From the NCBI GenBank assembly GCA_027449585.1, contig DAIDLJ010000006.1, forward strand, positions 1 through 37,616: a DNA stretch of 37,616 bases, read 5' to 3'. The translations under genes and the position numbers were made by a program. The stretch's first letter is position 1; every line of letters begins with the position of its first letter. Shown here in pieces: positions 1 through 37,616 of this stretch. Source of the stretch: Microcaldota archaeon (GTDB lineage: Archaea > Micrarchaeota > Micrarchaeia > Micrarchaeales > CABMGC01). The notes beneath the pieces were generated by a model. The model ran no database searches, was not told the origin of the DNA, and was given only the letters and a program-made list of their open reading frames with translations.

Positions 1-160
1 TTTCTGTGCACAAATTACATGCTGAACTGCTTTGACTATTCTGTTGAAAAATAACATAAAAAATAGCTAATAACAGTATAAACACTGTAATTATGGGAAC
101 GACTGCAGAAAGTTTGATCTTTGCTTGATTATTTCTTTTTGAGTTTTTCTTATGCTTCAA
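1..160 (-). CDS. Partial membrane-anchored protein (start only, runs off left edge); TTG start proposed; one TM segment followed by a CxxC motif (SSACNLCTE)
   Basis: Manual minus-strand reading: (TTG)KHKKNSKRNNQAKIKLSAVVPIITVFILLLAIFYVIFQQNSQSSSACNLCTE; open to window edge. Not in the supplied ORF track because there is no ATG and it is truncated. Confidence 0.4.
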   Translation of the reverse strand, partial: MKHKKNSKRNNQAKIKLSAVVPIITVFILLLAIFYVIFQQNSQSSSACNLCTE

Positions 161-164
161 ATAA

Positions 165-923
165 TCACTGGGTTTTGCTATTTAAGATAGAATATTGTTT
201 TTCCGCTATGTTCGAGGCATATGATGAATTTATGAATATTTTAGGATTGCCCCAGGTTATTGTGGTCATTATATATTTTTGGTATTGGAATACCGCGCCG
301 ATTAGTGACAAACCATATGTGTTTGTTGAGTATACGGCCGAATTGTTTATTGAATTTATATTTGCTATAGACCTATAATTTGACTGGGCTGATGAAACAT
401 TTGGATAACTAGATATATTGATGAATACCATCATTGGAGATGTTATGTTTGCGTAGGTTTGCGGAACTTTGAGGGTGTAGTTTGATGGAAGCGCGCTAGA
501 TAATATTAGATCTTTTGTGAATGGAAGCCCATATTGATCAATTGTTGTCGTATTTGAGGTATAATTATAATAATCAGACATATCCGGTCCAAGAGGTATA
601 CCTGAAAGTAGTTGGTAGGGATTTTGCGGTGTTGTAGTTTGAACTGTAATATTTGCAACTGTTTGGCTTGTAGTAGTATTTTTGGGTTTGACATTATTAT
701 TAAATGACGTTGCCGCAACTATGATAAGCGCAATTATTATTACAGCTAGAAGAGAGTATATTATCTTATTTTTATTTAGTAATTTTGATGTTTCTGGCTG
801 TTTTGGTGGGGTTGGTGGCAGAGTTGATTCTGGTTGCGGATTAGTCTGCGTTGGTGTTGGTGCTTGCTGAGGCTCGCTCTGCATCTGTGCAGTATTATTT
901 ATAGTAGTTTCATTTTCATCCAT
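165..923 (-). CDS. Hypothetical membrane-anchored protein with Pro/Gln-rich N-terminus, one TM helix and extracytoplasmic domain
   Basis: ORF 252 aa; TM segment IIYSLLAVIIIALIIVA; many N-x-S/T sequons; opposite-strand ORFs lack protein-like composition. Confidence 0.6.
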   Translation of the reverse strand: MDENETTINNTAQMQSEPQQAPTPTQTNPQPESTLPPTPPKQPETSKLLNKNKIIYSLLAVIIIALIIVAATSFNNNVKPKNTTTSQTVANITVQTTTPQNPYQLLSGIPLGPDMSDYYNYTSNTTTIDQYGLPFTKDLILSSALPSNYTLKVPQTYANITSPMMVFINISSYPNVSSAQSNYRSIANINSINNSAVYSTNTYGLSLIGAVFQYQKYIMTTITWGNPKIFINSSYASNIAEKQYSILNSKTQ

Positions 924-938
924 TGAAGCTTCCTGTTT

Positions 939-2690
939 TTAGGTTATAAGATAATTATTAACCACAATATTGTCATCGGGGGTTGTTATTACATCATATA
1001 GATGGAAGAGCCCTTTCTTTATTACCAGGTTGTTTACTCTTACATTGCTGTTAGTTAATGGATTGAATAGGTAGTCGCCAACCTTAAGATATTGGGCAAG
1101 TTCCAGTCTATTATTTACGTATAGGCCCTCTCCGCTGTCCACCACCAAAGTGCCGTTATTTATTATGTACTCGTTTGTGGTTGTAAGGTTGAATACGCTT
1201 GATACAACTACCGGTTGAAGCTCATGAGTTGAAAGGCTGTATCCCAATACCGTATCCCCCATCTTCAGATTACCTACATATATGGTGCTCCCATTAGCAA
1301 GATATGCTACGCTTGTACCTAATACAGAGGAGCTACCGGTCTTCATATCTATCAAGAATCCATCAGCAATATAATTGTTGAAAGGAGTTGTGACAAAGTC
1401 ATAGACATGATGCATGTTGCTGTAATATGTTACGTTTATGCTGGTTATTTTTATGTATTGGCCAGTAATCGGGTCGAACAAAGTATCTCCAATTTTAGCC
1501 ACATAGGCACGCTGCCAGTGCTCATTTATGAACATTATCTCATCTGCATCGACGTTTAGCAGTTTATTGAAGGTATATTTGTTCGTGACATTCTTTACAT
1601 AGATTGCAGTTATAACTGCAGGAATCATTGTGTGCGTGTTTAGGTCATACGACATGATTGAATCTCCAAGAGTTATCTGGGATGCATTTAGAAGAGATCC
1701 ATTTGATAGCAATATTTTAGCGTCTCCATAAACAGATCCGCTTGACGCGCCGTTGGTTACTCTAGACGCGCCGTTGGTTGCGCCATTGGTTGCGCGGTTG
1801 GTTGCGCCGTTGGTTGCGCGGTTGGTTGCGCCGTTGGTTGCAGCGTTGGTTGCAGCGTTGGTTGCAGCGTTGGTTGCAGCGTTGGTTGCAGCGTTGGTTG
1901 CAGCGTTGGTTGCAGCGTTGGTTGCAGCGTTGGTTGACACTGTAGAAGTAGACGTAGAGGTAGATGTAGAAGTAGAAGATGTTGATGTGGAAGATGTAGA
2001 AGTAGAAGATGTGGATGTGGAAGTGGACGTGGAAGTGGATGACGTGGAAGTGGAAGTAGAGGAAGTGGAAGTGGACGTAGAAGTGGATGTGGAAGTTGAT
2101 ACAGTTGTAGTGGAATATTGTGGTGAAGTGTACGCGTAGGTAGTAGTGAAACTAGCTATCCTTTCGACCTGCGTTCCGTAATTAGGTATTGTATAGTTGA
2201 GCCATAGGTACCCAGAGAATTGAGAACCTAAAGCCCCTTTGGCCAGGCTGCCGCCGACCTGGTAGCAGTTAACATAGAAAATGTAGGATGAACCGCTGTT
2301 TATGTAATTCCCTGGCGCGTAGTCTCCGCTGACGCCAAGCTGCACTGGATAGAATGCGTTTGAGGGATTTATCGAGTTGACCTGCACGTTTCCATATTTT
2401 GGGGTGTCTGTGGTAGCATTCTGCTGGTCCGAGCATGCAACTCCATTTATCTTTATGTCGCTACCTATTGCCTGCGAGATCTTTACAGTAAGTATTCCGT
2501 TGGTGCCTATTGAGACAAACGAACAACTAAACCCTGGAGGGGCTATGCACCCGGGCGTAACTGGTGCTTTTGATGCTATAACAGTGACTGCTACCAGGGC
2601 AGTTATTATAATTACAATTACCATTCCGTAGGAACTGAGAAAGTCGACTGCCGATTGCAGTTTGTGCTGTCTTCTGTTCTTGCGTCTCAA
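939..2690 (-). CDS. Class III signal peptide (pilin-like) surface protein with S/T-rich stalk, AATN repeats and two tandem degenerate Hint (intein-like) domains
   Basis: N-term LQSAVDFLSSYGMVIVIIITALVAVTVI (archaeal prepilin-like); (ST)n then (AATN)n repeats; C-term has two copies of x-x-x-G-[DT]..GD..YSL...VGDxLF.P...VTTP..N Hint-like pattern. Confidence 0.75.
   Translation of the reverse strand: MRRKNRRQHKLQSAVDFLSSYGMVIVIIITALVAVTVIASKAPVTPGCIAPPGFSCSFVSIGTNGILTVKISQAIGSDIKINGVACSDQQNATTDTPKYGNVQVNSINPSNAFYPVQLGVSGDYAPGNYINSGSSYIFYVNCYQVGGSLAKGALGSQFSGYLWLNYTIPNYGTQVERIASFTTTYAYTSPQYSTTTVSTSTSTSTSTSTSSTSTSTSSTSTSTSTSTSSTSTSSTSTSSTSTSTSTSTSTVSTNAATNAATNAATNAATNAATNAATNAATNAATNGATNRATNGATNRATNGATNGASRVTNGASSGSVYGDAKILLSNGSLLNASQITLGDSIMSYDLNTHTMIPAVITAIYVKNVTNKYTFNKLLNVDADEIMFINEHWQRAYVAKIGDTLFDPITGQYIKITSINVTYYSNMHHVYDFVTTPFNNYIADGFLIDMKTGSSSVLGTSVAYLANGSTIYVGNLKMGDTVLGYSLSTHELQPVVVSSVFNLTTTNEYIINNGTLVVDSGEGLYVNNRLELAQYLKVGDYLFNPLTNSNVRVNNLVIKKGLFHLYDVITTPDDNIVVNNYLIT
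1768..1935 (-). repeat. 12-bp tandem repeat (GTTGGTTGCAGC and variants GTTGGTTGCGCC/GCGCG) coding for AATN / GATN(R) repeats
   Basis: Direct reading: about 14 tandem 12-nt units, the distal 8 essentially identical. Confidence 0.9.
1936..2112 (-). repeat. Low-complexity Ser/Thr-coding repeat (glycosylatable stalk)
   Basis: gaagtggatgtggaagt-type repeats; protein STSTSTSTSSTSTSTSS... Confidence 0.85.
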
Positions 2691-3314
2691 TTACTTCGCC
2701 TTCATCTCCACTTTGGCTTCGAAATCGGAGATCTTGTAGTTGAATTCCTCATTTGTCTTTATTAAACCTTTCTCTTTGAGGAACTCTCGGGCGAGAAGGA
2801 AGTATACAAGGGCAAGAGACCTTCTTCCCTTGTTGTTGCACGGGACCACAAGGTCAACGAACTTTATCCAGTTATCGGTATCGCATAGGGCGACCACAGG
2901 TATGCTGGTGGTGCTGGCTTCCTTTACCGCTTGGCGCTCGTTTCTTGTGTCGCTCAAGAGCACTATGCCAGGCTCTATGAAGTCTTCCCTATTGGGGTTT
3001 GTGAATATGCCAGGCACGACCCTTCCAGTTATTAGCCTAGATTTGGTTATCTCGGCAAACTTTGAGGCGGAAGCTATTGCATAGATTCTTGAGGCTGTTA
3101 CCACTATGTCCTTTGGATCGTACTGGGCGAGAAGCCTTGCCGCCTCCTTTATCTTCTTGTCTATGGTGCTAAGCTCAAGCAGGTAGAGGCCGTCCTCCCT
3201 TATCTTGTAGATGAATCGCTTCATCCCCGGCGTCTTTATCTTAGTGCCTATGTGTATTCCTGCCTCTAGGTACGTTGCCTGATCCGTCAACAGTTCGTTT
3301 GCCATTTTAAACAC
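2691..3314 (-). CDS. rps2: 30S ribosomal protein S2 (uS2)
   Basis: YLEAGIHIGTKIKTPGMKRFIYKIREDGLYLLE..., PGIFTNPNREDFIEP, ALCDTDNWIKFVDLVVPCNNKGRRSLALVYFLLARE. Confidence 0.96.
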   Translation of the reverse strand: MFKMANELLTDQATYLEAGIHIGTKIKTPGMKRFIYKIREDGLYLLELSTIDKKIKEAARLLAQYDPKDIVVTASRIYAIASASKFAEITKSRLITGRVVPGIFTNPNREDFIEPGIVLLSDTRNERQAVKEASTTSIPVVALCDTDNWIKFVDLVVPCNNKGRRSLALVYFLLAREFLKEKGLIKTNEEFNYKISDFEAKVEMKAK

Positions 3315-3319
3315 CGATT

Positions 3320-3414
3320 CGGGGTCGCCGAGACTTTCATGGGCGCGAGCCCATTTTGAACTCGGGTCGTATGCTCCCTAAGCACACAGCCTTACCAAGC
3401 TAGCAGACGACCCC
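3320..3414 (-). tRNA. tRNA-Pro (anticodon reads AGG) with a 21-nt intron in the T-loop (3334..3354)
   Basis: Acceptor GGGGTCG/CGACCCC; anticodon arm GC-TTAGGGA-GC with Pro-type GGG-A; T stem CCGAG/CTCGG; splicing at the BHB restores TTCAAAT. Confidence 0.85.
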
Positions 3415-3456
3415 TCGTCTCCTATATTGAACGCTATTTCTTTTTAATGCTTGCGA

Positions 3457-3657
3457 TTACTTCCTGCTATAGTTTATTATGTCATCTATAAGCTCAACGT
3501 GGCTTATGAGCATACGCCTGCAGCAGTACCTCTTTACCTCTAATGAATCGAGGACCTTGTCTGCATTCTCCTTCTTCACGTTGACTCTTTCGTTGAACTC
3601 CTGCCATTTGTCGCCTACGACCTGCCCGCATGAGAAACAACGCACTGGTATCATCAT
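3457..3657 (-). CDS. rpoN: DNA-directed RNA polymerase subunit N (Rpb10)
   Basis: [17 protein letters not shown]...[20 protein letters not shown] zinc-binding family signature. Confidence 0.97.
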
Positions 3658-3666
3658 ATTATCACA

Positions 3667-4227
3667 TTATCTGTACGATGTCTGGAATCTTGCCCTTGCC
3701 TTAGGTCCCTTGAACTTCTTTGGCTCGACGCGCCTTATGTCGTCTATGAGCAGATTCCTGTCGTACTCCATATAGAAGCTTCTTAGTGAATCGGGTGATG
3801 GAGAGGCCTTGACAAGCACTTTTGCTATTGCCGTCCTTACCGCCTGAGCCTGGCCGCTGAATCCTCCGCCGTGCGAATTTACGGATATGTCCGACGCGTT
3901 TGCTATGGCCTGGGCGGCCTTTGTCGCCCTGACTGCGTCAAGCATTAGTTCCCTGATCTCCTTTGGCTGAACGAAATTGATGTCTATGCCATTTATGGTT
4001 ATCCTTCCGGTGCCAGAAACCAAAGATGCCCTTGCGACGGCCCTCTTCCTCTTTCCCTTTGATAGAACTATCTTCCTTGATGCCTTCTTCGCTTTTGACG
4101 GCTTTGCTCCGGCCGGCGCGCCCCTTCTCGATGTTGGTTTTGCCTGAGCTGCCTTTGGCTGGTAGAGCGTTTCTAGCTCCTTGTCAAGATTTTCTAGTCC
4201 AGTTGCTTCTTTTGCCATTGTAATCAT
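3667..4227 (-). CDS. rps9: 30S ribosomal protein S9 (uS9) with Ala/Lys-rich N-terminal extension
   Basis: SKGKRKRAVARASLVSGTGRITING...; C-term GPKARARFQTSYR. Confidence 0.96.
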   Translation of the reverse strand: MITMAKEATGLENLDKELETLYQPKAAQAKPTSRRGAPAGAKPSKAKKASRKIVLSKGKRKRAVARASLVSGTGRITINGIDINFVQPKEIRELMLDAVRATKAAQAIANASDISVNSHGGGFSGQAQAVRTAIAKVLVKASPSPDSLRSFYMEYDRNLLIDDIRRVEPKKFKGPKARARFQTSYR

Positions 4228-4661
4228 GCCTTGTATCCGAGCTTCTGTGTGAGCTGCTTTATTGTCATTGTCCTCTCGAATATCTGGTTTGGCTTCTTGC
4301 TTTCGACTTCGAAAGCCTTGGCCTTCTTAACCTCTTCTGGGAAGCCAACATATACCCTAAGCCTCTTGAATGCTGCCTTGCCCTTTGGCTTCTTGTAAGG
4401 CAGCATTCCCCTTACTACCCTCTTGACGAACATGTCCGGCCTTCTTGGCCAGTATGGAGAATGCTCTGGGTTTGCCTTGTCCTTGAGCTCGATTCTCTGC
4501 TTGTACTTCTGCGTGAGGTCGTGGACGTGGCCGGTTATTATGACGTTCTCGGCATTTACGACGGTGACGGAGTGCCCGTTGAGGAGCAGCTTTGCTGCCT
4601 GGCTCCCTAGCCTTCCGAGCACCTTCTCGCTTCCGTCAATCAAGTATTCCATAAATATCAA
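4224..4661 (-). CDS. rpl13: 50S ribosomal protein L13 (uL13)
   Basis: VLGRLGSQAAKLLLNGHSVTVVNAENVIITG...RGMLPYKKPKGKAAFKRLRVYVGFP. Confidence 0.96.
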   Translation of the reverse strand: MIFMEYLIDGSEKVLGRLGSQAAKLLLNGHSVTVVNAENVIITGHVHDLTQKYKQRIELKDKANPEHSPYWPRRPDMFVKRVVRGMLPYKKPKGKAAFKRLRVYVGFPEEVKKAKAFEVESKKPNQIFERTMTIKQLTQKLGYKA

Positions 4662-4662
4662 T

Positions 4663-5016
4663 TCAGATGATTATCCTTGCATTCTTGTCGTTAAGGGCAT
4701 CCTCAAGCTTCACTACGCTGCTCTTTGATCCCTTGAGCTTTGCCATCGCGCTGTCTGTGAAGTCTATTGCGCAAATGTTCACCTTTTTGGTGAGTGTTCC
4801 TCCTCCAAGCACCTTTCCGGGAACTATTATGCTCTCATTCTCCTTTGTAAGCTTGTTTATCTTATCGAGGTTCACGCTTGGCCTTATCCTCTTCGGCTTT
4901 GTCGCCAGTTTTATCAGGTAGCTGAGCTTCTTTGGATTCGCAGAGGAGGACCTAACTTTTTCCAGGGTTTCGACCCAGCCGCGTATCTTCGTGTTTTCCA
5001 TTGCCATTGCAACCAT
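4663..5016 (-). CDS. rpl18e: 50S ribosomal protein L18e (eL18)
   Basis: MAMENTKIRGWVETLEKVRSSSANPKKLSYLIKLATKPKRIRPSVNLDKI...VPGKVLGGGTL; start trimmed from 5061 because the longer ORF enters tRNA-Leu. Confidence 0.94.
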   Translation of the reverse strand: MVAMAMENTKIRGWVETLEKVRSSSANPKKLSYLIKLATKPKRIRPSVNLDKINKLTKENESIIVPGKVLGGGTLTKKVNICAIDFTDSAMAKLKGSKSSVVKLEDALNDKNARIII

Positions 5017-5032
5017 TCCTTTGCCGTAAAAG

Positions 5033-5119
5033 TGCAGGGGGTGAGATTTGAACTCACGCATGCACTAAAGCAACTGACCCCTCAAGCCAGCGCATTTGAC
5101 CAAGCTCTGCCACCCCTGC
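5033..5119 (-). tRNA. tRNA-Leu(GAG)
   Basis: Acceptor GCAGGGG/CCCCTGC, discriminator A, anticodon loop TTGAGGG, long variable arm, T-loop TTCAAAT with stem GTGAG/CTCAC. Confidence 0.95.
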
Positions 5120-5126
5120 ATGGATG

Positions 5127-5696
5127 TCATTTCTTGATTTCTTTATGAACATCTTTTAAGCTATCGCTTAACACTGTGAAGGCCTTATGCACTATCTCAA
5201 GAGGGGGCATTTGGCCGAATGTTTCAACATAAAACTCAAATTTGTCGTCGCCAGTGGCCTTGTACGTTACAAGACCTGGCTGGAACTTGGAACTTTTGAG
5301 GGCGTTTCTGAACACTGCCTTTCCGTCAACCTTCAGTGTCTGCCCTTCTGTAAGCTTTATTATTGGTATGTTTTCGTTTGCGACCGAGACTCCTCTTGAT
5401 GTGCTGACTAGGTCCTTTGATAGGACCGTTCCTGGCCCTTCGGCCGCTAGCGAGAATACGACCTCGTCCTTCTCATCGTAGTCCTTTGGCGTTCTTATTG
5501 GTATTAGCCCGATCCTGTGGGCTATGTACTCGTCGAACATGGCGCTTGAGTTTTCATAGAAGGTGACGCTGTCTATCGCAAGGCAGCCTACGGAGTTTAT
5601 CATTGATCTCCTGAGGGAGTTTGCGAATGAAAAACTGGTTCCCTCTAGCTTAAATCGCACTGATTTATCATCGCTCTCCAAAATTGTAAGCTTCAT
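5127..5696 (-). CDS. rpoD: DNA-directed RNA polymerase subunit D
   Basis: FSFANSLRRSMINSVGCLAIDSVTFYENSSAMFDEYIAHRIGLIPIRTP; alpha/Rpb3-type motif; no Fe-S domain evident. Confidence 0.96.
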   Translation of the reverse strand: MKLTILESDDKSVRFKLEGTSFSFANSLRRSMINSVGCLAIDSVTFYENSSAMFDEYIAHRIGLIPIRTPKDYDEKDEVVFSLAAEGPGTVLSKDLVSTSRGVSVANENIPIIKLTEGQTLKVDGKAVFRNALKSSKFQPGLVTYKATGDDKFEFYVETFGQMPPLEIVHKAFTVLSDSLKDVHKEIKK

Positions 5697-5802
5697 CCTA
5701 TCAGCAATTCTAAAACTAGATAGTAGCAGATGTTCTATTAAACTGCAATATATATAAATATTGGTTTATGCCGTTAGTATTCCATAATTAAGGCTTGTTG
5801 GA

Positions 5803-6384
5803 ATGGACTTCTGGAAGAGCTTTGGCGACGCCATGGATTTGGGCCTTGGTGAGGATAGGCTCTTTCTCGGGACTGCAGAGCGCAAGAATGCGTCCCTAAA
5901 TGCGGTGCAGGGCTTTTCTAGGAATCTGGATATAAACGAGGCTTTTGTGCAGCGCCATGATCCGCGCAAGAGATACATAGTTGCAATAGGGATAACGCAT
6001 GATCTGCTGCTGTGCGCCTATAATGTGGATAATGGAGATGCGCTTGCCGCAAGGATATCCAGGCTGCCCGACAAGAAGGGATGGAATACTCTGAATTCAA
6101 AATTAGCAGGCATGAAGGCACAAAACCTAGAGCTTAGGCTCATAGGGATGCAGAACTCTGGGACGGATGCGATTAGGGGGCTTCAGGTTGAATTGAAAGT
6201 GCGCGGAAGGCTTGTGGAGACGGATCTCTTCGGGACTAATATGAGAAACGTAGCCTTGGACACCAAGACAGGTATGACGTACAACATACTGCTCCTAAAC
6301 AGGATATACCGGGCTGGGGAATTGACAAATACCGTGAGCAGGGCGGACTTCGAGGCAAAACTAGGTGAGCTCTCTTTCGTATAA
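5803..6384 (+). CDS. Hypothetical protein
   Basis: 193 aa ORF, TATA-like atatatataaatatt upstream near 5748-5762. Confidence 0.65.
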   Translation: MDFWKSFGDAMDLGLGEDRLFLGTAERKNASLNAVQGFSRNLDINEAFVQRHDPRKRYIVAIGITHDLLLCAYNVDNGDALAARISRLPDKKGWNTLNSKLAGMKAQNLELRLIGMQNSGTDAIRGLQVELKVRGRLVETDLFGTNMRNVALDTKTGMTYNILLLNRIYRAGELTNTVSRADFEAKLGELSFV

Positions 6385-6891
6385 GCTCACGTATGTAGAG
6401 CCTATATCTGAAAGCCTGCTCTCTTTAAGGGAGACGCGCTGAGCCACAAAAGACCCGAAATAGTGGCTTGAATTAGTTGTTATGAACTCCTTTGTTGCTG
6501 GAACTTCGTGCTTTACCCTAGCAATGGTTATGTGCGGGTGATACTCCCTTTTGTCCGGGGCAAATCCGTATGCTTCAAGCCCAAATGCAATATCAGAGCG
6601 TAACTTTGCGGATATACCACCGTCTAGAATATTTGCGAACACTGTCTGAACGGCTTTTTCGCCGAAAAAGGATAGCCCTTTGACTTTTACCTCGAACTTT
6701 TTAATCTTAATTGAGTCCATTATCATCTTTGCATCGTCGACTTTTTCATCGTTAATTTCTCCAAGGAAATGCAATGTGAGATGGATGTTGCTAACAGTCA
6801 CCGCGGAGAACCTGCCCGGCATCTTGGCTGCAATATCGTGCAGGGATGTGCGCAGGCCTTCGGGAAGGTCTATTGCGATGAAAGCGCGCAT
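6361..6891 (-). CDS. thpR: RNA 2',3'-cyclic phosphodiesterase (LigT/ThpR family)
   Basis: MRAFIAIDLPEGL; two HxTx motifs: HLTLHFLGE and HPHITIARVK. Confidence 0.92.
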   Translation of the reverse strand: MRAFIAIDLPEGLRTSLHDIAAKMPGRFSAVTVSNIHLTLHFLGEINDEKVDDAKMIMDSIKIKKFEVKVKGLSFFGEKAVQTVFANILDGGISAKLRSDIAFGLEAYGFAPDKREYHPHITIARVKHEVPATKEFITTNSSHYFGSFVAQRVSLKESRLSDIGSTYVSLYERELT

Positions 6892-6937
6892 ATATGCTAT
6901 ATATAACTAAGCGGTTTAATTTAATCTGTGTTTTGCA

Positions 6938-7267
6938 ATGGTTAGCATAGATTCCTTTTTCTCCATCGACATACGAGTCGGTCGCATAGTCTCTGTTGAT
7001 GACCATGAAAAGGCGAGAAAGCCCATGTATAAGCTTATGGTGGACCTTGGCCCGGAGATAGGCATCAGAAAGATTATTGCTGGGATAAGGGATAAATACA
7101 CAAAAGAGGAGCTAATCAATAAAAAGATAGTGTGCATAGTTAATCTTGATCCGAAGGTAATAGCTGGGGAGGAATCGCAGGGTATGGTGCTCGCTGCTGG
7201 AGAGACAGATAGGGTGGCGCTACTCGTCCCGGACAAGGATATGCCGGAAGGGTCTAAGATTCATTGA
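6938..7267 (+). CDS. tRNA-binding (OB-fold, CsaA/MetG C-terminal-like) protein
   Basis: FFSIDIRVGRIVSVDDHEKARKPMYKLMVDLGPEIGIRKIIAGIRDKYTKEELINKKIVCIVNLDPKVIAGEESQGM. Confidence 0.92.
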   Translation: MVSIDSFFSIDIRVGRIVSVDDHEKARKPMYKLMVDLGPEIGIRKIIAGIRDKYTKEELINKKIVCIVNLDPKVIAGEESQGMVLAAGETDRVALLVPDKDMPEGSKIH

Positions 7268-7274
7268 TGGTTTT

Positions 7275-7862
7275 GTGGCAAGGAGAATTGTTGTGACTGT
7301 TGTGGGGCTGCCGGGGTCCGGGAAGAGCCTTGCCGCAGATATGCTCAAGAAGAGGGGATTTGAGGTAATCGAACTTGGGGACATATGGCGCGAGCTTCTT
7401 AAGAAGAACCATATATCAAGGTTTGACCCAAAAGGTACGCGCGAGTTCACACGGAAGATAAGGCAGCAATATGGAAAGGATGTTTACGCCAGATACGCAT
7501 TCAAGAAGGTTCAAAAGAAGAGGCATCTTGTGGCAATAATGGGAATAAGGAGCACCTATGAAATGGACTACCTTAAGATGCATCTTGATAATATATACAC
7601 TATAGCGCTTCTTGCGCCTATGGGGATGCGGTTTGAGCGGTTAAAGACACGCGGCAAACCCGAGGACCCAAAGACACTAAAGGATTTCAGGTGGCTCAAT
7701 ACGAGAGAGAGGCGAGGGTTCATGAAGGCCCCTTCGGAGGAGAAGCATGGAGTAATGCACATTATAAGATCAGCTGATTATGTTATAGCAAACACTTCTA
7801 CGGTCAGGAAGCTGGAAGAGAATCTTGCAGGAGTGTTGAAAAAGATAAAAGCTACCAAATAA
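7275..7862 (+). CDS. P-loop nucleoside kinase-like protein (UPF0200-type archaeal AAA/kinase)
   Basis: VVGLPGSGKSLAADMLKKRGFEVIELGDIWRE Walker A at the N-terminus. Confidence 0.82.
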   Translation: MARRIVVTVVGLPGSGKSLAADMLKKRGFEVIELGDIWRELLKKNHISRFDPKGTREFTRKIRQQYGKDVYARYAFKKVQKKRHLVAIMGIRSTYEMDYLKMHLDNIYTIALLAPMGMRFERLKTRGKPEDPKTLKDFRWLNTRERRGFMKAPSEEKHGVMHIIRSADYVIANTSTVRKLEENLAGVLKKIKATK

Positions 7863-7910
7863 TTCTTAGAGACATAGATATAGCTAAGGGTTCAAAATCC
7901 TGAATTAAGT

Positions 7911-8243
7911 TTAAACCTTAACCTGCACTGCAACATTGTGATAGTGCCTGTTCTCCACGTCGGTTATCCTGCTGCGTATTACCTTCATTCCGAACTCTGT
8001 GAGGCCTAGCGGTTTTGGTTCTTCGCCCTTCTCTGTGAAGTCTACTATTCCCTCCTTCTTTAGCTTCTTTAGAGTGTACCAGACGCCGCTCTGCGAAACT
8101 TCGTACTTGCTTGCAATGTGATCCACGAAGTCGGTTGCTGTTGGAATCAGATTAAGCCCGATCTCGTAGAGGAGCATCAGCTCCTTGTCAGTGACCCGCA
8201 GCTGATCAAAGTTTCCAACATTAGTAATAGTTTGTAGAGGCAT
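7911..8243 (-). CDS. Small winged-helix transcriptional regulator
   Basis: KELMLLYEIGLNLIPTATDFVDHIASKYEVSQSGVWYTLKKLKKEGIVDFTEKGEEPKPLGLTEFG - wHTH pattern. Confidence 0.8.
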   Translation of the reverse strand: MPLQTITNVGNFDQLRVTDKELMLLYEIGLNLIPTATDFVDHIASKYEVSQSGVWYTLKKLKKEGIVDFTEKGEEPKPLGLTEFGMKVIRSRITDVENRHYHNVAVQVKV

Positions 8244-8298
8244 AAGAGCACCAAAAGGGATTTTTCGTTGCTCTTATGCAACAAATATATAGTTGCAT
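8240..8298. promoter_or_regulatory. Two overlapping palindromes around the start codon and TATA box of the wHTH gene
   Basis: gcataagagc(8240-8249)...gctcttatgc(8270-8279), perfect 10-bp arms; atgcaac(8276-8282)-aaatatata-gttgcat(8292-8298), perfect 7-bp arms. Confidence 0.7.
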
Positions 8299-8469
8299 AT
8301 TGCTATTGACTTCATATTGACGTTTATCAGATTAAGCATGGCTACTGGTGAAAATGAGATCCCATGCGCTGCGACGTCGAAGTCTTTTTGCATTGCCAAC
8401 ACTTTCTTACTCCCATTACTACATGGCACATCATGATTTTTAAATCTTTCCTATAAGAATACTTGTTGT

Positions 8470-9333
8470 ATGATAGACTACTCGCAGATAGACTTGGCAG
8501 TTCTTTTGCTCATATCATTCATCTACGCCGTGTATGATGTGTTCAATAGGAGGAATGTGCCGAATTCATTCGTCTACTTCACGATACTTATTGGAATAGT
8601 AATGGCACTACTTTCTAATTCAGGAATGACGCTGGTGACTGCGTTTGTCGTGGCCATCGTGGTCGGGGCAGTAGGATATACAATTTACAAGGCAGGATTG
8701 CTTGGGGCTGGAGATGTGCTTGAGTTCGTGTTTATTGCGCTCGCCATGCCGGTGTGGCAAAATACATTCTTCGAAAACACGTACCAATGGAACATACCTT
8801 TTGTACTATCCGTAATAATAGCTGCTGGATATGCTTCGCTGATATTCATACCAATATATTATCTTCTTGTGAAGAAGCCGCCTAGAAAGGCGCCGAAACC
8901 TAACGGGAAGCGCATGGCTATAGGAACTGTGTTCTTCATAGTGTATATGATATTCATCTTGGCCATGAGATACCTGTATGACATAAATGTGGTGGGCAGC
9001 GTTCTGATATTCCTGCTTGCATTCTTTGCAGGAATAACCATGATTTATGACCAAAGAATATATCTGGGAATGGTGGAATTTATTTACCCTAGCAAGCTTG
9101 AAGAGGGAGACATGATTGCAACAAACCTAATGAGCAAGAAGGACCTTGCCATATTCCAGAAGAAGGCAGACTTCGGAAGGCTTGCTTCTGACAGACTAAT
9201 AGCCCATATAAAAAATGTAAGGGTAAAGCTGCCGGTATACAGGGACTCGGTGCCCTTCTCCCTTTTCATATTCATAGGCGTGCTGATATCGCTTGCTTAT
9301 GGAAACATAATACTGCTGATGATAGGTATCTGA
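8470..9333 (+). CDS. Type IV prepilin peptidase-like aspartyl protease (A24, archaeal FlaK/PibD-like)
   Basis: N-term VYDVFNRRNVPN catalytic Asp region; GLLGAGDVLEFVFIALAMP GxGD motif; multi-TM. Confidence 0.85.
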   Translation: MIDYSQIDLAVLLLISFIYAVYDVFNRRNVPNSFVYFTILIGIVMALLSNSGMTLVTAFVVAIVVGAVGYTIYKAGLLGAGDVLEFVFIALAMPVWQNTFFENTYQWNIPFVLSVIIAAGYASLIFIPIYYLLVKKPPRKAPKPNGKRMAIGTVFFIVYMIFILAMRYLYDINVVGSVLIFLLAFFAGITMIYDQRIYLGMVEFIYPSKLEEGDMIATNLMSKKDLAIFQKKADFGRLASDRLIAHIKNVRVKLPVYRDSVPFSLFIFIGVLISLAYGNIILLMIGI

Positions 9334-9335
9334 GC

Positions 9336-10946
9336 CTAGACCTCGACGTCGCTCCTTTTTGGTATTGACGATGTAGCGCCAGACTTCTGAACTGCAAGTG
9401 CAGATGCCCTATTGGCAAAGTCCATGGCATGGTATAGATCCATGTTCTCCGATAATCCGGCGGCCAGGACCCCAACAAAAGTGTCCCCCGCGGCCTGCGT
9501 GTCGATGGCATTTACTTTTATTCCATTAATCCTTACAAGCTCGCTGCCGGAGATAGCTGCCGATCCCTTGCTGCCCAGGGTAACTATGATGGTTTGATTG
9601 GGTCTTGCCCTTATCTTCCTGGCATATTCCATTGCTGATTTATGGCCTGTGGGGGGTCTGGCAATGCCAGCCAGATGCGCGGCTTCAGCCTCGTTTACTA
9701 TCACATAGTCAGCATTTAGAAGCGTCTTTCTACTGCACTGGGATATTGGCGCTGCATTAAGTATGGTTATTGCTTTTTTCGATGCGGCTCTTGACAGAAA
9801 ATGACGGGCAATATCTTCTGACGGGGATAGCTGGCTTATTGCTATGTCATTACGCCGGAAATTTATCTTGTTTATGTCGCTTTTTGTCAGCATGGACTCG
9901 CTTCCGGGAATTGAGATTATAGTGTTTCCGGACTTCTTGTCTATGAATACGATAGACAATCCAGATGGCCCCTTTACTGATTTTATGTATTTCGTGTTTA
10001 TTTTCTCCTTTCTTATGAAATCGATGAGCTCCATGCCGAAATTATCAGCGCCAAGACAGGTCACCAGGTATACGGATCCGCCAAGCCTCTTTGCGGCAAC
10101 CGCCTGGTTGAGGCCCTTTCCACCGGGCGACTTCCTTGCTTGGGAAGCTTTTACCTGCTCAAGAGGCCTTGGGAATCGCTCGCATGGGATTGTAAGAGTA
10201 GTATTTGGGCGGCCTAGGACAAAGATTCTGGGCTTTGATCCGGAATCAATCTGATCTATTATGCGCATTACTGCATTGGTGTTTGAGAGGTTCTCTAGCA
10301 TGTAGTCCGGATTCTCCTTCCTTAGAATCTCATACGAATGATGCCCGGTTGCAAGCGCTAACATCTTCACTCCGGCGGCTCTTGCCTCCCTAACATCTAT
10401 TGCAGTATCTCCAAAATAGAGTGTTTTTTGGGGTGTGAACTTGCGACCGGAGATCAGGTTTGCGTGTTTTATGGCTTTGATTATCATGCCTTTCTTGCGG
10501 TTTGATCCGTCTGCATAAATGCCGAAATCGAAGATGCCATCCAGGCCCATTTTTGCCATCTTCATGTCCGCTATCGGCTCGATGTTGCCGGTCACTATGC
10601 CAAGCATGTATCCTTGTGCCTTAAGCTGCGATAGCAGCGGCTTTACGCCGCCCAGAATGGTGGTGCGGTATTCTGAAAGGTGATTCCTGAAGTGTTCTGT
10701 GGTATAATGATAGAGGGTGCCTAGTCTTTTGAGGGCTTCTTGGCGGTTAACCCCTGCCTTCTGTGATAGCAAAAGTAGAAGCTCGGTGTTTACTATGTGG
10801 CCGTAATCTGGAACCGCAGATGCTGGAAGGTTGGTGCCGAAGGTCTTGTTTACCGCGTATGTGAAGCGTTTGTAGGTTATTCGGCTCTTGCCGACTAGCC
10901 TTATTAGGGTTCCGTCGATGTCGAATAGGAGAAGCGTTTCTCGCAT
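9336..10946 (-). CDS. Bifunctional HAD phosphatase - ribokinase (PfkB) fusion
   Basis: N-term LLLFDIDGTLI, VTGN, GDTAIDVREARAAGV (HAD); C-term SPGGKGLNQAVAAKRLGG, TCLGADNFG, AIDTQAAGDTFVGVLAAGL (ribokinase). Confidence 0.92.
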   Translation of the reverse strand: MRETLLLFDIDGTLIRLVGKSRITYKRFTYAVNKTFGTNLPASAVPDYGHIVNTELLLLLSQKAGVNRQEALKRLGTLYHYTTEHFRNHLSEYRTTILGGVKPLLSQLKAQGYMLGIVTGNIEPIADMKMAKMGLDGIFDFGIYADGSNRKKGMIIKAIKHANLISGRKFTPQKTLYFGDTAIDVREARAAGVKMLALATGHHSYEILRKENPDYMLENLSNTNAVMRIIDQIDSGSKPRIFVLGRPNTTLTIPCERFPRPLEQVKASQARKSPGGKGLNQAVAAKRLGGSVYLVTCLGADNFGMELIDFIRKEKINTKYIKSVKGPSGLSIVFIDKKSGNTIISIPGSESMLTKSDINKINFRRNDIAISQLSPSEDIARHFLSRAASKKAITILNAAPISQCSRKTLLNADYVIVNEAEAAHLAGIARPPTGHKSAMEYARKIRARPNQTIIVTLGSKGSAAISGSELVRINGIKVNAIDTQAAGDTFVGVLAAGLSENMDLYHAMDFANRASALAVQKSGATSSIPKRSDVEV

Positions 10947-10987
10947 ATTCTATCAATAGATATCCACATTCTTTCTTTAAATAATAA

Positions 10988-12523
10988 CTACTTTGGGGGC
11001 TGCTTGCTCTTGCTGGGTTCTTTTGTCCTCATCTCTGGGATGGTATACTTATTCCAGAATAGCTTGTATAGACCTAGCTTGTCTGGAAGATCCCTAAGGA
11101 AAGGTATGAATGGGAACAGCAGCAGCACGAGGAACGAGACAAGAGCTATTGACCCGTTCTCTAAATCGCTCCACCAAGGGATGTTGCTTGTGACTATCTG
11201 TAGCAGGTTGTAAGGTATAAGCCAGTATTGCAAGTACCATGGGAAGGGACCTACGCTTAACATTCCCCATTGCGGCACGCTCAGTCCATATTCGGCTCCG
11301 GCATTCCAGAGTATTCCGGTGTCGTAAAGGAATCGTATCACGTATGTGGTGTTGCTTTCAGATGTGGCTTCTGCTTGGAGTATTGGCTGGTAGGCTCCGA
11401 CCTGCGCCATATAAGTAAGGCGTGAGACCATCGCTATTAATGGGTTGCTCGAATTTATGCCTGCGCTTATGCTTCCATTAGAATTGAAGTAGGAGTATGC
11501 TTCTGACATCGCGGCGTTCTGGGCATGCGAGCTCTCGGATAGGAACATGGCCTCGTAATTATTCGAGTGCGTGATATTCAGGTACGTGGAATAGGGCATG
11601 GTTACATAGACCTGCCGCGTGTTGAATGTGTATGGATTTATGGTGTCAAGATATGTGGCTGTTGGGGATGACATATTGAATTCGCCTAGAAATGCTAGCG
11701 CTACGGCTGATGGATTAGATTTTGCGGCTGCGCTTATGGTAAGTGGGGGCAGGTATGGCGCAGTGAATAGGGCTGCGAACACCAGTACTAGCGCAAGGAG
11801 ATAGAGCATCCGGCGATACATCATTTTGTGGTCGATTTCTATCATTGTGTAGGGTATGTCCTTTCGGTATGGGGTGAGTAGCCCGTTCTTTCTGACTATG
11901 CTGTAATGCATCATTATCAGAAATATTAGGATTATGGGTATTGCGGCGACGTGCCATCCGTAAACTGCTCCGGCATTCATGGGATTTATCCAGTACCCAA
12001 GGCCCATCCCGTTCCACAGGTCGGAGCCGGCCTGCTCGTTTACCTGGGCAAGAAGGCTTCCTCCGATTCCGACGCCGAAGGCAAATTGCAAAAGAACGAG
12101 AAAAAGCATCAGGCAGCCTATTACCCACATGAGCTTCCTGCTCTTGAAGGCCGATGTTGCAAAATTTACAAGGAGGTGGATGAAAAGCAGTGTCACGAAC
12201 GCCTCGGCAGCCCATAGGTGAACGCTTCTTATGAACGCCCCTGGAAGAGTAAAGTTCCACCAGTAAGGGCCAAATATGACCATTATTATTCCCGTGGCTA
12301 TCAGTATGCCGAGGAGCTCTAGAAGGTATACCCCTAGAGTAAAGAAGAAGTTGTTGGCGTACGACGGTCCCATTCTTATTGTGAGGTCTTTGAAAGTGTC
12401 CAGAATGTTGTCCGGATTAGCTAGATCTTCTTTGCCGTTATTGGTCTGTGGCATAAAAGGATATCTAATAAAAGAAATAAAATGCTTCTGATAATCCGCT
12501 AGCTTCAAATACGTCATTTGCAT
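10988..12523 (-). CDS. Cytochrome b (bc complex-type, N-terminal four-helix heme domain plus C-terminal TM part)
   Basis: SVHLWAAEAFVTLLFIHLLVNF and GWHVAAIPIILIFLIMMHYSIVRK spaced His pairs; ...GPFPWYLQYWLIP; multi-TM. Confidence 0.88.
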   Translation of the reverse strand: MQMTYLKLADYQKHFISFIRYPFMPQTNNGKEDLANPDNILDTFKDLTIRMGPSYANNFFFTLGVYLLELLGILIATGIIMVIFGPYWWNFTLPGAFIRSVHLWAAEAFVTLLFIHLLVNFATSAFKSRKLMWVIGCLMLFLVLLQFAFGVGIGGSLLAQVNEQAGSDLWNGMGLGYWINPMNAGAVYGWHVAAIPIILIFLIMMHYSIVRKNGLLTPYRKDIPYTMIEIDHKMMYRRMLYLLALVLVFAALFTAPYLPPLTISAAAKSNPSAVALAFLGEFNMSSPTATYLDTINPYTFNTRQVYVTMPYSTYLNITHSNNYEAMFLSESSHAQNAAMSEAYSYFNSNGSISAGINSSNPLIAMVSRLTYMAQVGAYQPILQAEATSESNTTYVIRFLYDTGILWNAGAEYGLSVPQWGMLSVGPFPWYLQYWLIPYNLLQIVTSNIPWWSDLENGSIALVSFLVLLLFPFIPFLRDLPDKLGLYKLFWNKYTIPEMRTKEPSKSKQPPK

Positions 12524-12596
12524 TGGAACTGGCCGATGAGCATTCCATGTTTTTCATCATCATTAAATATCTTTTGTGAATACTGCATATGGTTAT

Positions 12597-13355
12597 ATGG
12601 CTAAGGCAAATTCAGATGTTGGGAGGAAGGGGAAGATTTCGGCTAGATGGATAATATTGGCACTGCTCGCACTAGTAGTCCTTGCAGGCGCATACCTGTT
12701 CTTCACATACGGGTCGCTGCCCGCGGCGGTTATTACGGCAAAGAACCTCAATTCTACTACGCTTGTGTCCATAATGGCGCAGAAGGTCAATTCCACTGCG
12801 CTCGTCAACCTTTCATATTCCGGATCCATATTGGTAAATAATACCGATCCGCTGGTCAGCTTCTTCTACAACAAGAATGGCAGTCAGTCGTGGTCTGAAC
12901 TTAGATTGACGGAGATGCCAAATGTCGGAGATATTGAAGCAAAAACATATCTGAACCAGACTTCTGGAAAAGGAGTTGGGTGTGTGGTGTATAACTTTAC
13001 AGGCCCAAATGCCACGCAAAAGTGCGAGAACTCGGCTTATCCATACTCGGTTTACACGAATATACTTGGTTACCTATTTGACTTATCAAGCATTGGCAAT
13101 GTAAGCACAGTGTCTTATGGGTTGCAGTCTGTTAGCGGACAGCCTTGTTATTCCGTATCTGGATCTGGGACCGTTATGGTTAACGAAGGATTATTTAACA
13201 AGACAGGATATGCCCCGGCGAGATTTACTTTCAATACGTGCCTTTCAGCCAAATACAATGTGCCGCTCAATGTGGAGGTGCATGCCGTGCTGAATAATGG
13301 GGATTCTATCAGCTTTGACGTGCAGAATTATGGAATGATATGGTCCGGCAGCTAA
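12597..13355 (+). CDS. Secreted / membrane-anchored hypothetical protein
   Basis: N-terminal TM RWIILALLALVVLAGAYLFF followed by Asn/Ser/Thr-rich extracytoplasmic domain. Confidence 0.7.
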   Translation: MAKANSDVGRKGKISARWIILALLALVVLAGAYLFFTYGSLPAAVITAKNLNSTTLVSIMAQKVNSTALVNLSYSGSILVNNTDPLVSFFYNKNGSQSWSELRLTEMPNVGDIEAKTYLNQTSGKGVGCVVYNFTGPNATQKCENSAYPYSVYTNILGYLFDLSSIGNVSTVSYGLQSVSGQPCYSVSGSGTVMVNEGLFNKTGYAPARFTFNTCLSAKYNVPLNVEVHAVLNNGDSISFDVQNYGMIWSGS

Positions 13356-13369
13356 AAATGTAGTTGCAT

Positions 13370-14416
13370 TTAGGACTCGTCTAGGCGACTTTCGAGCCTT
13401 GATAGCGCTTTATGCACAAGCAGATGGTCATGCATCCTTGAATCTGAGCGTAGGGATATCCTATCTGTGGTGTTTGGCACTATTCCTTCAGCCATCTGCC
13501 AGCGCTTGTATCGGGTAAATGTAGCTTTTGCCATGGCATAGAGTTTTTGGGCAAGATCTTTGCCTCCGGATTCCAATGCTTGCTCGGACGCAGATGCGAG
13601 ATCAAAGGCAACGGTATTTAGTTCGTTTGCTGCAACGGACTTCTGCTTAAGCAGTGCCGCGAATATCTGATATTCGATGCCGTCCAGGTGCTCTTTTTTT
13701 ATCCCGGTGGCATGGGAAGTGAGCAAGTCATCCATTATGAAGTTTACTTCGGAAAAGTCTCGCGGCCTTAGTTTCTCAAGAGAGTTTAGCATTTGATTTG
13801 TATACCTTAGGTCTTCCCATAATGGGGAAAATTCGTTGTCATAACCGCCACCACTTATGTGCGTGCGATATAGGTTTTGTGAATGGTCGGCCAGTTCCCT
13901 CGCCCATTTTAAGGTGCCTGAATTTATGTTATGGCGGTCGATTATTGTAGTATCTACTATCTGCAAGTACATGGCGCTTGCCGAGAAGAGATAGCCTATG
14001 TTCTCGTGTGCCCTGGCCATGGTTAGGCTTTTTAAGATAAACTCTGATTTTAGTGACCTGGCGCTGCCTTGCGCGGAAAGTAGGGTTATTTCCGGATTTG
14101 TGTGCATGCTCTGGCTTAATTTTGAGAAGCTGTCCTGCGCCCAGGTTACTGCTTCATCTCTTGCCGCTTTCATCTCGTCTGGGCTCTTCTTCGTTGGAGC
14201 GCCGTTATCTTCCCATAGCACTCTGCTTGCGGTCTCTTCTGGGATTTTGGCGGCTTCCTTGAATGCTCCGATTACTTCTGTCTCGCTTACGCGTTTGGCA
14301 TCGACAAGATCTATCTTTGGTTGCGCTCTTCCTTTTGCATTCCTCTCTTTTGGCATGAAGACCATGAAAGGCTTCAATTTTATGATATTAAAAGGTTGCC
14401 TTGATGTTTTGGCCAA
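13370..14416 (-). CDS. Hypothetical alpha-helical cytosolic protein
   Basis: 348 aa ORF, no motif recognised. Confidence 0.65.
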   Translation of the reverse strand: MAKTSRQPFNIIKLKPFMVFMPKERNAKGRAQPKIDLVDAKRVSETEVIGAFKEAAKIPEETASRVLWEDNGAPTKKSPDEMKAARDEAVTWAQDSFSKLSQSMHTNPEITLLSAQGSARSLKSEFILKSLTMARAHENIGYLFSASAMYLQIVDTTIIDRHNINSGTLKWARELADHSQNLYRTHISGGGYDNEFSPLWEDLRYTNQMLNSLEKLRPRDFSEVNFIMDDLLTSHATGIKKEHLDGIEYQIFAALLKQKSVAANELNTVAFDLASASEQALESGGKDLAQKLYAMAKATFTRYKRWQMAEGIVPNTTDRISLRSDSRMHDHLLVHKALSRLESRLDES

Positions 14417-14446
14417 AAGTAAGCTTTAATAATCAGGCGTGGCTCA

Positions 14447-14722
14447 GTGTCTTTGATTTGCATGACATTCAAAGGATACGCAAAGAAGGTTTGGAAGGAG
14501 ATGAACGCCGAGTGGAATATGCCGGCCAAGGATAAGCTTGCCGGATCTGCTGGATTTTCTACTGCAATGGGTATCTCTGTCGGACTGCTAGCTGAACTAT
14601 CAACGCTGGGAAATGGGCTAGTCCTTGGGGCTGAAGCTGCAGGCTTTTCGCTTGGAGGAAGCCTGGTATATCACGCGGTTGGAAAAGCGGTCACGGAGAT
14701 CAAGAAGCTTAAAAGAAATTAA
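14447..14722 (+). CDS. Hypothetical small protein with hydrophobic segment
   Basis: 91 aa ORF, no family recognised. Confidence 0.5.
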   Translation: MSLICMTFKGYAKKVWKEMNAEWNMPAKDKLAGSAGFSTAMGISVGLLAELSTLGNGLVLGAEAAGFSLGGSLVYHAVGKAVTEIKKLKRN

Positions 14723-14878
14723 AGCACAAGCTTTCCAGATATAAAAAGAGACTTGGTTGAAAGCTTGGGGTATTAGGCAGGGCGCTATTGCATTAAGCCC
14801 CATTTTTCACTAAATTTTCAACACGTAATTTCAGTTTTTGTTAATTTTAGATGGCGACTCACGTAATGGTTTTTGTTT

Positions 14879-14937
14879 GCTCCCACCGGGATTTGAACCC
14901 GAGTTGCAGGGTTGAAAGCCCCGCGTCCTTGGCCGAG
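14879..14937 (-). repeat. Displaced tRNA-Glu 3' fragment (distal att site)
   Basis: gctcccaccgggatttgaacccgagttgcagggttgaaagccccgcgtccttggccgag; 2 mismatches to the intact tRNA; no D-arm/acceptor 5' half beyond it. Confidence 0.9.
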
Positions 14938-15104
14938 TTTGTCGTCCTTTTCTAGCTTCATTCTAGCACCTCAAAAACACCAAAACAAACATAAACAATT
15001 CCAGCTTTCTGAACAGTAGCTTTTCCCAAGCAAGCTATATAAGCAAGCACGGTTCAGATTTCCGATGAAACTGAACCCACAAAATTAAGCTCTTCTCGAA
15101 TATC

Positions 15105-15500
15105 TTAATCTAATTCGGATATTAGGGCTATGATTTTTTGGTAAAGCGTATTTAACGCATCACGCTTTTCTACCTGATTTATATTTTCCATCTTTGGTAT
15201 ATCCCAATGTTCTGTTTTATAGTTTTTAGGTATCAGAATGCAGTCTTTCGGTTCGCAGAGTATTATTATTTTACTTGCACTATCTAACATTGATTTAGTA
15301 AGTCTTTTTGGCTTCTGGTTGCTCATATCTATGCCGTATACTTGTTTGAGTAATAGTATTGCTTCTTCACTTATCTTATCTGCCGGCTCAGCTCCTGATG
15401 CACTTATTGCGTGATGTTTTGTTGTCATTTTATTGAATAATGCTTCTGCCATCTGGCTCCTGTATTTGTTTTCCTTGCATACGAAAAGTATAACAGCCAT
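15105..15500 (-). CDS. Low-molecular-weight phosphatase family / thioredoxin-type arsenate reductase-like
   Basis: FVCKENKYRSQMAEALFNK (CX5R P-loop), LCEPKDCILIP (additional Cys pair), EHWDIPKM similar to the ArsC EHWG(F)DDP region. Confidence 0.82.
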   Translation of the reverse strand: MAVILFVCKENKYRSQMAEALFNKMTTKHHAISASGAEPADKISEEAILLLKQVYGIDMSNQKPKRLTKSMLDSASKIIILCEPKDCILIPKNYKTEHWDIPKMENINQVEKRDALNTLYQKIIALISELD

Positions 15501-15630
15501 AATATCTTTATGTTGATAAAGTAATAAAAATGTTGTAAGATAGCTTCATAAGTGTCGACAATGCCCATTTTATTAGATATACATCAAGTAAATATCTGTT
15601 CATATGTTGTATTCCTTGGGATCGCTCAGC

Positions 15631-16464
15631 TCAGTCCATTTCTTCGGGAAGTTTATGATGCGCAGATTCAAACTGCACTGTCACATGGTTTATGCCATGC
15701 TTCTTCAGTATCTTCTCTATTTTACTTCCTTCCTTGTCAAGCTCCATTACTGTAGTCTTTCCGACAGCCGTCAAGTGCAGCGTCGCCATCTTCATATGAC
15801 TGCATAAGAGCCATATATGAAGATGATGCAGATTCGGGTATTTCTTCTTAAGCTCCGCTTCAAGTCCCGTAGTATCGTTTGGCGATGCTTCCATGAGCAC
15901 TAAAATGATCTCTTTTAGGTTTGGAAATGCCAGTGCGAGACTGATGAAGATGATTATGAGCGCAGCCAAAGGGTCGAGATAAAAAGCATGGGTAAAGAAT
16001 ATTACAACGCCGACTATTGCACCGATAATAAACCCGCTTAAATCGGCAACAGCATGTACCCAAACGCTTTTTTCGTTTATGTTATCGTGTTTCTCTGATA
16101 CTATCACTTGGTACATGATAATTAGAGAAACGGCAGAGATGATAGCCACAACAACAGGAAAGTCGTGGACATTAGAAAAATAATTGGATATAGCAATATA
16201 CCCGCTAAGCAGAGCACCTGTTATTACAAGATAAATATTTGTCATTCCTGATATTACTTCGAGCCTGTGATAGCCATAGGTATATTTGGAATTATATTTT
16301 TGGGGCTTTTTCATGACCATGTAGGCAAAAATATAGCCTACTGAATCTATAATCTGGTGGAAAGCCTCAGCTATGATTAATCCGCTGTGAGCGAATATGC
16401 CTCCGATTATCAGCACAAAAAATACGAGAAAAGATGCGATGAGTGCTTTGGTAATTATATTCAA
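15631..16464 (-). CDS. Cation diffusion facilitator (CDF) family metal efflux transporter
   Basis: AEAFHQIIDSVGYIFAY, YGYHRLEVISGMTN, VHAVADLSGFIIGAIVG (HxxxD metal sites), C-terminal cytosolic domain PNLHHLHIWLLCSHMKMATLHL. Confidence 0.93.
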   Translation of the reverse strand: MNIITKALIASFLVFFVLIIGGIFAHSGLIIAEAFHQIIDSVGYIFAYMVMKKPQKYNSKYTYGYHRLEVISGMTNIYLVITGALLSGYIAISNYFSNVHDFPVVVAIISAVSLIIMYQVIVSEKHDNINEKSVWVHAVADLSGFIIGAIVGVVIFFTHAFYLDPLAALIIIFISLALAFPNLKEIILVLMEASPNDTTGLEAELKKKYPNLHHLHIWLLCSHMKMATLHLTAVGKTTVMELDKEGSKIEKILKKHGINHVTVQFESAHHKLPEEMD

Positions 16465-17045
16465 TTAATGCACCAAATTTCCAATAATGATTGCATTATA
16501 AATCAATTCCAAGCTATTAAATCTATCCTTGGGTCGCAGAACCTCTTTTTGGCTTCGCAAAAAGGGCTGCTCCCTTAAGCCAACAACTTGGCAGTTGAAG
16601 GAACCTCCATCCCTTGAAACTACGCCAGCACGTTCAGAACTTCGTTCCTCACGTGGGCTAACGACCCAACGGTCTGTAAGCCAGCAACCTAGCAAGCGGC
16701 TGATTTTGCGGGGGGTCAAAATCAGTCTTAATGCCGCCATGTCCTACAAAGTAGCCGCAGCAGCCGTAGCCCGCCGTGCGACATCCAAAGATGTCTTAAA
16801 AGCGGGCGTAGGCTGCAAGACGTGAGCTTCTCTACATAAAGCTCTACATGGACGGCTATAATATTGATGTGCAGTAGCACGAGGGAAAAATGCCTATTTT
16901 GGAGACTTACGAGAGAGATTTCCTCTACATGGATTGGCTTAGGCATGTAGAGAACTTTGGAGCATGTAGAGAAGTCCTATTTTAGGGTTTGGAAAGCCTC
17001 GCTTTCAGGCCAACGGCTTCGCTCAAAATTAGCAATACGTTATAA

Positions 17046-17300
17046 TCAAGCGTGGTGGTCGTAGTCCACTATCGTAACCGTGCTGTTCTTATCATCTATC
17101 ACGTACTTGACCACGAAATGTCCGATATGCCTTTCCCTGACTCCGGCATACTCGCTGTGCATCCATTTGCCTACTGCATATGGGTTCTCCGCAAGCTGGT
17201 CGAAGAGCTTTACAAGCCTCTTGTAGGCCAAAGAGTCCTTCTTTACCATCTTCCTGAGCTTTTCCCTTACGCTATCTGCTAGATGCACTTCGTAGGCCAT
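17046..17300 (-). CDS. RelE/ParE-family toxin
   Basis: YEVHLADSVREKLRKMVKKDSLAYKRLVKLFDQLAENPYAVGKWMHSEYAGVRERHIGHFVVKYVIDD. Confidence 0.85.
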   Translation of the reverse strand: MAYEVHLADSVREKLRKMVKKDSLAYKRLVKLFDQLAENPYAVGKWMHSEYAGVRERHIGHFVVKYVIDDKNSTVTIVDYDHHA

Positions 17301-17316
17301 CTCTGCACCTTTATAA

Positions 17317-17511
17317 TCAGCCCCAAACGTCGCTTACGAGTGCCTTTACTGACTTGTACTTGTGTACCTTTCCAGTCCTAAGCTCCTCAAGCCCTATGTC
17401 CAAGCCGGTAACCTTCTTTTTCTTCATGGCATTGGCTATTAGTGTTATCTGGGCTTCGAGATTTCCGAGCCTCCTTTCTATCGTACTCATTTCCGTCCTT
17501 GTATTCGCCAT
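17317..17511 (-). CDS. Antitoxin of RelE-type TA system
   Basis: MANTRTEMSTIERRLGNLEAQITLIANAMKKKKVTGLDIGLEELRTGKVHKYKSVKALVSDVWG directly upstream of the toxin. Confidence 0.78.
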   Translation of the reverse strand: MANTRTEMSTIERRLGNLEAQITLIANAMKKKKVTGLDIGLEELRTGKVHKYKSVKALVSDVWG

Positions 17512-17532
17512 AATATTATTGTACCCGTGCAA

Positions 17533-18432
17533 TTATTTAAGGCTTGTTATCCAATTTTTGAGCTTTTCGGCTTTCTCCACCGAAAACGCCTCGTCCACCG
17601 CTTTGTATAGCTCATCTTTCCGCGTGTTTATGTAGGTCATAGTTGTGCTAGGATCGCTATGTCTTGCGAATCTGCTTGACAGCACCACATTCCCGTTGCT
17701 CTGGCGTGCGAAGCTGGTTATTGCATAGTGCCTCAGACTGTGCGTAGTCAGCCTGTGCAGCCGCCTAGGCGTCCTTCCGTATGACTCCTCGCTCTGGTCG
17801 TAGACTTCGTCCAGCTTTGCCGCTCGGACATACTCCCTGAACACCTTACGCACATAGTTCTTCTCAAGGAACGGCTCGCCTCTTAGGCTGTGCCCAAGCT
17901 CCGCGAAGAACACGAACCCGCCAGCTTGCGTGATCGCTTTTTCGTTCCTGTTTATGAACTCAACAGTTTGCCGAAAAAGCGGCACTGGGATAAGCATTGT
18001 ATCAATTACGTGCACCTTCTCCGTCTTCACGGTCAGCTCACGTGTCTCGAACTTTATGTCTTTCACGTTCACTTTGACAGCCTCGCCTATCCTGAGTCCA
18101 AGCTGCGCTTGATACCCAAACAACAGGCGAAACTTGTCGTTCTCTATTGCCTTGAAGAAGGCCTGCACCTCCTGTTCTGTGAAGCCCTTGTTCAGGCTTC
18201 CATATTTAGGCGGTGCGTTGCCTCTGAAACGTTTCTTTTTGATGCGGTAGATTACGGACAGGACGTCCTTGATCTCATGGAAAGTTAGTTGCGGAAGCAC
18301 CTCCTGAATGTGCTTCTTAAGTTTTTCGGGTTCGGTCTCCGTGATGGAACCGAACCGTTTGCTGCTTAATTTCTTTGCATTGGCTAGGGAACTGAACCCG
18401 AGTTTGTCGTCGAAAATCTGATTGGCTCCCAC
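17533..18432 (-). CDS. int: Tyrosine recombinase / integrase (GTG start inside tRNA-Glu 3' end)
   Basis: AQLGLRIGEAVKVNVKDI (catalytic R), THSLRHYAITSFARQ (HxxR), RHSDPSTTMTYINTR (catalytic Y). Confidence 0.93.
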   Translation of the reverse strand: MGANQIFDDKLGFSSLANAKKLSSKRFGSITETEPEKLKKHIQEVLPQLTFHEIKDVLSVIYRIKKKRFRGNAPPKYGSLNKGFTEQEVQAFFKAIENDKFRLLFGYQAQLGLRIGEAVKVNVKDIKFETRELTVKTEKVHVIDTMLIPVPLFRQTVEFINRNEKAITQAGGFVFFAELGHSLRGEPFLEKNYVRKVFREYVRAAKLDEVYDQSEESYGRTPRRLHRLTTHSLRHYAITSFARQSNGNVVLSSRFARHSDPSTTMTYINTRKDELYKAVDEAFSVEKAEKLKNWITSLK

Positions 18433-18498
18433 CGGGATTTGAACCCGGGTTGCGGGGTTGAAAGCCCCGCGTCCTTGGCCGAGCTAGACGATAGGAGC
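18424..18498 (-). tRNA. tRNA-Glu(TTC)
   Basis: Acceptor GCTCCTA/TGGGAGC, anticodon loop CTTTCAA, T arm CCGGG-TTCAAAT-CCCGG. Confidence 0.95.
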
Positions 18499-18506
18499 GC
18501 AAGCGT

Positions 18507-19007
18507 TTATACCCATATTCCATTGCACAGCATTATGCCGTATGTGGCATAGTTGACCATATCCATAAGTGTATCCTCTATCTTCTCGTCCGCAACCTGC
18601 GCGACGTTTCCATCCTTCATGAGGTTGGATACGCGCTCTATCTTGTCATTTATGCGCACTATGATGCCTATTACTCCGTATCTGAGTATGTTTAAGGTGC
18701 CGTAGTCCCTGTTCTTTGCTACTCCTATCCTAAAAGAGGCGTCGAGTATCGTATTTACATCACGCTTGTATTTTGAGCTGAGCAGTAGCAGAGCCCCGTT
18801 TCTTATCTTGTAGAAGACTCCAGAGTTGGATGGTGAGGGTTTTGTGCCTGCCATTATCTCTTTGAAGTATTCCTGGAGGGCCTCGCTTGCATCTGATGGG
18901 GAATAGCCGTCGCTAGGGTCTATGCCGTCATATAGCGCCTGCTTGAAGTTGTCGTCCCACATGATAACCATCGACGATACGAAACTCTTGAATATGGCTG
19001 GTTTCAA
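18507..19007 (-). CDS. DUF1599-like (nucleotide modification associated domain) protein
   Basis: KNRDYGTLNILRYGVIGIIVRINDKIERVSNLMK...DEKIEDTLMDMVNYATYGIMLCNGIW. Confidence 0.75.
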   Translation of the reverse strand: MKPAIFKSFVSSMVIMWDDNFKQALYDGIDPSDGYSPSDASEALQEYFKEIMAGTKPSPSNSGVFYKIRNGALLLLSSKYKRDVNTILDASFRIGVAKNRDYGTLNILRYGVIGIIVRINDKIERVSNLMKDGNVAQVADEKIEDTLMDMVNYATYGIMLCNGIWV

Positions 19008-19101
19008 TTTATAATCCTACCGCTTTGCATCTCGTTTATTTGCAGCGGTGGCGGCTGTGGGAGGTATTTTAATATTAAACGCAGATAAGTCTCTTGATTT
19101 C

Positions 19102-19638
19102 ATGATACTATCCGACTTCGATCTTGAGGGTCTGATCAAGGAAAAGCGGCTTGTTATAAAACCGTTTGAGAAGGAGATAATAAGGGAGAATGGACTTGAC
19201 CTAAGGCTTACTGATGAGGTTGCTAGGCATAACATGAAGAGGGACAGTAAATTCCTGATAGACCCTTCGGACCCCGATACGCTCAAGGACGAGTATGTGG
19301 TGGAGAGGTGCCCAAAAGGAGTGGTGATAGAACCTGGCACGCAGGTCCTGCTATCCACTATGGAGTTCATAGGGCTTCCTGACAATCTGGTTGGATTTGT
19401 AGAGCTTAGGAGCACTTGGGCCAGGCACGGATTATTCATGCCGCCTACGATAATAGATGCCGGATTTGCCGGGACGGTCACGCTCGAGGTATTCAACAGC
19501 AGCAGATTCCCAATACTGCTACGGCCAAAAGTCAGGTTCGCTCACGTGATATTTGCTACGACCCTAAATAGGGTTAGGAATGCGTATAAAGGAACTTACC
19601 TGAACCAGAGAGGAATAAAACTTCCAAAGAAATTGTAA
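19102..19638 (+). CDS. dcd: dCTP deaminase
   Basis: MILSDFDLEGLIKEKRLVIKPF...ENGLDLRL...GFVELRSTWARHGLFMPPTIIDAGFAGTVTLEVFNSS. Confidence 0.94.
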   Translation: MILSDFDLEGLIKEKRLVIKPFEKEIIRENGLDLRLTDEVARHNMKRDSKFLIDPSDPDTLKDEYVVERCPKGVVIEPGTQVLLSTMEFIGLPDNLVGFVELRSTWARHGLFMPPTIIDAGFAGTVTLEVFNSSRFPILLRPKVRFAHVIFATTLNRVRNAYKGTYLNQRGIKLPKKL

Positions 19639-19661
19639 GCTAATGCCAAAGTGGCATTAGC
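19639..19661. terminator. Hairpin between convergent dcd and PRC-barrel genes
   Basis: gctaatgcc-aaagt-ggcattagc perfect 9-bp stem, 5-nt loop. Confidence 0.5.
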
Positions 19662-19689
19662 CTTGCGCCATTGCGCCAAAAAAGTCCGC

Positions 19690-19968
19690 TTACCTTGCCA
19701 GATCGTCCACTTCCTCCTTCCTTGCCTCCTGGGAGGTTGTGAGAGGTGATGATACGAGCACTACGTCACTGACGTTCTTTACGTTCTTGTAGAGTATGCT
19801 CTTATTCTTCAACACGAGTTTCGAGTCGCCCTTGGCTGTCTTCCAAGGAACCATCAAAAGCCTGCTGAGTTCTCCTCTTTCAAGGTCAATTATTATGTCC
19901 TGGACTTCTCCAAGGTATTGACCAGCATCGCTGTATATATCCATACGATATATTTCTGAGAGTTTCAT
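19690..19968 (-). CDS. PRC-barrel domain protein
   Basis: MKLSEIYRMDIYSDAGQYLGEVQDIIIDLERGELSRLLMVP. Confidence 0.85.
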   Translation of the reverse strand: MKLSEIYRMDIYSDAGQYLGEVQDIIIDLERGELSRLLMVPWKTAKGDSKLVLKNKSILYKNVKNVSDVVLVSSPLTTSQEARKEEVDDLAR

Positions 19969-20092
19969 GATATTCGCCCTGATAATATAGATGGATAAGC
20001 ATTTATAAATCTTGGTAGCCGTCGGTGAGACTTCCACTTATCGCGCCTTGACCGAAGCTTAGGCTTAAAAGTTTGCGCTGGCATTTATACTT

Positions 20093-20968
20093 GTGCCAAA
20101 ATCTGTTGAGAATGCAGTAGCGGACAGCTTCGAAGTGGTGAAGGAGAACTACCTCAAATTCCTGCTGATATACCTATTCATGGGCGCCGTGAGCATTGTT
20201 GCTGTGCTGGTTTTTGTCGTTCTCATTTTTCTGGGTTTGGTAGGGGGCTTGACCCTTGGAAATATCGGACTGATTGTAGCCGCTGTGGTTGTCGGATTAA
20301 TAATATTGCTGCTTATGTCGCCTTTTTGGGTTGGAGTATATTATTCCATGGTGTTTCAGGGCCTTGACGCAAAGAGGATTTCAATATTTGATGCGATGGG
20401 CGTGGCAAGGGGGAGATACTTTAGCCTGCTGCTTGTTATGTTCTTGCAGGTCGTAATCTATCTGGTTATCTTTGGCTTGATATTGTCGCCTTTGATAGGC
20501 CCGGTGCTGGGACTAATAAATAGTGGTGGAAGCGCGTCTATTGCATCGGCGATTATGGGGCAGATAATTAAGCTACTCCTCATTGGCACTTTGGTGTTTG
20601 TGGGCCTGATGATAGCCGCACTGGTGTTGCTACCACTACTTTACGAAGCTACAGCTTTAGTCATGATTGAAGGCCTGGGTGGCGTTGACGCAATCAGAAG
20701 AAGTATAGAGATAGGAAGGGAGAATTTCTGGAAGATTGTCTGGCTCATGACCGTGTTCGGATTGGTTGTGGGGATGATATATGTTGTGGAGTGGATAATC
20801 ACCGCGGTATTTGGAGTAATGGGCCACGTCCTTGGCATTGTTGTCGGGGCTGTCCTCTCGGTGCTGGTTTCCTCTCTTGTAACCGCGTGGTCGTATGCCC
20901 TGCAGATAGTCTTCTACCGTGAATTTGTAGGGGGAAGAAAGCGCGGTGGACTTGCAAAGGACGCATAA
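20093..20968 (+). CDS. Polytopic membrane protein (GTG start)
   Basis: 291 aa with multiple TM segments; EGLGGVDAIRRSIEIGRENFWKIVWL motif. Confidence 0.75.
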   Translation: MPKSVENAVADSFEVVKENYLKFLLIYLFMGAVSIVAVLVFVVLIFLGLVGGLTLGNIGLIVAAVVVGLIILLLMSPFWVGVYYSMVFQGLDAKRISIFDAMGVARGRYFSLLLVMFLQVVIYLVIFGLILSPLIGPVLGLINSGGSASIASAIMGQIIKLLLIGTLVFVGLMIAALVLLPLLYEATALVMIEGLGGVDAIRRSIEIGRENFWKIVWLMTVFGLVVGMIYVVEWIITAVFGVMGHVLGIVVGAVLSVLVSSLVTAWSYALQIVFYREFVGGRKRGGLAKDA

Positions 20969-21006
20969 TTGATGACTAATGCCTGATGCAATTTGCAGGC
21001 CAGAGC

Positions 21007-22173
21007 TTATGGTTGCATCCAGTCTATCTCGTAATACTCGTTCTCGCTTCCCTTGAGCCTTATCTGTTTTACATGGTAATATGTAACAGCAGTCTCTCTG
21101 TCGGTTATTGCAAGTATTAGATCCAGCTTCATTTCCCGCGCGGCATTTATCGCAGAGGCGAATTCGCTTCCGCCTATATACTCCTCTTCGCTCAGGGACA
21201 GCATGGCATATTTGGGCTGCTCTGTTTCTGGGCTGTCTGCATCTCCGCCGTGCCTGTGGTAGAGGACATAGTCTATCTGCGTCTTCCTGCTCTTCGTAGC
21301 CCCTGGGACTGCAAGTATGAATGTCTTTCTCACTGAATGCGCGACCCTTATTACGCGCGCCCATTCGGAGATGAGAAGCTTGGATTCCTTTGGAAAAACA
21401 TGTATTACGTGCTTAGAATGCGTCCATGAAGAGCCGTCGCTCTGCATCGGCCTTGCTCCTGGGAAGTAGACCCTGAAATGCGTTCCGAACTTGAAGCCGG
21501 TCTTTATCACATACCCGCGAAGCCGCCAATCGGAGTATACGCCATAGAGCTTCTCGAAATCATTCCTTCTTGAAACCGCGAGCCTTAGTGCCTCTTTGTC
21601 AGTTGTGTTCTGCAATGAGAGTATGCCTTCCGAGGCCAGAAAGAGCGTCTCATATATGTCTAGTTTGTTGAGCTTGCCGCGGTCCGAGGCCTTGTAGGAG
21701 CCAAACTGGCCGAACCAGAGCTCGTCGTAGATCCGCCTGCCATTTTCTGCATCGTCGACTATTGTCATAAGCTCCGACTTGAAGAACGTTCCTGAAAGCT
21801 TCATGTCAGGCAGCCTAAGCTGCTGGACAGGATACTCTTTGGGCTGGGCCTGCTGCCTGCCTGCGTGCTTGAATGGATCCTTTATTACAAGTCCGCGATC
21901 GCGCCAGTCCTTATAGGTGAAATATCTTGCAGCGAACTTATCCTTCTTCCAGAATCTTGATGCGAGTTTGTTGAACGACACCTCTTCACCGGCCAAAGAG
22001 CACGTCGCGTTCCTAACGTCAATAAGATATAGCGCCTCTTCGGCGGAGAGTTCGATGCGCTGCTTCGAGTAACTGCCGAAATGGCCTTTCCTGAGAAGGT
22101 CGATGCTGGACTGGTCGGCGACTGTCAGGCGGCCTTTGCTTTGCAAGATCTGTATCATAGTATAATTGCTCAT
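21007..22173 (-). CDS. endA: tRNA-splicing endonuclease EndA, long form resembling the ARMAN three-unit (epsilon2) type
   Basis: VYSDWRLRGYVIKTGFKFGTHFRVYFPG...WTHSKHVIHVF...HSVRKTFILAV: Tyr/His/Lys catalytic positions; repeated N-terminal unit (YFTYKDWRDRGLVIKD) and extra C-terminal unit; 388 aa. Confidence 0.88.
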   Translation of the reverse strand: MSNYTMIQILQSKGRLTVADQSSIDLLRKGHFGSYSKQRIELSAEEALYLIDVRNATCSLAGEEVSFNKLASRFWKKDKFAARYFTYKDWRDRGLVIKDPFKHAGRQQAQPKEYPVQQLRLPDMKLSGTFFKSELMTIVDDAENGRRIYDELWFGQFGSYKASDRGKLNKLDIYETLFLASEGILSLQNTTDKEALRLAVSRRNDFEKLYGVYSDWRLRGYVIKTGFKFGTHFRVYFPGARPMQSDGSSWTHSKHVIHVFPKESKLLISEWARVIRVAHSVRKTFILAVPGATKSRKTQIDYVLYHRHGGDADSPETEQPKYAMLSLSEEEYIGGSEFASAINAAREMKLDLILAITDRETAVTYYHVKQIRLKGSENEYYEIDWMQP

Positions 22174-22201
22174 TGAAGTTTAATATTGGCTGATGGGCTT
22201 A

Positions 22202-23038
22202 CTATCTCTTGTGGAATGAGAGATAGTATATTGGCGCTACTAGCTCAATGAATGCAGCTATCCCTATGCTGATTATGAAAGATAGTATGACGCCAAGAAA
22301 TGGTATCGCCTGAAGTATCCTTGAAAGGAATAGGGCGATGGCAACAACAAAGTAGGATGCCACAATAGTGCCAAATATCCTAAATGGCTCTTTCTTTCCC
22401 AGATTGATGCTCATTGAAAGCGCTCTTTTTGCGTCTGCTGCATCGAGCACGATTATTGGTGGGCCGAGCCAGAGTAGAACAGAGACTGCAATGTATAGGA
22501 TGGCTAGCGCTACAAGCATTATCACTAGAAGGCCGGAGAGATTGATGTAGGATTGGCTGCTTATGGCCGTTCCGGACAGATACGGCTGTATTATCGTGCT
22601 ATTTGCTAGGAGGAAGATTGGACCCAGGGTTACAAGAAGCAGCAGCAGGAAGGCCAGGGTAACAGCTATCTCGTAGACCAGAAGGTCCTTGTATCTTGAA
22701 AGGGCTACCTTGAATGAATGACGCAGCGATGGCCGTTTTGGATACTTACGCAGGTTATAGCAAAGGTCAATATACGTGCCTTTGACCATGACGCCGGCAA
22801 GGAATACTAGAAGAGATATAAGGGCGAGCAATGGCGCTACCCTTGTGAGAGCTAGCGTGACTCTTGAATACAGTTGATGATTCGACAGGACCTGACCAGG
22901 TATTGCACTAAGAAAGAGGTGGCTTGCGACGTATGCAACGATGATGGCAAAAAGCGAGAGCATGAGCGCTGGGAATAAAAGCTTTGGATGTCTTTTAAGC
23001 GCTTTTAGCGAATCGGCTACTATATTGAATATGTTCAT
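22202..23038 (-). CDS. Polytopic membrane protein, likely paralogous to 20093..20968
   Basis: ADAKRALSMSINLGKKEPFRIFGTIVASYF resembles ...VDAIRRSIEIGRENFWKIVWLMTVF. Confidence 0.7.
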   Translation of the reverse strand: MNIFNIVADSLKALKRHPKLLFPALMLSLFAIIVAYVASHLFLSAIPGQVLSNHQLYSRVTLALTRVAPLLALISLLVFLAGVMVKGTYIDLCYNLRKYPKRPSLRHSFKVALSRYKDLLVYEIAVTLAFLLLLLVTLGPIFLLANSTIIQPYLSGTAISSQSYINLSGLLVIMLVALAILYIAVSVLLWLGPPIIVLDAADAKRALSMSINLGKKEPFRIFGTIVASYFVVAIALFLSRILQAIPFLGVILSFIISIGIAAFIELVAPIYYLSFHKR

Positions 23039-23403
23039 GGTTCTCTTATGCCAACATTAATTAAAAAACTTTTCCAAGTCAATAAATCGGCAGTAAAGCG
23101 TTTTGCGTTCATTAAATCTTTGGTGAATTGGTCCCGCGTTGTTGCATGCCCAGGAAAGAGAACCTCAAAGGAATGGATCATAATTGCAAATGGGACGCTA
23201 TTGAAATAATATAAATTCACAGATGTCTTGCTTGTCTTTGCTGTTGTGGCGGATGTGTGATGATGCTTTAGCTCCGAAAGGATCTATGGCTGGGCGCAAT
23301 TTATGCCAAGTAGTTTATACCACAACCAGTAGCATATTTCCATAGTTTTGGATATTTGATTTGGTTTAAAAGCTTTGATTTTGATATAGTATACGGGATT
23401 AAG

Positions 23404-24072
23404 ATGGTACTGGATACCTTCAAAGATGGAATAGATGCAGTTTTGCATCCCGAAAGCATAAAGAAACCGGCTAAGACAGTTGGAGACGCACTGGCGTTGT
23501 ATTACCAATTTTCAGTAATACCACTGGTGCTGCTCGTGGTTGTCGCTGCCGGCGCAGGGTTTGCCCTGCAGGGAGTGATGGCGGCCACTGGGCTCGTAAG
23601 CGGCCTTTCAGGAAGTTGGACATGGATATTGGCAGCTGCTGCTGTTATGTACATGTGGGGACTCGTCCCTATAGGGCTGCTTGTCTTTAGCGTTGTCTTC
23701 CACTGGATAGGAAAGGGACTCAATGTTTACAAGGGAGGGTTTGAAGCCACCTTCACAGCGGCAGTGTACGGAATGTTCCTGCCTCTTGCTGTGCTCTGGC
23801 TGACAGTCCTGCCTGTGGTAGGGGGACTCATTCAACTCGTGGCCTTCATATGGAGCCTCTATGTGCTGGTTGTAGTAATGAGCAATGTGCACAAGAACAC
23901 GCGAGTGGAGACCTTTGTGAACCTTGTGGCAACTGGGTTTGTAGTGATGCTTGTGGCAAAGCTCGTGATGGGATGGGTTGCAATCGGCCTCTTGGGCATT
24001 GTGATCGGACCAATAGTGGGAGCCCTTGTGACTACATTCCACGCTTCGCTTCCTGTGGTAAGCGCTGTATAA
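23404..24072 (+). CDS. Yip1-like polytopic membrane protein
   Basis: MVLDTFKDGIDAVLHPESIKKPAKTVGDALALYYQFSVIPLVLLVV; multi-TM. Confidence 0.65.
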   Translation: MVLDTFKDGIDAVLHPESIKKPAKTVGDALALYYQFSVIPLVLLVVVAAGAGFALQGVMAATGLVSGLSGSWTWILAAAAVMYMWGLVPIGLLVFSVVFHWIGKGLNVYKGGFEATFTAAVYGMFLPLAVLWLTVLPVVGGLIQLVAFIWSLYVLVVVMSNVHKNTRVETFVNLVATGFVVMLVAKLVMGWVAIGLLGIVIGPIVGALVTTFHASLPVVSAV

Positions 24073-24082
24073 ATTTGCAGCG

Positions 24083-24136
24083 CCTTTTCTTTTCCTTTTC
24101 TTTTTTCATTTTTGCTGCTTTTTTCTTTATGCTGAA
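24083..24136 (+). terminator. Pyrimidine/T-tract archaeal-type terminator
   Basis: ccttttcttttccttttcttttttcatttttgctgcttttttcttt immediately after the stop of the preceding CDS. Confidence 0.5.
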
Positions 24137-24176
24137 TTTATATTATTGATCTGAAAAATAGTTTTGTGCGGATTTA

Positions 24177-25223
24177 ATGGCCGGCGAGATCAAGATAGAA
24201 GACATAGATGGCATACGCGCAGCCAAGCAGTATAGGAAGGCTGTAGGATCGGCACGTTCGGCGGTATACATAATATTTGCGCTAAGCCTGCTTACATTCG
24301 CTGCGATAGCTGCGCTCGCGATGTACAAGGAAGGAGTGGGTGCCTTCGTGGAGACTTTTGAATCGGTGAACTTGCGCTATTTTGCCCTGGCGCTTGGGAT
24401 AATACTCTTCAGCTACACAATAAGATATCCTAAATGGTCGCTCTACCTAAGAAAACTTGGCGTGCGGATACCTTTCTGGAGGAATTTTGTCATATACATG
24501 TCGATGTACTCAATGGACGTTACTCCTGGGAGATGGGGGAGGGCGATAGTCTCCTATACGATGAACAGGCTCTCTGGAGTGCACTTTGCACGAACCTTCC
24601 CAGCAGTGGTTGCGGACATATTCACTGATTTTTTGGGGTTTGCTGTGATAACAGATGTTGCAGCGATTGCAGTCGGCCGCTTCGTCTTCGTGGCGCTGCT
24701 AATCACTACGCTTCTTATAGTGCCGTTCTTTTTTGTTTATGTCCAGCGGCCCTTCGATTATGTGAAGAGTAAATTCGTAAAGTACCGAAGACGGTGGGGC
24801 GTTCTAAGGCGTCTTGATACGGTCTTCTCTACTGCGACACTCTACTTCAAGCATAACAAGAAGCTTGGGCTTGGGGCGTTCGTCTATTCTATGGTGATTA
24901 CAATACCAAGCATGTTCCTCAACGGCATGGCGCTATATGTCACAATGCTTGCATTTGGAATCCCTCTTGATTTCTCGCAGATACCAATAGTAATATTCAT
25001 TTTCTCGTCGTCGCTTGTGCTTGGGATGGTGACAGGCATACCTGGAACCCTTGGGGTTACCGACGCGGCGCTTATAGGGCAGCTGCAGATATTTTTCCCT
25101 GCGACCATAAGCCTCTCTGCGGCCTCAGCCATAACCATCTTCTTTAGGATAGCTAGTGTGTGGTTCGTGCAGGGCTTCGGGCTTGTGGCGCTGATATACA
25201 CTATGCGTTACTGGAAGGATTAG
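24177..25223 (+). CDS. Flippase-like / lysylphosphatidylglycerol synthase TM region (UPF0104) membrane protein
   Basis: SLYLRKLGVRIPFWRNFVIYMSMYSMDVTPGRWGRAIVSYTMNRLSGVHFARTFPAVVADIFTD. Confidence 0.82.
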   Translation: MAGEIKIEDIDGIRAAKQYRKAVGSARSAVYIIFALSLLTFAAIAALAMYKEGVGAFVETFESVNLRYFALALGIILFSYTIRYPKWSLYLRKLGVRIPFWRNFVIYMSMYSMDVTPGRWGRAIVSYTMNRLSGVHFARTFPAVVADIFTDFLGFAVITDVAAIAVGRFVFVALLITTLLIVPFFFVYVQRPFDYVKSKFVKYRRRWGVLRRLDTVFSTATLYFKHNKKLGLGAFVYSMVITIPSMFLNGMALYVTMLAFGIPLDFSQIPIVIFIFSSSLVLGMVTGIPGTLGVTDAALIGQLQIFFPATISLSAASAITIFFRIASVWFVQGFGLVALIYTMRYWKD

Positions 25224-25978
25224 GAGAAGCGCTTAACCGACTCCTCTTCGGCAAAGCTCATCTGGGATGGCACTATCATAGATAATATCCTGCCCGAAAG
25301 GTCTCTGGCCAGGCTTGGGATCTTTGAGAACTCTATATATTTTATGGATTGGGACGCCCTTCCGATATCGGCAAGTATGAGAACCTTCTTTTCTAGAGCG
25401 AGTATGCCCTCCTTGTCGGCCATATTGATTATCTGCTTGGCCTGCTCTATAGGCATGGGGGCAGTTCCTGTAGGCGAATTGAGGTCGAATAGGACGAGCG
25501 TGTGCTCCTTGTTTGCCAGGTTCCTTGCAATTACGTCCATAAATGAGGTCGGCTTATAGTGCTCGCTCCAGAATGGGATCGTTGTTGTCGGACCAAACTT
25601 GTATATGTCAAGCCCGCTCTCACCTATGCCTGCTGAGAATATTGAGGATGAATGGAACACTCTTGTCTCTATTCCGCGACTTGCGGCTTCATCCAGTATT
25701 ATGTGGTGCGTGGTTGCTACCAGCGGATCGCCTATAACAAGTATTGCGACATCGAGCCTTGATGCGTCTTTTATGGTATCGGCTAGTTTCTCCTCCATGC
25801 GGCTGCGGCCGATTGGGATAATCTCCTTCCCTGTGGCGTCGCTTATGTACTTGAGGCTCTCGCTGCTGGTTATGGAGGTGTAGGTGTCTGCATATACTAT
25901 CTGAGCGTTCTTTAGGAATTCGAGGGCCTTTATTGATATGTCCTTTGCATCAAGACCTATTCCCACAAGCGCGAGCAT
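25220..25978 (-). CDS. dphB: Diphthine synthase
   Basis: MLALVGIGLDAKDISIKALE...VIGDPLVATTHHIILDEAASRGIETRVFHSSSIFSAGIGESGLDIYKFGPTTTIPFW. Confidence 0.95.
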   Translation of the reverse strand: MLALVGIGLDAKDISIKALEFLKNAQIVYADTYTSITSSESLKYISDATGKEIIPIGRSRMEEKLADTIKDASRLDVAILVIGDPLVATTHHIILDEAASRGIETRVFHSSSIFSAGIGESGLDIYKFGPTTTIPFWSEHYKPTSFMDVIARNLANKEHTLVLFDLNSPTGTAPMPIEQAKQIINMADKEGILALEKKVLILADIGRASQSIKYIEFSKIPSLARDLSGRILSMIVPSQMSFAEEESVKRFS

Positions 25979-25990
25979 TAGAACCTGCCC

Positions 25991-26941
25991 TTAGTCCTTT
26001 ATTCCGTCAGGCGTTATCTTTATCACTGCCTCTCCCTCCGGCATGTTGGGAGAGTCAACAAGCCTCACTATCCTCTTGTCCTCCTTCGACTTGCGCATGT
26101 AGAGTCTGGTGGTTGCGGCGTGCGCAACTATGTTTCCTCCCACCGGTGTGGTAGGGTCGCCGAAGAGTATTGCTGGGTTGTCCATCACCTGATTTGTTAT
26201 GTATACCGCAAGATCGTAGGTATCGGCCAGCTTCTGGAGCTTGTGTATGTGCATGTTGAGCTTGCCCTGCCTCTCGTTTAGCGCCCCCCTGCCAACGTAC
26301 TCTGACCTGAAGAGCGACATGAGTGAGTCTATCACTATAAGCTTCACGTTGCTCTCCCTGACGAGCTTGTCTGCGCGTTCTATGGCCAGTATCTGCTGGT
26401 CTGAGGTTGTGGCCCTTACGACTAGTATGTTTTCTAGAGCGGACTTTGTATCCATCTCTGCGGCCTTGGCTATCTGCTCTATCCTGTCAGGCCTGAATGT
26501 GCCCTCTGTGTCTATGAATAGCGTCTTTCCCCCAAGACCACCCTGTTCTACGGGCCTTTGGACATTGACTGATAGCTGGAAGCCCAGCTGCGTCTTTCCG
26601 GAGGCGAACTTGCCGTAGGCCTCAGTTATGGCATTGGCCTCTACTCCGCCCCCTAGCAGCTCATCAAGGCTCTTTGCGCCAGTATGTATCCTTCCAAGGG
26701 ACTTTCTCTTTGCATCGACCTCGGACGCCGTCTTGAACTCCAGCGTGGTAGCCTGCTTTGCGGCATCAACTGCCTGCTTTGCGGCATCCAATTTCATTCC
26801 GGTAAGCTCTGCCAGCTCGTGGGGGGATGCCGTTGCTATCTTCTCTATAGTATCATAGCCTAGCTGCTTGAGCTTTTCAGCGGTGGTCGGACCGACTCCT
26901 GGAAGATCTTCAAGTTCCTTTATGCCCTTTTCCTTTGCCAT
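25991..26941 (-). CDS. radA: DNA repair and recombination protein RadA
   Basis: DLPGVGPTTAEKLKQLGYDTIEKIATASPHELAE...EAYGKFASGKTQLGFQLSVNVQ...TLFIDTEGTFRPDRIEQIA. Confidence 0.98.
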   Translation of the reverse strand: MAKEKGIKELEDLPGVGPTTAEKLKQLGYDTIEKIATASPHELAELTGMKLDAAKQAVDAAKQATTLEFKTASEVDAKRKSLGRIHTGAKSLDELLGGGVEANAITEAYGKFASGKTQLGFQLSVNVQRPVEQGGLGGKTLFIDTEGTFRPDRIEQIAKAAEMDTKSALENILVVRATTSDQQILAIERADKLVRESNVKLIVIDSLMSLFRSEYVGRGALNERQGKLNMHIHKLQKLADTYDLAVYITNQVMDNPAILFGDPTTPVGGNIVAHAATTRLYMRKSKEDKRIVRLVDSPNMPEGEAVIKITPDGIKD

Positions 26942-27004
26942 AGTAATATTACACCTTTTTTAATAAGAAGAAAGCAGAGATATTACTCAACGAAAGAATA
27001 TAAA

Positions 27005-27215
27005 TCCCTTCTTGGGGGCAGCGCCTAGGCGACTTTCAATCTATACACAAAAAAGATGGGCAGCGCTGCTTGTCGAGGTAAATGAGAATAAAAAGGAAGA
27101 GGCCAGCAACACGCATAAATGCTTGTGCTGGCAAGGCGACCAGTTATACTCCTCCATGATAGAGAACTCGTAATTGTATATGAATAACTGGCTTTAAAAG
27201 GCTTACTAAATAGTG
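27005..27215. ncRNA. Candidate structured RNA locus (strand and ends uncertain)
   Basis: TATA-like aatataaat at 26997-27005; hairpins gccagca(27102-27108)/tgctggc(27126-27132) and ccagttat(27140-27147)/ataactgg(27184-27191); no convincing ORF. Confidence 0.35.
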
Positions 27216-27262
27216 GAAGTAGAACTGGTTTTTTCCATTGATTTGGAAGTATTGGGGCTTTA

Positions 27263-27538
27263 TTAGGGTCTTTTTAGGGCCGATATCTCGGCCTTGGCCT
27301 GCTCCTCTTTTGTCGTCGCCATCTTGCGCTTTTGGTCACGTCTTAACCTGCGCAGCCTGTTGGCATCGACCGCGGCCATGAAACCGAATGTCGCTGCGCC
27401 GCCTCCGGCTATCATTGAAAGGGCTGGAGAAGATGCAAGAAGTAGCGATACCACGGTAACCGCCGCGGCTATGCCTGCGACCTTACCATCGAACCTTAGG
27501 AACAGGTGTTCCCAGTTTTCCGTGGTCTTTTGCGCCAT
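27263..27538 (-). CDS. Small membrane protein
   Basis: 91 aa with hydrophobic segment VAGIAAAVTVVSLLLASSPALSMIAGGGAATFGFMAAV. Confidence 0.6.
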   Translation of the reverse strand: MAQKTTENWEHLFLRFDGKVAGIAAAVTVVSLLLASSPALSMIAGGGAATFGFMAAVDANRLRRLRRDQKRKMATTKEEQAKAEISALKRP

Positions 27539-27647
27539 CCCATTACAGATATCTCTTGTGTTTTTGAGTATTTAAGCTGTTTCTACGAATTGCAACAAAA
27601 ACTGCGTTGCGGCTGGTCAGAAAAAGACAAGAAGGCTTTTAAAATAG

Positions 27648-28361
27648 ATGATTTATAAAGCATTTATGGCATCGCTTTTCACGCTTGATGTAAGCGGATC
27701 GCTGCTTGCTGTGGCTTTTGGAATAATCATCTTCTACCTTGGGCTGGGGATGTGGTGGTTCTTCATAGCAGTGCTTATTGATTTCCTTGTACTATCAGCT
27801 CTTGCAACGCATGCCAAGGAGGATGCCAAGAGCACCCTCAAAGGGTATGAAAAGACGCGCAGCTGGAAGAATGTAGTTGCAAATGGGCTAATTCCTGTCA
27901 TTATGGTTGCGCTCTACTTCACATCGCAGACTTACTGGAGTTTTGGCCCGCAATATGCCCAGATAATGATGTTTGCTTTTGTGGCTAGCGTAGCTGCAAT
28001 AACTGCAGATAAGTTCGCCAGTGAGTTTGGCGTGCTTGGAGACCAAGAGCCAAAAGATATCCTGACAAGCAAGAAGGTAAGGCGCGGAACTTCTGGCGGC
28101 ATAACCTGGTTTGGCAGTCTAGTTGGCCTTGCAGGAGCGTCCCTTATAGGATTGACAGTATTTGCGCTTGGTGGATCTGTTGTGGTTTTTGCGGCCGTTG
28201 TTGTTGGAGGGGTATTTGGAAACCTTATAGACTCGCTTCTTGGTCATTTTGAGGAGATGAAGATAGGCAACAAGTATACATCCAATCTTGTCTGTTCGGC
28301 TGCCGGGGCCGTCTTCTGCGGCGCAATGTTGCTGCTTCTTCCTCTCAATCTACTACTGTGA
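27648..28361 (+). CDS. DUF92 family integral membrane protein
   Basis: TADKFASEFGVLGDQEPKDILTSKKVRRGTSGGITWFGSLVGLAGA...GNLIDSLLGHFEE. Confidence 0.88.
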   Translation: MIYKAFMASLFTLDVSGSLLAVAFGIIIFYLGLGMWWFFIAVLIDFLVLSALATHAKEDAKSTLKGYEKTRSWKNVVANGLIPVIMVALYFTSQTYWSFGPQYAQIMMFAFVASVAAITADKFASEFGVLGDQEPKDILTSKKVRRGTSGGITWFGSLVGLAGASLIGLTVFALGGSVVVFAAVVVGGVFGNLIDSLLGHFEEMKIGNKYTSNLVCSAAGAVFCGAMLLLLPLNLLL

Positions 28362-29259
28362 GCCAGGAGAGGTACTTCTTGTCCTTACCGTGGACAACGT
28401 CTGAGTACTTGTCCTTTAGGGCACTTGTTATCGGGCCGGTGGACCCGTCTCCAAGAACCCTTGAATCTATAGACGAGATTACTTCAACCTCCGCTGCGGT
28501 ACCAGTAAAGAACGCTTCGTCACTTGTATAGAGCTCCTCGCGCCTTATGTCGCGTTCCTGAACGGGTATCTTTAGGTCTCCTGCGAGTCTTATTATCGTG
28601 TCGCGGGTTATTCCAAGAAGTATGTCGGAAGATTTTGGAGGGGTTATTAGCACGCCGTCCTGAACGACAAAGATGTTGTCGCCCGGCCCCTCTGCAACGG
28701 TCTTGCCGCCATTTGAAAGGAGTATGGTTTCATCGTATCCGGAATCCTGGGCGTCTTTTGAGGCAAGTATGGAATTTATGTAGTTTCCGCTCGCCTTGGC
28801 TTCCGCAGGAAGTATTGCCGAGTTTATCCGTTGCCATGACGAGACTTTACACCTTAGCCCCTTTGCGTGCGAGCCATAGAGGCCTTTATACGGCACTGCG
28901 GCTATTGCTACGCTTGTTGTTAGTCCGCGCACATTAAATCCTATACCTATGGAATTGTAGAATCCAAATGGCCTTATGTAGCCTTCCCTGATGCCATTCT
29001 TCGAGACTGTCTCAAGTATCGCATCCTCGAATTGTTTTGGAGTTATCTTGAGGGGCATGGCATAAATCCTGGCACTGTTAAAGAATCTCTTTGTATGTTC
29101 CTTGAGCCTGAAGACTGCCGGACCATTGTCTGTTTCATAGAACCGTATTCCCTCGAATATGCCGCTGCCGTATTGCAGGGAGTGGGTTAGTATGTTGACT
29201 TTTGCATCCTCGAACTTCACGAACTTTCCGTCAAACCACACATAAGAAGATATCGCCAT
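28345..29259 (-). CDS. ilvE: Branched-chain amino acid aminotransferase
   Basis: YVWFDGKFVKFEDAKVNILTHSLQYGSGIFEGIRFYET...EAKASGNYINSILASKDAQDSGYDETILL; start trimmed so as not to overlap tRNA-Gly. Confidence 0.95.
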   Translation of the reverse strand: MAISSYVWFDGKFVKFEDAKVNILTHSLQYGSGIFEGIRFYETDNGPAVFRLKEHTKRFFNSARIYAMPLKITPKQFEDAILETVSKNGIREGYIRPFGFYNSIGIGFNVRGLTTSVAIAAVPYKGLYGSHAKGLRCKVSSWQRINSAILPAEAKASGNYINSILASKDAQDSGYDETILLSNGGKTVAEGPGDNIFVVQDGVLITPPKSSDILLGITRDTIIRLAGDLKIPVQERDIRREELYTSDEAFFTGTAAEVEVISSIDSRVLGDGSTGPITSALKDKYSDVVHGKDKKYLSWLTVVD

Positions 29260-29312
29260 TTTAACACAGAAGTATTTGACATTAAAAATATTAAAGGATT
29301 GGCTTGGTGGTG

Positions 29313-29385
29313 TGCGCCGACCGGGATTTGAACCCGGGCTATTGCCTTGGGAAGGCAAAGTCCTACCAGGCTAGACTATCGGCGC
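29313..29385 (-). tRNA. tRNA-Gly(CCC)
   Basis: Acceptor GCGCCGA/TCGGCGC, discriminator A, anticodon loop TTCCCAA, T arm CCGGG-TTCAAAT-CCCGG. Confidence 0.95.
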
Positions 29386-29437
29386 GCAGTTCTATTCCTA
29401 TCTTTAGCTTAATATATTTTCGCTGAAAACCCTTTTT

Positions 29438-31153
29438 ATGAAGTTTTGGCTTGCCGCGCTTTTCGTGTTTGCTGTTGGGACAACCAATGCGTACCAATAC
29501 CTCACTGCTGGGGGATTTCTATACAACAACATAACCATAGGCAACAACATGAGCATCGTGTCTGGGATTGATTCGGGCGGGCCGCTGCAGATGATCATAC
29601 TAAAGTCGTCAAGTTTCAGGCGGTGGTTTTATGGATATCCGACGCAATTGCTTGTGAACGAGACTGTTGGGTCGGGCATATATGTAAAGAACCTGTCGGC
29701 TGGAAGTTATGTGGTGATATTGAGCGTAAAGTACCCTGAGAATGTTTCGTCGTTTTCATTTGGAATACAGCGCGGGTTAGGTAAGGTAATAACCGTAGCT
29801 GGCACGTACAGATACCCGGTTTATCTTGGAAACTACAGCCTAGTTAACGTCTCTTTGCTCACAGACAAGAACTTCAGAAAATTCCCAATATCGATAAACT
29901 TTTCCGGGCAGCTGGGCTTCCTTAATGGAGATGGCAACTACGACTCGATGTATAACATATCACTTAACCGTGGGGAACATTACTTTACCATATATTCGAC
30001 AACGCCAACGGAGGCTTTCTTGGTTGTGAAATCGCAGAATCAAACGATAGACCCTCTTGGTGGATTCCTTAGCGGGGAGAGCTATCCGGTCGGCGTTGTT
30101 AGTTATGGTGTATTCAACAAATCCGGGACCTTGCTGCCTTATCAAATATCTACAGGCGGGGTGGTGGGTGATGCAAACATTTCCGACATGAGCGCTCATG
30201 ACTTCAATCTATCGGACAATAATTCGGCGTTTGGCGCAAGCTTGCAGCTCAATATAGAGATGAATACGAAGATGGGGGGTAAAAACCGCGTTTTCTGGAT
30301 ACAAAATGTTGTGGACTTCAACACCAGCAAAAAAAGCTATTACTTTGTGAGCAACATATGGAACAACACCTACCCTACGGCCAACATGGAAAACGGGACT
30401 GTTGTTGGAAAGGGGAACATCACTGTTTGCGGGGTTTGCGGCAACCAGGCCTTCTATGCATATTCTTACCCAGAATACTTGTTCAATTACTCCTTGCCTT
30501 TCAACATAAAACTAGTTATACTTGAAAACCAAACAGCGAATGGCACGCTAGATTCTTTCGGATATCAGGTGCTTGAGAATGGTAGCTCCGGTTCGGGCCC
30601 TTTGGTGTTCTATGACCGTGTGCTCTTTCCCGGCGCCGTAAATTCTAGCTTCCTTGTCACGCCGTTCTACTTTACTCCAGGTATTGGAAACCTTAGCGGC
30701 AACTATTATGATGCAGAATTGGTATTCGGAGGAGAGTCTGGAGGCGCGCAGTCATATTTCAACAGGCTTGCGGCGACTGCTTGGATATACTATTATGTGA
30801 ATGGAACGCTGGTGCCTTTCCCCTCTGCATATACGTTCGGTGAGGATACGGCTGAAACCGCCGCGAATTTAAGAACAGTAACTTCAGGATATGGAAACGG
30901 GGGGTTCATAACCACCGGCAGGCTTAATCCGAATGAACAGATAGTTGTGGATGGAAGGATAAATAGCACTGCGCATAGCATACAGAATGCGTCGGGCGTG
31001 GAGAAGCAGCCTACGACCACCGTGCAGGGCTCCGGGCAGGGGGCGCTTTTGGGTCAAATATCGCAGACGAGTGCGCTGGTAAATTACATCGCCGTGGTGC
31101 TCATACTGCTTGCGCTAATTATGCTATTTAGAATGATAGTAAGAAGGAGATGA
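29438..31153 (+). CDS. Large secreted surface glycoprotein-like protein with signal peptide and C-terminal TM anchor
   Basis: N-term MKFWLAALFVFAVGTTNA; C-term YIAVVLILLALIMLFRMIVRRR; many N-x-S/T sequons. Confidence 0.78.
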   Translation: MKFWLAALFVFAVGTTNAYQYLTAGGFLYNNITIGNNMSIVSGIDSGGPLQMIILKSSSFRRWFYGYPTQLLVNETVGSGIYVKNLSAGSYVVILSVKYPENVSSFSFGIQRGLGKVITVAGTYRYPVYLGNYSLVNVSLLTDKNFRKFPISINFSGQLGFLNGDGNYDSMYNISLNRGEHYFTIYSTTPTEAFLVVKSQNQTIDPLGGFLSGESYPVGVVSYGVFNKSGTLLPYQISTGGVVGDANISDMSAHDFNLSDNNSAFGASLQLNIEMNTKMGGKNRVFWIQNVVDFNTSKKSYYFVSNIWNNTYPTANMENGTVVGKGNITVCGVCGNQAFYAYSYPEYLFNYSLPFNIKLVILENQTANGTLDSFGYQVLENGSSGSGPLVFYDRVLFPGAVNSSFLVTPFYFTPGIGNLSGNYYDAELVFGGESGGAQSYFNRLAATAWIYYYVNGTLVPFPSAYTFGEDTAETAANLRTVTSGYGNGGFITTGRLNPNEQIVVDGRINSTAHSIQNASGVEKQPTTTVQGSGQGALLGQISQTSALVNYIAVVLILLALIMLFRMIVRRR

Positions 31154-31157
31154 AGGC

Positions 31158-31910
31158 TTATCGTATGTATGGGAAGTTCTCCTTGTGCGGGGCTTCCTGG
31201 AGTTTTTGTGAATCTTCTATTTCCTTTATCATCCTGTCTGTCTCCTTCTTTATCTTGTCGATGTTCTCGAGATTTATGCTTATGCCAAGGATATTTTTGA
31301 TGGTTTCCAACACGGCTCTTGCTGAGTTTGCATCTATCTCCAGTGCGCCAGTCTCTCCCATTATGCACGCTGCGTGAATTTTGTGCTTCTTTGCAAAGGT
31401 TACTATCATTCCGGCCGAGCCCCATATGGCTCCGTTAGTTTGGCCGAAAATCACGCCTTTCTTCGAAAGAGCCTCTTTGGTCTGTTTGTCGGTGGCGACG
31501 CCGAACACTTTTGGGCTGTGCACGTATTGGCCGCCGGAACTATAGCCGCCTATGGTGTAGAGCGTGCGTCCGCCGAGCTTCTTGAAGAACTTAACTATTT
31601 TCTCATTTATCTCGTACTGGCCTTCTGGTGTTGCGGCCTGCGTGTCTCCAAGAAGTATTATTACTGTGCCCTTCTTGGTGTCCTTTGAATAGAAACGGTT
31701 GCTTATGAGCCGAGTGTAGCCGCTACGTAGCATTATTGTTTGGTGTATAAAGTGTGGCGAATATAATGTTGCAAACCTTTTTGCTCCGAGCTCGTTCCTC
31801 AGGTACTCTGCGACGAGACTGCCGACACTACCTATACCAGGAAGACCTACTATCATAACCGGGGACTTGAACTTTGCACTTTTCTTATAGTATATTTTCG
31901 TCTTGTTCAT
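31158..31910 (-). CDS. Proteasome assembly chaperone (PAC2) family protein
   Basis: VMIVGLPGIGSVGSLVAEYLRNELGAKRFATLYSPHF...TLYTIGGYSSG. Confidence 0.9.
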   Translation of the reverse strand: MNKTKIYYKKSAKFKSPVMIVGLPGIGSVGSLVAEYLRNELGAKRFATLYSPHFIHQTIMLRSGYTRLISNRFYSKDTKKGTVIILLGDTQAATPEGQYEINEKIVKFFKKLGGRTLYTIGGYSSGGQYVHSPKVFGVATDKQTKEALSKKGVIFGQTNGAIWGSAGMIVTFAKKHKIHAACIMGETGALEIDANSARAVLETIKNILGISINLENIDKIKKETDRMIKEIEDSQKLQEAPHKENFPYIR

Positions 31911-32674
31911 TGCGGCGCCTGTACTTTTATGCTCTTCATTGAGAACTCTAGGTTCTTGTGCTTCTCGAATATGCTCTGGGCAGATTTTATCTTTTCCTCT
32001 GCTTTGAGATAGCTTGAGTCTGTGGCCATAAGCCGGTATTTTGGTGCGCCCATATATAGCACGTCTACGCCCTTCTTCTCTATCTCCATCAGCGCTTCTT
32101 TGATTGAATTCAGCCCGGATTTTGTGTTGGTTGTAGTAAGGTCGACACTGTAGGCGACGGTGTATGTTCTTGGTTTTATTGTCTTTGCCACAAGAGTGTA
32201 GAGCGCCTGCTTGAACTCCTTTTCCTTTATGTCGGATAGTGGGTCTTTGCCTTCGAATATTGCATTTACGAGTTCGTTGTATGTTTTGGCGTGTTTTGAT
32301 AGTTCAAGCACCAGTGTGTCTTTGGATGCTTCTTGCTTTGATGCGGCGAGGGCTTTGTTGACCATCCCTTCTGCTCTCTTTTCAAGGCTGTAGTCGTTTA
32401 TCTTGTCCTTCTTGTCTTTCCCAGTGGCTTTCTTTAATGAGATGTCCACGGACCGCTTTTCAGGATCTACAAATATGACCTTGGCGACATCCTGCTGGCC
32501 TTCTTTTATAAATTCATGTATGTTTTTAATCCATCCTGAAGAGACTTCGGATATAGGGAGGTATGAATCCATATTGTATTCTGTAAGCCTGCAGTATGCC
32601 CCGTGCGGCATTATTTTCGTTATTTTTATTATTACAAAGTCCCCAACGGCGGGAAGCTCTTTTGGTATTATCAA
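31907..32674 (-). CDS. eif2a: Translation initiation factor aIF2 alpha subunit
   Basis: GDFVIIKITKIMPHGAYCRLTEYNMDSYLPISEVSSGWIKNIHEFIKEGQQDVAKVIFVDPEKRSVDISLK (S1 domain). Confidence 0.96.
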   Translation of the reverse strand: MIIPKELPAVGDFVIIKITKIMPHGAYCRLTEYNMDSYLPISEVSSGWIKNIHEFIKEGQQDVAKVIFVDPEKRSVDISLKKATGKDKKDKINDYSLEKRAEGMVNKALAASKQEASKDTLVLELSKHAKTYNELVNAIFEGKDPLSDIKEKEFKQALYTLVAKTIKPRTYTVAYSVDLTTTNTKSGLNSIKEALMEIEKKGVDVLYMGAPKYRLMATDSSYLKAEEKIKSAQSIFEKHKNLEFSMKSIKVQAPQ

Positions 32675-32678
32675 TTGC

Positions 32679-32969
32679 TTACCTGCTTATTTCTATCTTC
32701 TTTTTGGTCCTCATCCCGACTACTTTTTCCCCGACATTCTTACAGGTCTGGCACTCGATCATTACTTTTTGTTTCTTTCCTAGCTTCTTGGGGTGAATCT
32801 TGGGCTCGATGCTTCCGACATAACCTTTAATGGCGCGGTTGTGCCTCCTTGTTCCTAAGCTTGATCCCCTCTGGGACTTCTTGTTGTAGTTCTTAACCGT
32901 GTGCTTGGTGTGTTTGTTGCATTTTTGGCAATACGTCATTATCTCTTTGCTTATTTTCATATCTATCAA
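32679..32969 (-). CDS. rpl44e: 50S ribosomal protein L44e
   Basis: TYCQKCNKHTKHTVKNYNKKSQRGSSLGTRRHNRAIKGYVGSIEPKIHPKK...IECQTCKN. Confidence 0.95.
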   Translation of the reverse strand: MIDMKISKEIMTYCQKCNKHTKHTVKNYNKKSQRGSSLGTRRHNRAIKGYVGSIEPKIHPKKLGKKQKVMIECQTCKNVGEKVVGMRTKKKIEISR

Positions 32970-32970
32970 C

Positions 32971-33462
32971 TTAGTCTATCGTTTCTCCGAGTTTGTTTTC
33001 TACCATGAATTTTGCGTCGGTGCGGTCATATACATAAATTATTTCGTTTTGTTCGTATGGTCCAAGTTTGTTGCCTGACGGGGCAACTATTTGAGGTATT
33101 GTGCTTAATACCTTGAGCTTGGACGGTTTCGAATCGCCGCCGCTTTTGTTTACTATGTTTTTTATTTGTATATATAAATCTTCGTCTTCTGCGGGGAGTG
33201 GGCGTGGCGGCTCCTTGTTATAGGCAAGGTATACTAGTATTTTTTGTGTCCTCCGATCTCTTATTGTAGTATAGAGTTTGAACAGGTTTTTGTATTCGTC
33301 GCTGTTTGGAGAGCCGTACGTTTTGAGTTTTTCGTTTATTTTAATGTAAAATTCTTTGGGAAGCGGGGTTATTTCTCCTGATTTTTGCTCTAATTTTAAC
33401 AGATTGTTAAGTCCGTTTACGCTTACGTCTACATCCAAATTATCACCAGGGTTCAATTCCAC
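32971..33462 (-). CDS. GINS complex subunit (Gins15/51-like)
   Basis: DEDLYIQIKNIVN; C-terminal B-domain KVLSTIPQIVAPSGNKLGPYEQNEIIYVYDRTDAKFMVENKLGE; genomic position beside rpl44e/aIF2a typical of archaea. Confidence 0.78.
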   Translation of the reverse strand: MELNPGDNLDVDVSVNGLNNLLKLEQKSGEITPLPKEFYIKINEKLKTYGSPNSDEYKNLFKLYTTIRDRRTQKILVYLAYNKEPPRPLPAEDEDLYIQIKNIVNKSGGDSKPSKLKVLSTIPQIVAPSGNKLGPYEQNEIIYVYDRTDAKFMVENKLGETID

Positions 33463-33578
33463 TATTTTATCTCTTTACCGCGCTGCCGACTATTATTATA
33501 TCTTTAAACGAATAGATACATATACATAATATAATAAAAGAACCACGAATAGTGGAATTGCGGGGTGTTACTGTTTAA

Positions 33579-33653
33579 TAGCGAGGGAAGGATTTGAACC
33601 TCCGATCTCCGGGTTATGAGCCCGGCGGGCACTCCAGGCTACCCTACCTCGCT
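33579..33653 (-). tRNA. Initiator tRNA-Met(CAT)
   Basis: Acceptor AGCGAGG/CCTCGCT, discriminator A, anticodon stem GCCGGGCTCATAACCCGG with initiator-type GGG/CCC pairs. Confidence 0.94.
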
Positions 33654-33885
33654 TCGTTTACTAATAAGAAACACTAAGATATAAAACCCAAAGCCCGAAA
33701 GCAGCAGACTTACAATACAACTGCATTTAAAGGTTTAAATATCTAAACGCACATAATCTCCTATCAGCTCAAAAACACGCGACATATACAAATTAACAAA
33801 AACCAACCCGTATTTTGCTAAAAATTATAGTGTTTATATACGAGTTCATACACTATTAATAACACGTTCCAATAAAGGTGAAACC

Positions 33886-34575
33886 TTGCCCAAGACAACC
33901 AACACGCACAAGAAGCCGTCCCAAAGACACACTAAGAAAGCTTCAAAGAAGCCCTCAAAGAAGCACGCCACACATACTAAATCAACAAAACGCCTAGCAA
34001 CCCCTCCAAAACCCAAAAAGCTTTCGAAGAAAGAGCAAGAAGTAGTGATAGCAAGAGAGCGTCTGCTAGAGGAAACCAGGCGATCCGCATACCTTTTAGA
34101 GAATAAGAGCTTTACACAGCACATATCGAATAATGTAGGAATGCTCGCCCCACAGATACTGAGGGAACTAGCAAAGAACTCGAAGACAGACGAGGAGATA
34201 GCCAGCCAGCTCAATATAAAGGTAAATGATATAAGGCGGTCATTGAACCTTATGAATGGATACAGCATAGTAAAGTATGATGTGAATAAGGACAACAAAG
34301 GCTGGTTGATATTCAAGTGGAAGATAAACAACGAGAAACTCGAATCTTACATAAATAAAATAGAGAGCGAGATGACAAAGTCGAGCGAACCAAACCTGCC
34401 AGGAGATTGCAACGACTTTTTCATGTGTAAAAAATGCTATTCTGACCAAAAGGTCATATTGCCTTTCGATACGGCTTTTGAGTCCGGCTTTAACTGTGAA
34501 AGCTGCGGAAAGCCCTATACTATATTGAACAAGGAAGAGACAGTGGCGCTCTTCCAGCAGGCCGCAAAGCAGTAA
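33886..34575 (+). CDS. tfe: Transcription factor E (TFE alpha) with long Lys/His/Thr-rich N-terminal tail
   Basis: wHTH LRELAKNSKTDEEIASQLNIKVNDIRRSLNLMNGYSIVKYD...KGWLIFKWKI and zinc ribbon MCKKC...CESCG. Confidence 0.88.
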   Translation: MPKTTNTHKKPSQRHTKKASKKPSKKHATHTKSTKRLATPPKPKKLSKKEQEVVIARERLLEETRRSAYLLENKSFTQHISNNVGMLAPQILRELAKNSKTDEEIASQLNIKVNDIRRSLNLMNGYSIVKYDVNKDNKGWLIFKWKINNEKLESYINKIESEMTKSSEPNLPGDCNDFFMCKKCYSDQKVILPFDTAFESGFNCESCGKPYTILNKEETVALFQQAAKQ

Positions 34576-34632
34576 AGACGCCCGACACCGGCCAGGCCAA
34601 ACGCCGCGCCAAAGCACAAACATGATGATAGT

Positions 34633-35067
34633 ATGTCTGCTATAAAAACAACAACAGCACAAAAACTAACCGCTATTAAGTTTGTGGATATAGAGTCACC
34701 ATACTCAGCACCAACCAAAGCCGATGTAAAAAGAAACATACGGTACGCGCGTGCAGCAGTAAGGGACTGCCTTCTAAAGGGAGAAACACCATATGCATCC
34801 CACTTATTCTTCACGCAAACAGGGATACTCGACGACAACATCATTGAAGATCGGGAGCGCGGCATAAATGCAGGAAAATATATAATACAGAAACTAGGCG
34901 CAATTACCGTCGTGTATACCGACCTTGGCATATCAAAAGGAATGGAATTTGGAATCGAGCTTGCAAAGAAGGACGGACGGAGGGTCGAGTTCAGATCCAT
35001 AGGCAAAGAATGGGAATCCATATTTCTAATACATGAAAACACACATTCACAGAGCGGTTTATGGTAA
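34633..35067 (+). CDS. DUF4406/DUF7768-like (nucleoside 2-deoxyribosyltransferase-fold) protein
   Basis: VDIESPYSAPTKADVKRNIRYARAAVRDCLLKGETPYASHLFFTQTGILDDNIIEDRERGINAGKYIIQKLGAITVVYTDLGISKGMEFGIELAKKDGRRVEFRS. Confidence 0.75.
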   Translation: MSAIKTTTAQKLTAIKFVDIESPYSAPTKADVKRNIRYARAAVRDCLLKGETPYASHLFFTQTGILDDNIIEDRERGINAGKYIIQKLGAITVVYTDLGISKGMEFGIELAKKDGRRVEFRSIGKEWESIFLIHENTHSQSGLW

Positions 35068-35379
35068 CTTGACTGGTTTTTCCTTCAGATTCTTAATAGA
35101 CCCGGAAACACCAAAAGTATAAAATCCAACACGTTTTCCAGCGACATTCTTGATAAAAGACACGGCAAGCACGAGGCCGTCCTCAAATCCCCTATTCACT
35201 CTAATTACAATCCCAGCGTTCCCGCAGTCTACTATCTTTGGATTTGCCTTAACATACTCCACGCCACCCATCTCAACGCGCAAGGCACCCAGGAATGCAT
35301 CTAACAATCCCCTATCAGAAAAGTCGAGAATCTCCGACGCGCCTATCCTTACATATCTGCTCTTCTGCCTAGTTATCAT
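35059..35379 (-). CDS. rnp2: Ribonuclease P protein component 2 (Pop5-like)
   Basis: RYVRIGASEILDFSDRGLLDAFLGALRVEMGGVEYVKANPKIVDCGNAGIVIRVNRGFEDGLVLAVSFIKNVAGKRV; coupled to the Rpp30-like gene. Confidence 0.75.
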   Translation of the reverse strand: MITRQKSRYVRIGASEILDFSDRGLLDAFLGALRVEMGGVEYVKANPKIVDCGNAGIVIRVNRGFEDGLVLAVSFIKNVAGKRVGFYTFGVSGSIKNLKEKPVKLP

Positions 35380-35885
35380 AAGACATCACCAACAAGTCCA
35401 AAATCACGTCTTCCGTCAAGGATTAGTCCGGACACTGCGCCTAGTTGTCGGCCAGAAAGAATTTCCATACCCGAGCGGGCCATGGTGATTATTCTAACTT
35501 CTGCCCCTGCCTTTCTTGAAGCAAGCACAATCTTTCTTAGTCTTCCAAGCTCAGCGCCGCGCTCGGCCATCCCAACACTAAGCAGCCTACCAACAGGCAC
35601 AAACACCTTTTTTTTGTACTCAACTACCCGCTCAAGCACCGCCTTAGTAAGATTCCCTCCAGCAAAGATTATACCTAAAACCTCAGGGCTGCGCACGCCA
35701 CTTATCAGCACACCCGGGTCATCGCTCATTATTATCTGTAGCTTTCCATTCTGTACTGGCTTTTCAAAAACAAATAGGTCCTTGCCTACTACAAATACCT
35801 TCTGGATTCCCAACCGCGCCGCAAGGTCCCGGTCAATATCAAAAGAGACTATGTCCGAGCATTTCATCGGCACACCTAAAACCAA
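35376..35885 (-). CDS. rnp3: Ribonuclease P protein component 3 (Rpp30-like, short)
   Basis: C-term LGRLRKIVLASRKAGAEVRIITMARSGMEILSGRQLGAVSGLIL is Rpp30-like. Confidence 0.72.
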   Translation of the reverse strand: MVLGVPMKCSDIVSFDIDRDLAARLGIQKVFVVGKDLFVFEKPVQNGKLQIIMSDDPGVLISGVRSPEVLGIIFAGGNLTKAVLERVVEYKKKVFVPVGRLLSVGMAERGAELGRLRKIVLASRKAGAEVRIITMARSGMEILSGRQLGAVSGLILDGRRDFGLVGDVL

Positions 35886-35894
35886 GCGCGATTA

Positions 35895-36248
35895 CTATCC
35901 GCCCCCCTGCGCCTCCTTGTAAAGTTCTGTAATCTTATCACTAAGCTGCTTCTCCTTAGCCTTCATTTCATTGAATTGTTTTGTTATTGACGTTATCCTG
36001 GTTTCTGAAAGTTCAGTTCTGTCCTTTAGATCGGTAAGCGCCTTCTCCTTCGTGGTCTCGACTATGAGTCCGCCCACGCTAATATACACCTTGCCCAAAG
36101 CCGCACTAACCTCCTCATTTGCCCTTTCAAACTCTGCCTTCTGTGCCTTTAGCTGTTCAAGCTGTATGGCATATACCCTGAGCTGCTCCTGCAGCATCTG
36201 ATAATCTCTCAAAAGTTTCTCAGCTTCCTGCTCGTTTTGCTGCGCCAT
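35895..36248 (-). CDS. pfdB: Prefoldin beta subunit
   Basis: LLRDYQMLQEQLRVYAIQLEQLKAQKAEFERANEEVS...VYISVGGLIVETTKEKALTDLKDRTELSETRITSITKQ. Confidence 0.9.
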   Translation of the reverse strand: MAQQNEQEAEKLLRDYQMLQEQLRVYAIQLEQLKAQKAEFERANEEVSAALGKVYISVGGLIVETTKEKALTDLKDRTELSETRITSITKQFNEMKAKEKQLSDKITELYKEAQGGG

Positions 36249-36333
36249 ACAATCACTTATATAAATTTAAAGTAATATGTAGTTATAACATTAATTATTT
36301 AACCCTATATTTACATCTGACAAGAGGCCCGGC

Positions 36334-36804
36334 ATGGATCTTAACGAAGCATCTCTAATAGAGAATGAAATAACAATAAGGAACCTTAGGCTTACAAGCG
36401 AGGTTCTAGAAACCAGGAGATCGGCTATACGCTGGCTAGCCCTTTCTCTAGGAATAATAAACCCTGGCGAGTCAAGGCTGAGCTCTCTCGCAGTACTCGA
36501 CGCACTAGTTAATTTTCAGTTCATAAAGAATGCAGATCCCACCGTAAAGGAGCTGATAGAGTACATAAACAAGAACTGGGAAGAGATAAATGAGAAGACA
36601 CTAAGGTATCACCTGCTTAGAATGAAAAAAATGGGATATGTTGAGAACAACCAGGGCAAGTTTTACTTCAAACCGCCAAACACTGGGGACAGATTCGATG
36701 CAAACAACTGGGCAATAGGTATCTTCGAGTCAAATTACACGGACATTGCAGGCAAGGTGGGCCAGGTAATAAAGGATGTTAAGAGCAAAGCAGGTGTAGC
36801 ATGA
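36334..36804 (+). CDS. Winged-helix domain protein
   Basis: TVKELIEYINKNWEEINEKTLRYHLLRMKKMGYVENNQGKFYF. Confidence 0.68.
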   Translation: MDLNEASLIENEITIRNLRLTSEVLETRRSAIRWLALSLGIINPGESRLSSLAVLDALVNFQFIKNADPTVKELIEYINKNWEEINEKTLRYHLLRMKKMGYVENNQGKFYFKPPNTGDRFDANNWAIGIFESNYTDIAGKVGQVIKDVKSKAGVA

Positions 36805-37595
36805 TGGCTGAAATAAAAGAAAAGTATCTTTGGGGAGCATTCATATTACTAGTCATAATCGGGTCATTGTATCTTAGATATTATTATCAGCCACAGATTT
36901 CAATATCTGTAAAGATGCTCCCGGCCAGCCCCGTCTATCCCTATCAGATAGTCTCCATCCCAATATCTATTACTAACACGGGCGGTTCAACGATAAATAA
37001 CATCTCAATGGGTGTTTATGTAAATGGAAACATAACACAGACATACAAAGCGTATCTACCAGCAGGAAAACAGGCATTAGTGTACTACAACTTCACCCCA
37101 AAAACCGCCAATCCTTACTCAATCTCAGTGGTTATGGACCCGAGCAAGCTCTACAACATACCAGACAGGCAGGCCGCACAGAATTCTACAGAAATCACAC
37201 CGCTTGTGCCTCAAAAACCCGCCCCATATTCTGACTTTCCAGCCAACCCTCCCGGAGGGCAGGACATATTCTACATGAATCCACGCGGCTACATCGCAAC
37301 ACTCTACTTCGATAACTTCACAAAATACTTCTATCTCACTGGCTCAAACCAGGCAAACAACTTCCTATACCCTGCCCTAGACGTCTTTTCATCGTACATA
37401 AACCAGCTTGCAGTATCCCATGCCTATTATTCCAACTACAGCCTAACATCAATATGGGTAAACGGGTATGTTACTCCGGCAGCCTTCGACGCCGCAGCAG
37501 AAGGCTGCGCGATCGTGCCGGTCGGGATCGAAAGGCTCGATCCGGATCGAAGCATCCCGCGGCGACCTCACCGCGACGCGACGGTTTTCCGGTGA
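36804..37595 (+). CDS. Secreted protein with CARDB-like beta domain; authentic reading frame probably only to about 37495 (tail looks chimeric)
   Basis: N-terminal TM WGAFILLVIIGSLYLRYYY; VYPYQIVSIPISITNTGGSTINNISMGVYVNGN; composition changes abruptly after VTPAAFDAAAEG. Confidence 0.65.
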   Translation: MAEIKEKYLWGAFILLVIIGSLYLRYYYQPQISISVKMLPASPVYPYQIVSIPISITNTGGSTINNISMGVYVNGNITQTYKAYLPAGKQALVYYNFTPKTANPYSISVVMDPSKLYNIPDRQAAQNSTEITPLVPQKPAPYSDFPANPPGGQDIFYMNPRGYIATLYFDNFTKYFYLTGSNQANNFLYPALDVFSSYINQLAVSHAYYSNYSLTSIWVNGYVTPAAFDAAAEGCAIVPVGIERLDPDRSIPRRPHRDATVFR

Positions 37596-37616
37596 CGCGC
37601 GAACGCCGCTTTCAGC

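Follow-up and report, generated by a model that had tools for sequence, protein, structure and literature searches.

Can a tRNA-like stretch of archaeal DNA that common tRNA finders pass over, and that is interrupted in its T-loop and carries an anticodon beginning with adenosine, be a working gene? The question is raised by a locus in the window, by which is meant the whole 37,616 nt stretch of DNA analysed here, contig C6 of a source genome of 851 kb that is about 87% complete. The host is an acid-loving archaeon of the Micrarchaeota, and its nearest named relatives among the genomes compared are Micrarchaeota MAGs. From comparison of the sequences, it is very probable that the locus holds a functional tRNA-Pro(AGG) with a bulge-helix-bulge intron at position 59/60 that would be removed by EndA, that this is the sole tRNA found for the codons CCU and CCC, and that the change of G34 to A is ancestral.

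The gene, rpsB and the other features discussed are listed in Table 1. The tRNA begins with G1 at 3414 and ends with the discriminator G73 at 3320. On the minus strand it reads GGGGTCG TC TGCT AGCTTGGTAA GGCT G TGTGC TTAGGGA GCATA CGAC CCGAG TTCAAA/ATGGGCTCGCGCCCATGAAAG/T CTCGG CGACCCC G, with the slashes marking the ends of the intron. It was missed by ARAGORN, even with introns allowed, and likewise by the Rfam tRNA model, although both detect the four further tRNAs that the window contains. In the 5′ flank, the A+T-rich stretch ATTAAAAAG, judged by inspection alone, is the probable promoter. A short frame upstream of the tRNA was read by eye as a putative RNA polymerase subunit N. The long frame that follows rpsB contains two similar C-terminal stretches that look Hint/intein-like by eye.

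Table 1. Features of the window and of other contigs referred to in the text.
Feature	Position	Strand	Details
Pre-tRNA-Pro(AGG) gene	3414..3320	minus	95 nt; 5′ end at 3414; CCA not encoded
Anticodon AGG (A34)	3377..3379	minus	within loop TTAGGGA
Intron ATGGGCTCGCGCCCATGAAAG	3354..3334	minus	21 nt; in the T-loop, between A59 and T60 (59/60)
5′ flank of tRNA-Pro	3420..3470	minus	contains A+T-rich, TATA-box-like stretch ATTAAAAAG, kept in position in nearest relatives
rpsB (ribosomal protein S2)	2691..3314	minus	Pfam Ribosomal_S2, 7.5e-21; directly downstream of tRNA-Pro; synteny anchor
583-aa frame	939-2690	minus	long Ser-Thr and Ala-Ala-Thr-Asn repeats; no Pfam match
Partial 3′ copy of tRNA-Glu	14878-14933	minus	about 3.5 kb from intact tRNA-Glu(TTC)
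ParE-like toxin of a toxin-antitoxin pair	17049-17300	minus	PF05016, 3.8e-06; inside presumed integrated element
Phage-type integrase gene	17533-18432	minus	PF00589; overlaps end of intact tRNA-Glu
Intact tRNA-Glu(TTC)	18424-18498	minus	
EndA, epsilon-type three-unit tRNA splicing endonuclease	21007..22173	minus	Pfam tRNA_int_endo, 2.3e-31
tRNA-Leu(CAA), L036	G000:C8:16887-16985		T-loop insert
tRNA-Leu(TAA), L037	G000:C8:29570-29651	minus	D-loop insert of about 20 nt; missed by ARAGORN
tRNA-Met(CAU), L240	G005:C1:253055-253226		initiator-like; 16-nt T-loop intron at 59/60

The first-pass annotation had described a T-loop intron in tRNA-Pro with a canonical bulge-helix-bulge, and the sequence, place, helices and bulges that it quoted are all borne out. 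The T-stem (CCGAG:CTCGG), a central helix of 4 bp (TTCA:TGAA) and an intron stem of 5 bp (TGGGC:GCCCA) are present, and the central helix is flanked by two 3 nt bulges on opposite strands, AA/A and AG/T, which corresponds to the strict form (hBHBh′). Cutting in silico after the second nucleotide of each bulge gives a normal tRNA, and ARAGORN calls the spliced 74-mer tRNA-Pro(AGG). The T-loop so restored, TTCAAAT, had been said to be the same in the four other tRNAs of the window, and this holds for tRNA-Glu, tRNA-Gly and tRNA-Met, the three whose sequences were read.

When 2,000,000 random 21 nt inserts were placed at 59/60 in a simulation, 629 gave a 4 bp central helix together with an intron stem of 4 bp or more, a chance of about 3 in 10,000 that takes no account of the intact cloverleaf around the insert or of conservation in other species. 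For the isolated hairpin, the predicted minimum (−17.4 kcal/mol) contains a 6 × 6 internal loop, and the bulge-helix-bulge form (−15.6 kcal/mol) lies about 1.8 kcal/mol above it, with a predicted pairing probability for the central helix of about 0.07. The bulge-helix-bulge form is within 3 kcal/mol of the predicted minimum in 28 of 40 orthologs.

EndA had been named as the cutting enzyme, and the protein encoded in the window supports this. It aligns with the ARMAN-2 enzyme (4fz2/9w2k) at 488.8 bits, over residues 9-388 in the case of 4fz2, which is near full length. The residues at the positions of Y236, H251 and K282, the catalytic Tyr-His-Lys, and of R275 are conserved, as are those at Y160 and K161 of the ARMAN-specific loop (numbering and roles from PMC12397907), in keeping with the epsilon type. 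ARMAN-2 EndA cleaves bulge-helix-bulge and relaxed introns alike (PMC12397907), and among the 165 genomes of the order, EndA was found in 157. The window's EndA is the likely cutter of the tRNA-Pro intron. In the pathway envisaged, T54-A57 of the pre-tRNA would pair with TGAA of the intron, and the epsilon EndA of ARMAN type, whose gene lies at a distance of 18 kb, would cut each 3 nt bulge between its second and third nucleotides. A ligase would then join the exons to give the TTCAAAT T-loop, both of these steps being proposed by homology.

The position of tRNA-Pro upstream of rpsB is kept across the order Micrarchaeales, represented here by the family of the source genome (f1) and a sister family (f2), most of the genomes being MAGs. 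The rpsB-upstream regions of f1 and f2 relatives gave 70 loci, 63 of which were parsed by one pattern, the seven non-matching loci being left out. Forty of the parsed loci carry only the 59/60 intron, 19 have both a 53/54 and a 59/60 intron, three (L069, L093 and L102) have only the 53/54 intron and one (L105) has none, giving totals of 59 loci with the 59/60 intron and 22 with the 53/54 intron. T-loop introns had been described in the first-pass annotation as rare, a generalisation that does not fit Micrarchaeales, where one or two introns interrupt the T-arm of this gene in 62 of the 63 parsed loci. Its cut sites fared better: splicing in silico gives a T-loop of 7 nt in all 63 (TTCAAAT, or TTCGAAT in L102), and the intron-less ortholog agrees.

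The 55 distinct 59/60 introns range from 11 to 32 nt and are variable in sequence, and the central helix is paired at 4/4 positions in 54 of them. Co-variation is seen in the intron stem: at its first three pairs, 107 of 123 combinations are complementary, whereas shuffling gives a mean of 57.6 (sd 5.5, maximum 78, 5,000 shuffles); the shuffles do not preserve relatedness, so this is not a strict probability, and several pair types occur per position. The central helix cannot co-vary within tRNA-Pro because the T-loop is invariant. A matched change is visible by eye in the tRNA-Met(CAU) gene of the related genome G005 (L240), where TCCA of the T-loop stands opposite TGGA, compared with TTCA opposite TGAA in tRNA-Pro. 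On these comparisons, the tRNA-Pro gene is judged to be real and evolutionarily conserved.

The anticodon is odder than the intron and was overlooked in the first-pass annotation; it is the novel part of the finding. A34 tRNA genes have been stated to be absent in archaea and, elsewhere in the same paper, to be extremely rare (PMC11066159), and one methanogen A34 tRNA-Arg has been treated as a transferred exception (PMC8450103). A pattern running from the D-arm through the anticodon detected the AGG version in 71 of 79 f1 genomes and in none of 86 f2 genomes. One of the eight f1 genomes without a match, G058, carries an AGG gene with an altered D-arm (L078). The corresponding pattern with GGG matched 65 of the 86 f2 genomes, two class outgroups (f20) and one fragmentary f1 genome, G103, which bears AGG and GGG together and for which contamination is a possible source. 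The f1 and f2 genes are orthologous, since they share synteny and introns, and G34 therefore most likely turned into A34 in place; the outgroups suggest that the substitution occurred in the ancestor of f1.

A second tRNA-Pro for CCU/CCC was sought across f1 and, apart from that of the fragmentary G103, none was found. The proline tRNAs found in the single-contig f1 genome G005 are TGG, CGG and AGG only. The first-pass interpretation would have been undermined by a further AGG gene lacking the intron, but none was found; the remaining proline tRNAs found in the source genome have the anticodons TGG and CGG, although at a completeness of about 87% that genome may hold a second one that escaped notice. 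Mature tRNA-Pro(AGG) would be the only tRNA found in the lineage that is dedicated to CCU/CCC, with its unmodified A34 probably reading CCU as well as CCC.

Alternatively, a deaminase that is divergent or has gone unrecognised might convert A34 to inosine, and the tRNA would then act as an I34 species like eukaryotic tRNA-Pro(IGG). A34 tRNAs elsewhere are mostly I34 (PMC11066159), and PF14437 or PF00383 proteins do occur in some members of f1, such as G005, where a deaminase-family protein bears the motif HSE...PCLMC. Against this, searches with PF14437 and PF00383 found no conserved TadA/ADAT-like deaminase in f1. PF14437 (TadA-like) is present in just 15 of 49 f1 genomes and had no match in the source genome at its completeness of about 87%. 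PF00383 matched in 6 of the 13 f1 genomes searched; the seven without a match include G001 (97% complete), which has no PF14437 match either. The single PF00383 protein of the source genome, with the motif CAE...PCGSC, appears from that motif to be a cytidine deaminase rather than TadA. Conversion to I34 is, on this evidence, a tentative possibility and an unlikely one.

Unmodified A34 is the simpler reading, because the two deaminase families are patchy and G001 has neither. In E. coli, an AGG tRNA lacking modification reportedly reads CCU about as well as CCC (PMC11066159). Codon usage in the A34 family is not shifted for CCU relative to the G34 family (Mann-Whitney p = 0.38), which fits reading of CCU/CCC by unmodified A34 yet is no evidence for it. 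With moderate confidence, the whole f1 family may be taken to decode proline CCU/CCC by an A34 tRNA that truly stays unmodified, is passed on vertically and became fixed when G34 changed to A in place; if true, this makes f1 an exception to the published view of archaeal A34 tRNA genes. The A34 anticodon contradicts the statements that such tRNAs are lacking in archaea, and the family is a naturally occurring archaeal case in which decoding by an A34 tRNA can be studied where no deaminase is recognised.

The window also carries an integrase gene and a tRNA-Glu fragment (Table 1), which together are the mark of a presumed integrated element with tRNA-Glu as its attachment site. A similar tRNA-Glu fragment occurs in G005 (L237). 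The tRNA-Pro insert could conceivably be retained mainly to shield the T-arm from tRNA-targeting integrases or RNases, and not as a neutral passenger. Disrupted tRNA genes have been tied to blocked viral integration (PMC4033280), an integrase adjoins tRNA-Glu in the same genome, with the partial tRNA-Glu copy nearby, and 62 of 63 loci retain T-arm introns despite drift in their sequences. However, the TGG and CGG proline tRNAs of the source genome, like most of its listed tRNAs, have no T-arm intron, and such a protective role is considered quite improbable.

Scarcely credible is the view that the locus is a pseudogene in decay, or that the tRNA stays unspliced with an enlarged T-arm: apart from the failure of ARAGORN and Rfam to recognise the gene, which would suit it, it was rejected on comparative evidence, since the cloverleaf stems, the tRNA position and a splice-restored T-loop are retained in 63 parsed loci of two families, the insert varies in length and sequence from locus to locus while compensatory changes keep its pairing, ARAGORN calls tRNA-Pro in 63 of 63 orthologs when spliced and in 3 of 63 when unspliced, and the single-contig G005 has no other CCU/CCC tRNA-Pro among those found.

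Other tRNAs show inserts of several kinds. The tRNA-Leu(CAA) gene L036 of the source genome (G000) and its G005 equivalent L236 have a T-loop insert of 13-14 nt that looks like a relaxed rather than a strict bulge-helix-bulge (4 bp helix, 5 nt 3′ side), and the D-loop of a tRNA-Leu(TAA) gene is also interrupted (Table 1). The window's counterpart of the G005 tRNA-Met gene, at 33579-33653, is intron-less. The source genome has several further tRNA introns of the 37/38 type. The intron-bearing tRNAs L021, L032 and L033 are named Ser by ARAGORN; by eye they resemble Ile(TAT) and Met(CAT), interrupted at 37/38, an error of naming by the tool.

The A34 gene may have been overlooked in part because its T-arm introns conceal it from search tools, ARAGORN and Rfam among them. 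Surveys of tRNAs with common tools can miss intron-bearing genes of this kind, which is a warning for their interpretation. The orthologous gene, with 59/60 only, 53/54 only, both or neither across dozens of species, also provides a series for the study of intron gain, loss and retention.

T-loop introns in archaeal tRNAs were already known (PMC6379350), and noncanonical introns have also been reviewed (PMC12397907). Among the closest known systems is that of ARMAN-2 (Ca. Micrarchaeum acidiphilum), the best studied member, represented here by G014; the EndA of G014 shows 100% identity to the 4fz2 chain used as query, which makes G014 either ARMAN-2 itself or a genome almost indistinguishable from it. 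The tRNA-Pro of G014 (L088) shares with the window gene the rpsB neighbour, the 59/60 intron, the bulge-helix-bulge rule and the type of EndA, but has introns at both 53/54 and 59/60 and the anticodon GGG, whereas the window gene has only the 59/60 intron and AGG. Since the ARMAN-2 ortholog has both introns and the window EndA is of the ARMAN-2 type, the intron adds a further case to a type already known. Thermoproteales supply the best-known noncanonical archaeal introns, whereas in the present case a single gene holds T-arm introns across a whole order of ultra-small archaea. The permuted tRNAs of Thermofilum pendens (PMC3218864) have a 59/60 T-loop junction processed via a bulge-helix-bulge, as in the window, but in a permuted gene, whereas the window tRNA-Pro has the ordinary gene order. 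The A34 (I34) tRNAs of bacteria and eukaryotes share with the window tRNA-Pro the adenosine at the first anticodon position; the difference is that the f1 A34 tRNA is vertically inherited in an archaeal family, where no conserved TadA-like deaminase was found, although such tRNAs are stated to be absent or extremely rare in archaea.

Follow-up and report, generated by a model that had tools for sequence, protein, structure and literature searches.

Archaeal integrases termed suicidal (SSV-type or type I, in the definition of Badel et al. 2021, PMC8371274, which we adopt) are recognized by an attP site that lies within the integrase frame and by the resulting int(N) and int(C) segments at opposite ends of the integrated element; integrases of the pNOB8-type, by comparison, are intact after integration. 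All suicidal integrases (SSV, pTN3 and pT26-2) have been placed in one PF16795 superfamily with a single inferred origin, and they have been linked to hyperthermophiles; neither Micrarchaeota nor DPANN is named in that study (PMC8371274). An SSV1-like split integrase has also been reported for the thaumarchaeal element NitEve-E3 (PMC6563490). We found no description of Micrarchaeota elements of such a design in open-access full text.

Here, we describe a locus in a 37,616-nt stretch of DNA from a small archaeal genome (the window; all coordinates are counted from its first letter). The locus very probably represents a cargo-carrying integrative element that has its attP site within the 5′-terminal part of its own integrase gene and silences itself upon insertion.

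A precise insertion in tRNA-Glu

The host of the element is a 0.85 Mb MAG (86.7% complete), and the contigs closest to the window are those of Micrarchaeota. An initial annotation of the window had proposed an element integrated at tRNA-Glu in a small archaeal genome, based on a 59-bp direct repeat (14879–14937 versus 18425–18483) with an intact tRNA-Glu on the right and an orphan fragment on the left. The sequence, ARAGORN and Rfam agree with this description, and neither program calls a tRNA at the left copy. When extended, the repeat spans 69 nt at 91% identity. The attachment sites and the element that they bound are

14879–18483, minus strand: the integrated element in full, running from attR to attL with a repeat-to-repeat length of 3,546 bp; the site is unoccupied in G036 (L111)
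18424–18498, minus strand: intact tRNA-Glu(TTC), called by ARAGORN and Rfam, with its 3′ part (18425–18483) forming attL
14879–14937, minus strand: attR, an orphan tRNA-Glu 3′ fragment identical to attL at 57 of 59 positions

The insertion is confirmed by a congener (G036) in which the two flanks are joined at one intact tRNA-Glu (L111:10731–10805) and the 3,546 bp are absent. Window segments 18425–23121 and 14387–14937 are contiguous in this genome with nothing between them, and the flanks share ~90% DNA identity with those of the window. Because the G036 locus is uninterrupted and has a single tRNA-Glu, the window insert is a precise 3,546-bp insertion, genuine rather than a product of chance. 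Indeed, the general marks of a tRNA-targeted element are all present: the repeats are direct, the tRNA has been restored and a relative has the site unoccupied. The empty tRNA-Glu site that the initial annotation had advised seeking in related genomes therefore exists, and neither of the findings it had named as counter-evidence, a lack of empty sites or a left repeat that is an independent relic, is seen. G036 provides the only clean empty site that can be demonstrated, because the DUF1599 and 348-aa proteins of the flanks are rare within the family.

Two further observations concern the surroundings of the insertion. Next to the empty site in G036 (L111:11400–11900), an IS200/IS605 TnpA-like ORF is located at the contig end. 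In the window itself, a 583-aa ORF at 939–2690 combines long TSTS and NAATN repeats with two apparent Hint-like repeats downstream and appears to encode an unusual secreted protein.

Position of strand exchange

The attR site differs from attL at positions 14902 and 14908, and the tRNA at the G036 empty site agrees with attL at both. The variants in attR must therefore have arrived with the element, and strand exchange probably occurred 3′ of these positions in the tRNA, within the final 23 nt of the repeat. In one relative (L035), an element with a TTC-type attP is found inside a tRNA-Glu(CTC) gene that has retained the CTC anticodon of the host, which places exchange 3′ of the anticodon; the att sites of this element are perfectly identical only over tRNA nt 48–75. 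The recombination point is probably located in the T-arm/acceptor part of the tRNA-Glu 3′ end. For relatives in tRNA-Ala the att ends are undefined, mostly because the contigs stop earlier.

We also note that GACGACAA is present on both sides of attP (window 18387–18411 and 14932–14946) and that a second T-loop-like word, of the GGGTTCAAATC type, occurs in the integrase gene 47 nt past attP in the tRNA-Glu elements. The GACGACAA flanks and the additional T-loop-like word are possible integrase-binding arms or relics of an older att site.

An integrase gene that runs through attP

Three features extend beyond the initial annotation: an integrase frame that continues through attP, a promoter on the attR side and a folded block between the toxin and CDF genes. 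The parts of the integrase gene are

14879–14961, minus strand: int(N), consisting of an ATG (14961–14959) and eight codons (MKLEKDDK) leading into attR; the joined frame is open and the start motif occurs in 15 genomes
14967–14972, minus strand: ribosome-binding site GAGGTG of the integrase, from the sequence, with GGTG-type sites in relatives
14940–15086, minus strand: predicted integrase promoter block, with a TATA box (TTATATA, 15036–15042) and a palindrome (GGTTCAG...CTGAACC, 15051–15077)
17533–18432, minus strand: int(C), a tyrosine recombinase (PF00589), 299 aa when read from a GTG within the tRNA

When the ends of the element are joined in silico, a single open frame extends from the ATG at 14961 through the eight codons and ~20 codons of attP into the integrase, giving a protein of 324 aa in the joined circle. 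The ATG, the GAGGTG, the TATA box and the palindrome are all located at the end of the element opposite int(C), beside the orphan tRNA fragment. After integration, promoter and start are therefore no longer joined to the rest of the integrase gene.

This arrangement recurs in other genomes. The promoter block is 71–98% identical among them (90–98% for the best). Of 15 loci, 14 have the TATA box at a like distance, and most have the palindrome. Ten two-ended elements are available, including that of the window; the degenerate L058 and L065 were excluded from the frame count. All eight of the remainder, one of them in tRNA-Val, have an in-frame ATG and ribosome site upstream of the repeat, versus 3–5% of trials when the same test is applied to random upstream DNA of those loci, although the eight share kinship and do not amount to eight independent trials. 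In L044, attP is translated in a different frame and the junction is nonetheless in frame. The int(N) start motif, M(K/E)LE(N/K)D(D/A)K, is common to the tRNA-Glu and tRNA-Val elements (L043 and L177). Used as a DNA pattern, it is found in 15 of the order's 164 genomes (12 genera), whereas the reversed pattern has no match in the same 164 genomes. Nearly every copy runs into a tRNA 3′ fragment, and none into an intact integrase.

Both hallmarks of the SSV-type are thus found here: attP falls within the integrase frame in all eight elements when these are joined in silico, and int(N) and int(C) occupy opposite ends (14961–14879 versus 17533–18432). The pNOB8-type hallmark of an intact integrase after integration is not, since the promoter, ribosome site, ATG and eight codons stay at attR. 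A case for a classical pNOB8-type integrase, which would start inside or after attL and survive integration, with the open attP frame being incidental, can be built on int(C), whose 299 aa retain the entire catalytic domain, and on an in-frame GTG in the tRNA acceptor stem at attL. GTG or ATG codons there could initiate the 299-aa protein, so silencing of the integrase is not certain. However, no ribosome site is seen ahead of the GTG and tRNA 3′ processing would sever it; it is at the other end that an ATG with its ribosome site and TATA box is conserved, in frame only by way of attP in eight of eight elements. We regard a pNOB8-type integrase as very improbable, and infer that a gene with attP near its start would lose integrase expression once the element is integrated.

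Affiliation of the recombinase

The window integrase matches Phage_integrase (PF00589, E = 8e-13). Ten members of the integrase family match PF00589, with no match to PF16795 in these ten at E ≤ 1, and the catalytic R, HxxR, H and Y are retained across the family. Two NCBIfam models, NF040815 (XerA) and TIGR02249 (integron integrase), are matched below their curated cut-offs. A 21-member integrase profile finds the XerC-like 4A8E and XerA 5HXY structures but not the structures of SSV1 integrase, which exist in the PDB (PMC8371274). Having attP in the gene but belonging to PF00589 rather than PF16795, the integrase is suicidal-like in its working and falls outside that clade by the family test. 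Judged by these profile matches, the window recombinase is XerA-like and outside PF16795. A separate observation is that the integrase at L035:8001–8888 has lost the HxxR arginine (HSLMHY for HSLRHY), and this copy is therefore probably inactive.

Cargo, spread and transfer of the family

Five genes are present in the element, all on the minus strand. Those other than the integrase are

17317–17532, minus strand: putative antitoxin of 71 aa, from its position, with a likely start at ATG 17511
17046–17300, minus strand: ParE/RelE/YafQ-type toxin (PF05016, E = 4e-6; TIGR00053 and TIGR02385 below cut-off)
15631–16464, minus strand: CDF cation-efflux transporter, cargo (PF01545, E = 1e-26; TIGR01297)
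15105–15500, minus strand: protein with an ArsC-like LMW-phosphatase fold, cargo (PF01451, LMWPc, E = 1e-12; CX5R loop, C-X4-C)

Pfam matches bear out the one-strand set of tyrosine recombinase, toxin, CDF transporter and ArsC-like protein that had been annotated initially. Its toxin–antitoxin module is retained in part: the RelE-type toxin stands, whereas the antitoxin, which matches no family, is called by position. The pair occupies a variable slot between the integrase and the folded block and may stabilize the element. The ArsC-like protein scores 53.9 bits on the TIGR02691 model (arsC, thioredoxin-coupled arsenate reductase), against a cut-off of 174.3. Its closest solved relative is the ArsC structure 1Y1L (E = 6e-13), in which the C-X4-C aligns with equal spacing. 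Going by these gene families, the cargo would provide metal resistance or tolerance.

The metal genes are, however, nearly unique to the window genome. A search of the other 78 genomes of the family finds no full-length relative of the window CDF, and the nearest relative of the ArsC-like protein, 70% identical, is in a single one of those 78 (G052). The view first put forward, of an element that is essentially a metal-resistance island, is not supported by these results, and the cargo differs in every relative. What is constant is the integrase with attP, plus the folded block. Relatives of the integrase are found in 52 of the 79 family genomes, and the two-ended elements span 1.7–7.1 kb. On the basis of their gene content, relatives across the order carry other cargo, often consisting of defense genes: an HNH protein (L035); an OLD/Gabija-like ATPase/TOPRIM with type IIG restriction–modification (L036, 9824–14524); ParA, a DDE transposase and a T5orf172 protein (L037); an M.Eco57I-type methylase (L041, 3447–5855); a Schlafen-type helicase, PemK/MazF and MazG (L042, 10976–14557); and LemA with a 2′-5′ RNA ligase (L043). 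L044 has an integrase and small ORFs with no further cargo.

The integrases are 87–94% identical while the RadA proteins of their hosts are only 65–78% identical, which argues for transfer between genera and families. This bears on whether the element is a decayed, immobile island inherited with the chromosome. Neither a free circle nor an intact attP was detected, a scan of IMG/VR for the int(N) motif was empty and numerous relatives elsewhere are broken, several with internal stops, all of which would suit such an island. The window element nevertheless has its integrase, its promoter half and the two att sites intact, with repeats that still agree at 57 of 59 positions, and near-identical integrases are present in other genera. 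Decay is thus a quite unlikely explanation, and we retain that of a transferable integrative element. Matches of 55–59 bp to the terminal part of the integrase gene (window 17529–17586) occur at G000:C9:19293–19351, G036:C6:22442–22500 and G044:C14:1712–1767; these stretches, in three genomes of the genus, may be the common remnant of an earlier element.

No replication, capsid or conjugation gene was recognized in the window element, for which the initial annotation had likewise listed no replication or capsid gene, or in the relatives with scanned cargo. This lack could point to a virus satellite, or to a cassette that needs a helper virus or plasmid to replicate and transfer. No packaging or virus-like gene is seen either, though, an integrase scan of IMG/VR revealed no virus-linked copy, and the family is defined by its integrase and block and not by virus parts. 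We consider dependence of this kind unlikely.

A conserved folded block

The second constant part of the family is

16560–17020, minus strand: conserved folded noncoding block of ~400 nt, with an aligned core at 16598–16975 and model R1 at 16759–16875

The block sits between the toxin and CDF genes, downstream of the integrase, and is found at >25 loci by nhmmer. Within its own family, 21 of 30 model matches are positioned 122–1265 nt downstream of an integrase or integrase fragment on the same strand. Model R1 occurs in 53 of 301 genomes of the phylum, every one of them in the same order, and no Rfam match is obtained at E ≤ 1 with 4,227 models at a permissive threshold. The fold z is −5.0 for the minus strand and −3.4 for the plus strand. 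In the alignment, 98.9% of cells are paired, six pairs are changed on both sides versus 1.6 in shuffles, and the consensus energy is −77.9 versus −10.1 for shuffled columns.

Several direct and inverted copies of CTCTACATG are contained in the block, and a second clade has ACTAAAGACC in their place. Repeated words that change together by clade in this way would behave as iterons (protein-binding) or as alternative stems. A hairpin loop of the block is found in both orientations, as a C-run or a G-run (A1 alignment; L051, 8788–9178; L052, 8866–9233; L115; L116). The L051 loop CCCCCGCC and the L052 loop GGCGGGGG are exact reverse complements, and the two-way loop suggests inversion at the DNA level. 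L031 and L033 have nearly equal integrases but blocks of different clades, indicating that integrase and block are exchanged separately.

Is the block a structured RNA (noncoding, or else belonging to the integrase transcript as its 3′ part) or a DNA site such as an origin? Covariation within the stems and an excess of G-U over A-C on the integrase strand (61:12 cells) are consistent with RNA. When counted per pair, however, the excess is reduced to 19:11 (P = 0.2), and the folding energies favor neither strand; for these reasons we do not take the G-U excess as proof of RNA. The hairpin loop in both orientations fits a DNA-level inversion, and the shift of the repeated words between the two clades is iteron-like. 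An RNA is a substantial possibility that we rate somewhat below even, and a DNA site is slightly favored. As for the role of this constant backbone part, our guess is a replication or maintenance site.

A 16-nt core of the block was also tried as a search word and rejected; its 16 contigs approximate the chance expectation and none fits the block profile. Some copies of the block (L114, L116, L117 and L118) have no same-strand integrase just upstream. Two of these, L117 and L118, have rows of tRNA T-arm-like fragments nearby and resemble graveyards left by repeated integrations.

A model for integration and its implications

Our model draws on the insertion with its empty site and att repeats, on the frame that is open across the joined ends and recurs in relatives, and on the swapped cargo. 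In the circular form, the conserved promoter, with its TATA box and upstream palindrome, would drive the complete 324-aa integrase from ATG 14961 through attP. This integrase would recombine attP with the 3′ end of tRNA-Glu, restoring the tRNA, and insertion would strand the promoter at the opposite end, along with the ribosome site and the first codons (the start and eight more). In the integrated state the integrase gene would then be cut off and the element locked in. Excision may be provided in trans by the intact integrase of a related incoming element, by analogy with the SSV2/pTN3 precedent (PMC8371274).

A broader proposal is more tentative, and we give it a nearly even chance of being correct: that this is a XerA-like suicidal design of independent origin, carried by an order-wide family of tiny, cargo-swapping elements, in which severing of the gene serves as an on/off switch and the block as a maintenance or replication site without an element-encoded replication protein. 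If true, a second recombinase family would have the gene-breaking layout, implying that the design evolved twice and is favored for a reason; one-shot control of integration is a possible one. The family also maps the movement of defense and metal genes in Micrarchaeota, whose gene transfer is little known, and reveals an unclassified conserved folded element.

Comparison with known systems

Like SSV1, pTN3/TKV4 and pT26-2, the window element has an archaeal host and carries attP within the integrase gene, which integration splits into int(N) at one end and int(C) at the other. Unlike those elements, its recombinase is of the PF00589/XerA-like kind with no PF16795 match. The location of attP differs as well: it lies at the extreme 5′ end of the gene, so that the promoter, ribosome site, start and eight codons are removed, whereas a protein domain is removed in the SSV-type. 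The Micrarchaeota host is also unlike the hosts named for SSV-type elements in PMC8371274.

Thaumarchaeal cryptic integrated elements are similar in having an integrase, variable cargo and no virus genes, but their att sites are mostly short (median 17 bp) and their median size is 17 kb (PMC6563490). The window family, in contrast, has a 59-bp att, elements of 1.7–7.1 kb, and one common integrase family together with the folded block. With pNOB8-type elements, the window element shares a tyrosine recombinase adjoining a restored tRNA gene; the pNOB8-type integrase remains intact on integration, whereas the window integrase gene is parted from its 5′ end and promoter, which stay at the far side of the element. 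XerA and the integron integrases provide the closest recombinase models and structures, and differ from the window integrase in that the latter targets tRNA genes from an attP site in its own gene.
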